Shown here: piece by piece, positions 1 through 58,794 of the stretch
Layout: every line of letters starts with the position of its first letter
How positions within the stretch are numbered: the first letter of the stretch is position 1
Made by a program: the position numbers and the translations under genes
Notes under the pieces: generated by a model
What the model saw: the letters and a program-made list of their open reading frames with translations, nothing else
Databases searched by the model: none
Told to the model about the DNA's origin: nothing
Origin: Niabella drilacis
GTDB lineage: Bacteria; Bacteroidota; Bacteroidia; Chitinophagales; Chitinophagaceae
DNA: 58,794 nucleotides
Direction: 5' to 3'
Assembly (NCBI RefSeq): GCF_900101395.1
Contig: NZ_FMZO01000025.1
Span: 1-58,794, forward strand

Positions 1-326
1 TAGAATTATATACCCTCAAACGCTGTGTAAACATCATAGTGGAATTGGCAGGCAAGATCTCAAGTTCTATTGTAGCTATTGTACCCAACAGGTCTTTTGC
101 CAGAAACCACAAGTTTAAACGAAAAAATCGCTTTAGTCCCATGTACAAATAAAGCACAATCAGCTGCTGAAAACAGGATCCGCTTTGCCAGAAAAGCCAG
201 AAACCTTAAGGATCAGGCTCATGGTTGTACTATGCCCATTACCTACAATAGTAGCAACCATCGCAGATGCCTGTCTCCCTGGAAGGACGATCCTGGATAC
301 AGACTTTTCTTATTTTAATAGCATTG
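1..326 (+). mobile_element. 3' part of an IS4-family (IS231-like) insertion sequence
   Basis: The element enters from the left edge and ends in the inverted repeat CTTATTTTAATAGCATTG (309-326). This is the exact reverse complement of CAATGCTATTAAAATAAG at 58494-58511, where another copy of the same type of element begins in the same orientation. It is followed by GTGTCCTCAC (327-336), the same 10 bases that precede the right-hand copy, so these bases are the likely target duplication. The transposase tail is at 3-152; the 156 bases between its stop and the repeat look non-coding. Family assignment rests on the terminal-repeat style and on the partial transposases. Confidence 0.75.
3..152 (+). 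CDS. C-terminal end of an IS4-family transposase (partial)
   Basis: An open frame runs in from the window edge and stops at TAA 150-152. Its last residues (about VPNRSFARNHKFKRKNRFSP) form the short basic tail with a PNR/PxR element followed by K/R-rich sequence that is usual at the C-terminus of Bacteroidota IS4/IS231-type transposases. The catalytic DDE core lies outside the window. The assignment is supported by its place just inside the terminal inverted repeat at 309-326. An unrelated frame at 79-318 is also open but has no family resemblance. Confidence 0.45.
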   Translation, partial: ELYTLKRCVNIIVELAGKISSSIVAIVPNRSFARNHKFKRKNRFSPMYK

Positions 327-336
327 GTGTCCTCAC
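327..336. repeat. Probable target-site duplication, half of a REP-like palindrome
   Basis: GTGTCCTCAC directly abuts the IS end and is followed by AAACCAC. At the other window edge the order is GTGGTTT then the same GTGTCCTCAC then the IS start. Joining the two flanks gives a palindrome with arms GTGGTTTGTG and CACAAACCAC around TCCT. The duplication could be read as 4 bp (TCCT) or 10 bp; 10 bp fits IS4-type elements better. Confidence 0.6.
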
Positions 337-540
337 AAACCACCAGTAATTACGCATTTTAATAAAATTGATTCCGGTTCATTATCAGATGTAAAAAACC
401 AGTGGCCGGCTGTTAAGGACCTGCTCCGGGTGTAACGTTCAATGTTTCAGTTGGGGCGGTTTTATGCCTGACACTGGTTTCCCCTTTTGCTATTTCAAAT
501 ACTGTTCCGAGGGTTCGGGACTCAAATCTGATTGATGGCT

Positions 541-1524
541 TTAAAACGCCGCCGGTTTCAGATTTAAACCAGCCCGCTCATCAAGGCCAAAAACCAGGTT
601 CATATTTTGCACAGCCTGTCCGCAGGCTCCTTTCAGCAGGTTGTCCGCTGCAGAATGGACTACCAGTTTAGTACCTACTTTTTCCAGTTGGATCACCGCC
701 TTATTGGTGTTTACGATCTGTTTCAGGAAAATGGGTGTACGGCTTACCACGGTAAAAGGATGCCCGTTGTAAAAGTCCTCAAATAAAAAATAGAGTTCTT
801 CCAGTGACAGATCGGTTGTTATGGTGGAGCTGATGAAAATGCCGCGGGTAAAGTCGCCCCGCCAGGGCACAAAGCTTAAGTCAATCTCTGTTCCCGGTTG
901 CAGCTGATCCAGCGATTCGCCGATCTCTCCCAGGTGCTGATGGGTAAGCGTTTTATAGGCCTGGATATTATTGGCCCTCCAGCTGAAATGTGATGTTGCT
1001 GCAAGTTTTTGCCCTGCTCCTGTAGAGCCGGTGATCCCCGTTGTATAAATTTCTTTAAGAACACCTGTTTTTGCAAGAGGTAACAGCCCCAGCTGAATAG
1101 TTGTGGCAAAACACCCGGGGTTGGCAATGTTCTGCGCCTTACGGATCGCCTCCCGGTTTAGTTCCGGAAGCCCGTAAACAAAGTTCCGGTTGATATCCGG
1201 TTGGCTGCTGTCTTTTCTTAAACGGAAATCATTCGCCAGATCGATGATCTTAACGGATGCATCAATAGGGGTCTCCTTTAAAAATTTTGTAGACTCGCCG
1301 TGCCCCAGGCACAGGAACAGTACGTCAATATCCTGTGAGATCTCGCCGGTGAATCTCAGGTCGATATCTCCCACCAGGTCCGCATGTACATCGGTAACGG
1401 GTTTTCCTGCATTACTTCGGCTGTGAATAAATGAGATGGTTACAAAAGGGTGATGGATGAGTAAACGGATCAGTTCACCACCTGTATATCCTGCGCCACC
1501 AATTATTCCAGCTTTTATCTTCAT
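541..1524 (-). CDS. argC: N-acetyl-gamma-glutamyl-phosphate reductase ArgC
   Basis: Catalyses the NADPH-dependent reduction of N-acyl-glutamyl phosphate to the semialdehyde in arginine/ornithine synthesis, in the cytoplasm. The 327-residue protein starts with the Rossmann motif GGAGYTGGE (residues 9-17) and carries the catalytic cysteine in ANPGCFATT (about C138); length is typical. I chose the ATG at 1524, directly before MKIKAGIIGG. A GTG at 1561-1563 would add 13 unconserved residues and overlap the cupin stop. It is the last visible gene of the GNAT-argG-cupin-argC operon. Some Bacteroidota use N-succinyl rather than N-acetyl intermediates; the sequence does not tell which applies here. 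Confidence 0.95.
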   Translation of the reverse strand: MKIKAGIIGGAGYTGGELIRLLIHHPFVTISFIHSRSNAGKPVTDVHADLVGDIDLRFTGEISQDIDVLFLCLGHGESTKFLKETPIDASVKIIDLANDFRLRKDSSQPDINRNFVYGLPELNREAIRKAQNIANPGCFATTIQLGLLPLAKTGVLKEIYTTGITGSTGAGQKLAATSHFSWRANNIQAYKTLTHQHLGEIGESLDQLQPGTEIDLSFVPWRGDFTRGIFISSTITTDLSLEELYFLFEDFYNGHPFTVVSRTPIFLKQIVNTNKAVIQLEKVGTKLVVHSAADNLLKGACGQAVQNMNLVFGLDERAGLNLKPAAF

Positions 1525-1559
1525 GCTTATCTGTTTTTTTATTGTGTACTTTCCGGGAA

Positions 1560-1919
1560 TCACAAATTTAAGCGATCCTGTTCGGTTAACGGGTGAGAAA
1601 AGACCAGAAATTCCAGTTGCTCCGTTCCCTGGTTAAAGATCCGGTGCGGTTGCCCCGGAAAAATTTCGATTCCCTGCCCCGCATTTAGCAGGAAGGAACG
1701 TTGATCAATTTCAAAAGAACCCACACCGGTTATAATGTAAAAGAATTGAGTAGCCTTGTTGTGCAGGTGCAATTGCTCGCCTGTACCCGGAGGGATCTGT
1801 TCTTTTTTGATTGAAAAGCGTGGATTGCTGCTTAAAACAAATGCTTCACCACCTGTTCCCCAGTAATAGGAAGATACAGGGGCCGCATCGCTCACCACCT
1901 TATTTTCCCTCGTGGGCAT
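1560..1919 (-). CDS. Small single-domain cupin protein
   Basis: A 119-residue single cupin barrel. Visible motif 1 is PPGTGEQLHLHNKATQFFYI, with the HxH metal ligands but Q where the usual glutamate stands; motif 2 is GQGIEIFPGQPHRIFN, with the third histidine. It is likely a metal-binding beta-barrel, substrate unknown. The start codon lies 20 bp inside the end of argG and its stop nearly touches argC, so it is translationally embedded in the arginine operon. A role in arginine synthesis or its control is inference from position only. Confidence 0.8.
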   Translation of the reverse strand: MPTRENKVVSDAAPVSSYYWGTGGEAFVLSSNPRFSIKKEQIPPGTGEQLHLHNKATQFFYIITGVGSFEIDQRSFLLNAGQGIEIFPGQPHRIFNQGTEQLEFLVFSHPLTEQDRLNL

Positions 1920-3105
1920 TTTCTTTTATGATATGATAGATCGACGTTTGGTTACCAAATATCCTGGTAAAGCCTTTTACATCGTCACCGGTAAAGCTCC
2001 TGTTAGCTTCTCCGTAGCTGCCAAAAGCATTATTCATCAGATCGTACGGACTTTCAATTCCCAATACCTGGTAACGGTAGGGGTGTAGCTGCAGGAATAC
2101 GTCGCCGGTTACATTGCGCTGACTGCTCAACAGGTATGCCTCAATATCGCGCATTACAGGATCCAGGATCTGCCCTTCATGCAGCCAGGTACCATAGAAC
2201 TGGGATATCTGGTCTTTCCATTGTAGTTGCCATTTGCTTAAGACATGTTTTTCCAGAGCATGATGCGCTTTAATGATCAGGATGGGCGCGGCCGCTTCAA
2301 AACCGACACGTCCTTTGATGCCGATAATGGTATCGCCTACGTGGATATCGCGGCCGATGCCGTAAGGGCCGGCAATTTGCTGCAGATGCTGTATGGCTTC
2401 TGTCGGGTGATCAAATGCCTGGTCGTTCACTTTTTTCAGTTCGCCCTGCTCAAAGGTAAGCTTTACAGATTCGGTGCCGGTTTGGGTTACCTGTGTGGGC
2501 CAGGCTTCGTCTGGCAGGTATCCGTTGGAAGAAAGTGTTTCCTTACCTCCCACACTGGTACCCCAAAGCCCCTTGTTGATGGAATAAACCGATTTTTCAA
2601 AGTTCATGTCCACTCCTTTGCCTTTCAGGTATTCAACCTCTGAAGCGCGGCTAAGGTTCATATCCCGGATGGGGGTAATGATCTCCAATTCCGGCGCCAT
2701 GATATGAAATACCATGTCGAACCGTACCTGGTCATTGCCTGCACCTGTGCTGCCATGTGCGATGGCATCTGCCTGGATCTCCCGGGCATAACCGGCAATG
2801 TGCAGGGCCTGGCTTAAGCGCTCGGCGGATACACTGAGGGGGTAGGTGTTGTTTTTTAACACGTTCCCGTATACCAGATAGCGTATAATAGAGTCGTAGT
2901 AGTTCTTAACGGCATCCACCGTTTTATGTGATTTTACCCCCAGGTTTTTTGCGTGTGCTTCTATCTTTTTTAATTCCTCCTCGCTAAAGCCCCCGGTATT
3001 TACAATAATGCTGTGTACCTCATATCCTTTTTCTTCAGTTAGGTATTTTACACAAAACGAGGTGTCTAAACCGCCGCTAAATCCTAATACAACTTTTTTA
3101 GCCAT
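1900..3105 (-). CDS. argG: Argininosuccinate synthase ArgG
   Basis: Joins citrulline and aspartate with ATP to give argininosuccinate, the penultimate step of arginine synthesis. The N-terminus shows the ATP-pyrophosphatase P-loop LGFSGGLDTS (residues 7-16). Further conserved elements are HGSTGAGNDQVRF (the citrulline/aspartate region) and the multifunctional central domain with SVYSINKGLWG. Length (401) is normal. It follows the GNAT gene by 35 bp and overlaps the cupin by 20 bp, consistent with one transcript. Confidence 0.97.
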   Translation of the reverse strand: MAKKVVLGFSGGLDTSFCVKYLTEEKGYEVHSIIVNTGGFSEEELKKIEAHAKNLGVKSHKTVDAVKNYYDSIIRYLVYGNVLKNNTYPLSVSAERLSQALHIAGYAREIQADAIAHGSTGAGNDQVRFDMVFHIMAPELEIITPIRDMNLSRASEVEYLKGKGVDMNFEKSVYSINKGLWGTSVGGKETLSSNGYLPDEAWPTQVTQTGTESVKLTFEQGELKKVNDQAFDHPTEAIQHLQQIAGPYGIGRDIHVGDTIIGIKGRVGFEAAAPILIIKAHHALEKHVLSKWQLQWKDQISQFYGTWLHEGQILDPVMRDIEAYLLSSQRNVTGDVFLQLHPYRYQVLGIESPYDLMNNAFGSYGEANRSFTGDDVKGFTRIFGNQTSIYHIIKENAHEGK

Positions 3106-3140
3106 GGTAGTATGAACTTATGATTTGATTTATGATGTTG

Positions 3141-3863
3141 TTATAAATGAAACATATTCTTAAAAAAAGATTTCAATGTTCCGCTGCCGCTGCCGCCATC
3201 GGCTTTATCTTTTTTCCTGAAGGCCTTCAGAAATTTCCATTGTTTAAAACGCTGAAGCCGTTCGAGCCCCGTTTTGTTCTCTTCAAAAAAGGCCTTGGTC
3301 TCTTCCGGCTCATAATGGTCTTTGGGATCGTACAGCATAGCGGTGCACATGCAATTTTTCCGGTCCTTGCTCATGAGGATCTCGTAGTTGACGCAGCTTT
3401 TACAACCCGCCCAGAACTGTTCGTCCTGGGTCAGTTCCGAGTAGGTAACGGGCTCATATCCCAGGTCGCTGTTGATCTTCATTACCGCCAAACCTGTGGT
3501 CAGGCCAAAGATCTTGGCTTCGGGAAACATTTTCCGGCTGAGTTTAAAAGTGGTCTGCTTAATTCTTTTGGCAACGCCACTCTTACGGAAATGGGGTGAA
3601 ACGATCAGCCCTGAGTTGGCCACATATTCTCCATGGCTCCAGGTTTCGATATAGCAGAAACCTACCCAGTCGCCACTTTCAGTGAGGGCGATTACGGCCT
3701 TTCCCTCATCGATCTTTTTTTCAATATATTCCGGACTTCTTTTAGCAATACCGGTACCACGGGCCTTTGCCGATGATTCCATTTCGTCCGTAATGATTTT
3801 TGAATATTTTTTATCAGCAGCTTCCGCTACTCTTACGATAATTTCCTGATTGAGATTGTCCAC
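3141..3863 (-). CDS. GNAT-family N-acyltransferase, first gene of the arginine operon
   Basis: A 240-residue GNAT protein. The acyl-CoA-binding signature is in LIVSPHFRKSGVAKRIK (residues 86-102). Its place ahead of argG and argC suggests that it makes N-acylglutamate, the committed step of arginine synthesis, since no classical argA or argJ is seen here; that function is inferred. A cysteine group GCKSC and NCMC (C154, C157, C171, C173) after the GNAT core could bind a metal and is unusual for the fold. The C-terminal 60 residues are charged and end in a basic Gly/Ser stretch. The start is GTG at 3861-3863; no upstream in-frame ATG fits. Confidence 0.75.
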   Translation of the reverse strand: MDNLNQEIIVRVAEAADKKYSKIITDEMESSAKARGTGIAKRSPEYIEKKIDEGKAVIALTESGDWVGFCYIETWSHGEYVANSGLIVSPHFRKSGVAKRIKQTTFKLSRKMFPEAKIFGLTTGLAVMKINSDLGYEPVTYSELTQDEQFWAGCKSCVNYEILMSKDRKNCMCTAMLYDPKDHYEPEETKAFFEENKTGLERLQRFKQWKFLKAFRKKDKADGGSGSGTLKSFFKNMFHL

Positions 3864-4168
3864 GATGTGTTGTTAAATGGGATTTGCGGGAGACCAGTCC
3901 TGAGAAGTTTTTTTCGGAGCTTTTTCACTGACAGGGCCCAGGTCAGGGGTTCGTCCTGTCAGCAATCAGGACAGCGCATCGGTCGTGGAAAACACACAGC
4001 CACGTCAAAACCGACGGCGTAAATCCCCGTGGTTATATTTGCATGAAATGCAACGTGTTTTGTATGTTTTAAAAAGTTATTCATTTAAAAACAAATTGTA
4101 CTTTCGAACCACAAAAATAATGCAATATTGAATATTGCGCATTAAATTTTTTAATTAAACCATTTTTT
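3864..4168. other. Divergent intergenic region: arginine-operon leader and promoters
   Basis: 305 bp between the GNAT gene (minus) and a hypothetical gene (plus). Read on the minus strand it holds a -7 box TATTTTTG (4112-4119), an adjoining 17-bp palindrome (4122-4138), then about 240 nt of leader. The leader has a TTGCAT/ATGCAA repeat (4039-4053) and two overlapping hairpins: CTGACAGG 3928-3935 with CCTGTCAG 3955-3962, and GTCCTG 3953-3958 with CAGGAC 3967-3972. A 6-codon frame MRCPDC lies at 3959-3979 (minus). For the plus gene a near-consensus TACTTTCG is at 4099-4106. Confidence 0.5.
4112..4138 (-). promoter_or_regulatory. Candidate promoter and operator of the arginine operon
   Basis: On the minus strand TATTTTTG (4112-4119) matches the Bacteroidota -7 element TAnnTTTG. 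Immediately upstream is the perfect palindrome GCAATATT-G-AATATTGC (4122-4138), which would lie between the -7 and -33 elements where a repressor could block polymerase. The AT-rich half sites resemble arginine-repressor boxes in general style, but the repressor is inferred, not identified. No clear -33 TTG was found. Confidence 0.4.
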
Positions 4169-4606
4169 ATGGAAACCTTACCAATTGAGAACCAGAAGGG
4201 AGCAAACAAACGTTCGGGTTGTCGCAGGTATTTTTTTATGGTATTGCTGGTACTGATCCTTTTGGGTGGCGGATATGTTTACTGGCACTACTATAATGTG
4301 TTTGGGGATGGCGTAAAATCTGGTATCCTGAAGAATGTGGTGCGCAAGGGACAGATCTTTAAAACATTCGAAGGTGAGCTCATCCAGGCCGGTATCAAAG
4401 GGGCGGTTGGCGGAGGCGCCCAATCCAATAATTTTGTTTTCTCTATCGAAAGCAAGCGGATCTATGATACACTGGCCATTCATAGCGGCAAACGTTTTGA
4501 CCTGCATTATAAGGAATACCGCGGCGCCTTGCCCTGGCGGGGCAATACGGTTTATATTGTTGACAGCATTATTGCGATGACCGACGCCGGGGTATCACCT
4601 TTTTAA
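4169..4606 (+). CDS. Conserved hypothetical protein with one N-terminal membrane anchor
   Basis: 145 residues with a short basic cytoplasmic tail, one hydrophobic helix (about residues 23-43, FFMVLLVLILLGGGYVYW) and a soluble domain of about 100 residues with FGDGVKSGILKNVVRKGQIFKTFEGELIQ and YKEYRGALPWRG. The family is common in Bacteroidota but no function is recognised from the residues. The 3' end overlaps the convergent methylase gene by 12 bp, leaving no room for a terminator between them. Confidence 0.75.
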   Translation: METLPIENQKGANKRSGCRRYFFMVLLVLILLGGGYVYWHYYNVFGDGVKSGILKNVVRKGQIFKTFEGELIQAGIKGAVGGGAQSNNFVFSIESKRIYDTLAIHSGKRFDLHYKEYRGALPWRGNTVYIVDSIIAMTDAGVSPF

Positions 4607-5293
4607 TAAAAAGATTGCGGGGCGTTTGTGCAGGTCAATGGTTCGTGTCTGCCATTGCTGAATGGTTTTTGTCTGGATGGATTCCTGATCGCCTGTAATG
4701 TCTACTGCCACGCAGAGTTTTGTTTGCGGGTGGCAATGCCTTAGCAGGGCCTCCAGCAACTGGTTGTTCCGGTAAGGTGTTTCAATAAAGATCTGTGTGC
4801 TGTTCCGGCGTTGGGATTCTGTTTCCAGTTCTTTGATGGCTTTGATCCGTTGCCCGTTATCGATGGGCAGATAACCGGTGAAGCTGAATTGCTGGCCGTT
4901 TAGACCGCTGGCCATCAGCGCAAGCAATATGGAACAGGGACCTACGAGGGGGATCACCTGTGCCCCGGCTTCCTGCGCCGCGGCGATCAACAGCTGGCCC
5001 GGATCGGCTACGCCGGGGCAGCCTGCTTCACTGATGATGCCGATGGTTTTGCCTGCTGCCAGTTTCTGCCTGAACTCCTTCAATACGTTTTCCTCTGCTT
5101 TCTGAATGCCGTACCATTCAAAGCCATCGATGACGATCTCCTTTTTCAATTGCTTCAGATAGCGCCGGGCGGTGCGCTCATTCTCTACAAAAAGTACGGT
5201 ACATTTTTCAATGGCCTCCAGCAGATAAGCGGGCAATACCTTCAGATTGCTTTCATGCAGATAAGTAGGGATCAGGTAAATAGTAGCTGTCAT
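4595..5293 (-). CDS. SAM-dependent methyltransferase of the RsmI/tetrapyrrole-methylase superfamily
   Basis: A 232-residue protein with the family order: start IYLIPTYL, then the glycine-rich loop IGIISEAGCPGVADPG (residues 84-99), then VIPLVGPCSILLALMASG and the FIETPYRNNQLLE segment. RsmI 2'-O-methylates C1402 of 16S rRNA. This protein is shorter than E. coli RsmI and lacks its opening GTLYVVATPIGN, so it may be the RsmI paralogue found in Bacteroidota rather than RsmI itself. It is downstream of gdhA on the same strand but separated from it by a terminator. Confidence 0.8.
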   Translation of the reverse strand: MTATIYLIPTYLHESNLKVLPAYLLEAIEKCTVLFVENERTARRYLKQLKKEIVIDGFEWYGIQKAEENVLKEFRQKLAAGKTIGIISEAGCPGVADPGQLLIAAAQEAGAQVIPLVGPCSILLALMASGLNGQQFSFTGYLPIDNGQRIKAIKELETESQRRNSTQIFIETPYRNNQLLEALLRHCHPQTKLCVAVDITGDQESIQTKTIQQWQTRTIDLHKRPAIFLLKR

Positions 5294-5328
5294 AGGGCAA
5301 TGTTACAATAAGCTTCGCAAAAAACCGC

Positions 5329-5359
5329 TACACAAAACCTGAAGTTTCGCATAGCGGTT
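5329..5359 (-). terminator. Rho-independent terminator of gdhA
   Basis: On the minus strand AACCGCTA pairs with TAGCGGTT (5352-5359 and 5333-5340), with a nested AAAC/GTTT pair in the loop, followed by a short T run. It lies 29 bp after the gdhA stop. Confidence 0.7.
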
Positions 5360-5387
5360 GAATACGAATGCATATTTTTATGGCTCT

Positions 5388-6728
5388 TTACACAATACCC
5401 TGTGAGAGCATGGCTTCCGCAACTTTTACAAATCCTCCGATATTGGCGCCTTTTTCGTAATTGATATGGCCGTCCTTTTCGTGTCCGTGCTTCATACAAA
5501 TGTGGTGAATGTCGCTCATGATCTCCTTCAGCTTATTGTCTACCTTGGTTCTCCCCCAGGAGTAGCGCTGTGAGTTTTGCGACATTTCAAGACCGGAAAC
5601 CGCCACACCTCCGGCATTGGCTGCCTTGCCGGGGGCGTACAACACTTTTGCCTCATGAAAAGCGGCTACAGCCTCGGGCGTGCAGGGCATATTGGCGCCT
5701 TCTGCCACACAGATACAGCCATTTTGTATGAGTGTTTCTGCATCGGATAAATTCAGCTCATTTTGGGTAGCATTGGGAAGGGCAATATCGCATTTAATAC
5801 CCCAGGGCTTTTCTCCGGGGAAAAACTCGCAGGAGTAACGTTGCGCATATTCTTTGATGCGCCCACGCTGATTGTCCTTAAGATCCTTGATATACTCCAG
5901 TTTTTCCTGGTCGATGCCCACGGGGTCATAGATAAAACCTTCAGAGTCGGACATGGTCAACACCTTGGCGCCTTTTTCAATACATTTTTCAGCAGCAAAC
6001 TGAGCCACGTTACCCGAACCGGAAATGAGTACCCGCTTGCCTAATAATGAATCTTCCCGCACTTTCAGCATTTCTTCTACAAAGTAAATAAGACCATAGC
6101 CGGTGGCTTCGGGTCTGATCAGGCTGCCGCCCCATTCAAATGCCTTGCCGGTAAGTACGCCGTTAAACGTGCCTGTAATGCGCTTATATTGCCCAAACAG
6201 GTAGCCGATCTCGCGTTTTCCCACACCGATGTCCCCGGCAGGAATATCAATGTCATCTCCAACGTGCCGGTAGAGCTCCGTCATGAAACTCTGGCAGAAT
6301 TTCATGATCTCATTGTCTGATTTTCCTTTGGGATCAAAATCAGATCCTCCTTTTCCCCCGCCCATGGGCAGACCGGTAAGACTGTTCTTAAAAACCTGCT
6401 CAAATGCCAGGAATTTCAGAACACTGAGGGTTACGGTCGGATGAAACCGCAGGCCTCCTTTATAGGGGCCGATAGAACTGTTCATCTGCACCCTGAAGCC
6501 GCGGTTTACCTGCACCTGGCCTTTGTCGTCGAGCCAGGGAACCCGGAAGATCACAACCCGTTCCGGCTCTACAATCCGTTCCAGGATCTTGCTGTCTTTG
6601 TATTTTGGCTGCGCCTCAATATAAGGGATGATTGATTCTGCAACTTCTGCAACTGCTTGTAAAAATTCCGACTCACCATGGTTTCTTGCACTTACCTTTT
6701 CGATAAAAGGCCTGATTGATTCATTCAT
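5388..6728 (-). CDS. gdhA: NADP-type glutamate dehydrogenase
   Basis: Interconverts 2-oxoglutarate plus ammonia and glutamate with NADP(H); cytoplasmic hexamer. The 446-residue length is that of bacterial hexameric enzymes. Visible signatures are YKGGLRFHPTVTLSVLKFL, the glutamate-site LPMGGGKGGSDFDPKGKSD (catalytic lysine region), DIDIPAGDIGVGKREIGYLFG, and the Rossmann motif SGSGNVAQFAAEK. It is a single gene with its own promoter candidate (6769-6776) and terminator. It supplies glutamate to the neighbouring arginine pathway, a metabolic link but not an operon. Confidence 0.97.
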   Translation of the reverse strand: MNESIRPFIEKVSARNHGESEFLQAVAEVAESIIPYIEAQPKYKDSKILERIVEPERVVIFRVPWLDDKGQVQVNRGFRVQMNSSIGPYKGGLRFHPTVTLSVLKFLAFEQVFKNSLTGLPMGGGKGGSDFDPKGKSDNEIMKFCQSFMTELYRHVGDDIDIPAGDIGVGKREIGYLFGQYKRITGTFNGVLTGKAFEWGGSLIRPEATGYGLIYFVEEMLKVREDSLLGKRVLISGSGNVAQFAAEKCIEKGAKVLTMSDSEGFIYDPVGIDQEKLEYIKDLKDNQRGRIKEYAQRYSCEFFPGEKPWGIKCDIALPNATQNELNLSDAETLIQNGCICVAEGANMPCTPEAVAAFHEAKVLYAPGKAANAGGVAVSGLEMSQNSQRYSWGRTKVDNKLKEIMSDIHHICMKHGHEKDGHINYEKGANIGGFVKVAEAMLSQGIV

Positions 6729-7076
6729 ATGTAAAAAATAACTAAGATGGATTTAGTGCGGAAAAGTACAAAAATATTTTTTTAACACGCATTAGTTTTT
6801 TTGAAATATTTATAGCGAATGTGGAAAAAGTTTAGCAGATGTTTAGTTTTTTGTACATTTTAGTGGAGTTCTGTTATGGCTCCTGTTGTTGATAAAACAA
6901 ATTTTGGGTGACCGCTGCAGCGACCTAAAAAACGGAAAAGTGGTACCCGGCCGGCGAGCCGGGGCAACGCATTTTTACGATAGTTCAGGACAATGCCGGA
7001 GGAAAAGTTCCCCGGGGGCGCAGTGCTCTTTGATGTTCCATACCCGGCGTCTTTTTACTACAGGAGCGGTATGCGG
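6729..7076. other. Intergenic region between upp and gdhA
   Basis: 348 bp with no credible gene. The left third is AT-rich and carries the gdhA promoter candidate. The rest is GC-richer and contains an inverted repeat CCCGGC (6946-6951) / GCCGGG (6958-6963). On the minus strand this repeat is followed by T-rich sequence and might terminate upp transcripts, although it is more than 100 bp past the stop. Short open frames crossing into upp have no family resemblance. Confidence 0.5.
6769..6776 (-). promoter_or_regulatory. Candidate -7 promoter element of gdhA
   Basis: Minus-strand TATTTTTG matches TAnnTTTG and lies 40 bp before the gdhA ATG, giving a leader of about 33 nt. No convincing -33 TTG is visible. 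Confidence 0.4.
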
Positions 7077-7727
7077 TCAGTACTGGGCCTTGCCGCCAAA
7101 TGCCAGGTCTCCGGCATCCCCCAGGCCGGGCACAATATAGCCCTTAGCGGTTATTTCATCATCAATATCGCCGCACCAGAGTTTTAATGCCGGCTCTTCG
7201 CGCAATACATATTCGATCCCCTCGGTACAGGCGATGGCTGCGGCCACGTGAATAAACTTCGGCCGGCCTACTTCCCGGAGATACTGAACGGTTTTTACCA
7301 GTGAAGCGCCGGTAGCCAGCATAGGGTCTGAGATGATCAGGATACGGTCCTCCAGTGTGGGGCTGCTTAAATATTCTACATTGATGGTAAAGCTGCCATC
7401 TTTATGATGCTTCCTGTAGGCAGAAACAAAGGCATTGTCGGCCTTGTCGAAGTAATTTAAAAGCCCCTGGTGCATTGGAAGCCCCGCTCTCAAAATGGTA
7501 GCCAGCACCGGCTGCTCGCTCAGTACCCGGGAACCTGATATGCCCAGCGGTGTATGGGTCTCTATTGTTTTGTAAGGCAGCTCCCTGCTGATTTCATAAG
7601 CGATCACCTCCCCGATGCGCTCCAGGTTCCTGCGGAAACGCATCCGGTCATTCTGGATCTCAATATCCCTCAGTTCGCTCACCCAATTGCTTACCAGGCT
7701 GTGTTGCTCACTTAAATTAATGACCAT
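7077..7727 (-). CDS. upp: Uracil phosphoribosyltransferase
   Basis: Salvages uracil with PRPP to UMP. The 216-residue protein shows the PRPP loop ILIISDPMLATGASL and the uracil-binding C-terminus GYIVPGLGDAGDLAFG. I chose ATG 7727 (MVINLSEQHSLVSNW), as in Bacteroidota Upp proteins; an upstream in-frame start at 7775 would add 16 Asn/Tyr-rich residues without family support. It is monocistronic as far as can be seen. Confidence 0.95.
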   Translation of the reverse strand: MVINLSEQHSLVSNWVSELRDIEIQNDRMRFRRNLERIGEVIAYEISRELPYKTIETHTPLGISGSRVLSEQPVLATILRAGLPMHQGLLNYFDKADNAFVSAYRKHHKDGSFTINVEYLSSPTLEDRILIISDPMLATGASLVKTVQYLREVGRPKFIHVAAAIACTEGIEYVLREEPALKLWCGDIDDEITAKGYIVPGLGDAGDLAFGGKAQY

Positions 7728-7975
7728 ATTGTAGTTGTTTATATTGTTGTTTCCCGGGTAATAAAAGTAAGACAATATTTGAGAATAAAGCCGGCAGTGG
7801 TCAGCTTTCAGTTGTCAGTGGTCAACCACATTCAACAGTGTTCAATCATCTTAACCCTTAGCGGCCCGTGACCTGTGAGAAGAGGAACAGGGACCTGGCG
7901 CGAAGTCTGAAACAAATATTTGGGGCGTTTAGCATTCAGCAATCTGTTATTTTTGACAAATCTAAAAGTTTGACT

Positions 7976-9055
7976 ATGATCTACAGGGCTATTGGAATCA
8001 TGAGTGGCAGCTCGCTGGATGGGCTGGATATTGCATTGGTGGAGTTTCACGAAAATGGCGGTAAATGGCAATTTGAGATCCAGCAGGCGGACTGCCTGGC
8101 ATATACCCCTGAGTGGAGATCAAAGCTGGAGCAGGCTGTTACCCTGAATGCATTGGACTACCAGCTGCTGCATACTGCGTACGGACATTATATCGGCGCC
8201 CAGGTAAATGCATTTATAGACCGGTATGATCTTCATTATAAAATAGCCGTGATCGGTTCCCATGGCCATACAACATTTCATGTTCCGGAACAGCGCATGA
8301 CCGGGCAGATCGGCGATGGGGCGGCAATTGCGGCGGAAACCGGGTTGACAGTAGTTACGGATCTTCGTGCCATGGATGTGGCCCTGGGCGGGCAGGGTGC
8401 GCCCATTGTCCCCATCGGGGAGCAGCTTTTACTGCCGGGATACCGCTACTTTCTGAATATAGGAGGGATTGCCAATCTTTCGGTAAAGGATAGGGTTTAT
8501 AGGGCTTTTGATGTTTGCGCGGCAAACCGGGTATTGAACCTGTTAGCCGGAGAGCTGGGGAGGGAGTTCGATGCCAATGGAGCGCTTGCTGCCACCGGAG
8601 AGGTGAACGAAGCTTTGCTGGAGGAACTGGATGCATTGGATTTTTATCAATTGCCGGCTCCCAAGTCGCTTGCCAATGATTTTGGAACCGATAGGGTTTA
8701 CCCCATCCTGCAGCGCTATGGAGGCAGGGTAGAAGACCGGCTGCGGACCTATACAGAACATATTGTGCGGCAGGTAGCCCGGGCCCTGGAAACCGATAGC
8801 GGCTATGGCGCGGAGCAGCAGTTGCTGGTAACGGGGGGCGGGGCGCTCAATGGCTTTTTGATGAGCCGTCTGAAGCAGGTATTGAAGACTGCGGTAGTTG
8901 TTCCGGACGAAAAACTGGTATTGTATAAGGAAGCAATGATCATGGCATTGATGGCGGTGCTGCGCTGGCGTGAAGAAACCAACGTGCTGTGCTCGGTAAC
9001 CGGGGCCAGCCGCGACAGCGCGGGCGGGGCCATGTGGCTGGGAACACAGGCATAA
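7976..9055 (+). CDS. anmK: Anhydro-N-acetylmuramic acid kinase AnmK
   Basis: Phosphorylates 1,6-anhydro-MurNAc from cell-wall turnover to MurNAc-6-phosphate. The start MIYRAIGIMSGSSLDGLDIA contains the family motif GxMSGxSxDGxD (residues 7-18). Further on are SHGHTTFH, GDGAAIAAETGLTVVTDLRAMD and LVTGGGALNGFLM. Length (359) is typical. The ATG at 7976 is preferred over an upstream frame start at 7868. A TATTTTTG box (7948-7955) lies 20 bp before it and is a candidate -7 element. Confidence 0.95.
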   Translation: MIYRAIGIMSGSSLDGLDIALVEFHENGGKWQFEIQQADCLAYTPEWRSKLEQAVTLNALDYQLLHTAYGHYIGAQVNAFIDRYDLHYKIAVIGSHGHTTFHVPEQRMTGQIGDGAAIAAETGLTVVTDLRAMDVALGGQGAPIVPIGEQLLLPGYRYFLNIGGIANLSVKDRVYRAFDVCAANRVLNLLAGELGREFDANGALAATGEVNEALLEELDALDFYQLPAPKSLANDFGTDRVYPILQRYGGRVEDRLRTYTEHIVRQVARALETDSGYGAEQQLLVTGGGALNGFLMSRLKQVLKTAVVVPDEKLVLYKEAMIMALMAVLRWREETNVLCSVTGASRDSAGGAMWLGTQA

Positions 9056-9250
9056 TGGCTGAAGTTGTTATGTTCCAGGTTTAAATTTCAATGTTCCACG
9101 TTGGCTCGTTGTGCTACCCGATATTGGTCACGCTCCTGAATGTTCGGGATTCTAATTTCAAATGGCGCTGATCGCCGAATCTGAAGGCTGAAAACTGATA
9201 GCTTACGGCTGAAAGCGCAGATTCTCGATACGACCCTTTATCTTTGACAA
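9056..9250. other. Intergenic region with repeated short words
   Basis: 195 bp without a gene, containing phrases such as TTTCAATGTTCCACGTT, TAATTTCAAATGG and GGCTGAAAACTGATAGC. Similar words recur at 7795-7860, 10257-10335 and 431-450. It ends in the gatC promoter box. Confidence 0.4.
9239..9246 (+). promoter_or_regulatory. -7 promoter element 4 nt before the gatC start
   Basis: TATCTTTG is a perfect TAnnTTTG match. Only ACAA separates it from ATG 9251, so a transcript started from it would be leaderless or nearly so. Confidence 0.55.
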
Positions 9251-9541
9251 ATGGAAGTAAACGAAGCATTGATCGACAAACTGGCCCATCTTTCCAAGCT
9301 TAGCTTTTCTCCGGAAGAGAAACAGGAGTTCCGGGGAGATCTTGAAAAAATGATCGGGTTCGTGGAAAAATTGAATGAGCTTGATCTCAAAGATGTGGAT
9401 CCATTAATGCATATGAGTGAGGAAACGAACGTGCTGAGAGATGATCGCGTTGAGGGGTCTATTACCCGGGAAGAAGCATTGCTGAATGCTCCCGCCACCG
9501 ACGGTGTTTTCTTTAAAGTGCCCAAAGTGATCCGCAAATAA
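9251..9541 (+). CDS. gatC: Asp-tRNA(Asn)/Glu-tRNA(Gln) amidotransferase subunit C
   Basis: Small subunit of the GatCAB transamidosome, which converts misacylated Glu-tRNA(Gln)/Asp-tRNA(Asn). The 96 residues follow the family pattern: [21 protein letters not shown] at the start, [19 protein letters not shown] in the middle, and the C-terminal [15 protein letters not shown]. gatA and gatB are not in the window, as is common in Bacteroidota. The ABC ATPase gene follows after 1 bp, so the two are probably cotranscribed. Confidence 0.93.
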
Positions 9542-9542
9542 T

Positions 9543-10250
9543 GTGACCCACTCCATTATCCATATCAATGACCTGCGCAAGAGCTACTATATGGGCCAGC
9601 AGGAGCTGCCTGTTCTGAAAGGTGTTTCATTGAACATTGACAAAAACGAGTATGTAGCATTGATGGGACCATCCGGCAGCGGTAAAAGTACCTTGATGAA
9701 TATTCTTGGATGTCTGGATACGCCTACTTCCGGTATATATGTGCTGAATGGCAAAGATGTAAGTAAAATGGAAGATAACGCACTGGCGGAAGTGCGTAAT
9801 AAGGAAATAGGTTTTGTATTTCAGCAGTTCAATTTATTACCCCGGCTTACAGCGCTTGAAAATGTGGCGTTACCACTGATTTACGCAGGCATCCGGAAGG
9901 CCGAGCGGAACGAAAAAGCCATGCGGATGCTGGAGCTGGTGAGCCTCACGGACCGCTACCATCATAAACCGAATGAACTGAGCGGCGGACAGTGCCAGCG
10001 CGTGGCCATAGCCCGGGCCCTGGTCAATGACCCTTCGCTGATCCTGGCCGATGAGCCTACCGGTAACCTGGATACCAAGACTTCCTACGAGATCATGGAT
10101 ATTTTTAACCGGATACATAGCGACGGAAATACGGTGGTGCTGGTAACACATGAGGAGGATATTGCCAATCATGCACGCCGGATCGTAAGACTCCGTGATG
10201 GGGTGATTGAAAGTGATCAGCCCGTGAAGAAAGTCAGTTCGCAGGTTTAA
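9543..10250 (+). CDS. ABC transporter ATPase, MacB/LolD type
   Basis: 235-residue ATPase. Walker A is GPSGSGKST (about residues 41-49), Q-loop [18 protein letters not shown], signature [15 protein letters not shown] (C replaces the second Q), Walker [13 protein letters not shown], and the H-loop VTHEED. The GNLD after Walker B and the [11 protein letters not shown] segment mark the MacB/LolD/FtsE branch, which works with FtsX-like permeases on lipoproteins, peptides or macrolides. No permease is adjacent, so its partner is unknown. Start GTG 9543 lies 1 bp after the gatC stop. Confidence 0.9.
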
Positions 10251-10335
10251 AGTTTTGCGTTCAATGTCCGGACAGGCTCCTGTCTATTCCCACGGTTCCA
10301 AATTTCCTCATTATCAAATTCTCAAATTTCAAGGC

Positions 10336-10896
10336 ATGACTTTCCGTATTTATACAAAGACCGGGGATAAAGGTAAGACCGCGCTTATTGGTGGTACCAA
10401 AGTGTCAAAAGCGCATTTGCGAATTGAAGCGTATGGGAACGTAGATGAACTGAACTCCTGCATTGGGCTATGCAGGGATGTACAAACGGATCCTGCGGCG
10501 CTGGACCTCCTCCGGGAGATACAGGACCGCCTTTTTACGATAGGAGCCTTACTGGCCAGGGATCCCGGTAAGGACACTAAAATGATGCTGCCAGACCTGC
10601 ATGAGGCAGATATCCTCCTGCTGGAAAAACAAATAGATGCCATGACCGCTCTTTTACCGGAAATGAAATCGTTTATTTTGCCGGGGGGGAGTATTGCAAT
10701 TTCCTACCTGCACCTTGCAAGATGTGTTTGCCGCCGGGCAGAGCGCTCCTGCGTGCGGTTGGCGGAAGAAGAACCGGTGGATGGATTGGTGATCACCTAC
10801 CTGAACCGGCTAAGCGATTACCTGTTTGTGCTGGCCCGGTATACCGGTCATTTAACCCGTATTGCCGATATTCCCTGGAGCCCCCGCAACCCTTAG
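10336..10896 (+). CDS. Cob(I)alamin adenosyltransferase, PduO type
   Basis: Transfers the 5'-deoxyadenosyl group from ATP to cob(I)alamin, giving adenosylcobalamin. The N-terminus carries the ATP motif IYTKTGDKGKTALIGG (residues 4-19), followed by RIEAYGNVDELNSCIG; the C-terminal half has the four-helix segment ARCVCRRAERSCVRL and YLNRLSDYLFVLARY. Length (186) is usual. ATG 10336 is chosen because the preceding in-frame 27 residues are intergenic-like. It probably supplies the cofactor of the B12-dependent ribonucleotide reductase at 42308-45664. Confidence 0.93.
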   Translation: MTFRIYTKTGDKGKTALIGGTKVSKAHLRIEAYGNVDELNSCIGLCRDVQTDPAALDLLREIQDRLFTIGALLARDPGKDTKMMLPDLHEADILLLEKQIDAMTALLPEMKSFILPGGSIAISYLHLARCVCRRAERSCVRLAEEEPVDGLVITYLNRLSDYLFVLARYTGHLTRIADIPWSPRNP

Positions 10897-11149
10897 ACCG
10901 GTTTATACATACAGGAAATAACATATTGCCGGTTCCGGGCCCGCGGTAATGAAAGGCAGGGCTGCTATAGAGCCGGATACCCTGCATAAGCTCTTCCTGT
11001 TGCTTTAACAAAAATTTAAAAAAGGCAGCCTGCATCCACAGGGTTGATGCTGAGCGTCTTTTTTGCAACCTGCATTGGGCGGTCCGGGGCTTGGCATAAA
11101 TCTTGAAACAGCTACAGCACAGCAAACTTTAAACCGTAAAAAAAGAAAT

Positions 11150-11551
11150 ATGAAAACAATTTCGAAAATGATTCTGGGTATCATGATAACAGGTGTCTTT
11201 TTCCTGGGCGCCTGCTCCCGTACGAAGGACGCGATAGGTACAGACACTATAGAAAACATGGTATCTGTTGGTAACTGGAAAAGTGTGATCACTGCAGCCG
11301 GGGTGGACCTGGTTCCTGCCGGTGGCCGCGCCGAGTTCTCAAAACAGGATCACCTGATCCATTACTACGACGTAAGCGGAGATCAGATCCGGACGGATCA
11401 ATTTGCCTTTAGTAACGGAACAAAGCGAATGACCTGGAACAATGTAGCGTATGAAATAAAGGAGAACTTTGTGGCCTCCTCGAAAACGCTGACATTACTG
11501 GATCCGACTTCGAAAAAGATGGTAGTGGCATTTTACCGGGAACGGCAATAA
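11150..11551 (+). CDS. Small lipoprotein of unknown function
   Basis: 133 residues with a lipoprotein signal (lipobox FLGAC, Cys22), so probably lipid-anchored in the periplasm or outer membrane. The mature part (GNWKSVITAAGVDLVPAGGRAEF, QFAFSNGTKRMTWNNVAYEIKE) looks like a small beta-rich domain. No family is recognised. ATG 11150 begins right at the signal peptide. A strong terminator follows. Confidence 0.7.
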   Translation: MKTISKMILGIMITGVFFLGACSRTKDAIGTDTIENMVSVGNWKSVITAAGVDLVPAGGRAEFSKQDHLIHYYDVSGDQIRTDQFAFSNGTKRMTWNNVAYEIKENFVASSKTLTLLDPTSKKMVVAFYRERQ

Positions 11552-11574
11552 AATTATAACGGGGATCAACCAGG

Positions 11575-11599
11575 AACGGCTCACAGAGCCGTTTTTTTT
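11575..11599 (+). terminator. Rho-independent terminator of the lipoprotein gene
   Basis: ACGGCTC (11576-11582), loop ACA, GAGCCGT (11586-11592), then a run of T to 11599. It touches the stop codon of the convergent lolD-like gene. Confidence 0.85.
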
Positions 11600-12248
11600 A
11601 TACAATCAGGCCATCCTTCATGTGCAGGGTACGGTCGCTAAGAGTTGCCAGTTCCTCATTGTGTGTAACGATCAGGAAGGTTTGCTGAAACCGGTCGCGC
11701 AGATCAAAGAACAGGCGATGTAACTCCCTTGCATTGGTCGTATCCAGGTTGCCGGTAGGCTCGTCTGCAAAAATGATCTCCGGCTGATTGATCAGTGCCC
11801 GCGCAACGGCTACCCGTTGCTGTTCGCCACCGCTGAGCTCGTTGGGCTTATTTTCGAGCCGGTGATCAACGCCCAGTATTGCCAGCAGATCCCGGGCTTC
11901 CCGGGTAACTTCTTTTCTGCGGCGTCCGCCCAGCCAGGCAGGTATACAAACATTTTCAAGTGCAGAAAACTCCGGGAGGAGGTGGTGAAACTGGAAAACA
12001 AAACCGATATTCTTATTCCGGAAAGCCGCTAATTGTTTTCCGCTGAGCGTGCTTACCGGTATATTGTTCATGAGCACCGACCCGGTATCCGGTTTATCCA
12101 GTGTGCCCAATATATGAAGCAGCGTACTTTTGCCGCTGCCGGAGGGGCCAACAATAGAAACAACTTCTCCTTTGTTGATGTCAATATCGACACCCTTCAG
12201 CACCTGTACAGTGCCATAGGCTTTGTGTATATTTTTCCCCGAGATCAT
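11598..12248 (-). CDS. lolD: LolD-like ABC transporter ATPase
   Basis: 216-residue ATPase. Walker [11 protein letters not shown]-loop [18 protein letters not shown], signature [15 protein letters not shown], Walker [14 protein letters not shown]-loop VTHNEE. The [10 protein letters not shown] segment with [13 protein letters not shown] is the LolD pattern, pointing to energising release of outer-membrane lipoproteins from the inner membrane. The LolC/E-type permease is not next to it. It probably ends at the convergent terminator. Confidence 0.8.
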
Positions 12249-12299
12249 TGTGTTGATATATGACCGTAAATATAACGATTGTGCCGGTAAGGAGCGGGA

Positions 12300-12944
12300 C
12301 TAAAACGGATAATAACGCAGGCCCACGGTTCCCTCGATCCGGCTCAGGCTTTCGCGCTGCTTATCGTCCAGCTGTACGGTTTGTCCCTGGCGGGTGATAG
12401 AGGAAAGGCTGCCGCCATAGAGGCTGAATTTCAGGCCGGCAAAAAGACCGCGTACAATGCGCAGATCGCTCCCCAGCTCTACCATTGTACCAAAGGTGCC
12501 GCCTTTGATAGCAGCACTTCCCTGGTCAAAAACAGCATTGTCGCGGTAGCTCATATATCCCAGAGAAAGCCCTGTTAAAAAATGGAACTTTTCCGAGCGG
12601 CTGATCAGCCGGCTCTGATAAACCGGGCCAATGAACCGGATCTTAATATCGCTGCGCGCAAACTGACCGGTAATGAGATTGCCCGAACCGAAACTACTGA
12701 ATTCGGAGTACCGGATCCCCATGCCGGACTGGCGGCTGAAATAGTAATACAGCCCCCCATCGAGCACGGACCCCCGCGAAATATCTTTATAATAATCGCT
12801 GGAAGCGGGTTTTTTACCCAGGCGGAAGGCATAGCCTCCGGAGGCTGCTATCTGGAACTTCGGAAAGGGGTCTTCACCTTGCTGGGCATAAAGGGTTGTA
12901 AAAGTTGTTATCGCCAGCAGGCAGATGATGATCTTCTTACACAT
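12300..12944 (-). CDS. Outer-membrane beta-barrel protein
   Basis: 214 residues with a signal peptide (MCKKIIICLLAITTFTTLYA) and alternating beta-strand segments such as FQIAASGGYAFRLG, GMGIRYSEFSSFG and LSLGYMSYRDN, ending in the aromatic GTVGLRYYPF typical of porin-like barrels (terminal Phe). It resembles the OMP_b-brl type proteins of Bacteroidota; function unknown. It may be cotranscribed with the lolD-like gene 51 bp downstream. Confidence 0.75.
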   Translation of the reverse strand: MCKKIIICLLAITTFTTLYAQQGEDPFPKFQIAASGGYAFRLGKKPASSDYYKDISRGSVLDGGLYYYFSRQSGMGIRYSEFSSFGSGNLITGQFARSDIKIRFIGPVYQSRLISRSEKFHFLTGLSLGYMSYRDNAVFDQGSAAIKGGTFGTMVELGSDLRIVRGLFAGLKFSLYGGSLSSITRQGQTVQLDDKQRESLSRIEGTVGLRYYPF

Positions 12945-13041
12945 CTAGGGTATTTTTTAGCTTTGGTGATCATTAGAAAAAAGTGTTTTTCTTAAAATTT
13001 TCCGGGTAAAAATAAGTATTTTTTAAATTGTAGAATACAGT

Positions 13042-13049
13042 TACTTTTG
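13042..13049 (+). promoter_or_regulatory. Candidate -7 promoter element of the DUF2795 gene
   Basis: TACTTTTG matches TAnnTTTG, with a T-rich tract about 20 bp upstream. It would give a leader of about 60 nt that contains the short frame at 13068-13115. Confidence 0.45.
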
Positions 13050-13067
13050 CAAAAATTTGAAAATACC

Positions 13068-13115
13068 ATGAACCTTGTTTCAGGTATCCTGTTAATATCT
13101 AAAAACCGAATATAG
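13068..13115 (+). CDS. Possible 15-residue upstream open reading frame
   Basis: ATG 13068 opens MNLVSGILLISKNRI and stops with TAG 1 bp before the ATG of the DUF2795 gene. Placement between a good promoter box and the gene makes translational coupling possible. Evidence for real translation is only positional. Confidence 0.3.
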   Translation: MNLVSGILLISKNRI

Positions 13116-13116
13116 T

Positions 13117-13338
13117 ATGTTTTGGACACTTGAGTTAGCCTCTTATCTAGAAGATGCCCCTTGGCCAGCCACCAAAGACGAGCTGATCGATTTTGCGATC
13201 AGAAGCGGGGCGCCCATTGAAGTGGTTGAAAATTTACAGGAACTGGAAGATGAGGGCGATGTTTATGAAACCATCGAGGACATTTGGCCCGACTATCCAA
13301 CCCAGGAAGATTTTCTGTTTAACGAAGACGAATACTGA
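13117..13338 (+). CDS. DUF2795 family protein
   Basis: A 73-residue acidic protein (MFWTLELASYLEDAPWPATK ... NEDEY), nearly invariant in Bacteroidota from memory and resembling DUF2795. No enzyme motif; probably a small helical protein. It stands alone between its own promoter candidate and terminator, which fits a highly expressed single gene. Function unknown. Confidence 0.8.
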   Translation: MFWTLELASYLEDAPWPATKDELIDFAIRSGAPIEVVENLQELEDEGDVYETIEDIWPDYPTQEDFLFNEDEY

Positions 13339-13363
13339 CATCCTGAGAAATTAAAGATTCTGA

Positions 13364-13395
13364 AAGCTGCTCCGCAACGGGAGCGGCTTTTTTTT
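13364..13395 (+). terminator. Rho-independent terminator of the DUF2795 gene
   Basis: AAGCTGCTCC pairs with GGGAGCGGCTT (one mismatch) across loop GCAAC, followed by eight T residues. Confidence 0.85.
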
Positions 13396-13544
13396 GTCCC
13401 CCGGTGCCCACTCCCCGGCATCTCCCGTTAATGGTGTCAATTCCTGCAGCGGTTCTGAACCAGGCGTGCATGCAAGCCTCGGGAACCGCATGAGGGGGAG
13501 GGGCTTTTGAGATCGCCACCTGTGCCGGAAAAATAAGGCCAAAG

Positions 13545-14267
13545 TTAGCTGCAGCTTCCGTCCGGTGTGCAGGACGGGCCTTCTGTTATTTCCAGTGCCG
13601 GCGCCGGGTTTGCCTTTCGCCATTCTGCAAAAGCCCGGTCCAGCGTTTCTGTGAAAGCCTCCGGAGGCTGGGCGCCCGAAACGGCATATTTACGATCAAA
13701 TACAAAAAAAGGAACACCGCGTACCCCGATCTGCTGTGCTTCGTAAATATCACGGTTCACCTTGCCCGCGTATACCTCACTGGTAAGGGCTTCGTTTACA
13801 TCTTCTTCAGTAAGACCGATCTCCTTTCCCAGTTTGGTAAGGGTTTCCCGGTCGGCAATATCATGCCCTTCGGTAAAATAGGCACTAAAAAGACGCTCTT
13901 CTGCCGCATCACCCAATCCTTTTGTTTTGGCCATCTGGATCAAACGATGGGCATTAAAGGAATTGACCGTTACTACTTTCTCAAAATGATAATCGAGCCC
14001 TGCCTGTTTTGCGGATTGACTTACGTGGCCCAACAGGGATTTGACCTGCTCTTTAGGCAAGCCCTTGCGTTCGGTAAGGTATTGTTCATGATCGAGTTCT
14101 TCCTTTTCGGGAAGCGTAGGATCCAACTGAAAACTTTTCCAGGTGATCTCCACCTGTTGATTGTCTGTAAATTTCCCGAGTGCCGTTTCAAAATGCCGCT
14201 TGCCAATATAGCAAAAGGGACACATAACATCACTCCATATTTCAACCTGCATTTTATTCGTACTCAT
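13545..14267 (-). CDS. DsbA-family oxidoreductase, FrnE-like
   Basis: 240 residues, no signal peptide, so cytoplasmic. A thioredoxin-type active site CPFC lies at C16-C19 within WSDVMCPFCYIGK, followed by the helical insertion and the cis-proline region GVRGVPFFVFDRKYAVSGAQ, the pattern of FrnE proteins. The extreme C-terminus GPSCTPDGSCS adds a CX5C pair (C233, C239), recalling the second CXnC motif of Deinococcus FrnE. Likely a disulfide isomerase/oxidoreductase in oxidative-stress defence. Divergent from the large outer-membrane protein gene. Confidence 0.88.
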   Translation of the reverse strand: MSTNKMQVEIWSDVMCPFCYIGKRHFETALGKFTDNQQVEITWKSFQLDPTLPEKEELDHEQYLTERKGLPKEQVKSLLGHVSQSAKQAGLDYHFEKVVTVNSFNAHRLIQMAKTKGLGDAAEERLFSAYFTEGHDIADRETLTKLGKEIGLTEEDVNEALTSEVYAGKVNRDIYEAQQIGVRGVPFFVFDRKYAVSGAQPPEAFTETLDRAFAEWRKANPAPALEITEGPSCTPDGSCS

Positions 14268-14353
14268 AATTGCTACATTAACGTATTTGCAGCGATAAAA
14301 GTTGCGTTAATTGCCACAGAAGCGCTGAAACACTGAAAGTAGACATTTTATGT

Positions 14354-17300
14354 ATGCCTAAAAAGCCGATTTTTGCTGAATTAAAACAACCGGGATTGCA
14401 TCTGTTGAGAAGCATAACATTTTTTTTTCTTTTTCTTTGTATGGCTGCCGGAATATACGGGCAGGAAGGGGCTGCTTCCCGGCCGTTATCGAACCTGAGG
14501 ACCCGGCTGGTCCCCGTGCTTGAAGACCCGGTACAGCTCGACAGTTTGAGTATCATCCCGCAGAGTTTCAGGATGGAAGGCATAGACAGCAGCGCTTACC
14601 GCCTGGACTATGTGAACGCCTTGTTATACTGGTTACATAAGCCCGCAGCCACGCATGTAAAGGTATACTATCGCGTATTTAGCCGGAAGCTGAACCCGGT
14701 AGTACAGCGGATGAATTTTGACAGCCTGCTCCGGAACTCAGCGCCTATTGCGCCGCCCGTTGCCGAAAGCCGTGGCCGCAGCGCGCTGTTTAATTTTGGG
14801 AATATCAATGCACAGGGCAGTTTTGGCCGGCAAATGGGGTTCGGCAATAATCAAAGCCTGGTATTAAATTCCAATCTGAATGTGCAACTGAGCGGGATGC
14901 TGGCAGACAGTATCGAATTGCAGGCCGCCATCACGGATAACAATATTCCCATACAACCAGATGGGAATACGCAGCAATTGAATGAATTTGATGAGGTGTA
15001 TATCCGGTTTAAGAAGAAGCGCTGGCAGCTGAATATCGGGGATATGGATCTGAGAGAGAACCGCAGCTATTTTCTTAACTTTTACAAACGCCTGCAGGGT
15101 GTATCGTTTCAAACGGCCAGTGATCCTTTAAAGAAAACGACTTCCAATACTTTGGTAAGCGGTTCTGTAGCCAAAGGAAAGTTTACCCGCAATGTGTTTC
15201 AGGGATTGGAGGGTAACCAGGGGCCGTACAAATTACAGGGCGCCAATAACGAGCTGTTTTTTATAGTGCTGGCCAATACGGAGCGTGTTTTTATCGATGG
15301 TGAACTCCTGCAGCGGGGGGAAGACCAGGATTATGTGATCAACTATAATACTGCGGAAGTAAGCTTTACCCCGCGCCGGATGATCACCAAGGACAGCCGT
15401 ATCCAGGTTGAGTTTGAATATGCAGACCGGAACTTCCTGAATACAAACGTATATGGGATGCAGGAGCTTAATTTTAATAATAAGCTGAAGCTGCGGGTGG
15501 GCTTTTTTAATAACAGTGATGCTAAAAATTCTTCTATTAACCAGGTATTGGACAACCGGCAGAAGCAGTTTTTATCGCAGATCGGCGACAGTATCCAGAA
15601 TGCCCTGTATCCCTCGGCCGTGTCCGATACATTTGCTGCGGGAAAAGTGCTGTACGCGCGGGACTATATTATGCAGGATACGTTGATCGTTGATTCTTTT
15701 TACCGGTATACAACCAATCGTGATTCTGCCCGGTACAATGTGTCTTTTACAGACGTAGGTTTTGGGCGGGGGGATTATGTTGTGGATAACACGAACGCCA
15801 ATGGAAAAGTGTTCCGGTATATGCCGCCGGAAAATGGCCGGAAGCAGGGGAACTATGCCCCGGTGATAGCCCTGGTTACGCCTAAAAAACAGCAGGTGCT
15901 TACATTGGGGATTGATTATGCGCTTACCAAACGGACAATGCTGAAGACCGAGGTTGCCGCCAGCACTTACGATGTAAATACATTTTCCAGGCTTGATAAC
16001 GGCGATGATAAGGGATTTGCCGCAAAGGTTAACCTCACTAATACAGCCCCGCTTAATGAAAAAAATAAGCTGCAGCTGGTATCCTCACTCGATTATGAGG
16101 TGGTACAGGCCCGGTTTCAGCCGGTAGAGCGCCTGCGAGGCGTGGAGTTTACAAGAGACTGGGGGCTGCCGCTGGTTACCGGCCGTGTAGATGAGCACAT
16201 CATCCGGGCCGCTACAGGGCTGGAGAATGAAAAGGGCAACCGGCTGCAATATCATTTTACCAACTATAACCGCAGCGATCATTATACCGGTTTTCAACAC
16301 GCAGTAACCCAGTTTACCCAATGGCGGAACTGGACGTTTAACAATGATGTTACGGCTACCCGCTACAGCGGCGACCAGGATAAAGGCTATTTTCTGCGCC
16401 CTGTAATTGACATCAGTAAAAAGATCCCCGCGCTGGATAACTGGAGCGTTGGCGCACGTTATGCACTGGAGCGGAATGACAGCCGCAACAAGGCCGCGGA
16501 TACACTGAATGCCACTGCATTTTCGTTTGATACCTATACCTTCTTTATCAAATCGGATGAGGCAAAACAAAACCGGTATGGGATCAGTTTCTATACCAGG
16601 GAGGACCAGTATCCCTTATACAGGGATCTTGTAAAAGGCGACCGCAGTTATAATCTGAATTTTAAAACCGAATTGTTGGCCGGCAAAAACCGCCAGCTAT
16701 ACTTCAATACAACATTGCGCAAATTAAAAGTGCTCAATAGCGCTGTAAGCCGGCAGCAGGAGGAAAATACCCTGCTGTCCAGGGTTGAGTATAATATGAC
16801 CGAGTTCAGGGGATTTCTTACCGGTAATGTATTGTACGAGGCTGGCTCGGGCCAGGAGCAGAAAAGGGAGTATGCTTACCTTGAAGTGCCGGCTGGTACG
16901 GGTCAGTATACCTGGATCGATCTGAACCAGGACAGCATCCAGCAACTGAATGAATTTGAACTGGCTGCTTTTTCGGACCAGGCCCGGTTCATCAGGATCA
17001 ATACACCAACCAACCAGTATATAAAAGCGAACTACAATACGCTGAACTATAGCCTGGGACTGAACCCCAAGTTGCTTTGGAATGAAAAAACAGCAGGGGG
17101 GGCTCAGCGTTTTTTATCCCGGTTTAACTGGACCAGCACCCTGCAGGTATCGCGGAAGGCGCAGGCTGCAGGCTTTATTGAGCTGAATCCTTTCCGGTAT
17201 GCGTTAAATGACACCAGCCTTATTGCTATGAGCTCCGTACTGGTCAATACACTTTCGTTTAACCGGCTCAGTACGGTTTGGGGACTGGATATCAGCAACC

Positions 17301-17884
17301 TGCAAAATACAGGAAAATCGCTGCTGACCTATGGTTACGAAAGCCGCAAGACAAAGGAATGGTCGCTGAAATACCGGCAGTTTTTTGGCAGCAGCCTGAC
17401 GCTGAACCTGGATGCCCGCAGCGGTATACAGGCCCTGTACTCGGATAATGAGCAATTTGATAACCGCAATTATGAAATTACAAAGAACAGCGCAGCGCCC
17501 TCGCTTTCCCTGATCCGCGGAACCACGTTCCGGGTAACGGCAGGTTATAAATACGAAGTAAAAAAGAACAGGCCGGCTTATGGCGGGGAAAAAGCGGTTT
17601 CCAATGCCTTCACTGCCGAAACGAAGTATAATATTCTTCAGAGCGCTGCATTGACGGCACGTTTTACACTGGATGATCTCAACTATGCGGCCGCTGCTGC
17701 CAATACCACCATCAGTTATATCATGCTGGACGGATTACAGCCGGGGAAAAACTATCTATGGAATGTAATACTGACCAAACGGCTGATGAGTAACCTGGAG
17801 CTCAATATTCAATACGATGGCCGCAAGCCGGGAGCCACAAAAACGGTGAATACGGGAAGGGCTTCGCTGACGGCAATCTTTTAG
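14354..17884 (+). CDS. Large Bacteroidota outer-membrane protein (1176 residues)
   Basis: A signal peptide (SITFFFLFLCMAAGIYG) is followed by a long beta-rich protein. The N-terminal part has NFGNINAQGSFGRQMGFGN and LQLSG-type strands with AAITDNNIPIQPDGNTQQL, then EGNQGPYKLQG and RVFIDGELLQRGEDQDYVIN (about 286-330). The rest is regular amphipathic strands ending in RASLTAIF, as expected of a barrel. The RGxDxDYxIxYxxxxVxFT pattern also occurs in SprA-type proteins, so a giant barrel related in style to the type IX translocon is possible, but it is half the size of SprA. Export function is not shown. Confidence 0.7.
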   Translation: MPKKPIFAELKQPGLHLLRSITFFFLFLCMAAGIYGQEGAASRPLSNLRTRLVPVLEDPVQLDSLSIIPQSFRMEGIDSSAYRLDYVNALLYWLHKPAATHVKVYYRVFSRKLNPVVQRMNFDSLLRNSAPIAPPVAESRGRSALFNFGNINAQGSFGRQMGFGNNQSLVLNSNLNVQLSGMLADSIELQAAITDNNIPIQPDGNTQQLNEFDEVYIRFKKKRWQLNIGDMDLRENRSYFLNFYKRLQGVSFQTASDPLKKTTSNTLVSGSVAKGKFTRNVFQGLEGNQGPYKLQGANNELFFIVLANTERVFIDGELLQRGEDQDYVINYNTAEVSFTPRRMITKDSRIQVEFEYADRNFLNTNVYGMQELNFNNKLKLRVGFFNNSDAKNSSINQVLDNRQKQFLSQIGDSIQNALYPSAVSDTFAAGKVLYARDYIMQDTLIVDSFYRYTTNRDSARYNVSFTDVGFGRGDYVVDNTNANGKVFRYMPPENGRKQGNYAPVIALVTPKKQQVLTLGIDYALTKRTMLKTEVAASTYDVNTFSRLDNGDDKGFAAKVNLTNTAPLNEKNKLQLVSSLDYEVVQARFQPVERLRGVEFTRDWGLPLVTGRVDEHIIRAATGLENEKGNRLQYHFTNYNRSDHYTGFQHAVTQFTQWRNWTFNNDVTATRYSGDQDKGYFLRPVIDISKKIPALDNWSVGARYALERNDSRNKAADTLNATAFSFDTYTFFIKSDEAKQNRYGISFYTREDQYPLYRDLVKGDRSYNLNFKTELLAGKNRQLYFNTTLRKLKVLNSAVSRQQEENTLLSRVEYNMTEFRGFLTGNVLYEAGSGQEQKREYAYLEVPAGTGQYTWIDLNQDSIQQLNEFELAAFSDQARFIRINTPTNQYIKANYNTLNYSLGLNPKLLWNEKTAGGAQRFLSRFNWTSTLQVSRKAQAAGFIELNPFRYALNDTSLIAMSSVLVNTLSFNRLSTVWGLDISNLQNTGKSLLTYGYESRKTKEWSLKYRQFFGSSLTLNLDARSGIQALYSDNEQFDNRNYEITKNSAAPSLSLIRGTTFRVTAGYKYEVKKNRPAYGGEKAVSNAFTAETKYNILQSAALTARFTLDDLNYAAAAANTTISYIMLDGLQPGKNYLWNVILTKRLMSNLELNIQYDGRKPGATKTVNTGRASLTAIF

Positions 17885-17984
17885 CGTGTGCTCCTGTTTG
17901 GTCACTGGCCCCTGACGGGCTTAGGGTTTATGATGGGACAGGTTTTTTGAAGATCGTTCACTGAAAACACTGCTGGCCGCCGGA

Positions 17985-18455
17985 TCAACAGTCCCCGGGC
18001 GGAGCTTCGCTGGATGCTTGTGGAGTGGTTACCGCGGGGGATGGAATATTCCTTTGCGTAAGCAGGAAGAACAGGTCGGCAATGCAAAACCCGATCCAGT
18101 ATAAATAGATACCCAGGTGAAAACGTTCGCCCAGCCACCGGTGCGAAAGCGAATGGCGAAAATCGGAGTACGTTATAAAAAGGCCGCCCAGGAATGCAAA
18201 AAGAAAAGTAAGGAGCAGGAGGATACGTTTGCTTCCTTTGAATTTTTTGTCGATCCCGTAGAGCAGGAGGGCAACCAGGACCAGCAACAGCAGGCATACA
18301 AGCGCTGCCTGCCACCATATTTTAAAGAACCGGTAATTCTTATAAAAAGTATTAACACCAACACGCCCGACTACTGAAATACCGGATGTTAAAATGCCCG
18401 ATAAAAACGCCGTAAGCAGCAGGAGTGCAGATAGGATATAATAGCTCCTTTTCAT
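17985..18455 (-). CDS. Hypothetical protein with four membrane helices
   Basis: 156 residues from ATG 18455 (MKRSYYILSALLLLTAFLSG). Hydrophobic segments lie at about 5-25, 46-68, 76-98 and 112-133, ending in a Pro/Ser-rich tail. No family recognised. An in-frame extension upstream to 18590 lacks membrane-protein character and overlaps the TraB-like gene. Inner-membrane location is inferred. Confidence 0.6.
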   Translation of the reverse strand: MKRSYYILSALLLLTAFLSGILTSGISVVGRVGVNTFYKNYRFFKIWWQAALVCLLLLVLVALLLYGIDKKFKGSKRILLLLTFLFAFLGGLFITYSDFRHSLSHRWLGERFHLGIYLYWIGFCIADLFFLLTQRNIPSPAVTTPQASSEAPPGDC

Positions 18456-18582
18456 GTGTATCTGTATTGTTTTGATGAACCTTATTTGGCAGAGACAAGC
18501 GGTGAAAGGGGCCACCCGTACCCGGTTGAGATTGTTCCTGCTGATCGTTCTGCGTTCTGAAAGCGATAAACCATACTGTATT

Positions 18583-19488
18583 TTAATCAAAAACCGGGGT
18601 TACCGCATAACCCTTTTCTTTTAAAAGCCGGATCAACCCGTTTGGACCTCCAAGATGGCCGGCACCTACGGCAAACAGGGTCGCGCTTTTTTTCATTTTA
18701 CCGGGGAGCAGCTGTGTCCAGTTATCGTTACGTTCTTTGAGCAGGCGGGTCTGCTGTACGGTACTCATAAATGAAGGATCACTCATCAGGCTGGTTAAAC
18801 GGGGAAGGTCCTCTGTTTTGTAAACCTGGACCAGGTCTTTTATAAAATGCGGCGCATCCTTCATACCCTTAAGCGTGCTCAGGAGCTCGTCGATCGTATT
18901 CATCGACCGGATCACCTGTATCTGGAAGTCGACGGACTCCAGGTGGTCGATCTGTAATGAATCGTCCTGTGCCCAATTATAGAGCTCTTTTTCCATCATT
19001 TTTACTTCGGAGGCATCGGAACAATTAAAGCTTTTCAGTGTCAGCACCGAGGTAACCCCAAAGGGCGACATGTAATTCAGTACATCTGGTGTAAGTTGGT
19101 ATGCTTTCAGCAGGCTGTCCAGGGCCCTGCGCTGTGCCGGTGGTGTTTTTTCCAGGATCCCGGGCACGGGCTTCATCAGGTCCATCAGCTGGCTGGTACC
19201 ATCCATTGCAGCAATGTCTGCTTCAAATGTTACCGTATGCACTTTCTTCAGCACCGTTTTTAATTTGGGGGAAATCTCAAAATCCTCCCCGCAAACCAGG
19301 TGCATGGTGCCCAGGAGATAGGACGGGGCCTGTAAATGATTACCGCTGATCTTCCAGAGCAACGATTTTGCCTCCTGCGCGCGTAGGGAAAGGCCTGGCA
19401 GCAGGCAGGCAAAAAAAAGATACAGCGCGATACTGATCTTCAGAAAATAGACGGGTCTGCTTCCCTGCCTCTGGCCCATGTTTGTCAT
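18583..19488 (-). CDS. TraB/GumN family protein
   Basis: 301 residues: signal-like segment (FLKISIALYLFFACLLPGLSLRAQ) then the TraB/GumN domain. Visible are SLLWKISGNHLQAPSYLLGTMHL (the GTxH motif), the central helices with LDSLLKAYQLTPDVL, and the C-terminal AVGAGHLGGPNGLIRLLKEKGY (GxGHL motif). TraB-like domains are predicted metal-dependent proteases/hydrolases; here probably periplasmic or lipid-linked. ATG 19488 is chosen because the terminator of the upstream gene occupies 19508-19534. Confidence 0.88.
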   Translation of the reverse strand: MTNMGQRQGSRPVYFLKISIALYLFFACLLPGLSLRAQEAKSLLWKISGNHLQAPSYLLGTMHLVCGEDFEISPKLKTVLKKVHTVTFEADIAAMDGTSQLMDLMKPVPGILEKTPPAQRRALDSLLKAYQLTPDVLNYMSPFGVTSVLTLKSFNCSDASEVKMMEKELYNWAQDDSLQIDHLESVDFQIQVIRSMNTIDELLSTLKGMKDAPHFIKDLVQVYKTEDLPRLTSLMSDPSFMSTVQQTRLLKERNDNWTQLLPGKMKKSATLFAVGAGHLGGPNGLIRLLKEKGYAVTPVFD

Positions 19489-19507
19489 TAAAAAAACTTT
19501 GTGCATC

Positions 19508-19534
19508 AAAAAAAGCGGCCAGGCTGCGGCCACT
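19508..19534 (-). terminator. Rho-independent terminator of the DUF6515 gene
   Basis: On the minus strand AGTGGCC pairs with GGCCGCT around loop GCAGCCT (one G-T pair), followed by T residues. It lies 25 bp after the DUF6515 stop. Confidence 0.8.
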
Positions 19535-19558
19535 TTTTCTGTGCTATCCTTAAATGTA

Positions 19559-20368
19559 TTATTTTGACTGTACTACCTCGTATACTGTTTTGCCATCAAC
19601 AGTAACCTCTTTATAATAAGTGCCTGCGGGAGAGCGGAACCGGCTTTTGCCATCAACTGTTACCCTGGTGGAGTTTCTGGGCAGCTGATCAAACTGGTCT
19701 CCTGCCTGGGGCCGGGTATCATAAACGGCATCGCTGGTATCCGTGTTATGGGGGTTTTGTTCCGCCGGTTCGCTGCTGTTCTGTTCATCACCCCGGTTAT
19801 CATCCATGTAGCCCCGGTCGTCACTATAAGGCTGTGCTCCTGCTTCTTCGGTGTCCAGTGTCCCGTTTCGTCCAACTACCACGTATACCCGCTCTCCATC
19901 CTCATCAACATCCGGACGGTAATATGTACCGTTGTACTCGTAGTAGGTATTCCCGTCAATTTTGCGCATACGAGCCCCCCTGGGCAGGCGTGGGGATGTG
20001 GATCCCAGGGGAGGGGCCACTACTTCATAGCCACCTTTTTCCCGCTGAACAAAATATAGATCATTGCGGTAATAGTAGGGGACGCCACCATAATAAACCC
20101 TGCGTGCTCCCGGCGGCAATGTGTAAATAGTAGCGCCAATAGGGGGCAGGGCAATGCCTACGGAGACGCCTATATTCGGACCATATCCATAGCGGTAATA
20201 GGGGGCTGGCCAGCCCACAACACCGCCGATACCGATCGAAACCCTTGGCGCCCGGTGATAGGAGTAAACCCGGTGCGGATAGCGCCGGTATTGCGCAGAA
20301 CTATCCAAAGCCAAAAAAAGGCTGGCTCCCAGCAGGAACATTCCCAGTTTTATAAAATTTTTACTCAT
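19559..20368 (-). CDS. DUF6515-like secreted protein
   Basis: 269 residues with signal peptide (MSKNFIKLGMFLLGASLFLALDSSAQ), then a Tyr/Pro/Gly-rich region (RVYSYHRAPR, IGIGGVVGWPAPYYRYGYG), then repeated short units of the form GxxYYxxNxxYYxxxxxGYxVVxPP. C-terminal units are TRVTVDGKSRFRSPAGTYYK and EVTVDGKTVYEVV. The unit G-x-Y-Y-x-x-x-Y-x-x repeated along the chain matches the DUF6515 family of Bacteroidota envelope proteins of unknown role. First of a run of minus-strand genes for small secreted Tyr-rich proteins. Confidence 0.75.
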   Translation of the reverse strand: MSKNFIKLGMFLLGASLFLALDSSAQYRRYPHRVYSYHRAPRVSIGIGGVVGWPAPYYRYGYGPNIGVSVGIALPPIGATIYTLPPGARRVYYGGVPYYYRNDLYFVQREKGGYEVVAPPLGSTSPRLPRGARMRKIDGNTYYEYNGTYYRPDVDEDGERVYVVVGRNGTLDTEEAGAQPYSDDRGYMDDNRGDEQNSSEPAEQNPHNTDTSDAVYDTRPQAGDQFDQLPRNSTRVTVDGKSRFRSPAGTYYKEVTVDGKTVYEVVQSK

Positions 20369-20471
20369 TCTTTTTTTTGTTATATTTATTGGACGATAAA
20401 AAACGGAGAAATGGTGGCAGCCGGAAGCCGTGTTTTGTAAAAAAAATGCTAAAAAAAACCTTAAAGAATTT

Positions 20472-20954
20472 ATGCGATCCAGCGCAACAACAGTAGCCAG
20501 CTACCTGAAGGAAATACCCGCAGCGTGGCTGCCTGCAATGCAAAAACTGCGGACTGTGATCCTGGAACACCTGCCGGAAGGCTATGAAGAAGTGATGAGC
20601 TATGGTATGATCGGTTATGTGGTGCCGCACCGCCTTTATCCTCCGGGATACCATTGCAGCCCGGAGCTGCCATTGCCTTTTATGAACATTGCTTCTCAAA
20701 AAAGCGGTATTGCACTTTATCATATGGGTTTATATGCAGATACCGGCCTGATGGAATGGTTCCTGAACGCGTACCGGGAGGTTTCGGTAAAAAAACCGGA
20801 TGTGGGCAAAAGCTGTATCCGTTTCAGCAAGCCGGAGCTCATTCCTTTTGACCTGATCGGGAAACTATCGGAACGGGTTTCGGTACCGGACTGGATCGGC
20901 CTCTATGAACGGAGTTTCGTTCCCAATAAAAACCGCAGGTCTTCCGGAAAATGA
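20472..20954 (+). CDS. DUF1801 domain protein
   Basis: 160 residues from ATG 20472 (MRSSATTVASYLKEIPAAW). The DUF1801 pattern is visible in LPEGYEEVMSYGMIGYVVPHRLYPPGYH, PFMNIASQKSGIALYHMGLY and KSCIRFSKPELIPFDLIGKL. These YdhG/YjhX-like proteins have a small alpha/beta fold and are of uncertain function, sometimes called iron chaperones. It is the only plus-strand gene in the secreted-protein cluster and splits DUF6515 from the other members. Upstream in-frame start at 20430 is less likely. Confidence 0.85.
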   Translation: MRSSATTVASYLKEIPAAWLPAMQKLRTVILEHLPEGYEEVMSYGMIGYVVPHRLYPPGYHCSPELPLPFMNIASQKSGIALYHMGLYADTGLMEWFLNAYREVSVKKPDVGKSCIRFSKPELIPFDLIGKLSERVSVPDWIGLYERSFVPNKNRRSSGK

Positions 20955-20986
20955 CCTGCGGCTTCAGCTACATCTGTCTGCATTGC

Positions 20987-21544
20987 CTATCTCCTGGAAG
21001 ACCGGCTGTTATTACTTGAGGACCGGCTGTTATTGCTGCCAGACCGGCCCTGGCTGGAATTGCCTCTTGGCGCCTGCTGAACGCTTCTTGATGGAGGGGG
21101 ACTGTAAGAACGCTGTGGCGGGGTATTCCTTGACCGTACCTCATTGGAACGGCTATTGGTACCGGACCGGTTGTTAGTAACCGGAACCCGGCTTCTGCTA
21201 TTGTTTTGCTGGCGATAATACTCGGCGTTGTTCCGGTTGTTATTGACCCGGTAGCGATCCCTGCTGTTGCTGTATGTCTTTCTCCGGTCATCATATCTCC
21301 TGCGGTCATATTTCCGGTCGTACCGTTTATTCCGGTAGTAGCGGTTATTGTAGTAACCGCCATTGCCGTAATAGCCATAATAGCCGGGGGAGTAATAGTA
21401 GTTGGGATAATAGCCATAGTATCCGTCGTCATAATACCTGCCGGAGGGATAGTAAGTGTCTGCACAGGAGCTCAGCCCTGCCACAAGGGCAATCAGGACG
21501 CCGGCAACCAGCAGACGGGTTTTATTAATGAGTGGAAATTTCAT
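20987..21544 (-). CDS. Tyr/Asn/Arg/Ser-rich lipoprotein
   Basis: 185 residues. Lipoprotein signal with lipobox GLSSC (Cys27), then a Tyr/Gly-rich stretch (YYPSGRYYDDGYYGYY ...), an Arg/Asp/Tyr part, and a low-complexity C-terminus of Asn, Ser, Arg and Pro. Probably an extended, disordered surface or periplasmic protein. The head AGLSSC-x3-YYPS-x2-YYD is shared with the next gene upstream (21570-21803), which marks them as paralogues. The opposite frames are also open because of codon periodicity; the signal peptide decides for this one. Confidence 0.7.
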   Translation of the reverse strand: MKFPLINKTRLLVAGVLIALVAGLSSCADTYYPSGRYYDDGYYGYYPNYYYSPGYYGYYGNGGYYNNRYYRNKRYDRKYDRRRYDDRRKTYSNSRDRYRVNNNRNNAEYYRQQNNSRSRVPVTNNRSGTNSRSNEVRSRNTPPQRSYSPPPSRSVQQAPRGNSSQGRSGSNNSRSSSNNSRSSRR

Positions 21545-21569
21545 GATGTCTATTTTGCGTTATAAAATA

Positions 21570-21803
21570 TTAATACCTGTAATAACGTTTATTATGTCCC
21601 GGTGCAAAGTCCCGGGCTGATTTTGCGCCATAGTATTTTTTTGCCTGGCCGGGGGGCATGCGCCGGTAGTGTTGCCCGCGATCATAATAGCCATAGGACG
21701 GATAATAAACCTCTGTACAGGAACTAAGCCCGGCCACTGTCAGCAGCGCTATCATCCATATCACCAGCCGGGATTTATTCAATTTTAAAGTCAACGTATT
21801 CAT
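21570..21803 (-). CDS. Small Tyr-rich lipoprotein with PPGQAKKYYG motif
   Basis: 77 residues from ATG 21803. Lipobox GLSSC (Cys29), then TEVYYPSYGYYDRGQHYRR and the motif MPPGQAKKYYGAKSARDFAP. The head matches the neighbouring lipoprotein at 20987-21544, while the PPGQAKKYY tail matches the protein at 21913-22212. PPGQAKK-type tails are common in small Bacteroidota envelope proteins of unknown function. A longer frame from 21851 would spoil the signal peptide. Confidence 0.75.
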   Translation of the reverse strand: MNTLTLKLNKSRLVIWMIALLTVAGLSSCTEVYYPSYGYYDRGQHYRRMPPGQAKKYYGAKSARDFAPGHNKRYYRY

Positions 21804-21912
21804 ACTGTTTTTTTTAACGGTTAGGAAAACAAACTTTATACCAACAGTCAAGCCACCTGGAAAGGTGGCGACTGTAAAACCAATTTAAACCTTATGAATC
21901 ATACACTTATCC

Positions 21913-22212
21913 TTAGTAATAATGTACGCGTTTGTGATGCTTGTGATGCCGGTAATATTTTTTCGCTTGCCCCGGAGGCAGGTGGCGATGATGCCGGTAA
22001 CGGTAGTGCTGCCTGTAGGCCGGGGGGTAAGACCTGCCGGTGTTATAGTACCGGGTGCGGTGTACGACGGGGTAATATACCACAGCCGCAGGCCGGTAGC
22101 TTTTTTTATAATATTTGCTGGATTTTTTTTCGTACCGGTAATGCTGGGCTTCTGATTTTGAAACACCCGCTATCAGCAGTACGAACGCCAATAAGATCAG
22201 TTTCACTTTCAT
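21913..22212 (-). CDS. Small secreted basic His/Tyr-rich protein with PPGQAKKYY motif
   Basis: 99 residues with a signal peptide (MKVKLILLAFVLLIAGVSKSEAQ), no lipobox. The mature part is strongly basic and rich in Tyr, His and Arg (YRYRHHRHLPPGQAKKYYRH), with a His-rich end (HKHHKRVHYY) that could bind metal ions. It shares LPPGQAKKYY with the gene at 21570-21803. Function unknown; probably periplasmic or surface. Confidence 0.75.
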   Translation of the reverse strand: MKVKLILLAFVLLIAGVSKSEAQHYRYEKKSSKYYKKSYRPAAVVYYPVVHRTRYYNTGRSYPPAYRQHYRYRHHRHLPPGQAKKYYRHHKHHKRVHYY

Positions 22213-22308
22213 AATAGTTGTACTTAGGGATTAATGATTAAAAATGTCTTCAACTATATGACGCTAATGTGATGCTAACGGCTGTTAACGAAAGTTAAAT
22301 GTTTTGAA

Positions 22309-24111
22309 CTAATGATAAGACTGTGCTATGCGGGCAATATTAAGGCTGCGCGCAGAGGCATTGAATATTTCGCGATAGGTTCCGTTAAGGGCAACGAGCT
22401 GCTCGTGGGTGCCGCTTTCTACTACGTGTCCCTGTTTTAATACATAGATCGTGTCGGCATCAACGATCTGGGAAATAGAGTGGGAAATGATCACTACTGT
22501 TCTGTTTTGTTTGATCGCGTCCAGGCTGTTCTTGATCTGTTCGGTAGCAATGGCATCCAGGCTTGCGGTGGGCTCATCCAAAAAGATTACAGGCGGGTCT
22601 TTCAGAAACAGCCGGGCAATGGCAATGCGCTGTTGCTGGCCGCCGCTCAGCGACTGGGCATCACTTGCGTATTGCTGCGGCAGCTCCATGATCTGGTCGT
22701 GCAGGCTGGCTTTTTTTGCGGCGGCGATGATCGCCTCCTTTGTGGCGTCCATTTTTCCATAGCGGATATTGTCTTCAATGGACCCCTTGAAGATATGATT
22801 CTTTTGTAACACCAGCCCGATCTCGCTTCTCAGTACCTGGTTGTTATAGGCATTCAGATCGATCCCGTCCAGGACAATGTTGCCGTTGTCGGGAACATAG
22901 AACTTATTGAGCAGGTTGAGAATGGTACTTTTTCCTGCCCCGCTCAGTCCCACCAGCGCTGTGGTCTTTCCGCCCTCAATTTTCAATGAAACGTTGTGCA
23001 GGGCTTTGGTACCATTGGGATAGGTAAAGTTTACCTGCCGCATTTCAAAGTTGCCCTTTACCACTTCTTCTTTATAAGAACCGGATTGTTCGGTGGCTTC
23101 CTCCGCATCCAGTATCTGGAAATAAGCCTCGGCATAAATGAATGCATCGTTTACCTCATCATAAATACGGTGCAGCTGGCGGATGGGGGCCGATACGTTA
23201 TTGAAGAGCATAATATGCAGCATAATGGCACCGATGCTGATCTGGTGACCCAGTACCAGGTAGGTAGTAAGGATAATAATGAGTACCACGCCGATCTGCT
23301 CAATAAAAGACTTGATGCCGTCATAACGGAAATTGGTTTTGCGGGTATAAAGCTGGTCCTGTGTGAGCTGGTCCTGTATCTCGAGCTGTTTTTTTTCTTC
23401 ATAGGTTTCCCGCACAAAGCTCTTGATCACGGTGATGGACTCAATAAGGTTCAGCAGCCCATTGTTCTTGTTTTCCCTTCCCCGCCGCAGTTGCCGGCGT
23501 ACGCCCTGCAGCTTTTGCGCCTGCCGGCTGCTTACATAAAAGTATGCGGGCAGGATCACCGTGGCTACCAGTCCTACTTTTACATTGGCCAGGTACATGA
23601 TCACCAGGGCGAGGATGGCATTGGAAAACAGGGGAAGGATATCAATAAAGAAGTTTTGTACCAGCCGGGTCAGGCTTTCCACACCGCGGTCGATCCTTGT
23701 CTGCAGGCGGCCGGACTGGTTTTCCGGGGCGGCATAAAAGGACATGCCATAGCCGAGGATCTTTTTGATGGCTGCTTCTGAAAGCAGGTTGCTGACATTG
23801 ATCCGGATCTTTTCGCCATAAAATTTCTGTCCGAACTGGATGAAAATATTTACGATTTCTTTGGTGAAAAGGATGATGGAAATATAGAGCAGGAGCCGCA
23901 GCCCTTCCTGCATCGGATCGGGTTTTTGCAGCAGCAGGTCTACATGATCAACGGTATACTTCAGGATAAGCGGGTTTACCTGTGCCGCAAGTGACCCGAT
24001 GAGGGTAAGTGCCAGTGTACCAAAGATCATGGTACGGTAGGGCCTTACAAAGGGCCAGAGCTGTTTTACAATATTGGCGAGATTGAGCGTTTTTGTAAAG
24101 GGTTTGGACAT
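22309..24111 (-). CDS. ABC exporter (fused membrane and ATPase domains)
   Basis: 600 residues from ATG 24111 ([19 protein letters not shown]). An N-terminal type-1 exporter domain with about six helices (first at [20 protein letters not shown]) is followed by an ATPase domain. Walker A is [10 protein letters not shown]-loop [20 protein letters not shown], signature [16 protein letters not shown], Walker [14 protein letters not shown]-loop ISHSI. It acts as a homo- or heterodimer in the inner membrane; substrate (lipid, peptide or drug) is not readable. Upstream 28 in-frame residues lack signal or family sense. A single gene. Confidence 0.92.
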
Positions 24112-24213
24112 AGAATAGTAAATAGGCAATAGTGAATTGTGAATGGGATGAACCCTGTGCCACAGTTGAACGGAGCGTCGCAAGATCGCCGCCACCTGTG
24201 CTGCTGCTGGTTC

Positions 24214-24251
24214 AAAAAAAAACCGGTTTACCGTTATGCACGGCGAACCGG
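24214..24251 (-). terminator. Rho-independent terminator of the thiolase gene
   Basis: Minus strand: CCGGTT/AACCGG outer stem and CCG/CGG inner stem, then nine T residues. It lies just after the thiolase stop. Confidence 0.85.
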
Positions 24252-24271
24252 ACTTTTAGACGATAAAAAAA

Positions 24272-25447
24272 TTAAAAACGTTCGATGATACCGGCAATTC
24301 CCTGTCCGCCACCCACACAGGCAGTAACCATACCGTATTTTTTGTTCAGGCGTTTCAGGTCTCCAAGTACCTGGATGGTGAGTTTACAGCCGGTGCAGCC
24401 CAGGGGATGTCCCAGCGCAATAGCACCTCCGTTGATGTTAACGATATCAGGATTCAAACCCGTTTCCCGGATCACGGCCAGGGATTGTGCGCCAAAGGCC
24501 TCGTTTAATTCGATCAGGTCAATATCGCCCAGGGAAAGGCCTGCGCGGCCCAATGCTTTTGGGATGGCTGCTACCGGCCCGATGCCCATAATGCGCGGAT
24601 GTACCCCGGCCACAGCGCTGGCTACCAGCCTGCCGATGGGCTGCAACTGCAGTTCCTGCATCATTTTTTCACCCATCACGATTACAAAGGCGGCCCCGTC
24701 GCTGGTTTGCGAAGAATTGCCGGCGGTAACTACCCCATTGGCGGCAAAAACCGGCTTTAATTTCTGTAAGGCTTCCATGGAAGTATCTGCGCGGGGGCCT
24801 TCGTCCGTATCAACCACAAATTTCTTTACCTGCCGTTTCCCCCGGGTATCTACAAATACTTCTTCTACTTCTATGGGGAGGATACCCTCTTTAAAATACC
24901 CGTTCTGTATGGCGTGAATGGCTTTTTGGTGGGAGTGATAGCTGAAGGCATCTGCATCTTCCCGGGAGATGTTGAACTCTTTGGAAACGGCTTCGGCGGT
25001 TAAACCCATATTAAGGTAATAGTCCGGGTCATCGCTGGCAATGGAGTAGGAGGGAACGGTTTTCCATCCGGATGCGGGTACCATGCTCATGCTTTCAGTA
25101 CCACCGGCAATAATGCAATCGGCCTGGCCGGTGCGGATCTTGGCAGTGGCCATAGCAATGGTTTCCAGGCCGGAGGCGCAGTACCGGTTGATGGTGGCAC
25201 CGGGCACTTCAATACCCAGGGCCCGGGCCGAGATAATGCGTCCTACCTGCAGCCCCTGTTCAGCCTCCGGTACGGCATTACCTACCAGGACATCATCCAC
25301 CCGGGCGGGCTCCAGCTGTGGAACCGAGGCCATTAATCCTTTGATTACGGTAATGGCCAGGTCATCGGGACGGTAAAAGCGGAACCCGCCTCTTTTGGCT
25401 TTACCTACTGCGGTCCTGTAACCGGCAACGATATATGCTTCCTGCAT
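24272..25447 (-). CDS. Acetyl-CoA acyltransferase (thiolase)
   Basis: 391 residues of the thiolase family. The nucleophilic cysteine is C90 in INRYCASGLETIA; the C-terminal catalytic set is NINGGAIALGHPLGCTG (His) and ACVGGGQGIAGI (second Cys). It either cleaves 3-ketoacyl-CoA (beta-oxidation) or condenses acetyl-CoA. The closeness to FadA/FadI-type sequences favours fatty-acid degradation, but no fadB partner is adjacent. Candidate -7 box TATATTTG (25499-25506) upstream and a terminator downstream make it a single gene. Confidence 0.92.
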   Translation of the reverse strand: MQEAYIVAGYRTAVGKAKRGGFRFYRPDDLAITVIKGLMASVPQLEPARVDDVLVGNAVPEAEQGLQVGRIISARALGIEVPGATINRYCASGLETIAMATAKIRTGQADCIIAGGTESMSMVPASGWKTVPSYSIASDDPDYYLNMGLTAEAVSKEFNISREDADAFSYHSHQKAIHAIQNGYFKEGILPIEVEEVFVDTRGKRQVKKFVVDTDEGPRADTSMEALQKLKPVFAANGVVTAGNSSQTSDGAAFVIVMGEKMMQELQLQPIGRLVASAVAGVHPRIMGIGPVAAIPKALGRAGLSLGDIDLIELNEAFGAQSLAVIRETGLNPDIVNINGGAIALGHPLGCTGCKLTIQVLGDLKRLNKKYGMVTACVGGGQGIAGIIERF

Positions 25448-25498
25448 AGTGCGTGATTTTATCGTGTTGAAAATGGTTGTTTATGCAACTTTCTTCAT

Positions 25499-25506
25499 CA
25501 AATATA
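25499..25506 (-). promoter_or_regulatory. Candidate -7 promoter element of the thiolase gene
   Basis: Minus-strand TATATTTG matches TAnnTTTG and gives a leader of about 45 nt before the thiolase ATG at 25447. Confidence 0.45.
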
Positions 25507-25640
25507 ATTATTTTTTCTGAACAGTAACCTTGCTGTTATGCACAGTTATGTGCAGGGATGTCCTGTTTTTTGCTTTTTTTTTTGAGATTTTGCGACTTTT
25601 TGCTGTTTTCTTATTTATCTTTAGGAATAAATTAACGGTT

Positions 25641-26390
25641 GTGTTAAAGAAAGAACGACAAGCATATATTTTACACCGGCTGGATCTGCACAATAAGGTA
25701 TTAAGTGCCAAGCTTTGTGTGGATATGAATGTATCTGAGGATACCGTTCGGAGGGACCTGCAGGAGCTTGCGGAGGCCGGCCGGCTGATCAAAGTACATG
25801 GCGGGGCGTTATCGCTGGCGTTTAATGAGGTACATTTTAGCAGCAGCCCGGTATACTCGCAAACCCAGAAAGCGGTGATTGCGCAAAAAGTGATCGGGCT
25901 GATCAGGGAAAATATGTATGTGCTCACGAGCGGGGGAACTACGATCATTGAGATGGCCAAGCGGCTGCCTCCCCAATTGCGGGCCACTTTTATTACCGGA
26001 AGCATCCCGGCGGTGAATGCCTACATCGCGCACCCCAATATCAATGTAGTGGTAGTGGGCGATAAAGTGAACAAGGAGTCCAAGATCACGGTTGGGGCCA
26101 GTGCTATTGCAAAGATCCGGGAAGTAAATGCCGATCTGTGTATCCTGGGTACCAATGCCATCGACCTGCGCCGGGGGATCACAGACAGCGACTGGGAGGT
26201 GGTGGAACTAAAAAAAGCGATGATAGCGACCTCTGCGAAGACTGTATGTTTGACCATCGCAGAAAAACTGAACTCTTTTGAGGCGCTGCAGGTATGCGAA
26301 CTGAAACAGATCGACTACCTGGTTACGGAGCTGGATCCAACGGATCGATTACTGCTGCCCTATATAGAGGCAGGGGTAACTGTTTTGTAA
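25641..26390 (+). CDS. DeoR-family transcriptional regulator
   Basis: 249 residues from GTG 25641, giving the usual DeoR start (VLKKERQAYILHRLDLHNKV). The N-terminal winged helix has the recognition segment LCVDMNVSEDTVRRDLQELA; the C-terminal DeoR sensor domain has TSGGTTIIEMAKRLP and ILGTNAIDLRRGITDSDWEV, typical of sugar-phosphate-sensing repressors. An ATG at 25530 would add 37 Phe-rich residues without family support. A near -7 box TATCTTTA lies at 25616-25623. SusC starts 23 bp downstream, so the regulator probably heads and controls the SusC/D operon. Confidence 0.88.
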   Translation: MLKKERQAYILHRLDLHNKVLSAKLCVDMNVSEDTVRRDLQELAEAGRLIKVHGGALSLAFNEVHFSSSPVYSQTQKAVIAQKVIGLIRENMYVLTSGGTTIIEMAKRLPPQLRATFITGSIPAVNAYIAHPNINVVVVGDKVNKESKITVGASAIAKIREVNADLCILGTNAIDLRRGITDSDWEVVELKKAMIATSAKTVCLTIAEKLNSFEALQVCELKQIDYLVTELDPTDRLLLPYIEAGVTVL

Positions 26391-26413
26391 TTATTAATAT
26401 TAAATATGAGAAA

Positions 26414-29400
26414 ATGAGAAAACCAACTCAATTAGTTCTCTTGTGGGCGGTTTTATTGGCTTTGCTGCCATTGTGGACCAATGCGCAAAACAAAACGATA
26501 ACGGGTTTTGTATATGATGAAGGGCATAACCCTTTACAAGGCGTTACCGTTACTATTGATGGAACTGCAAAAGCGACCAGTACTGCAAAGGATGGATCCT
26601 TTACCATAGCCGGTGAAGGGGCTTTTACACTGATTTTTACCCATGTCGGGTATACAACGCAAACAGCCCGCGCGGAAGGTAAAACCCAACTTGAAGTGAT
26701 CCTGCTGGCGGATAAAGGATCACTGGATGAGGTAGTGGTTACAACCGAATTCGGGATGAAGCGTATCGGCCGGGCGGTCGGATCTTCGGTTCAGGTAATA
26801 GATGGCAAAACTATTGCGGAATCGGGCAGGGATAATTTCATTTCTGCTTTACAGGGCCGCGTGCCGGGATTGAATGTAACGTCAACCAGCGGATTACCCG
26901 GCGCGTCTACAACAGTAGTGCTCCGCAATCTCACTTCTATCTCCGGTAATAATCAGCCTTTATATGTAGTGGATGGTATCCCTATGAATAATTCTACGTT
27001 TGATCCGCTTAAAATGGGACAAACCACCGAACTTTTGTCGGTTCGGAATATGGACTATTCTTCCAGGGGCAATGATTTTAATCCTGAGGATATTGAATCA
27101 ATCAGTGTATTAAAGGGCGCTGCGGCGGCTGCATTATATGGTTCTGATGCATCAAATGGCGCCATCATCATTACCACAAAAAAGGGACGTGCCGGTAAAG
27201 GCCGTGTAACCTATGATAATGCATTTCGCTGGGACCATGCTTACGGATATCCTGATATGCAAACAAAATATGCAGAGGGCGCCTACGGGACCACCAATTA
27301 TTATTATACCTCCCGTTATGGCGGTCTGTATCCCAGCGGCACGCAATTGTATGATAATGTTGCCGCGATCCTGCAAACCGGTTTCTCGCAAAGACACAGT
27401 GTATCTGTTGAAGCGGGATCCGAAAAGGCAACGTTGCGGGGGAGTTTTTCTTACCTGGACGGGCAGGGGGTTGTTAAAAATACCGATTATGGCAGGATGA
27501 ACCTTAGTCTGGCCGGTAAAGCAGATATTACCAGCTGGCTGAAGTTTGAAAGCTCTATGCAGTATGCGCATTCAACCAACGATAAAGCACTGCTGGGTAC
27601 GGACGGCCCGCTGGCAAGAGCCATGCTTTGGCCTATTGTGGATAATATGGCCAACTATCTCACACCAGATGGTACGCATATGCGTTTACCAGACTACTAT
27701 ACAGACCTGGATATGCTGAACCCTCTTTTTGCGATGAACAGAAATAAAAATTTCGATAAATCGGATCGTTTTATCACCAACGTGGCGTTTACAGCTGTTC
27801 CTGTTAAGAATACGTTTTTGAGGGCCCAGGTAGGATGGGATGTGGGTATGCAAACCTATGTATCATCCAGGCACCCGTATTATTCGACCAACAATGCGGG
27901 AACAGGTACCTACAGCCTGGTGCATTCTAATTTTTCTGATCCCACATTGAATGTATTGGCAGGGTATAATAATAAGTTTTTTAATGATAAGTTTTCTTTC
28001 TCTGGCCAGGTAGGTTATCACCAGCTTGAGAATGGTGTTACCATGCAATCCACGATCGGGTCAAAGTTTATCATTCCCGATTTTCAATCAATCAACAATA
28101 CGGATCCGGCAACGGTCACTTCTTCACAAAGCAATACCAAGCGAAGGATACAGGCGTTTTCCGGCCAGTTTGAGTTCGGGTATAACAACATGGCCTTTAT
28201 TACAGCCAGGGGGCGCAATGACTGGTCCTCTACATTACCACTGGATAATAACCGGTATTTTTACCCGGCAATAGAAGGCTCGTTGATCCTGTCTGAACTG
28301 CGTTTTCTAAAAGGCAATAAGATCGTTAATTTCATAAAACTCAGGGGATCCATTGCCCGTGTAGGTAAAGATGCACCACCCTTGTCCATAGATCCCCAAT
28401 TACAGCCTACCTATATGACCGGCGGCGGGTTTAAATATGGCTTTACCGGGCCTAATCCAAAGTTAAAACCGGAGATGACCACAGCACGGGAGATCGGGTT
28501 TGATACCCGCCTGTTCGATAACCGGGTAAATACTTATTTTTCCTATTTTACCACTCAGAATGCAGATCAGATTGTAAAAGGATTCCGTTTGAGTTATGCC
28601 ACTGGTTTTGTGCTGAACACGATGAACGTGGGATCTTTTAAAACATGGGGCTGGGAAGCGCATGTTGACGGGGATGTGATCCGGAATAAAGCAGGGCTTA
28701 CATGGAATGTAGGCATTAATGCATCACATGGCGGCTCAAAAGTCGTTTATCTTCCTGATAATGTAAGTGAGTATTATAATCCGTATACCTGGAGCTCTGG
28801 TAATATCCGGAATGGGATTATGGTTGGCAACCCTATTACTACGGTAACTGGTCGTGCTTATATGCGTAATAACAAGGGGCAGGTACTCATCGATCCAACC
28901 ACGGGTATACCCGTAACCAGTGATATATGGAGCGTTATTGGAGATCGCGAGCCCAAGCTTCGGTTTGGCTTGGTAAGCAGTCTGACTTATAAAGGCTTCC
29001 GGTTGTCTGGTTTGTTTGCCGGCAGGTATAAGGCCACCGTTATTAATGGAACCAAGCGTATTATGATGACAAATGGTACAAGTTGGGAATCGGTGGATTT
29101 GCGTGAAAGAGGCCCCGTGGTATTCGATGGTGTTCTGAAAAATGGAAAAGAAAACTCAGATAACCCCACCGTTAATAATATTGCTGTTGACTATCACTTG
29201 TATGGAAGCGGCATATTTGCGGGAGGAGATGAAAACTGGCTGGAGAAAAATGTGAACTACTTGCGCCTGCAGGAGTTGCGGATGTCTTATTCGCTGCCGC
29301 AGCGATTATTGGCGGGCAGCAAGTTTATCTCCAATATTGATGTTTACATGGTTGGGAATGATTTGTTCACTTTTACCAATTATTCAGGCATTGATGCCGT

Positions 29401-29512
29401 GGGTAATAATGTTTCGGCAGCAGCCGGAGGCACGGGAGGAGAGGGGATTGATGTATGGTCGTTACCCAATCCGCGCGCAATTACTGTGGGGCTTAGTATT
29501 TCACTCCGTTAA
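26414..29512 (+). CDS. SusC/RagA-family TonB-dependent receptor
   Basis: 1032 residues. Signal peptide (LVLLWAVLLALLPLWTNAQ), a CarboxypepD-reg-like domain (ITGFVYDEGHNPLQGVTVTI ... LEVILLADKGSLDEVVVT), the plug domain with ALQGRVPGLNV, PLYVVDGIPMN and VLKGAAAAALYGSDASNGAI, and a beta barrel ending in VGLSISLR. Forms the outer-membrane channel beneath the SusD lipoprotein and imports a bulky nutrient with TonB energy. ATG 26414 is chosen for the signal peptide. No glycoside hydrolase or peptidase lies nearby, so the substrate is open. Confidence 0.95.
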   Translation: MRKPTQLVLLWAVLLALLPLWTNAQNKTITGFVYDEGHNPLQGVTVTIDGTAKATSTAKDGSFTIAGEGAFTLIFTHVGYTTQTARAEGKTQLEVILLADKGSLDEVVVTTEFGMKRIGRAVGSSVQVIDGKTIAESGRDNFISALQGRVPGLNVTSTSGLPGASTTVVLRNLTSISGNNQPLYVVDGIPMNNSTFDPLKMGQTTELLSVRNMDYSSRGNDFNPEDIESISVLKGAAAAALYGSDASNGAIIITTKKGRAGKGRVTYDNAFRWDHAYGYPDMQTKYAEGAYGTTNYYYTSRYGGLYPSGTQLYDNVAAILQTGFSQRHSVSVEAGSEKATLRGSFSYLDGQGVVKNTDYGRMNLSLAGKADITSWLKFESSMQYAHSTNDKALLGTDGPLARAMLWPIVDNMANYLTPDGTHMRLPDYYTDLDMLNPLFAMNRNKNFDKSDRFITNVAFTAVPVKNTFLRAQVGWDVGMQTYVSSRHPYYSTNNAGTGTYSLVHSNFSDPTLNVLAGYNNKFFNDKFSFSGQVGYHQLENGVTMQSTIGSKFIIPDFQSINNTDPATVTSSQSNTKRRIQAFSGQFEFGYNNMAFITARGRNDWSSTLPLDNNRYFYPAIEGSLILSELRFLKGNKIVNFIKLRGSIARVGKDAPPLSIDPQLQPTYMTGGGFKYGFTGPNPKLKPEMTTAREIGFDTRLFDNRVNTYFSYFTTQNADQIVKGFRLSYATGFVLNTMNVGSFKTWGWEAHVDGDVIRNKAGLTWNVGINASHGGSKVVYLPDNVSEYYNPYTWSSGNIRNGIMVGNPITTVTGRAYMRNNKGQVLIDPTTGIPVTSDIWSVIGDREPKLRFGLVSSLTYKGFRLSGLFAGRYKATVINGTKRIMMTNGTSWESVDLRERGPVVFDGVLKNGKENSDNPTVNNIAVDYHLYGSGIFAGGDENWLEKNVNYLRLQELRMSYSLPQRLLAGSKFISNIDVYMVGNDLFTFTNYSGIDAVGNNVSAAAGGTGGEGIDVWSLPNPRAITVGLSISLR

Positions 29513-29522
29513 AAATTAAATT

Positions 29523-31394
29523 ATGAAAAAGACGATATTGTTTTTTATAGTGGTGGTTGCTTTTTCTTTAACCGGATGCAAAAAGTACCTGGATGTAAAT
29601 AAGAATATAGACGCACCGGATCACGTGGATGGATACCTGTACCTTGCGGGTATACAGCAGCAATATGAAGGCATTTACTGGGACACGAGGGCCATTGGTG
29701 CATTAACCCAAATGATGGGTACCAATAGCTCCACATATAGCACCTACGCGCTGAATTCGTATATACCGGGCAATGATGCAGCCGGGGAGACCTGGCGTAT
29801 GGTATATTGGAACCAGGGAATGAACCTGGAGAACCTGATCAATCAGTCGTTAGCGGCAGAAGACTGGACGCTGGCAGGAATTGGATATGCAATTAAGGCC
29901 TTTTCCTGGGACCTGATGGCAAAAGTGAATGTGGATGCTCCAATGAAGGAAGCCTTTGTTCCTGGGGTGTTAACACACAATTATGACTACGAAAAAGACA
30001 TCTATGCACAGGTACGGGCATGGGCTTATAAAGCCATTGAATTACTGGAAAAAACCGATGATCATATTTACGGAACTAAAATAACAGCAAACGATTACAT
30101 CTTTGGCGGGGATAAAAGCAAATGGATCAAATTTGCTTATGCAGTTATCGTACGTAACCTTTCATCACTTTCTAATAAGACCGATTTTTCATCATCTTAC
30201 GCACAGGAGCTGATTACTGCGGCCGGCAAGTCTTTTCAAAACCCGGATGATGACGCTACGCTAAAGATAGCGGGAGGATCACAGTCTGCTCCCTATTCAG
30301 ATTACAATAATTTCTGGGGAACGGCCAATGCTAATCTTAGTTACACTTATTTTCAGCATGAATATGCGGTACAGTTATTTACCGGTACCGTTCCTGAATA
30401 TGATGAGTCTACAGGAGAAAAAGTGCGCGGGGTGGAAGGGAATACCTATTACCCCTATAAGCTGGCTGCTGATCAGATTGTTACAGATACGCTTAAGAAC
30501 AGCATGGGCCACTATGACCCCAGGGTGGCTGTTAAACTGGGAACAACAAGCAACCCCACTTTCCTCAATCAGGATAACGCAGATAGCGTAAAGGCTTACA
30601 GATATTATGGAGGAACATTTACCAGTACTGCAGGGCCCATCGGAACAGCACCTTCCTACTATGGAAGGAACGCCGCTTCCTTATATAGCGGTACCGTTCA
30701 TGATGGAATTGGCCGGTGGATTTACCGTGATGATGCGCCCTATATTTTAACAACGTATGCCGAAATTCAGTTTTGCCTGGCAGAAGCTTACTGGAAATTA
30801 GGAAAAAAGGCAGAAGCTTTTGCTGCGTTTAAAGAGGGGGTGAAAGCGGATATGGTAACCACCGGGAGATATATTTATCCAGGTAAGGCGGGGAGCGCTA
30901 CGGGCGGAGATAAGATTAGTAAAAGTTTGTTTGCCTCTCTTGCAGACCAATATGTTTCAGGTCCGTTTGTCAATGGCCTGGCCAATTTTACGCTGTCTCA
31001 TATTATGATCCAGAAATGGATTGCACTTTACCCCTGGGGTGCTCCGGAAGCGTGGGTCGATTTGCGCAAATACAATTATGATATAAAGTACAGCGGCGAT
31101 TATCCCAAGAGTGGAAATGGCTGGACTGCTACAATGGTTGATCAAAAATGGGATTCTGATCCGCAGAAAGTGTATAAAGGATTCTATTTAATGCCGGCAC
31201 AGGTTCAGGGAAGAAAGGGAAGTTATGACATTAAAAACCAGGGTGCGCCTTGTTACCGCCTTCGTCCGCGTTATAACTCGGAGTATATGTGGAATAAAGG
31301 TTCCCTGAGCGCACTAAAACCAATACCCGGTACTGCAGATAATTATCAGACTTCTATTCCCTGGTTCGCTTATCCGGGAGAACTGCCCAATTGA
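29523..31394 (+). CDS. SusD-like nutrient-binding lipoprotein
   Basis: 623 residues. Lipobox SLTGC (Cys19) followed by KKYLDVNKN, the standard SusD/RagB opening. Helical TPR-like parts include IGYAIKAFSWDLMAKVN and AEIQFCLAEAYWKLGKKAEAF; the C-terminal IMIQKWIALYPWGAPEAWVDLRKYNY and the overall order fit the SusD-like_2 branch. Surface-exposed lid of the SusC channel that binds the substrate. Starts 10 bp after SusC; same operon. Confidence 0.93.
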   Translation: MKKTILFFIVVVAFSLTGCKKYLDVNKNIDAPDHVDGYLYLAGIQQQYEGIYWDTRAIGALTQMMGTNSSTYSTYALNSYIPGNDAAGETWRMVYWNQGMNLENLINQSLAAEDWTLAGIGYAIKAFSWDLMAKVNVDAPMKEAFVPGVLTHNYDYEKDIYAQVRAWAYKAIELLEKTDDHIYGTKITANDYIFGGDKSKWIKFAYAVIVRNLSSLSNKTDFSSSYAQELITAAGKSFQNPDDDATLKIAGGSQSAPYSDYNNFWGTANANLSYTYFQHEYAVQLFTGTVPEYDESTGEKVRGVEGNTYYPYKLAADQIVTDTLKNSMGHYDPRVAVKLGTTSNPTFLNQDNADSVKAYRYYGGTFTSTAGPIGTAPSYYGRNAASLYSGTVHDGIGRWIYRDDAPYILTTYAEIQFCLAEAYWKLGKKAEAFAAFKEGVKADMVTTGRYIYPGKAGSATGGDKISKSLFASLADQYVSGPFVNGLANFTLSHIMIQKWIALYPWGAPEAWVDLRKYNYDIKYSGDYPKSGNGWTATMVDQKWDSDPQKVYKGFYLMPAQVQGRKGSYDIKNQGAPCYRLRPRYNSEYMWNKGSLSALKPIPGTADNYQTSIPWFAYPGELPN

Positions 31395-31431
31395 TCTACT
31401 TACCTAATTGTTTAGTATTAATATTCAGTGT

Positions 31432-32274
31432 ATGAAAAATTTAATAAGACTGTTGTCGTTTATAATGGTTGTGGCGTTAGCTCCGGCATGTGAAAAGCAT
31501 GTGGTGGAGTACAATGCTCAGCCCGTTGCAGAAAATATGGCCGAATTTCAACTCCACTACTTTGTTCCGGTAACCACAGGTGCGGCAAATAATATTTATA
31601 AGGTAGAGGTGAACGGGAAAGTTTTTGCCGATTCAACGAACACATTGTCTACCTATAATGCCATTCCAAGTGGTGGTGTGGGCCGTTTTTTTACAGCGAA
31701 TCCGGGCGCAACCGGGCTCAAGCTGTATAAAGGCGGTAATGTGTTGGTGTATGACCAAAACTGTAATTTAAAAAGCGGTAAACAAAATGTATTTGTTTAT
31801 GACTTTAACAAACCGCCTATTGTTTTTGACAACGGCTTCCCATATCCTCTTAACATAACCCAGAATACGGATAGCACTTCCTGGGTGAAGTTTTACAATT
31901 TTTTATATGAAAAGGCGGATGTAACAACAGATTTGAAACTTCAGTATCAATACCGGGTTATTACCGGAACGGATACTGCATGGATCAATGTAGGTAAACC
32001 AGTCGCTTTTGGAGAAGCTACGGGTTGGGAGCCGGTTAAAGTTATCAAAAGTATCTTTAACTCCTCGGGCTATGCTACCATTTACTACCGGTTGAGGGTT
32101 ATCGGCAGCAACGGTTCCGACCAGGGAAGTTTGAAAGTTCGCAATTCATCCGGGAGTATGGTAGACTATTCAGACTTCTGGACCACTTACATAGGGCGGG
32201 CCTGCCATCATGTATTTGCGGGTATGCGGGCGGCTACTCCTATTTCCTCTGTAAGATTGTTTTATGCCCGGTAA
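31432..32274 (+). CDS. SusC/D-associated lipoprotein of unknown fold
   Basis: 280 residues from ATG 31432. Lipobox LAPAC (Cys20), then beta-rich sequence (YKVEVNGKVFADSTNTLSTY, GLKLYKGGNVLVYDQ, VKFYNFLYEKADVTT) with some DUF4397-like character. Position after SusD is that of SusE/SusF-type surface binding proteins, so a role in holding the same substrate is likely but inferred. The operon ends here, with two hairpins downstream. Confidence 0.75.
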   Translation: MKNLIRLLSFIMVVALAPACEKHVVEYNAQPVAENMAEFQLHYFVPVTTGAANNIYKVEVNGKVFADSTNTLSTYNAIPSGGVGRFFTANPGATGLKLYKGGNVLVYDQNCNLKSGKQNVFVYDFNKPPIVFDNGFPYPLNITQNTDSTSWVKFYNFLYEKADVTTDLKLQYQYRVITGTDTAWINVGKPVAFGEATGWEPVKVIKSIFNSSGYATIYYRLRVIGSNGSDQGSLKVRNSSGSMVDYSDFWTTYIGRACHHVFAGMRAATPISSVRLFYAR

Positions 32275-32287
32275 TTAAAAATATTGT

Positions 32288-32364
32288 CCGGTGAACAGCA
32301 AACACGTTCACCGGCGCTCGTATTAAGAAGAAGCCGTTGCACAACCAGGCAACGGCTTCTTCTT
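32288..32364 (+). terminator. Two consecutive hairpins ending the SusC/D operon
   Basis: First hairpin: CCGGTGAAC (32288-32296) with GTTCACCGG (32306-32314). Second: AAGAAGAAGCCGTTGC (32325-32340) with its perfect 16-bp complement at 32349-32364, loop ACAACCAG. The second resembles a bidirectional terminator, and the SNF2 gene converges on it from the other side. Confidence 0.65.
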
Positions 32365-32518
32365 ATATCATCAATAGTATAAATGCGACAGGTTACAGCG
32401 GTTGCACGGGTTGTTGAAACGATTTTAATATCCGGCAATGAGTGCCCCTCAGATCAGACCATATGTGCCGGGCAAAGCTGCGGAACCCTGAAGGCTTAAA
32501 TAGATTGCAGCCTTTTTC

Positions 32519-35359
32519 CTATCCGAATAACCACTCCACATCTTCCTGCTCCAGGTTTTTAATAAACCCTTCGCCGGTAGCAATGAGGTCTGCAGAAAGT
32601 TTCTTTTTGCGTTCCTGTAACTGCAGGATCTTTTCTTCGATGGAGTCTTTACAGATCATCTTGTATGCAAAAACATTTTTGGTTTGACCGATGCGGTGCG
32701 TGCGGTCAATAGCCTGTTGCTGCACGGCCTCGTTCCACCAGGGGTCAAACAGGAATACATAGTCCGCGGCAGTAAGCGTCAGCCCGGCATTTCCGGCTTT
32801 TAAGCTGATCAGGAAAAGATTTACGTTGTTATCTTTGTTTTGGAAGTCTTCCACCATCTTTGCCCGTTTTGCTGGAGGTGTTTGTCCGTCAAAATGGTAA
32901 TGTGCTATTTGTTTTTGCCCGCAGGTGGCGGCCATCATATCCAGCATCCGCGTGAACTGGGAAAAAACCAGCACTTTATGTTCCGGCAGCAATTGTTCCA
33001 GTTCGGCAAACAGCATATCCAGTTTTACGGATGCGGAAGATTGCGGTTCGGCTTCTTCGACCAGCAGGGGCGTATTGCAAACCTGCCGTAGTTTTAGAAT
33101 GCCATCCAGTACGTTCAGCCTGGCCCGGGCCAGGCCGTTTTCCCGGATACCGGCTAAAACATTGCTTCGGATCTGGTCCTTTAAATTTTCATAGGCCAGC
33201 CGCTGGTCATCACCCATTTCGCACCACAATACCATTTCTGTTTTTTCCGGCAGGTCTGCGGCCACCTGCTCTTTGGTTCTTCTGAGTACAAACGGGGCAA
33301 TTAATTTTTGCAGCGCCTGCTGTTTAGTTTCGTCAGCAAAGCGGTCGATAGGGTCTGCATATTCCCGTTTAAAAAATTCCCTGCTGCCAAAAACACCCGG
33401 CAATACCGTATTGAGCTGGGCATAAAGATCAAATGTATTATTAACAACCGGTGTGCCGCTTAATGCAAAGCAATGGTCTGCGTTGATCTTTCCTACGGCC
33501 TGGGTGATCCGGGCTGCGGGGTTTTTGATGTTATGGCTTTCGTCAATAAAAGCGGTTTTATACGCAATAGCTGTCAGGAGCTCTTCATCGGATCGCAGTG
33601 TTCCATAGCTGGTAATGAATACCTGTATGGAAGCGTCGCTCACAGCAGAGGGATCCCGTTGTGCGCCATGATATACCCTTACAGACAGCCCTGGTGCAAA
33701 TTTTTTCAGTTCCTGCTCCCAGTTATAGATCAGTGAAGCAGGACATACCACCAGGCTTTGTGCGCCGGGGAACTGTTCCTGAACCCTGGTTAGAAAGGAA
33801 ACGGCCTGGAGGGTCTTCCCTAATCCCATATCGTCGGCCAGGCAGCCGCCGGCACCGGCGTCAGCCATCAGGCACATCCATTCGTATCCCTGTTGCTGAT
33901 AGGGTCTTAAAATGGCGTTGACCGTTTTTGGTATGGGATAAACAGGTTTATGTTGTTGCCAGTCGCGCCAGCGCTGCCACCAGTTCTTTTGTTCTGTTTG
34001 AGTGTCCTGTCCGTCGCCCGCCTGCAATGATAGTTGCAGCCACCTCGATACCTTCAATTGCTGTTGATGTACTTTTCCGTGTTTGAGCACTGTTGCGTAT
34101 TGCTGCATCCAGTCGGCACTTAGCAGGCCCAGCGTTCCGTCTTTTAACAGCACAGCGGTTTGCCCTGCCCAAAGTGTTTTTTGCAGTTCGGTTACAGATA
34201 CCTTTTCGTTGCCAAAATGCACCGTGAACCTGTAGGTATAGCATTGCGTATCCTCTTCAACCAGCTCCATTACTGTTTCCGGTAAGAAGGTGGAGAACCG
34301 GAAGTGCTGCAGCATGTCCATCCCGGTGATCTCAATATCGGATACCAGCAGTTTATGATATACTTTTTGAAACCATTGCCGTTTTTGTGCTTCAGCAAAG
34401 GGGAGGTAATAATAGCCGTTGCGCTGTTCCGGAAAGCGGGCATGAAAGGATTCCAGCAGGGTTGTCAGCGCTGACTCTTTCTCCAGGTCCCGTTCAATAA
34501 CAACCGGTGTTCCGTGCGGGTGTATCGTTGTCTGTGCTTCCCAGGCGCCTTCAATAACATAGCCATCATAAGTCCATTGGGGGGTCAGCATCAGGAAGGT
34601 ATTGCTGAGCTCGCTGAGCAGTACACGGGGTACCGGAGCCGTACGGATGGCCCGGTTTTCCTCGGGTATATCCCGTTTTACCGTATATTTTCCTTCCAGC
34701 CGGGAAAGCAGCGTGTCGAGTTGTTCCCGTGTATACGGGGCCATTGCACTTTCTCCCTCCAGCCAGTCGAGGGTCTGGTGATCCGTCAGCGACAGCAGGA
34801 AATATTCCTGTTCTTTTCTCAGGAAGAAGTAGTGGCGTTCAAGATCTTTTACGGCGTGGTCGGTGCCGTTGAGCTCCACCGCGGACTCAATATGGTACCG
34901 GCCACCGGTTTCGGTAACAGTGAACTTCAGAAAAGGCCGGTGGCTGCTGAGGGTGCAGGGGGCTGTTACCCAGCGGTCATGGGCGCCCTTGCTGCTGTAG
35001 TACCACTTCAGCTTGTCGAATTGCGGTTTTAGCTGGCGGAAAAGATCGTAATGATATTTTACCAGCTCCCGTTCCATGAATTCGCGGTAAGGAACAGTGC
35101 CTCCCTGTACTTCGAAGTAGTGTCTTATTGCCGGAAGGGTCCGGGCCATACCACCCTCGCCAAAGGCTTGCAGCACTTTTACCTGATCGGCCGGTAAGAG
35201 GGGCCTGAACAGGCTATTGATGGATTTATTGGAGAGCCCGATGGTTTCAAAAACAGGAGGCTTGCTGCTTTTATCAATGGACAGTATTTGTAAGAGTCCC
35301 TGTTTTTCCCCGGCTTTCCGGGCGGAGATCAGTATTGCGGTAATCTGCTGTTTTGCCAT
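32519..35359 (-). CDS. SNF2-family DEAD/DEAH-box helicase
   Basis: 946 residues. About 480 N-terminal residues form the poorly conserved bacterial SNF2 N-terminal domain. The SNF2 ATPase core then shows ADDMGLGKTLQAVSFL (Walker A, motif I), FIDESHNIKN (DExH, motif II), FALSGTP (motif III), and the second RecA domain with VFSQFTRMLD, ISLKAGNAGLTLTAADYVF and QQAIDRTHRIGQ (motif VI). A DNA-dependent ATPase that remodels protein-DNA or polymerase-DNA complexes; role unknown. No SWIM zinc finger seen. ATG 35359 (MAKQQITAILI) chosen. Confidence 0.92.
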   Translation of the reverse strand: MAKQQITAILISARKAGEKQGLLQILSIDKSSKPPVFETIGLSNKSINSLFRPLLPADQVKVLQAFGEGGMARTLPAIRHYFEVQGGTVPYREFMERELVKYHYDLFRQLKPQFDKLKWYYSSKGAHDRWVTAPCTLSSHRPFLKFTVTETGGRYHIESAVELNGTDHAVKDLERHYFFLRKEQEYFLLSLTDHQTLDWLEGESAMAPYTREQLDTLLSRLEGKYTVKRDIPEENRAIRTAPVPRVLLSELSNTFLMLTPQWTYDGYVIEGAWEAQTTIHPHGTPVVIERDLEKESALTTLLESFHARFPEQRNGYYYLPFAEAQKRQWFQKVYHKLLVSDIEITGMDMLQHFRFSTFLPETVMELVEEDTQCYTYRFTVHFGNEKVSVTELQKTLWAGQTAVLLKDGTLGLLSADWMQQYATVLKHGKVHQQQLKVSRWLQLSLQAGDGQDTQTEQKNWWQRWRDWQQHKPVYPIPKTVNAILRPYQQQGYEWMCLMADAGAGGCLADDMGLGKTLQAVSFLTRVQEQFPGAQSLVVCPASLIYNWEQELKKFAPGLSVRVYHGAQRDPSAVSDASIQVFITSYGTLRSDEELLTAIAYKTAFIDESHNIKNPAARITQAVGKINADHCFALSGTPVVNNTFDLYAQLNTVLPGVFGSREFFKREYADPIDRFADETKQQALQKLIAPFVLRRTKEQVAADLPEKTEMVLWCEMGDDQRLAYENLKDQIRSNVLAGIRENGLARARLNVLDGILKLRQVCNTPLLVEEAEPQSSASVKLDMLFAELEQLLPEHKVLVFSQFTRMLDMMAATCGQKQIAHYHFDGQTPPAKRAKMVEDFQNKDNNVNLFLISLKAGNAGLTLTAADYVFLFDPWWNEAVQQQAIDRTHRIGQTKNVFAYKMICKDSIEEKILQLQERKKKLSADLIATGEGFIKNLEQEDVEWLFG

Positions 35360-35891
35360 GTTGGGTTGCTTTGAAAAAATAGCGCCGCGCAAGATAGGCA
35401 GAATATTTTTTACCAGCTCAGAAGCTTTGTTGACGATGGGTGAAGGTGGTCGAACGGTTAAAGCCGGGCTGCTATGTCCCTGTTGAATGCCCCGTGTTCC
35501 CTTTCCACGGTTCCTCTATTTCCCTGTTCCCACATCTTCAGATTTTCTGCATGCTCCCGCTCAATTGCCTGATTGGCTTGTTTTTGCAATATTGATTGTG
35601 TATACGAGTGCTTCCGTTATAAATCCTGCCTTTTGTGAACGGAGGCCCTGCCTCTTGCTGTTCCCTGTTTGGGTGCATTCCTCATCGGGGCAATATAGTC
35701 CGGCTTGCCGCTACTTAAGTTATAGCGGGTTGTCCTGCCCGCCGCGGATCAGCGTCTATTGACGGATAATGATCGTTGGATGCCGAAACAATCCGGTTGC
35801 TACCGGTACGGCAAGACAAAGTAAAGGCCTGGGAATACAGCCACGGATCTTTTTAAACAGGGGGGCATACTGCCCGGCCCCCCGGCTATCG
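35360..35891. other. 532-bp intergenic region without a recognisable gene
   Basis: Between the SNF2 and GCS2-type genes. The middle contains words of the type TGCCCCGTGTTCCC and TTCCCTGTTCCC. Open frames such as 35487-35762 are proline/cysteine-rich without start signals or family likeness. At 35860-35883 an inverted repeat GGGGGG/CCCCCC follows the stop of the GCS2-type gene and may act as a weak terminator for it. Confidence 0.5.
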
Positions 35892-37001
35892 TTATAACCC
35901 CTGCAGGAAGCTGTTGCTGATATACCGGCCTACTTCCGTAAGGTCCCCGGTTTGCTCAAACAGGGCCAGCTGGCGGTCTGCACCGGTACCTTTTTCCAGG
36001 ATCTTGTGCACGTACTCAATACGATGCCGGCTGCCGAGGTGGTCAATAACGGGGTCCAGGAAATCCAGCAGCTCATAGATCAGCGCGCGGGTATTGACTT
36101 CTTCTTCCTTCCCGAAATCGATCAGGTGTCCGTCAATACCATAGCGGCTGGCCCGCCACTTGTTTTCGTTGATCAGGGGGCGCGAGTACTGGATGAAATT
36201 GAGATTCTTGCTGCGCAGCATATAGATCCTTGCGCATACAGCCTGGAATAGTGCGGCAATAGTGATCGTTTCATCTACGGTCATGGGGATATCGCAAATG
36301 CGGAATTCGACCGTGTTGAAAAAAGGATGTACCCGCAGATCCCACCATATTTTCTTTGCATTATCGATGCAGTTGGTCTTGATCAGCATCTTCACATAGT
36401 TGTCGTATGCTTCAATGCTTTCAAATGCATCGGGGATGCCGGTACGCGGAAACTTGTCAAATACCTTGGTGCGGTAAGATTTATAACCGGTGGTCCGGCC
36501 CTCCCAGAAAGGGGAGTTGGTGCTCAGCGCAAAGATATGGGGCAGAAAGTACCGGGTGGAGTTGGCAATATGATTGGCCAGTTCCCGGCTCTCCATACCT
36601 ACATGCACATGCAGCCCGAATATAAGGTTGCTGCGTGCGGCTTCCTGCAATTCGGCTACGATCTCGTTATACCGGATATGATCGGTGATCAGCTGCTTTT
36701 CCCAGTGGCTGAACGGATGCGTGCCCGAGGCTCCCAGGGTAAGGTCCAGCGTGCCGGCGATATCGGCAATGGTCTTTCGCAACAGGGCCACGTCATTGTA
36801 GGCTTCGTCAATATCCTGGCAGATATCGGTACCCACTTCCACCACGGCCTGGTGCATCTCTGCCTTCACCTTATCCTTAATGATCTTTTGCCCCTCCTGT
36901 ACGATCTTTTGCTCATGGCTTTTTAATTCGAAGGTCTGGTTATCCAAAACCATGTATTCTTCTTCCACGCCCAGCGTGAATGTTTTGTAGTTGATGCTCA
37001 T
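35892..37001 (-). CDS. Carboxylate-amine ligase of the GCS2 (YbdK) family
   Basis: 369 residues of the glutamate-cysteine-ligase-like fold. Opening FTLGVEEEYMVLD (the metal/ATP acidic motif), IFGLHVHVGME (His pair), and NTVEFRICDIPMT are the signatures of GCS2. These enzymes join an amino acid carboxylate to an amine with ATP; E. coli YbdK has weak glutamate-cysteine ligase activity. The natural substrates are unknown. Neighbours are an ATP-grasp ligase on the same strand and a divergent esterase, a set suggesting stepwise assembly of a small amide or peptide. Confidence 0.9.
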   Translation of the reverse strand: MSINYKTFTLGVEEEYMVLDNQTFELKSHEQKIVQEGQKIIKDKVKAEMHQAVVEVGTDICQDIDEAYNDVALLRKTIADIAGTLDLTLGASGTHPFSHWEKQLITDHIRYNEIVAELQEAARSNLIFGLHVHVGMESRELANHIANSTRYFLPHIFALSTNSPFWEGRTTGYKSYRTKVFDKFPRTGIPDAFESIEAYDNYVKMLIKTNCIDNAKKIWWDLRVHPFFNTVEFRICDIPMTVDETITIAALFQAVCARIYMLRSKNLNFIQYSRPLINENKWRASRYGIDGHLIDFGKEEEVNTRALIYELLDFLDPVIDHLGSRHRIEYVHKILEKGTGADRQLALFEQTGDLTEVGRYISNSFLQGL

Positions 37002-37226
37002 TGTATCAATGTGAAAATATCGTGATTTGAAAATCTGCCCGAAGTTCCCTCCGGAGAAAATGAATTGACTTTTGTAAATATGGATATTGCTGGCCCCGGC
37101 TAATAATTGTCAAATACGCTGGCCAATAGCAGCGCTGTAGTTGACGCTGTGCGACGCAACTCTGCTGCTATAAGCACTGCAGGTGGGTTAAAAATGATCC
37201 ACATTCCTCCTATTCAATTTTAAAAT

Positions 37227-38165
37227 TCATTTTCCGGCGCTTCCCTTCACATATTCCCCCCAGGTCAGGTTATCGCCGCCATTATTGGCCTGTGCTTTTT
37301 CGATGGCATAGCTGGCTGCGGTTTCTACCACCCATTCAAAATTTTCAGCACCTACGCTTTTTATATCTGCATCCGGCGCGGGGTTGCAGAAATCGATGGC
37401 GTAAGGAACCCCGTTCCTCAAAGCCAGTTCCACAGTATTGAAATCGTAGCCCAGGTACCGGTTTATCTTCAGCACAATGTTCGTCATCTCCTGCAGTTTT
37501 TCTGCCGAAGGCGTAAAGTCAGCTACATAGCGCAGGTGATGCGGGTTACGGGGCTCATAAGGCATAATGCGTACATGCTTGCCCCCGATGCAGTAACAGC
37601 GGTAATATTCTTCAAAAACAATTTCTTCCTGGAGCAGCATTACCAGTTGGCCCGTTTCCCGGTGCTTTTCAAAAAACTCCTCTTTATCATGTAGTTTGTA
37701 CACATTTTTCCACCCGCCTCCGGCAAAAGGCTTCATATAGGCCGGAAATCCAACCTCGCCGAAGATGCCCTCCCAATCGAGCGGATAAGCAAGGTTGCTG
37801 AAGGATTCGTCGGAAGTGTCATCCGGGCGGTCGTGCGAGGGAAGGATCGCCGTTTTGGGAACGGGTACCCCGATCTGGGTCATCAGGCAATTGTTAAAGT
37901 ATTTATCATCAGCGCTCCACCAGAAAGGGTTGTTGATCACCGCTGTTCCGGTCAGGGCCGCATTCTTTAACCAGGTGCGGTAAAAAGGTACATCCTGGCT
38001 GATGCGGTCGATGATCACCGAGTAGCCGGAGGGCTGACCCTGCAACGCTTTGTCGATCCGGACAGGTTCTGCAGTAATACCATCTATATTTTTACTGTTG
38101 ATCCGCTGCACAAATGCTTCCGGAAAGGAGCGCTCTTTCCCAAATAGAATTCCGATTTTTTTCAT
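37227..38165 (-). CDS. ATP-grasp ligase, substrate unknown
   Basis: 312 residues with the RimK/GshB-like ATP-grasp order. N-terminal preATP-grasp part starts MKKIGILFGKERSFPEAFV. The lysine-bearing FPAYMKPFAGGGWKNVYKL comes next, then LLQEEIVFEEYYRCYCIGG (hinge), then YAIDFCNPAPDAD with the metal-binding D and N. Forms an amide bond through an acylphosphate. It lies 225 bp upstream of the GCS2-type gene on the same strand and is divergent from the esterase. Substrate not readable. Confidence 0.85.
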   Translation of the reverse strand: MKKIGILFGKERSFPEAFVQRINSKNIDGITAEPVRIDKALQGQPSGYSVIIDRISQDVPFYRTWLKNAALTGTAVINNPFWWSADDKYFNNCLMTQIGVPVPKTAILPSHDRPDDTSDESFSNLAYPLDWEGIFGEVGFPAYMKPFAGGGWKNVYKLHDKEEFFEKHRETGQLVMLLQEEIVFEEYYRCYCIGGKHVRIMPYEPRNPHHLRYVADFTPSAEKLQEMTNIVLKINRYLGYDFNTVELALRNGVPYAIDFCNPAPDADIKSVGAENFEWVVETAASYAIEKAQANNGGDNLTWGEYVKGSAGK

Positions 38166-38374
38166 GTTCTTGTTGTTTGTTGTTCTGCTGTACAGAACCG
38201 GTTTAACGTGATTTCATAGCCCGGCAAAGGGAGAAAGCAGTCCTGGCTTTATGCCGCTTTTACAGGCTCCATTTTTGTTTTGTTTAATTTGAGCCTGAAT
38301 TTAAGGTATTCTCCATTCCCTGCAAAAAATTATTGCCCGCCGTAATATTTAGATTAAGGATAGGCGTATTTTAC

Positions 38375-38382
38375 TACTTTTG
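38375..38382 (+). promoter_or_regulatory. -7 promoter element 5 nt before the esterase start
   Basis: TACTTTTG, perfect TAnnTTTG match, separated from ATG 38388 by GGCAA; suggests a leaderless transcript. Confidence 0.5.
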
Positions 38383-38387
38383 GGCAA

Positions 38388-39197
38388 ATGAATACTGTAG
38401 AAGAACGGCGTTGCCTTACGGAACGGGCAACAGTTTTATCCACTCATTTAAAGAGAGGGGTGACGGCTGATTTTTATTTACCCGCTGGTGTAGAAGAGGT
38501 GTCCGGCCTTGGTTTGCTGTTGATCAATGACGGCCAGGATCTGCCTGTAATGGGATTACAGCAGATGCTGACTGACTTATATACAAGGGGGGAGATCGCC
38601 CCGGTTTTATGTGTGGGCATTACCGCCGGAGCCGACCGGAAACGAGAATATGGAGTGGCCGCTGAAGCAGATTATCTTGGCCGGGGCGACCGGGCAGAAA
38701 ATTATAGCCGCTTCATTATCGAAGAGCTGATCCCGTATGTGCTGGATAAATATAAGACAACTGGTTTTCGCGACCTTGCTTTTGCCGGGTTCTCCCTGGG
38801 CGGGCTGAGTGCATTGGATATTGTCTGGAATCATCCTCAATGGTTCTCAAAAGCCGGTGTGTTTTCCGGTTCGCTTTGGTGGCGGAGCCGTGATCAGGAT
38901 GATGCTGCTTATGATGATGACCGGGACCGCATCATGCAACAGCAGATCCGGAAAGGCCATTACCGGCCGGGCCTGAAATTCTTTTTACAGTGCGGCCTGA
39001 TGGATGAAGCGCACGACCGGAATAATAATGGGGTGATCGATGCCGTGGATGATACCCGTGATATTGTAAAGGAGCTGATGAAAAAAGGATACCAGCCGGA
39101 AGATGTTTCCTACCTGGAGCTGGACGACGGAAAACATGACGTAGCTACCTGGGCAAAGGCCATGCCCGTGTTCCTGAAATGGGGCTGGGGGAGATAG
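38388..39197 (+). CDS. Alpha/beta-hydrolase esterase with an EF-hand-like loop
   Basis: 269 residues of the esterase-D/enterochelin-esterase type. Oxyanion and nucleophile region FAGFSLGGLSALDI with Ser136 (GxSxG), acid region FLQCGLMDEAHD, and the C-terminal histidine in DDGKHDVATWAKAMP. No signal peptide, so cytoplasmic. Residues 210-221 (DRNNNGVIDAVD) match a calcium-binding EF-hand loop, placed between the acid and histidine. Divergent from the ATP-grasp gene; it may hydrolyse or release the product of the two ligases (inference). Confidence 0.85.
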   Translation: MNTVEERRCLTERATVLSTHLKRGVTADFYLPAGVEEVSGLGLLLINDGQDLPVMGLQQMLTDLYTRGEIAPVLCVGITAGADRKREYGVAAEADYLGRGDRAENYSRFIIEELIPYVLDKYKTTGFRDLAFAGFSLGGLSALDIVWNHPQWFSKAGVFSGSLWWRSRDQDDAAYDDDRDRIMQQQIRKGHYRPGLKFFLQCGLMDEAHDRNNNGVIDAVDDTRDIVKELMKKGYQPEDVSYLELDDGKHDVATWAKAMPVFLKWGWGR

Positions 39198-39346
39198 CGT
39201 GTCAAAATGCGGGGTGCAGCGCTTTTTATGCGGGGTTTATTGAAATTTGATGGTCACAGCCATTGATGGTGAACAACAGATGCCCGCTTTAAATAACCGG
39301 CATATCCTCTCAAACAAAAAACTTCTAAATAACCTTTCACAAAAAG

Positions 39347-39418
39347 GCATCTCACTACAAACATCTCACTACAAACATCTCACTATAAACATTTCACTAC
39401 AAACAGCTCACTCCCCAC
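39347..39418 (+). repeat. 14-bp tandem repeat abutting a start codon
   Basis: Five consecutive 14-bp units with consensus ACATCTCACTACAA (39347-39360, 39361-39374, 39375-39388, 39389-39402, 39403-39416), the last degenerate. The ATG of the DUF255 gene (39419) falls at the beginning of the next, broken unit. Copy-number change would alter the leader by 14 bp per unit. No promoter box lies between repeat and gene. Confidence 0.85.
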
Positions 39419-41482
39419 ATGTCCAATCATCTCATAAACGAAACCAGTCCTTATTTATTGCAGCATGCGCATAACCCTGTAGACTGGTATCCCTGGGGTG
39501 AAGAAGCGTTGCAAAAGGCAGTAGCGGAGGACCGGCCCATCTTGGTAAGCATCGGCTATGCGGCCTGCCACTGGTGTCATGTAATGGAGCGGGAAAGCTT
39601 TGAAGACGAAGAAACGGCAGCGCTGATGAATGCGCATTTTATCAATATAAAGATAGACCGCGAGGAGCGCCCGGACCTGGATCATATTTATATGGATGCG
39701 GTGCAAACCATGACGGGGAGCGGGGGCTGGCCCTTAAATGTGTTCCTGACGCCGGATAAAAAGCCCTTTTACGGAGGTACCTATTATCCTCCCCGGCCTT
39801 ATGCCAACCGCCCTTCCTGGAAAGATGTTTTAATGGCCGTAGCGGAGGCATTTCAGCAAAAACGGCAGCAGATCGAAGACCAGGCAGCCAACCTGACCCA
39901 ACACCTGGTGGATGCCAATTCCTTTGGATTGGATGAGGCAGGCATATTGAAATTTTCTATCAATGATATTGATACCGCCTGCTCCAATATCCTGAAACAG
40001 GCCGATACCGCCTGGGGCGGTTTTGGGAGGGCCCCGAAATTCCCGCAAACCCAGGTGATCCGTTATCTGTTGCGTTACAGTTTGCTGGAACAGGAACGCC
40101 CCGAAAGCCTCTCCGCCAAAGCGCGGGCGCAGGCATTGCTGAGCCTGGATAAGATGATGGAGGGGGGGATCTATGACCAGGTTGGCGGCGGGTTCGCCCG
40201 CTATGCAACGGATACCGAGTGGCTGGCGCCCCATTTCGAAAAGATGCTTTACGACAATGCGTTACTGGTGATAACGCTCTCGGAAGCCAGCCAGGTAACC
40301 GGTGATGAGCGGTATAAAACCTGTCTGGAGCAAACGCTCAGCTTTGTGGAACGGGAGTTGCTGCATCCGCGGGGTGGATTTTATGCCGCGCTGGATGCAG
40401 ATAGCGAAGGGGAGGAGGGAAAGTATTATGTCTGGAGCAAAAAGGAAATAGAGGACCTGTTGGGTGCGGACGCCACCCTGTTTGCCCGCTACTATGATAT
40501 TTCGGAAGCAGGGAATTGGGAAGGAACAAATATCCTGCGGGTTTTAAGACCGGCGGCCGAGGTGGCCCGTGATAACGGCATCAGTATGCAGGAGCTGGAA
40601 GCGCTGCTGGCAAGAGGCCGGTTGCGGCTATTAGCAGCACGGGAAGAGCGGGTACGCCCGGGGCTGGATGATAAAATTATTCTTGGGTGGAACGCCCTCA
40701 TGAATACGGCTTACAGTAAGGCATTTGAAGCCACCGGCAACGAAGCATATAAAGCCCGGGCTATTCATAACATGCAGTTCCTGTTGCAGGCCTTTAAAGA
40801 TGCGGAGGGCCGCTTTTTGCATGTATGGAAGAATGATGTGGCCCGGTACCCCGCATTTTTGGATGATTATGCCTACCTGGTGGAGGCATTGTTGCAATTA
40901 TACCGCATTTCAGCAGACAGCTCCTGGCTGCTGATTGCCGGCGACCTGTGTGAAAGCGTGCAGCAGGATTTTATTGAGAAGGAAACAGGGTATTTTTATT
41001 ATACGCCCGGAGACCAGGAGGATGTGATCCTTCGTAAAAAAGAAGTATACGACGGCGCCACGCCTTCAGGAAATGCAGTGATGGCACAGAACCTTCTTGT
41101 TTTGGCGTTACTGTTGGATAAACCGGCCTGGCGTTTGCAGGCAGAGCGTATGATCGCGCAATTGAGCAATGCGGTTATAAAGTACCCTACCTCGTTTGGT
41201 GCCTGGATGCTGGACTTTTACCTGGCGTATAAAGGCTTTAAAGAGATCGTTTTACTGGGCGATTACAGCCGGGTGCAGCAGGCACTCCTGCGTCATTTCC
41301 TGCCACATAGCGTTATAATGGCCGCGAACGCAGCTGATGACCGGTTCCCGCTTTTGGCAGATAAAACGGCAGGCGCCCCGCTCCGGATCTATCTTTGCGA
41401 AAACTATACCTGCCGGCAACCGGTTCAGACCTTAGAAGAATTATTACAACTGATCAATGTAAATGACCATGGCGGAGTATAA
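39419..41482 (+). CDS. DUF255/thioredoxin-like protein (YyaL, SPATA20 family)
   Basis: 687 residues. N-terminal DUF255 thioredoxin fold: [27 protein letters not shown], then CxxC in [18 protein letters not shown], and the [25 protein letters not shown] loop. The rest is an (alpha/alpha)6 barrel with [17 protein letters not shown] and [13 protein letters not shown], as in N-acylglucosamine-epimerase-like/cellobiose-epimerase folds. Enzymatic role is not established for the family. The DUF1543 gene overlaps its 3' end by 20 bp, so they are cotranscribed. Confidence 0.92.
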
Positions 41483-42044
41483 ACTGTTTTATCTTTTGCT
41501 GGGGTGCACACCCCCCGGGCGGCATACCGAGCAGCATGATGTTTTTTTTGGTATCGGAGATGAGCTGGCAACACTCATTCCGGACATACAGCGTTTCTGG
41601 CCGGAAGCGAACGGGAAAATTCATATCGACGCCTGGCGTGAAGTAGCTGCTGTTGATGGTTACCGGGTCCGTGTAGAGGCAAGGGCAGACAGGGACCTGC
41701 AGCAGGAACAATTATTTTTTATCAATCTCGGGGGCTACCTGCCGGGTAGCTTTGAAGAATACCACCATAAGCTGATCACCATTGCCGGCAGTATGGGCGC
41801 CGCTGTTCAGCGGGCAAAACAGACCGCCTTCTATAAAGATTACAATGCCGCGGCAAAGGCCGGCAGCCATATAGACAATAAGTATGGGGTAGATGTGGAT
41901 GATGTATGCAACGTGGAGGACATCCTGCCGGGCTATCAGAAAAAAAGATTTATGCTCACTCTTACCAAAGAGGAAGGGTTGACCGAAGATGCTGTTGGTA
42001 TTGGTTACCTTAAGCTGGATCAATTGCGTGGAGGATTGGTTTAA
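41463..42044 (+). CDS. DUF1543 domain protein
   Basis: 193 residues (191 if the second ATG at 41469 is used). [27 protein letters not shown], the [15 protein letters not shown] segment and [18 protein letters not shown] are the DUF1543 pattern, here apparently two copies of a small alpha/beta unit (the second around [21 protein letters not shown]). Function unknown; cytoplasmic. Overlaps the DUF255 gene. Confidence 0.85.
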
Positions 42045-42307
42045 AAGCCATTAGCGCATTGATGGCCCTTGCAGGAATGCCGGGCTGTGTTACCTGTTAC
42101 CCTATCTTCTGCCTCCCGGGGCTGGTAATATACGACCGGCTGCGGGCCCTGTATGTAAAGAGCCGGCCGGCCTGGCCCCCTGCGTTGAGGCCTTCAGATC
42201 CTTTTTATCCACAACTGTGCATATTTAAGGCTGGGAATCCTGGTTTTGTAAAAGTAAATTCGTTATTCACGCTTCAGTGTTTTTAACCTTAACCAAACTT
42301 TTATAAA

Positions 42308-45300
42308 ATGGCGCCAACGAAAAAACAAAACCGCAAAGGTCTGAGTTTTACCCGAAAATTCACGCAGGATGGAGTTAGTCCCTTCGATATGTTTCAATAT
42401 GATTACCGTAGTTCAGTGATCAAGAACCCCAACGGGGAAGTGGTGTTTCAGCTGGATGACGTGGAAGTGCCCCGGCAGTGGAGCCAGATCGCTACGGATA
42501 TACTGGCGCAGAAATATTTTCGCAAGGCGGGTGTTCCGCAGGCTGATGGCAGCCTGGGCAGGGAAACCAGCGTAAAACAGGTTGCCCACCGCCTGGCGTA
42601 TTGCTGGCGTATGTGGGGCGAGCGGTATGATTATTTTGCTTCAACAGAAGATGCGCAGGTCTTTTATGATGAGCTGGTGTATTCGATCCTCAATCAATCC
42701 TGCGCTCCCAACAGTCCGCAATGGTTCAATACCGGGTTGCATGAAGTATATGGTGTTACCGGTAAACCCCAGGGACATTATTATGTAGATCAGCGGGATG
42801 GCCGGCTTAAAAAATCGACCTCTGCCTATGAGCGGCCGCAACCCCATGCATGCTTTATCCTTAGCGTTGAGGACGACCTGGTTAATGAGGGCGGGATTAT
42901 GGACTTGTGGGTGCGCGAAGCCCGCATTTTTAAATACGGAAGCGGGGTGGGCACCAATTTCAGCAGCATCCGTGGCGAGGGGGAAAAATTAAGCGGGGGA
43001 GGAACTTCCAGCGGGTTGATGAGCTTTCTGAAGATAGGCGACCGTTCTGCGGGCGCTATAAAAAGCGGTGGCACAACAAGGCGGGCCGCCAAAATGGTTT
43101 GCCTGGACCTGGATCATCCGGATATCGTGGAATTTGTTAACTGGAAAGTGGAGGAAGAAAAAAAAGTGGCAGCCCTCATCGCAGCGGGCTACTCCAGCGA
43201 CTATGAAGGAGAAGCATACAGAACGGTGAGCGGACAAAATAGTAACAACTCGGTGCGGATCCCCAATGCGTTTTTTAAGGCCCTGGCAGAAGATGGAGAA
43301 TGGGCGCTGAAAGCAAGGAGCACCGGCAATACCATGCGTACGGTTAAGGCAAAAGCACTTTGGGACCAGATCAATTACGCCGCATGGCGTTGTGCCGACC
43401 CCGGTACCCAATACGACACTACCATCAACGAATGGCATACCTGTCCTGAGGGAGGGCCTATCCGCGCCAGCAATCCCTGCAGTGAATATATGTTCCTGGA
43501 TAATACAGCCTGCAACCTGGCCAGCGTGAACCTGCGTAAATTTTTTGATGAGCAGGAAAACCTGTTTGATGTGCCCGGCTTTGAATATACCTGCCGGTTG
43601 TGGACCGTGGTACTGGAGATCTCCGTGCTGATGGCGCAGTTTCCCTCAAAAGAAGTGGCGCAGCTGAGTTATGATTACCGCACGCTGGGATTGGGCTATG
43701 CCAATATCGGTTCAATGCTGATGGTCAACGGCATACCGTACGACAGTGAGGCGGCGCGGGGCATTGCAGGCGCTATTACCGCTATCATGACGGGCGTGGC
43801 CTATGCAACCTCTGCGGAAATGGCCGGTAACCTGGGGGCGTTTCCCCGGTACGAAGCAAACAAAACGCATATGCTGCGGGTCATGCGCAATCATCGCGCC
43901 GCTGCATACGATGCCAATGATGCCTATGAGGGTCTGCAGATCAGGCCACAGGGTATTAACGCAGCACATTGCCCGGATTATCTCTTAAAAGCGGCCACCA
44001 GGGCCTGGGATGCAGCCGTTCGGCTTGGCGAGCAGTATGGCTATCGCAATGCACAAACCACTGTTATTGCCCCAACAGGCACCATCGGGCTGGTAATGGA
44101 TTGCGACACTACCGGGGTGGAACCGGATTTTGCATTGGTGAAATTTAAAAAGTTGAGTGGGGGCGGCTATTTTAAGATCATTAATCAAAGCGTACCCCAG
44201 GCTTTACGTACCTTAAAATATACAGAGGAGGAGATCGGGACAATCGTAAACTATGCCAAGGGCCATGCTACGCTAAAAGGAGCACCCTATATTAATGAAG
44301 AAACACTGGCTGCCAAAGGGCTTACGGTTGCGGAAATACAGCAGCTGAATAATGCCATGGCTACCGCTTTTGAGATCCGGTTTGCCTTTAATGTATTTAC
44401 CCTGGGTGAAGCCTGTTTACAACGGCTGGGCTTTAAGCCGGAGGCGTACAATGATTTTAACTGGAACATGCTGGAAGCGCTGGGCTTCTCAGAAAAAGAA
44501 ATAGAGGCCGCGAATATCTATGTGTGTGGTACAATGACCGTGGAAGGGGCACCCTATTTGAAGGATGCGCACCTGCCTGTTTTTGATTGTGCCAATAAAT
44601 GCGGGCAGATCGGCCGGCGTTATATTCACGCGCATGGTCATATCCGCATGATGGCGGCTGCGCAGCCGTTCTTAAGCGGCGCCATCAGCAAAACTATCAA
44701 TCTCCCCAATGAAGCCACTGTGGAAGAAATTGCGGACTCTTATAAGTTAAGCTGGGAGCTGGGATTGAAGGCCTGTGCATTGTACAGGGATGGCTCCAAA
44801 CTCAGCCAGCCCCTGAGCAATAAGGCCGATACTGCCACAAAAACAGAAGGAGAAAAAGAAACCGCAGAAGAAGATACACCGCAGGCTGCGATCATAGACC
44901 TGGGTAAGCTGACCATTGATGAGTTGCTGGAAGAAGTGAATCACCGGGTACAAAACAGCGCGGATACCTCGTTAAAACGCCAGCTGGCCATGATCGTGGA
45001 ACGCCGGTCGCTTCCCGCCAAACGGCGTGGATTTACACAAAAAGCAAAGATCAACGGGCAAACCCTCTTCCTGCGCACCGGCGAATACAGTGATGGTACC
45101 CTGGGTGAGATCTTTATTGATATGGCCAAAGAAGGGGCTACCATGCGCAGCATGCTCAACTGTTTTGCGATTGCCGTTTCTATAGGATTGCAGTATGGTG
45201 TTCCTCTTGAGGAATTTGTAGAAAAATTTGTATTTACCCGGTTTGAGCCGGCCGGAATGGTACAGCATCCGAACATAAAATCGACCACTTCTATTATTGA

Positions 45301-45664
45301 CTTCATGTTCCGCGCACTCGCTTACGAATACCTGGGCCGGGCGGACCTGGTACACGTGCTGGACCGGCATAAGGAACCGGCTCCCGGTGAAGTGCCGGAT
45401 GAGGACTGGGAGGACGGTACTCCGACGATTGGAGAGCGGAAGCCCGAGCTGAGCGACGTAAGGGTAGTGGGCAGCGCCGCTCCTGTGCCGGTCATGGATA
45501 GCAGTTACCGGCCCGGCGCCCAGGCAGGGCTGGATGCGGTGAATGCCGCAGCAAAAAACATGCAGGGCGATGCTCCCGCCTGCAACGTATGCGGTCATAT
45601 CACCATCCGCAGCGGCACCTGTTATAAATGCCTCAATTGCGGTAACAGCCTGGGATGTAGCTAA
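42308..45664 (+). CDS. nrdJ: Vitamin B12-dependent (class II) ribonucleotide reductase
   Basis: 1118 residues. Makes deoxyribonucleotides with adenosylcobalamin. Visible: [13 protein letters not shown] (about 132-144), the [13 protein letters not shown] and [18 protein letters not shown] loops, the active-site NPCSE (389-393: N389, C391, E393), [23 protein letters not shown], and a C-terminal zinc-ribbon-like tail with CNVCG and [13 protein letters not shown] that carries the reducing cysteines. An acidic linker (about 836-860) joins the core to the C-terminal part. Terminator follows. No cobalamin riboswitch was recognised in the 263-bp upstream gap. Confidence 0.96.
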
Positions 45665-45687
45665 GGGATCAGTAAACAATAGATAGC

Positions 45688-45720
45688 GGATGCTGCCGTG
45701 AGGGAGCATCCCTTTTTTTT
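45688..45720 (+). terminator. Rho-independent terminator of nrdJ
   Basis: GGATGCT (45688-45694) pairs with AGCATCC (45705-45711), followed by C and eight T residues. Confidence 0.85.
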
Positions 45721-45849
45721 GCGGCCGGGGGTAGGCCGGACATTTTTTATGCAAAATATGTAGCGGACGCCCTCTTGCGGTAAGGAGCTTAACAGTAAAA
45801 GCAGCGCGTAATAAGAATGTTATGTGCCGATGGATGTACCAAAAATGTA

Positions 45850-45857
45850 TATTTTTG
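45850..45857 (+). promoter_or_regulatory. -7 promoter element of the histidine kinase/response regulator genes
   Basis: TATTTTTG, 7 nt before ATG 45865 of the short upstream frame. Confidence 0.5.
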
Positions 45858-45864
45858 TTCTGTA

Positions 45865-45900
45865 ATGGAAACTTACTATAAATCAGCGTGGCCTATATGA
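45865..45900 (+). CDS. Possible 11-residue leader ORF overlapping the histidine kinase start
   Basis: ATG 45865 gives METYYKSAWPI and stops with TGA 45898-45900. The stop overlaps the kinase start ATG 45897 as ATGA, the classical arrangement for translational coupling. The -7 box lies 7 nt upstream, so the leader frame would be read from a nearly leaderless mRNA. Existence of the peptide is inferred. Confidence 0.35.
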   Translation: METYYKSAWPI

Positions 45901-48845
45901 AGCGGGGGAAAGTTTACAACATTTGTTCCGGAACCGTTTTCCTTTCATTACTGATCTTTTTGGTTGTATTACCGGCCGCTTCCCAGAACCTCAGGATGGT
46001 CAAAATGTTCACAGTAAATGAAGGGCTGGCAAGCAACCTGGTTTATTCCTGCATGGAAGACAGCCGGGGCTTTTTGTGGGTAGGTACCGATAACGGTGTA
46101 TGCCGGTTTGACGGTAAATATTTTAAACGCTATGCACAGCCGGAGGGGGTACCGGACAATGATGTACTGGAAGTGATCAGGGAAAATGACGGCACCATCT
46201 GGATCAATACCTTCAAACAGGGGCCCTGCTATTATGATGAGGCTGCCGACCGCTTTGTTAACCCGCTGAAGGATGCGGGGATCCCAAAGGATATTATAAA
46301 GCTGGTATTATGGGGCAAGCGGCTTGATGAAGGTGGTGTTGTTTTTTTTAATACGGCAGGGGAGCTTGTTTTTAAGAACCGGAAGCTGGTGCCTTCGGCC
46401 GCTAAAGTTGCCAACCGGTTTTATGAAGGGAGCGAGCCTTACTGGTTATACACCGGTAAAACGGAACGATCTGCCAAAGAAGAGGTATATGTATATCTGA
46501 AGAGCCGGAACCGGGTAGATAGCCTTTCCCTGTTTGTAAATAAAGAAAAAAAATCAGTATATGAGATCTCCGGTGTGCTGAAGAATAAATTATACCTGCT
46601 CCAGAATACCGGAAAGATCTATATCGTACAAAAAAAAGAAGGAAGGGACCCGTTCCGGGTAGTAACGCAGCAAATTGATGAGAACCCGATCCTGATCCGT
46701 AAAAACGGCAATGATGTCAATATTTCAACCGTTAAGGGGTCCATTTATGTTTTTGATTTTGTAACGGACACCTTAAGGTACAGGATCTCCGGCAGTTTTT
46801 TTGCTAACTCCACCTTCCGGGATAGTGAGGGCAATGTTTGGGTGGCCACTGTGGATAAGGGGCTGATCCTTTTCCGGAAAAGCAGCTTCAACATGTTCAG
46901 GCCCTTTGGAGACCCGCCAACCAGGAATAACTTCAGGTCGGTTTTTGTGGATCAGAACGGAACACTCTTTGGAGGGAATAACTATGGAGAGATCGTGGAA
47001 CGAACACCCGGTAACCGGCTGCGGTTTCACAATATCAGCGAAACCGGCAGCGGGGGAAGGGTACTGGGAATGCTCGTTTCCCAGAATAAATTCTTTGTCA
47101 TGTCCGAGGGAGGAGGGATCATTGATTTTAAACGGCGGATCCTGCTCGAAAACTCGGAACCGCTCCGGCAGCTGAAGCGGGGCATGGTTTACAATGATAG
47201 CGTCCTCATCGTTACCGGCGTGGACCCCCGGGGAGGCCTGTACAAGGTTAATACGATAACCGAGAGGGCCCGGCGGTTAAAGATCCCCTGGCTGCGGATC
47301 ACCACGCTTGTAGCCCAGGGCAGGTATATTTACCTGGGCACCACGGAAGGACTGTTCCGGTACGATTATGAAACGGGTGCATTGTCAGAAACAGGCAGCA
47401 GCACCCCGCTGAAAGGATCCCGGATCCTGTCTACCGCAGTGTCTCCCGATGGGTTGCTATGGGTTTCCACCATCAATAACGGCGTTTTTGTTTTGAAGAA
47501 CAACACGGTTGTATACCAGGTTTCTGATCCGGGGTTTCTGAATTTTTCTGTGATGAAGCTCCAGGAAACGGACCGGCCGGGCGCTTTATGGGCTACTACC
47601 CGGAGGGGCGCAGCTTATATCAGCTACAGTATCAGGGGCGGCAAGTTCAGTTATACGATCACCAACTTAAACCATGAGGAAGGCGTTTCCAATAATGTGA
47701 TCAGCGATATCTTTTACCGGAAGGATTCCATATACCTGGCTGCAGAGAGCGGCATTGCCGTGATACCGTCCAATATGACGGTTCCGCGCTTTGATATCAA
47801 AACCTATCTCACAGATATAAAAGTAAATCAAAAGCCCCTTCGGGTGGATTCTTCCTATGACCTGCCCAGCGGCGACCGGGCGCTTACCCTTACGTTTTCC
47901 GGTGCCAATATCTCGGGCTATTTTGATCATTTTATTTATTCGCTCAATGAAGATTCTTCTACGTCGGAGATCGTGGGAAATACGCTGAACCTTCAGCTGG
48001 AGCCGGGCCGCCATGTTTTGAAAGTGAGGGCGGTAAATGTTAATGGACTGGTCAGCCGGCATGTGCTGGTTTTACGTTTTAATCTCCGGGGCCCCTTTTA
48101 CCGCAGTGCCTGGTTTGTATTTATAGTGGCCTCATTAGCTACAGGGCTCTCTTTTTTGGGACTGAACCGGTTGAAAACGATAAGGCAGAAAAGAAAACAG
48201 GCGCAAAGAAACAGGATTGAAACGGAAAGGAACCGGATCACGGAAGACCTGCATGATGATATTGGCTCTACGCTCAGCAGTTTGAAGGTATACAGCGACG
48301 TGGCCTCCAGCCTGATGGAACGGGATGTTTCAAAAACCAAATACCTGTTGGAGCAGATCTCCGTTAACTCTTCAAAGATCCTGGAGGATATCGGGGATAT
48401 TATCTGGAGCATGCGGACCGACAAGCAAAACATGCTTACGGTGGATAGCCGTATAAAGAACTTTGTTTCTGAAATGCTGGGAAGCAGGGAGATCGATTAT
48501 CATATCCAGATAGCGCCGGGGATCAACGATATGGTGCAGCATATGACGGCCCGGAAGAACGTGGTACTGATCGTTAAAGAAGCGGTCAATAATATCGTAA
48601 AGTACAGCCAGGCAAGCCATGTGTCGATCCATATTTACAAAAAAGAGGAGATGCTCCGGATCGAAATTGTTGATAATGGGATCGGTTTTTACGAGGATGC
48701 AAAGCCAACAGGGAACGGGTTGCGGAATATGAAAAAACGGACAGAGGAGCTGGGTGGCGTTTTCCAGATTGCTGGTTTCCCCGGAAAAGGGACCAAAATC
48801 AACGCCGCTATCCCTGTCACGAATATTAGTGACAAAGGCGTATAA
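45897..48845 (+). CDS. Two-component sensor histidine kinase with beta-propeller sensor
   Basis: 982 residues from ATG 45897 (MKRGKVYNICSG; a GTG 9 bp upstream is an alternative). Signal peptide, then periplasmic two-component-propeller repeats (for example SCMEDSRGFLWVGTDNGVCRFD, FRDSEGNVWVATVDKGL, SPDGLLWVSTINNGVFVL), a Y_Y_Y-like domain (LTFSGANISGYFDHFIYSLN), one membrane helix (SAWFVFIVASLATGLSFLGL), then HisKA_3 with phospho-His about 786 in ITEDLHDDIGSTLSS, and HATPase_c (EAVNNIVKYSQ; NGLRNMKKRTEELGG). No fused response regulator; the partner follows 26 bp downstream. Confidence 0.93.
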   Translation: MKRGKVYNICSGTVFLSLLIFLVVLPAASQNLRMVKMFTVNEGLASNLVYSCMEDSRGFLWVGTDNGVCRFDGKYFKRYAQPEGVPDNDVLEVIRENDGTIWINTFKQGPCYYDEAADRFVNPLKDAGIPKDIIKLVLWGKRLDEGGVVFFNTAGELVFKNRKLVPSAAKVANRFYEGSEPYWLYTGKTERSAKEEVYVYLKSRNRVDSLSLFVNKEKKSVYEISGVLKNKLYLLQNTGKIYIVQKKEGRDPFRVVTQQIDENPILIRKNGNDVNISTVKGSIYVFDFVTDTLRYRISGSFFANSTFRDSEGNVWVATVDKGLILFRKSSFNMFRPFGDPPTRNNFRSVFVDQNGTLFGGNNYGEIVERTPGNRLRFHNISETGSGGRVLGMLVSQNKFFVMSEGGGIIDFKRRILLENSEPLRQLKRGMVYNDSVLIVTGVDPRGGLYKVNTITERARRLKIPWLRITTLVAQGRYIYLGTTEGLFRYDYETGALSETGSSTPLKGSRILSTAVSPDGLLWVSTINNGVFVLKNNTVVYQVSDPGFLNFSVMKLQETDRPGALWATTRRGAAYISYSIRGGKFSYTITNLNHEEGVSNNVISDIFYRKDSIYLAAESGIAVIPSNMTVPRFDIKTYLTDIKVNQKPLRVDSSYDLPSGDRALTLTFSGANISGYFDHFIYSLNEDSSTSEIVGNTLNLQLEPGRHVLKVRAVNVNGLVSRHVLVLRFNLRGPFYRSAWFVFIVASLATGLSFLGLNRLKTIRQKRKQAQRNRIETERNRITEDLHDDIGSTLSSLKVYSDVASSLMERDVSKTKYLLEQISVNSSKILEDIGDIIWSMRTDKQNMLTVDSRIKNFVSEMLGSREIDYHIQIAPGINDMVQHMTARKNVVLIVKEAVNNIVKYSQASHVSIHIYKKEEMLRIEIVDNGIGFYEDAKPTGNGLRNMKKRTEELGGVFQIAGFPGKGTKINAAIPVTNISDKGV

Positions 48846-48855
48846 CGAACTGTTT

Positions 48856-48863
48856 TATCTTTG
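48856..48863 (+). promoter_or_regulatory. -7 promoter element before the response regulator
   Basis: TATCTTTG, perfect match, in the 26-bp gap after the kinase stop and 8 nt before ATG 48872. It could give a separate short transcript for the regulator. Confidence 0.4.
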
Positions 48864-48871
48864 CTTCAGCA

Positions 48872-49492
48872 ATGCCAATCAGGGTTTTTATATATGATGA
48901 TAATATCGCCAGGAGAGATAGTCTAAAGAACCTGATCCAACTGACAGACGACCTTGAGTATGTTGGTGAGGCAGAGAATTGTAAAGATGCCGTTGCAGAC
49001 ATGGAGACCACCCTGCCTGATGTTGTACTGATGGATATCAATATGCCGGAAGTGAACGGACTAGAAGGCTTAAAAACGATCAAAACTACACGTCCTGAGA
49101 TCAAAGTGCTGATGCAAACGGTCTTTGACGACAGTGAGAAGATCTTTACCAGTATCCGTAGCGGCGCCAGCGGATACGTATTGAAAAACGACTCTTCCCA
49201 AAAACTGCTGCAGGCCATTCATGATGTTCATGAAGGAGGCGCTGTTATGAACCCCGGCATTGCATTAAAAGTGCTGGATTATTTTAAACCGCCGGCAGTT
49301 GCCTCGTCGTTGAGCGAGCGCGAAGCCGAGGTGTTACAATTGCTGGCGGATGGACTGAGTTACAAGATGATTGCCGAGAAGTTGCAAATCACGCTTAACA
49401 CAGTGGGCACCTATACGAAAAGAATTTACGAAAAACTGCATGTTGCTTCTTTAGGGGAGGCGATATCGTTTTATTATAAACATCTTAAATGA
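48872..49492 (+). CDS. NarL/LuxR-family response regulator
   Basis: 206 residues. Receiver domain with acidic pocket in FIYDDN, phospho-acceptor Asp55 in VVLMDINMPEVNG, and the conserved Lys in GYVLKNDSS. The C-terminal LuxR-type HTH is LSEREAEVLQLLADGLSYKMIAEKLQITLNTVGTYTKRIYEKLHV. Cognate of the upstream kinase by position. Targets unknown. Confidence 0.95.
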   Translation: MPIRVFIYDDNIARRDSLKNLIQLTDDLEYVGEAENCKDAVADMETTLPDVVLMDINMPEVNGLEGLKTIKTTRPEIKVLMQTVFDDSEKIFTSIRSGASGYVLKNDSSQKLLQAIHDVHEGGAVMNPGIALKVLDYFKPPAVASSLSEREAEVLQLLADGLSYKMIAEKLQITLNTVGTYTKRIYEKLHVASLGEAISFYYKHLK

Positions 49493-49539
49493 GAGTAACC
49501 GGGATGAAAAATACCCTTTTTTATTTTTTACTGCACCAG

Positions 49540-49564
49540 GGCCATCTTAAATGGCCTTTTTTTT
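49540..49564 (+). terminator. Rho-independent terminator of the response regulator
   Basis: GGCCAT (49540-49545), loop CTTAA, ATGGCC (49551-49556), then eight T residues. Confidence 0.85.
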
Positions 49565-49688
49565 ATCCTGTAAAAGCAGCGTAAATCCCGGGGCCGGATG
49601 ATGTATTTGACAGGGAGTAATCCATGCATGTGGGAGCAGGTCCGCCCGCAGAACTGTAAGATCCCGCGGCGTCTGTTGCACCCCGTCG

Positions 49689-50594
49689 CTACCTGAGCTG
49701 GATCTTCCCAAACTCGCTCCTGATGGAGATCTTACGATCGGTCCTGGATGAAGGCGCGGTATATTTCATTTCGGTTAACCGGCCTCCGTCCTTATCGGTC
49801 AGTTTAAGGTCGCTGTTGTTCATGACCTTCCCGAAATTGGTTATAATATCGATATTGGCGTCGAAGGGTTTGGGAAAAGAGATCGTCAGGTCAGAATATT
49901 TGGTCTCAATTTTTACATTCCTGATCGCCGGGGTAAAACTGATCGAGGGTTTGGTACAAAACTGGAAGTTTCCATCAAAATTGCCCGAGAGTTTTCCGAT
50001 CTCCACCTTTGAAAATTTTACGTGCACCTTGGTGTTCTCCAGTTCCCGGGCGATCAGCTTCCCGAAATCGACAGATAGCCGCTCGGTGTTGGCCAGGGTA
50101 CCGGTAGTCAGGTCTCCGTATGACTGGGACAGCTCGGTGGCACCCGAACGGTCAGGTATCGTTGTGTTGCCAAAGGAGTTGGTTACTCTCAGGTTGGCGG
50201 TGGATGGCAGGGTCACCACATAGTTGATCTGCATGGATGAGCTTTTGCCGCGGCCGGTATTGTTCCGGGACCGGATTTTAGTTTCAAATGAAACATCTGT
50301 GCCACTGCTTTCCTCAATATGAATACCATCAAGGATAGCGGAAGCTGCCTCGTCGCTGTTGGCTTTAACCGTGATGGTTACTTCTACCTTGACTTCGTTT
50401 TTGTTCCAGTTGACTACGGTTACGTTCCCAAAAGAATTTTTGATAGAAACCCGGGAGCGATCCGTTAGGGGGTACGACCGGGAGATCGTTTTCCTTTTTT
50501 CGGCATTCCATTCATCGCTATCGTTATAGGCCCTGGCGTTGGAAACCGCCAGCAGTAACAGGAGCAGGCTAAATATTTTTATATGATGCTTCAT
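49689..50594 (-). CDS. DUF4097-like secreted protein, third gene of a sigma-factor operon
   Basis: 301 residues with a signal peptide (MKHHIKIFSLLLLLLAVSNARA). The rest is beta-solenoid-like, with repeated units of the kind NSFGNVTVVNWNKNEVKVEV, TNSFGNTTIPDRS, VDFGKLIARELENTKVHVKFS and SEFGKIQLR: the DUF4097 (adhesin-like) pattern. Periplasmic or surface location, function unknown. Its start overlaps the anti-sigma gene by 26 bp. Confidence 0.85.
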   Translation of the reverse strand: MKHHIKIFSLLLLLLAVSNARAYNDSDEWNAEKRKTISRSYPLTDRSRVSIKNSFGNVTVVNWNKNEVKVEVTITVKANSDEAASAILDGIHIEESSGTDVSFETKIRSRNNTGRGKSSSMQINYVVTLPSTANLRVTNSFGNTTIPDRSGATELSQSYGDLTTGTLANTERLSVDFGKLIARELENTKVHVKFSKVEIGKLSGNFDGNFQFCTKPSISFTPAIRNVKIETKYSDLTISFPKPFDANIDIITNFGKVMNNSDLKLTDKDGGRLTEMKYTAPSSRTDRKISIRSEFGKIQLR

Positions 50595-51294
50595 TTTTTT
50601 GTTGTTTAAGTTTCTTGGTGATCTCCAGTTGCTTATTCAGGAGTTCGGTTTGCAACTTCAGGTTCTCGATCATGGCGGTTAAAAGCTGCTCGCTGTTCAA
50701 ACCCTCATCATATTTGTGTTTCAGGGTAGTATACGAGCGGTCGAGGGTGGTAAGATCTTCAGAAAACTGTTCAAACAACTCCGGGTAATTGTTTTTTAGT
50801 GTTGCGATTTCCTTTTGCTTGATCTCGATCAGGCGGGTATAATGAAATAATTCCTCTTTAACCTCATTTCCTGTTTGCAGATCCCTGGCGTGCGGGTCCT
50901 CTTTTTTGGGATCATTGCCGGATGAGGGGCGATGTGTTTCATCATATGCCATAACCGGGCTATTGGTTGTATGCTCATTGCTATCTGTTCCTGCAGGCAT
51001 ATGGGCCGGTTCGCTCTTCTGAATTGCGAGGCCCGGGCCACCGGAAGCGGGAGCGTCCGGCTTCCAGTAAGGTTTGCTTAAAACACCGGCGGTGATCAGG
51101 ATCATAGCAGCTGCAGTCCATTTCCACCAGTTGATTTTAACCACTTTGGCCACCGCGGGTTCCACGGACCGGACCGGTTCCGGGTCAGGTTTCTGTATTT
51201 TTTTTTCCAGACGCTTCCAGAGGGCCGCAGAGGGCTCCTGGTCGTCAAAGGCGGCTTTATTCTTTTTTATAAAATCCTCCAATCGATTACCCAT
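50569..51294 (-). CDS. Probable anti-sigma factor with one membrane helix
   Basis: 241 residues. Cytoplasmic N-terminus (MGNRLEDFIKKNKAAFDDQEPSAALWKRLEKKI), one helix near residues 56-73 (WWKWTAAAMILITAGVL), a disordered Pro/His-rich stretch, and a C-terminal coiled coil (LIEIKQKEIATLKNNYPELFEQF ... LLNKQLEITKKLKQQ). The place directly after an ECF sigma gene (8-bp overlap) and the topology are those of Bacteroidota anti-sigma factors without the zinc motif. Function inferred. Confidence 0.75.
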   Translation of the reverse strand: MGNRLEDFIKKNKAAFDDQEPSAALWKRLEKKIQKPDPEPVRSVEPAVAKVVKINWWKWTAAAMILITAGVLSKPYWKPDAPASGGPGLAIQKSEPAHMPAGTDSNEHTTNSPVMAYDETHRPSSGNDPKKEDPHARDLQTGNEVKEELFHYTRLIEIKQKEIATLKNNYPELFEQFSEDLTTLDRSYTTLKHKYDEGLNSEQLLTAMIENLKLQTELLNKQLEITKKLKQQKNEASYKNI

Positions 51295-51844
51295 GATCTT
51301 TCGAATTTAATATGTCCAGCACTTTTTTCTTTGCACGGTGATAGATGGTCCGGACATTGTTATGCGAAATATTCAGGAGTGAAGCAATTTCATCCTGCTT
51401 CAGCTCATCAATAACAAACAAATTAAAAATGACCCGGTAGTTCTCCGGTAGCTCCCTGATGGCTGCTTTTACCCGCTGCAGATCAAATTCAAACTGGTCC
51501 TCGGGAGTCTCTTCGGGTGCATCCGCCGCTGCATCCGAAAGGTCAATATCGGCCCAGGTGATCTTTCGTTTCCGGAGCAGGCTGATGGACTTATTGATAA
51601 CAATTCTTCGTAGCCATGCCTCAAATGAACTTTTGTAGGTAAAGGACTCCAGGTTGTTAAAGGCATCAATAAACGCTTCCTGTACCATGTCTTCCGCATC
51701 AGCAATGTTGTTCAGGACGCGCATGCTGCTGTTCAGCATGGGTTTGGCGTACCGCTCATAGACACTGAAATAGGCGCTGTTGTCTCCCTTTTTGCAAAGT
51801 TCAACCTGCTCATCTCTCGCTATTTCTATGGTCTGGTCCAACAA
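51287..51844 (-). CDS. ECF-type RNA polymerase sigma factor
   Basis: 185 residues with sigma-70 region 2 (RVLNNIADAEDMVQEAFIDAFNNL ... FEAWLRRIVINKSISLLRKRK) and region 4 (LPENYRVIFNLFVIDELKQDEIASLLNISHNNVRTIYHRAKKKV). Regulates extracytoplasmic functions, controlled by the following anti-sigma protein. The apparent start is TTG at 51842-51844, because no ATG precedes the conserved region in frame; the exact start is uncertain. First gene of a three-gene operon with overlaps of 8 and 26 bp. Confidence 0.93.
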   Translation of the reverse strand: MLDQTIEIARDEQVELCKKGDNSAYFSVYERYAKPMLNSSMRVLNNIADAEDMVQEAFIDAFNNLESFTYKSSFEAWLRRIVINKSISLLRKRKITWADIDLSDAAADAPEETPEDQFEFDLQRVKAAIRELPENYRVIFNLFVIDELKQDEIASLLNISHNNVRTIYHRAKKKVLDILNSKDHG

Positions 51845-52052
51845 AGTAATTTACCCTTTACCTAATAATAGCAAAAAGTTTTAAAATGTTACACGTCGGG
51901 TGTGCTATTTTTTTAGACAAATAGCAATATGCTGATATACAGTAAGATACCGTTCTCCTGGAGCAGCAGTTGCCGGGCGCCGGTAACAGGAGCGGCTCCT
52001 TTCCTCAAGCGGGATGCGTTGTGCCGGTCGCAGCAGATCTGCTCCATTGATC

Positions 52053-52060
52053 TATCTTTG
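52053..52060 (+). promoter_or_regulatory. -7 promoter element 6 nt before the second histidine kinase
   Basis: TATCTTTG followed by TTTCAT and ATG 52067; decides the start codon of the kinase and suggests a leaderless mRNA. Confidence 0.55.
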
Positions 52061-52066
52061 TTTCAT

Positions 52067-53404
52067 ATGACCAAGAGAATGAAGCCGCTGTTGCTAAAGT
52101 ATGTAAACAAGGTTTGGAACAGTATCGTCAACGTTGGAATACAGCCCGCTATGCCCTATGTTGAGTCGAGGCGCACCAAACTGTTGAATTTGTTGGCGCT
52201 GCCCAGTATCCCTTTTATGTTTTTTTATACCGTGGTCAATTTTGTACAGGGACGTTATATGTTGGCGGGGCTTAACCTGGCAAGTACCCTTTCTGCCCTG
52301 ATGGTGTTTGCTATGCACAGGCGGCGCATGTACCTGGGGGCGCGACTGGTGTTGATCGGCGTCAACCTGCTGATTTATACTTTTACGGGATTGTATTTTC
52401 ATAACGGCGCGCAGTATTTCCTGCTCAATATTCTTATCATAGTCATTTTAGTCAATGATAACCGCAGGGTGGTGATCGGGCTAAGCCTGTTTATTATTAT
52501 TGCGCACCTGCTGATCCTCTTTTTTCCCCAGCCTCCTGTTTTCGGACTGCCGGTACCGGAGGAGCGCATCTGGAGCAATGTGGCCACAGCCTTACTTTTT
52601 GTTGTGCTGGCCCTGCTCTTTTTTAAATCCATACAATCAGATTACGAGCGTGAAATTGAAGGACAGCGGCAGGCGTTAACAATTATGAACCGGGATAAGG
52701 AGCGGTTGTTTTCGATTGTGGCTCATGATATCCGCAGCCCGGTTGCAACGCTGGATGGTCTGCTGGAACAGTTCCGGAACGGGTTGCTCAGTAAAGAAGA
52801 AATGGGGGCTGCCACTGCGGTGCTTCACGACCGGGTATCGCGGCTGAGCAACACGCTGGATAATTTGCTGCGCTGGAGTGCCCGTGGAATGCAGGGGATA
52901 CAAATGACCCCCACCCATTTCCTGCTGGCGCCGCTGCTGGCGGAATTGGAGCTTTTTTTTGAACCTGTTGTGCAGCAGAAAAAGATCCCGGTAAGCATCA
53001 GCGTGCCATCCGGCGTGGCTTTGTATGCAGACCGGGACCAGATCTCCGTGGTGTTCCGGAACCTGTTCAGCAATGCCATTAAGTTCAGTTTTCCCGGCGG
53101 GCAAATCGAAATAGCGGCGGCAGTTCAGGAAGGGCAGGTGGTTATTACCATTACAGACTATGGCATCGGAATGGATGCGGAGCTGCTGGAGCGAATGTTC
53201 AGCGGCCCGCAGGACCCCGCTTATGGCACCATCGGGGAGCGGGGCGCCGGCGTTGGATTATTGCTTTGCAGTGAGTTTGTCCGTCAGAATAAGGGAACAA
53301 TCAATGTGGAAAGTGCCCCGGGCAAGGGATCCCGCTTTAGTATCGGGCTGCCAAAAGGAGTTGCTGCTCCGCACGGTGCAATATCCACAGGCGCTGAAAC
53401 ATGA
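52067..53404 (+). CDS. Membrane-bound sensor histidine kinase
   Basis: 445 residues. Six hydrophobic helices in the first 190 residues (IPFMFFYTVVNFV, LNLASTLSALMVFAMH, LVLIGVNLLIYTFTG, LLNILIIVILV, GLSLFIIIAHLLILFF, ATALLFVVLALLFF), then HisKA with phospho-His220 in FSIVAHDIRSPVATLDGL, then HATPase_c (N-box FRNLFSNAIKFS, G1 DYGIGMD, G2 GAGVGLLLC). No periplasmic sensing domain; probably senses through the membrane helices. No response regulator is adjacent, so it is an orphan. ATG 52067 is preferred over the frame start at 51929 because of the promoter box. Confidence 0.92.
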   Translation: MTKRMKPLLLKYVNKVWNSIVNVGIQPAMPYVESRRTKLLNLLALPSIPFMFFYTVVNFVQGRYMLAGLNLASTLSALMVFAMHRRRMYLGARLVLIGVNLLIYTFTGLYFHNGAQYFLLNILIIVILVNDNRRVVIGLSLFIIIAHLLILFFPQPPVFGLPVPEERIWSNVATALLFVVLALLFFKSIQSDYEREIEGQRQALTIMNRDKERLFSIVAHDIRSPVATLDGLLEQFRNGLLSKEEMGAATAVLHDRVSRLSNTLDNLLRWSARGMQGIQMTPTHFLLAPLLAELELFFEPVVQQKKIPVSISVPSGVALYADRDQISVVFRNLFSNAIKFSFPGGQIEIAAAVQEGQVVITITDYGIGMDAELLERMFSGPQDPAYGTIGERGAGVGLLLCSEFVRQNKGTINVESAPGKGSRFSIGLPKGVAAPHGAISTGAET

Positions 53405-53413
53405 AGAAAAACC

Positions 53414-53635
53414 TTAAAGATAGTACCAGGGGTTTCTTTTAGAAGAATGGATATAATTTTTCACGTTCTTGAAAAAGGCCAGGATCATGTAGATAAGGAT
53501 GGGTGAGCCCATCGTTAAAACCGAAGTATAAATAAAATATTGCCGGATACGGCTGGGGGAAATATTCATCCGGTTCCCGATGGAAGAACAAACGCCGAAA
53601 GCGTTCCATTCAACAAAGCTTTTAAGACGGTTCAT
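53414..53635 (-). CDS. Short PspC-domain membrane protein
   Basis: 73 residues from ATG 53635 (MNRLKSFVEWNAFGVCSSIGNRMNI). The PspC pattern is GVCSSIGNRMNISPSRIRQYFIYTSVL followed by a hydrophobic helix (PILIYMILAFFKNV). PspC proteins sit in the inner membrane and in some bacteria respond to envelope stress. Convergent with the histidine kinase, 9 bp between stops. Confidence 0.85.
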   Translation of the reverse strand: MNRLKSFVEWNAFGVCSSIGNRMNISPSRIRQYFIYTSVLTMGSPILIYMILAFFKNVKNYIHSSKRNPWYYL

Positions 53636-53868
53636 AGTTAGTGTGCTCAATCAATATTGCACTGCGAAATTATTTAATATTTCTTAACCTGCAATAATAA
53701 ATTGTTAACTGCTGATTTTCAGGCAAAATAAAGGGAAATAGGATATTTTCGCTATGTAGAAATCTGGAGTGGCTAAGGAACAGCAGGAAATTCCGGCCTG
53801 CTGGATAAACTGTTTATATAAGCGACCCGCAAAAGTATTGGCTGCAAAATAAGCCCGGATAAAGTCAG
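53636..53868. other. Intergenic region with a 7-bp inverted repeat
   Basis: 233 bp between divergent genes. CAGCAGG (53781-53787) and CCTGCTG (53797-53803) form a perfect inverted repeat without a T run, 65 bp before the glycosyltransferase-like gene; possible operator. Nothing else was recognised. Confidence 0.3.
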
Positions 53869-55581
53869 ATGGAACTTACAGAAAAAGGAATCCAGAAAAC
53901 GCTGTTTTATGCAATTTACCTGCTGGTAGCCGCGGCGCTTTGCATAGGGGTGCTCATGCTGCTGGGTACCAGCTATGATGCGATAGTGCACCGGGCGGTC
54001 GCTATACTGCAGCGGCCCGACCTGGAGCAGGCGATCCGGGCTAAATATTTCAGCCCGCGGAAATTCAAACTGTTTAAGGCCATTTTTATTCCGGGCGGTT
54101 TAGCGCTGCTGGTTTTGATGCTGTTGGCTCTTTTTCGTTTTGGACCGCGTATGCTTGCCGCCTGGATCGGGGGAACGCGGCTTTGTTGCAGGAGCATTAC
54201 TGCCGTTTTCAAAGCCCCGGCAGATTTAACGGGCGTTCCCCGATGCCTGTTCTGGTCAGGCTTGCTGGTTTATCTTGTTAAGTCGGTGGTTTATATTTTT
54301 TGGTTCCCGGCCCAGCATGATGAACTGTGGAATTACAATACCTACATTGTGCAGCCGTTCTATTATTCCTGCCTGGTCCGGAATAATTACCCGCTGCACA
54401 ATCTTATACTGAACCTGGCCGACCTGCTTCCTTTTGAAAACAAAGAAGTGCTGATGCGGCTGCCCAATTTGCTGATTGGTACAGCACTTTATTTTTTTAC
54501 TTTTTATGGCGCAAAGAAAATATCGGGCAACGCTTTCCTGGCCGCCTGTGCTGCTATTTTGATGTCGGTAATGCCGGTGGTAACATTTTATACCCTGTAC
54601 GCGCGGGGAACCCTGCTGGCTTTGTTGTTGTCGGCCTTATTCTTATATGCGGCGTATCGTTATGTGATCTATAAAAACAGGTCTTCTGTTTTCTGGATAG
54701 TGGTTGCAACAGTATTGGGCTTTTACAGTATCCCTACCTTTCTTTTTCCTTTTGTGATCGGCGTGTTTTTCATTATCGCAGGCAGGGGTATGACCCGGCA
54801 GGTGATAAAGGGGCTCACTGCGGCGCTGCTGCTGGTAGCATTGCTGTACCTGCCGATGTTGTTGGGTGTGGGCGGCAGCGGTATCATAAGGGATGCTGCC
54901 GGCCGGCTGCCCTTTCATGAGTTGGCACTGGTGTTTAAAAAATTCAGCCTTGGTGTTATTGCTGCCTTTATGGGCGGGGCGGGGGAGGCTGTTGGCATTT
55001 TTTTGTTATTGCTGACCCCCTTTTTTTATGGAAAATTCAAAACAGGGGGGATGCTTTGGGCGTTATTGATGTTCCCGTTTTATAGCTTCTGGCTGCTGGG
55101 GTATCATGTGCCGGTAAGGGCAATGCCGTTTGTTGTGGTACCCGTGGTGACCGCCTGGGTATTATTGATCGGGCGTCTGCAACAGGTGAACAGGCTGTGT
55201 GCCGGAGTTGTTTTGCTGGTGCTGGTAGCAATGTATCACTGGAAAACGCATAACAGCGCTTATCTGAACTGGTCGGTAAAAAGCGACCGGGAAGGCCTGC
55301 ACCTGAGAACATGGCTGGTGCAGGAGCAGAAGAATACCCTTATCGATCATACCCGCAGCTTTTTCTATTATTATCCTTCCATTGATTATTATACCCGGCA
55401 GAAGAATGCACCCGTGCAGATTGTTTCCGGTGATCCGCGAAGCAACCGGTACCTGCCCGGTTTTAAGGCGGATAGCCTGCATACTGTATGGGTGGTTGAT
55501 AAGGACAGTGCCGCTGCTGTTGCCCGGTTTAAGGGCTGGCGTTACAGAAAAGCGGGTACCTCCTTCATTTTTTACCGATAG
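53869..55581 (+). CDS. GT39/PMT-like polytopic membrane glycosyltransferase
   Basis: 570 residues with about ten or more hydrophobic helices. The first periplasmic loop carries HDELWNYNTYIVQPFYYSCLVRNNYPLHNLI, an Asp-Glu pair like the catalytic acidic motif of the GT-C fold (ArnT/PMT/GT39). Then LMRLPNLLIGTALYFFTFYG and further helices, and a C-terminal soluble part (ending KAGTSFIFYR). It probably transfers a sugar from a polyprenyl donor on the periplasmic side. Substrate unknown; the gene stands alone. A longer N-terminal stretch with two extra helices precedes the motif. Confidence 0.75.
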   Translation: MELTEKGIQKTLFYAIYLLVAAALCIGVLMLLGTSYDAIVHRAVAILQRPDLEQAIRAKYFSPRKFKLFKAIFIPGGLALLVLMLLALFRFGPRMLAAWIGGTRLCCRSITAVFKAPADLTGVPRCLFWSGLLVYLVKSVVYIFWFPAQHDELWNYNTYIVQPFYYSCLVRNNYPLHNLILNLADLLPFENKEVLMRLPNLLIGTALYFFTFYGAKKISGNAFLAACAAILMSVMPVVTFYTLYARGTLLALLLSALFLYAAYRYVIYKNRSSVFWIVVATVLGFYSIPTFLFPFVIGVFFIIAGRGMTRQVIKGLTAALLLVALLYLPMLLGVGGSGIIRDAAGRLPFHELALVFKKFSLGVIAAFMGGAGEAVGIFLLLLTPFFYGKFKTGGMLWALLMFPFYSFWLLGYHVPVRAMPFVVVPVVTAWVLLIGRLQQVNRLCAGVVLLVLVAMYHWKTHNSAYLNWSVKSDREGLHLRTWLVQEQKNTLIDHTRSFFYYYPSIDYYTRQKNAPVQIVSGDPRSNRYLPGFKADSLHTVWVVDKDSAAAVARFKGWRYRKAGTSFIFYR

Positions 55582-56056
55582 TACCCGACGGCGGTTTTGC
55601 GGGCCCGGAATGCGCATATGCTGCTCAATCTCTATGATCGTGCAACTGTTTACCGGCGGAACCGTACTGCATGTGAACCGGGATGGAGATGATGTTTGCA
55701 GTGATATTGCCCGGATTGATGACTCAGTAAAGCCAGATGAACTGCCCGTTGGAACAATGGTAGCGGTTGGCTCAAATGTGCCTGAACCTTTATCGCTGGG
55801 GGAAAATACGGCTCTAACGTTCAGGATAAATGAAAAGGTTCCCCAGATTAAGAGCAAGTGCCCCCTTGATCCTCAATTTGGGTTGGGTATAACCCTGGTT
55901 AACTGGTAAACACCGGGATTCGTAAAAGCCCCCGGCCTGGTTTGCCCCGCGGGGAGCCGGTTGTAAAGAAACCGGAATCTGCGGCGTTGATTTTATTATT
56001 CTGTCAGTTTTTTGTAAATTCGCCCCAATTTATTCACATCCAATAAACGTTTTTCT
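55582..56056. other. 475-bp intergenic region before aconitase, one dubious short frame
   Basis: A frame from ATG 55634 to 55909 (91 residues, MIVQLFTGGTVLHVNRDGDD ...) is open and has a protein-like composition. The opposite strand is also open over much of it and neither shows a family I recognise, so I do not call a gene. The stretch before aconitase contains TTTTTTGTAAATTCG, similar to TTTTGTAAAAGTAAATTCG upstream of nrdJ (42245-42263), and is probably promoter. Confidence 0.35.
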
Positions 56057-58327
56057 ATGGCATTTGATATTGACCTCATAAAGAAGGTTTACGCCGAATT
56101 TGAAGGGAAGGTAAACGAGGCGCGTAAGCTGGTGAACAAGCCTTTAACCTTTACTGAAAAAATACTTTATGCACACCTGACCGCACCTGCCCGGCGGGCT
56201 TACCAGCGCGGGGCTGATTATGTTGATTTTGCCCCGGACCGGGTAGCTATGCAGGATGCAACAGCGCAAATGGCGTTGCTGCAGTTTATGCAGGCGGGGC
56301 GCGATAAAGTGGCGGTACCGTCCACGGTGCATTGTGATCACCTGATCATGGCACAGACCGGGGCTGCCCAGGATCTGGCCATCGCAAAAAAAGACAGCAG
56401 CGAGGTGTTTGATTTCCTGGCCTCGGTATCCAATAAATACGGGATCGGCTTTTGGAAGCCCGGCGCAGGAATTATCCACCAGGTAGTACTGGAGAATTAT
56501 GCATTTCCCGGAGGGATGATGATCGGTACGGATAGCCATACCGTAAATGCGGGCGGACTTGGAATGATCGCTATTGGAGTAGGTGGCGCGGATGCCTGCG
56601 ATGTAATGTCGGGCCTGCCCTGGGAATTGAAAATGCCCAAACTGATTGGTGTGAAACTCACCGGTAAATTGAACGGATGGGCCGCTCCGAAGGACGTGAT
56701 CCTGAAAGTGGCAGGTATCCTGACGGTAAAAGGCGGAACAGGTTGTATCGTGGAGTATTTTGGAGAAGGCGCCCAGGCATTGAGCTGTACCGGTAAAGGT
56801 ACCATTTGTAATATGGGAGCTGAGATCGGGGCAACCACTTCAACCTTTGCCTATGACGATAGCATGAGCCGTTATCTGAGAGCAACCGGACGTGAGGATG
56901 TGGCCGCTGCTGCAGACGCCGTTAAAACACAGCTGACAGCAGATCCTGAAGTGTATGCAAATCCTGAACAATATTTTGACCAGGTGATTGAAATTGACCT
57001 GAACGAACTGGAACCGCATCTGAACGGGCCATTCACCCCGGACCTGGCCACCCCGATCTCAAAAATGAAAGAGGCCGCTGCCGCTAACGAGTGGCCTACA
57101 AAAGTAGAAGTGGGGCTGATCGGAAGCTGCACCAACTCTTCTTATGAAGATATCAGCCGCGCGGTTTCGCTGGCCAAACAGGTAAATGAAAAAGGATTAA
57201 AAACGAAAGCAGAATTTACTATAACCCCCGGCTCCGAGCAGGTACGGTACACTATTGAAAGGGATGGCTTCCTGGATACTTTTGCCAGTATTGGCGCTAC
57301 GGTATTTGCCAATGCCTGTGGCCCTTGCATTGGTATGTGGAACCGCGTGGGGGCAGACAAGCAGGAGAAAAATACCATTGTGCACTCGTTCAACCGCAAC
57401 TTTGCAAAGCGCGCAGACGGGAACCCGAATACCTACGCTTTCGTAGCGTCGCCCGAGCTCGTAACCGCCCTGGCCATTGCGGGCGATCTGACCTTTAACC
57501 CGATTACAGATACGCTGGTGAATGAAAAAGGAGAAACGGTAAAACTGGATCCTCCAAGTGGTGAGGAACTGCCTGCCAAAGGTTTCTCCGTGGATGATCC
57601 CGGGTACCAGGCCCCTGCTGCAGATGGCTCCGGTATAGAGGTAAAAGTGGCACCGGATAGCAAACGCCTTCAGCTGCTGGATCCATTCCCTGAATGGGAA
57701 GGTACGGACCTGAAAGGTCTGAAGCTCCTGATCAAAGCCAAAGGTAAATGTACCACCGACCATATTTCCATGGCAGGTCCCTGGCTGAAGTTCCGCGGGC
57801 ACCTGGATAATATTTCCAACAACCTTTTGATTGGTGCGGTGAACTATTTTAATGATAAGACCGATAACGTAAAGAACCAGTTAACCGGGGAATATGGCCC
57901 GGTACCGGCTACACAGCGTGCCTATAAGGCTGCTGGCATCGGTACGCTGATCGTGGGAGATGAGAACTACGGAGAAGGCAGCAGCCGGGAACATGCGGCG
58001 ATGGAACCCCGCCACCTGGGAGCCCGTGCCGTGCTGGTGAAATCTTTTGCACGGATCCATGAAACCAACCTGAAAAAACAGGGGATGCTTGCATTGACCT
58101 TTGCTGATAAAGATGATTATGATAAGATCCGGGAAGATGATACCATCGATATCATCGGCCTTACGGCGTTTGCGCCTGATACGCCGTTATCGCTGGTACT
58201 GCATCATAAAGATGGTACTTCAGAAACCATTACCGTAAATCATTCCTACAATGCCCAGCAGATTGAGTGGTTTAAGGCAGGTGCGGCTCTGAACATCATC
58301 CGCAGGGAATTTGCGAATGCAAAATAA
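56057..58327 (+). CDS. acn: Aconitate hydratase (mitochondrial-type aconitase)
   Basis: 756 residues. Isomerises citrate to isocitrate in the TCA cycle, with a 4Fe-4S cluster. The cluster ligands are Cys358 ([14 protein letters not shown]) and Cys421/Cys424 ([10 protein letters not shown]), the same numbers as in mitochondrial aconitase, so the protein aligns with the mitochondrial type without gaps up to that point. Other motifs: [28 protein letters not shown], and the C-terminal swivel domain [15 protein letters not shown] single gene with its own terminator. Confidence 0.97.
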
Positions 58328-58350
58328 TACCTGCTGAGCAGGGTATAAAA

Positions 58351-58383
58351 AACCTATAAGGCTTAGGTCTTATAGGTTTTTTT
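58351..58383 (+). terminator. Rho-independent terminator of aconitase
   Basis: AACCTATAAG (58351-58360) pairs with CTTATAGGTT (58369-58378), followed by T residues. Confidence 0.85.
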
Positions 58384-58443
58384 GTGTCCTGGCTGAGGAA
58401 AGCGGGTGTGATAATAAGCTGGCATCAAAATTATTTCTTTTCT

Positions 58444-58465
58444 CGGTCAGTGAGGACACTGACCG
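58444..58465. repeat. REP-like palindrome with GTG-AGGA-CAC core
   Basis: CGGTCAGTG (58444-58452) and CACTGACCG (58457-58465) are perfect complements around AGGA. Read on the other strand the core is GTGTCCTCAC, the same 10 bases that flank both IS copies. Confidence 0.7.
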
Positions 58466-58483
58466 TGGCGTGGGCCGTGGTTT

Positions 58484-58493
58484 GTGTCCTCAC
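58484..58493. repeat. Probable target-site duplication of the right-hand IS copy
   Basis: GTGTCCTCAC preceded by GTGGTTT and followed directly by the IS terminal repeat; identical to 327-336. Confidence 0.6.
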
Positions 58494-58794
58494 CAATGCT
58501 ATTAAAATAAGGCGTATAATCACCTTATGGGGAAAAACGCCTTATTTTGTGTTTGAAAACTAAAATATATGTCAAAAGTAACAAAATCTGAAGGAGCGCG
58601 CAGTAGCGAAGGCTCTAAAAAAAATCTTTTCTTTTGTTGAGCGCCCCGTTCTGGATAAGCAATATCTTAACCGTTCGGTTGATTTTACCCGTAACACCAA
58701 ACTTAGCTTTTCATCCATTGTCCTGAAGATTGTTCATGGTTTTACCGATTCTGTGGAGTATGAACTATCTGCGTTTTTACCCCGGCTCAACCTG
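58494..58794 (+). mobile_element. 5' part of an IS4-family (IS231-like) insertion sequence
   Basis: Begins with the terminal repeat CAATGCTATTAAAATAAG (58494-58511), the exact inverse of 309-326. A 12-bp inverted repeat AAAATAAGGCGT (58504-58515) / ACGCCTTATTTT (58537-58548) overlaps the terminal repeat and lies just before the transposase start. Such hairpins block translation from outside transcripts in several IS elements (known for IS10 and IS231-like elements). Truncated by the window edge. Confidence 0.8.
58569..58794 (+). pseudogene. IS4-family transposase, N-terminal part, with an internal frame change
   Basis: ATG 58569 reads MSKVTKSEGARSSEGSKK and, in its own frame, stops soon after, at TGA 58638-58640. 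From the A8 tract 58617-58624 a second frame stays open to the window edge and reads IFSFVERPVLDKQYLNRSVD ... LSFSSIVLKIVHGFTDSVEY, the N-terminal domain of IS4-type transposases. With seven instead of eight A residues the two frames would join. It may be a decayed copy, a slippage site or a homopolymer error. The frame is otherwise intact here. Confidence 0.7.

Follow-up and report, generated by a model that had tools for sequence, protein, structure and literature searches.

How does an insertion sequence (IS) come to land, copy after copy, at exactly the same position of a dispersed repeat? The question is raised by the window analyzed here, which is the whole of a 58,794-nucleotide stretch of Niabella drilacis DNA and is contig C24 of a genome of 6.1 Mb in 45 contigs. 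Each edge of the window falls within a copy of the same IS, a different copy at either edge, and a preliminary description of this DNA proposed that the IS is directed to the loop of a palindromic repeat that is dispersed in the genome. Genome-wide comparison agrees with this proposal, as all seven copies of the IS lie in the same hairpin centre and empty palindromes exist.

The insertion sequence and its family

The right-hand IS copy is represented in the window by its left end (58494..58794, + strand), which is cut by the contig end, and the left-hand copy by its right end (1..326, + strand), which is cut by the contig start. Over their common bases, they are identical to six other left ends and six other right ends of the genome, respectively. 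The left end begins with the 18-bp terminal inverted repeat CAATGCTATTAAAATAAG (58494..58511, + strand), the exact reverse complement of which is found at the right end (309..326, - strand). The terminal repeats are thus perfect over 18 bp, as had been claimed, and beyond bp 18 the two ends diverge (GCG vs AAA). The 18-mer has 14 exact matches genome-wide, all near contig ends, and the 301-bp left end used as a DNA query finds seven places, which coincide with the seven left ends among these matches. Together with the seven right ends, this amounts to seven IS copies. Two additional matches to the 18-mer with two mismatches each, C18:86343 and C25:309793, adjoin no copy of the 10-bp core described below; the former is the end of a different element. 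No copy of the IS is read through, and because every copy stops at a contig end, the flanks of one copy can be paired only via their orientation and the TNA triplets described below. The interior of the IS, including the catalytic part of the transposase, is absent from the assembly pieces found.

The transposase is represented by its N-terminal part in an open frame (58615..58794, + strand), with 63 and 40% amino acid identity to relatives from two other genomes, G043 and G157, and by the C-terminal end of the frame with its stop (3..152, + strand). Transposase models of Pfam and NCBIfam match neither of these pieces, and the family assignment therefore rests on the relatives and on the ends. 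G043 (MKWG01000011.1, Sphingobacteriales bacterium 44-15) belongs to another genus and contains a decayed copy of 808 bp that has ends of the same kind and 76% DNA identity, and a fragment of this copy matches NF033592 with an E value of 3.5e-7 and 29.7 bits (cut-off 115). G157 (DHEF01000004.1, Chitinophagaceae bacterium UBA4857) contains a 1387-bp element that matches PF01609 (E value of 2.7e-12, 47.3 bits, cut-off 23) and, of the DDE-type Y-R-E-K motif, reads Y..R...E ahead of a frame break. Contig-database scans for close relatives, where the host's own records may have been excluded, returned none in one case and only G043 and G157 in the other; a weak match with 35% amino acid identity was found in G109.

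Members of subgroup IS4 are described as having ends of the pattern -AATR--------WTW---- and a target duplication of 10-13 bp, and the ends of subgroup IS231 as beginning CAT-------AA--TAA (PMC2266710). CAATGCTATTAAAATAAG fits the former pattern and the 10-bp duplication GTGTCCTCAC falls within the range of subgroup IS4. Hence, of the earlier label IS4/IS231-like, the IS4 part is retained on the basis of the relatives' profiles and the ends, while the IS231 part is ruled out by ends that begin CAATGC.

A second short frame (MSKV.KS.G.R...), which runs into an A-run, is present upstream of the transposase frame in the window (58569-58640) and at locus L052, and its conservation extends to the G043 copy. 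For the transposase frame itself, there is no clear ATG start, and a frameshift or an unusual start is possible.

The target hairpin, its MITE and its REP family

As the preliminary description had stated, the IS copies at both window edges adjoin GTGTCCTCAC. The left copy of this 10-bp target duplication is at 58484..58493 (+ strand), and an exactly matching right copy, which belongs to another insertion and is followed by AAACCAC, is at 327..336 (+ strand). Genome-wide, GTGTCCTCAC or its complement GTGAGGACAC is found directly outside all 14 exact IS ends, and the flanks are related at all seven copies. The 10-mer occurs three times in the window versus 0.02 times expected, a count that none of 100 shuffles reaches, and 70 times in the genome versus 10 times for a reversed control. 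It consists of 3 bp of arm, 4 bp of loop and 3 bp of arm at the centre of the hairpin GTGGTTTGTG-TCCT-CACAAACCAC, which is split by all seven copies, with both orientations represented. In the window, the left arm, the loop and the first three bases of the right arm (GTGGTTT GTG TCCT CAC) occupy 58477..58493 (+ strand). The empty target had been predicted to be a palindrome around TCCT, and the intact hairpin GTGGTTTGTGTCCTCACAAACCAC indeed stands in IS-free copies. Empty palindromes are also found elsewhere: an exact search of the genome finds the pattern GGTNNGTGTCCTCACNNACC 55 times and its reversed control not once.

Outside the 10-mer, every IS flank is one half of a 130-bp repeat that is non-coding, is present in many copies, is bounded by terminal inverted repeats that are imperfect (TAATAAGCCGGCATCAAAATTATT / TAATGAACCGGAATCAATTTTATT) and is flanked by a target duplication, as a miniature inverted-repeat transposable element (MITE) is. 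It bears two hairpins, CGGTCAGTG-AGGA-CACTGACCG and then GTGGTTTGTG-TCCT-CACAAACCAC. The target palindrome is the second of them, and the IS is therefore nested in another mobile element. At the right edge of the window, the left part of one MITE copy (82 bp, 58412..58493, + strand) differs from the consensus at one position and is preceded by TGA, the left copy of a 3-bp TNA duplication (58409..58411, + strand). At the left edge, the right part of another MITE copy (58 bp, 327..384, + strand) is followed by TCA, its right TNA copy (385..387, + strand); its left part lies on contig C39 (L011), judging by orientation and the TCA duplication. The preliminary description also placed an intact palindrome with the same core 18 bp upstream of the right-hand flank. 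That palindrome, CGGTCAGTGAGGACACTGACCG, is present and, by direct reading, is the first MITE hairpin (58444..58465, + strand), but it lies 11 bp before GTGGTTT; measured from its core, the distance is roughly 18 bp.

IS-free MITEs, which were collected as copies with the exact core only, form 23 rows that correspond to 20 or 21 loci, as L068 repeats L063, L067 is L020 read on the opposite strand, and L018 may be the same locus as L060. Of the 18 rows for which both flanks were extracted, 17 have a TNA duplication (16 of 17 when distinct loci are counted), a count that leaves out L018, L056, L060 and L061, for which a flank was not extracted, and the duplicate L068. A 1125-bp IS630-type element at C18:86329-87453 (L015), with DDE_3 and HTH_33 in two frames, has ends that resemble those of the MITE and is flanked by TTA and TAA (TA/TA), compared with TNA at the MITE. 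IS630-derived MITEs have ends in common with a full-length IS630 element and a TA duplication, and the resemblance of the ends makes the element on C18 a possible source of the MITE transposase.

Covariation of the two MITE hairpins is not clearly shown. Among eight hand-chosen MITE copies of the genus, one pair is changed on both sides, a result equalled in 464 of 500 shuffles, and the covariation score is reached by 31 of 500 shuffles; pairing in the same alignment extends to 94% of cells versus 30-46% when the alignment is slid. By eye, a subterminal part of the MITE, CAATTTTATTAAAATGCG (e.g., L022 1467-1484), matches the IS terminal repeat at 14 of 18 bases, a likeness that may be chance. 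Four loci of related species (L193, L194, L195 and L196) have their last 24-37 bp in common with the MITE and have other interiors, which suggests a wider element family with the same end.

The core of the target also occurs outside the MITE. Three hairpins with this core (GGTNNGTGAGGACACNNACC) flank a gene on contig C19 (~49883-50443; L069 1084-1644) that encodes a RAYT-type protein of 187 amino acids with the motifs NHIH, WQ and YIHCNP. The gene, which was identified through its open reading frame and NF047646 (REP-associated tyrosine transposase; E value of 2.8e-19, 69.4 bits, below the cut-off of 80), matches PF01797 weakly, and it is not among the five Y1 genes that a PF01797 profile search finds in the genome. 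Its relatives in G016 and G077 (70 and 59%) also lie beside the same hairpins. The pattern GGTNNGTGTCCTCACNNACC is present in 17 of the 99 genomes searched, the host included, and the reversed control in none. A short dispersed palindrome that also flanks a RAYT gene is what characterizes REP elements, and the core of the target hairpin is, as judged from these sequences, the core of a RAYT-linked REP family. An NNGGC tag follows the AGGA-oriented hairpin in 16 and precedes it in none of 33 hairpins outside the host's MITE copies, all from fetched loci (two of them, L100 and L114, in MITE-like copies of G008); as read by eye, both MITE hairpins of the host carry the tag, and the two tags face each other.

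RAYT/TnpA-REP subclass 2.6 of the Bacteroidetes is described as having 'atypical' REPs (PMC6006769). The C19 system resembles it in the motifs NH[LIV]H, WQ and YIH.NP, in hairpins without a GT[AG]G tag and in the presence of genomic copies elsewhere, and differs in the Y motif, which is YIH[QN]NP in the subclass and YIHCNP here (PMC6006769). Moreover, the hairpins hit by the IS lie inside a MITE and are not those that flank the RAYT gene, whereas the description of subclass 2.6 contains no mention of IS targeting in the part consulted (PMC6006769). Seven viral-contig records (eight stretches, L172-L179) also contain the pattern GGTNNGTGTCCTCACNNACC. Elsewhere in the genome, Y1-transposase genes lie within direct-repeat arrays at L047 (C29 near 589 kb) and L048 (C16 near 400 kb), with spacings of 155 bp and 305-307 bp, respectively, and the repeats at L048 have short palindromes.

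How the target is chosen

All seven insertions are in the second hairpin and none in the first (0.008 versus an even split), and the predicted single-strand energies of the two are -10.9 (first) and -10.6 (second) kcal/mol. Because no insertion falls in the first hairpin, although its core is the same, symmetry and core cannot be the whole rule. Two relatives of the IS also sit in palindromes. The G043 copy lies in one with arms of 16-17 bp and unrelated sequence, which is centred on GTGGCGATAC / GTGTCGCCAC and has the same GTG-N4-YAC centre as the target in the window; the G157 element lies in CAGGTC-GGGA-GACCTG, where the duplication covers the loop and one arm and is off centre. At random window positions, a palindrome with arms of at least 8 bp is centred nearby in 6 of 20000 samples and one with arms of at least 6 bp in 222 of 20000. 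Among distant members with about 30% amino acid identity, G549 has one clear palindrome (7-bp arms) and one weak one, and G090 a weak one; no target palindrome is found in G475 or at either copy of G983, where the duplication is readable (imperfect, 8/10, at the second G983 copy). No readable duplication is present at L081, L082, L083, L084, L088, L089, L090, L093, L157, L158, L159 and L160. As palindromes are mixed or absent among the distant members, hairpin targeting is at most a trait of a small branch and not of the whole group. IS4-family elements flanked by near inverted repeats and not by direct duplications are seen at L084 (G105) and L088 (G413).

We consider it highly probable that an IS of the IS4 family, subgroup IS4, takes the dyad centre of REP-like hairpins as its insertion site, because all seven copies are at the centre, the split MITEs are about as diverged as the IS-free ones while the IS ends are identical, and the G043 relative has the same geometry. 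The transposase would make 10-bp staggered cuts, with the two-fold symmetry of the site as its guide, and would move the IS by cut and paste, which is the usual IS4 mechanism. The MITE would have been moved by an IS630-type transposase and, by taking up or evolving two REP-type hairpins, may have multiplied the landing sites of the IS. The points against this explanation are that no copy is read through, that the assembler may have collapsed the IS ends, that the transposase pieces in the window match no transposase model, that the first hairpin is unused, that the G157 duplication is offset, that the distant relatives are mixed and that two pairs of flanks are inverted.

The same sites could be selected if the transposase recognizes one specific duplex sequence, such as GTTTGTGNNNNCACAAAC, in which case the capacity to form a hairpin would be incidental. 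This reading is a serious but less favored possibility. The seven sites are nearly identical, which makes sequence and structure inseparable in this genome, and the twin hairpin goes unused although it contains this 10-bp core as well; yet the target of the G043 relative has this symmetry in another sequence, and the G157 relative sits in another palindrome, an argument limited by the fact that their transposases differ and could read other sequences.

The loops of the split hairpins bear on whether DNA shape is recognized. The loop is oriented as for a direct duplication at 12 of the 14 IS ends and is inverted at L005 and L006, both of which are right halves with TGA. By orientation and triplet, only L002 and L004 can be their partners; L004 is the right edge of the window, and both partners have the normal loop. 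Two IS copies thus appear to be flanked by inverted and not by direct 10-mers, and so is the single G043 copy. At IS-free loci, inversion is seen once in the first hairpin (L056) and not at all in the second. In yeast, template switching between inverted repeats is described as making the arms alike and inverting the spacers (PMC8604942). By analogy, template switching after insertion is the likeliest cause of the inverted loops, although they could mark insertion into a hairpin with mismatched loops. If the transposase recognized the shape of an extruded hairpin or cruciform and not its sequence, the inverted 10-mers at two of the seven copies and in G043 would reflect insertion into a hairpin whose strands had differently oriented loops; we regard this proposal as unlikely.

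The IS ends sort into seven left and seven right MITE halves, with the IS in one orientation in five copies and in the other in two. In each orientation class, the TNA triplets of the left and right halves form equal multisets (TGA, TGA, TCA, TAA and TTA; TTA and TAA), an agreement that occurs by chance in 3604 of 200000 shuffles of the 14 triplets. The IS ends show no differences in 3122 compared bp, where assembler collapse or gene conversion could mask differences between copies, and in the split MITE halves, the 924 bp compared outside the loop contain 10 differences from the consensus, no two of them at the same position; the chance of all ten landing in the MITE part is 3.9e-7. IS-free MITEs have 18 differences in 2179 bp at 18 loci, a count from which L067 and L068 (duplicates), L056 (truncated), L060 (not located) and L062 (insertion) were dropped, and the split MITEs are therefore about as diverged as the empty ones. 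None of the differences is common to two IS-bearing halves, and those at positions 62 and 119 are also found in IS-free copies. The MITE has matches in 11 of 16 same-genus relatives (one end only in G010 and G015); the copies in G001, G003, G005, G008, G011 and G016 show two hairpins, and that in G012 looks decayed. As a DNA search finds the IS in none of these 16 genomes, the MITE family is older than the IS here. From these comparisons, the identity of the IS ends and the divergence of the MITE halves, which is like that of IS-free copies, point to a recent arrival of the IS and to seven separate insertions into pre-existing MITE copies.

A single insertion into one MITE, followed by spread of the MITE-IS composite through the MITE's own ends, would place every copy at the same MITE base and is compatible with TNA triplets that represent each composite's own duplication. 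It would, however, age both parts together, whereas 10 differences in 924 bp of MITE and none in 3122 bp of IS require MITE copies older than their IS, unless the IS copies were homogenised by gene conversion or by the assembler; both orientations of the IS are also found. On this divergence contrast, composite spread is judged quite improbable. That GTGTCCTCAC is part of the IS, or adjoins every exact IS end by chance, is refuted by the empty sites, since the 10-mer is present at the 20-21 IS-free MITE loci and beside the RAYT gene, and the G043 relative has GTGGCGATAC / GTGTCGCCAC at its position.

Comparison with known REP-aimed insertion sequences

REP-directed IS had been noted as known in proteobacteria, to which Sinorhizobium meliloti belongs as an Alphaproteobacterium. 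REP-aimed IS are reported in five families, IS4 included, and one of them is ISRm22 of the IS4 family in S. meliloti, the insertions of which lie on the axis of a palindromic consensus (PMC1525189). All its copies are in REP elements at the axis of palindromy, as for the IS in the window, and three of its nine copies are described without perfect direct repeats, which is another likeness; its repeats are 6 bp compared with 10 bp here (PMC1525189), it belongs to subgroup IS4Sa and not to IS4 (PMC2266710), and its description, in the portion consulted, mentions no MITE, whereas the IS studied here is nested in one. As ISRm22 has already been reported, REP-aimed IS of the IS4 kind are known. In a survey of the family, some subgroup-IS4 elements and ISRm22 are credited with 'spectacular apparent insertion specificity' in the target arms (PMC2266710). 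Such subgroup-IS4 elements resemble the IS in the window in the end pattern, the duplication of 10-13 bp and the specificity into target arms; in the parts consulted, the survey names no targets for them, and its main text contains no word beginning 'Bacteroid-' (PMC2266710).

In the open-licence literature, no IS4-family case that targets a REP palindrome was found in print for the Bacteroidota. As far as that literature reaches, what is new is a host in the Bacteroidota, an IS nested in a MITE that carries REP-type hairpins, a twin hairpin that is left unused, and duplications that are inverted. These findings extend REP-aimed IS4 transposition to the Bacteroidota, where a MITE with REP-type hairpins offers the IS tens of landing sites, and the twin hairpins with the same core, hit seven times and not at all, provide a natural experiment on whether transposases of this kind recognize a sequence or the shape of the DNA.

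All copies of ISPsy8, ISPpu9, ISPpu10 and ISPa11 are likewise described at one REP position, which for ISPsy8 is the hairpin axis, as here (PMC1525189). Their duplications are 3 bp, 2 bp, 2 bp and none, respectively, compared with 10 bp for the IS in the window, and ISPpu10 is listed in IS110 and not in the IS4 family (PMC1525189).
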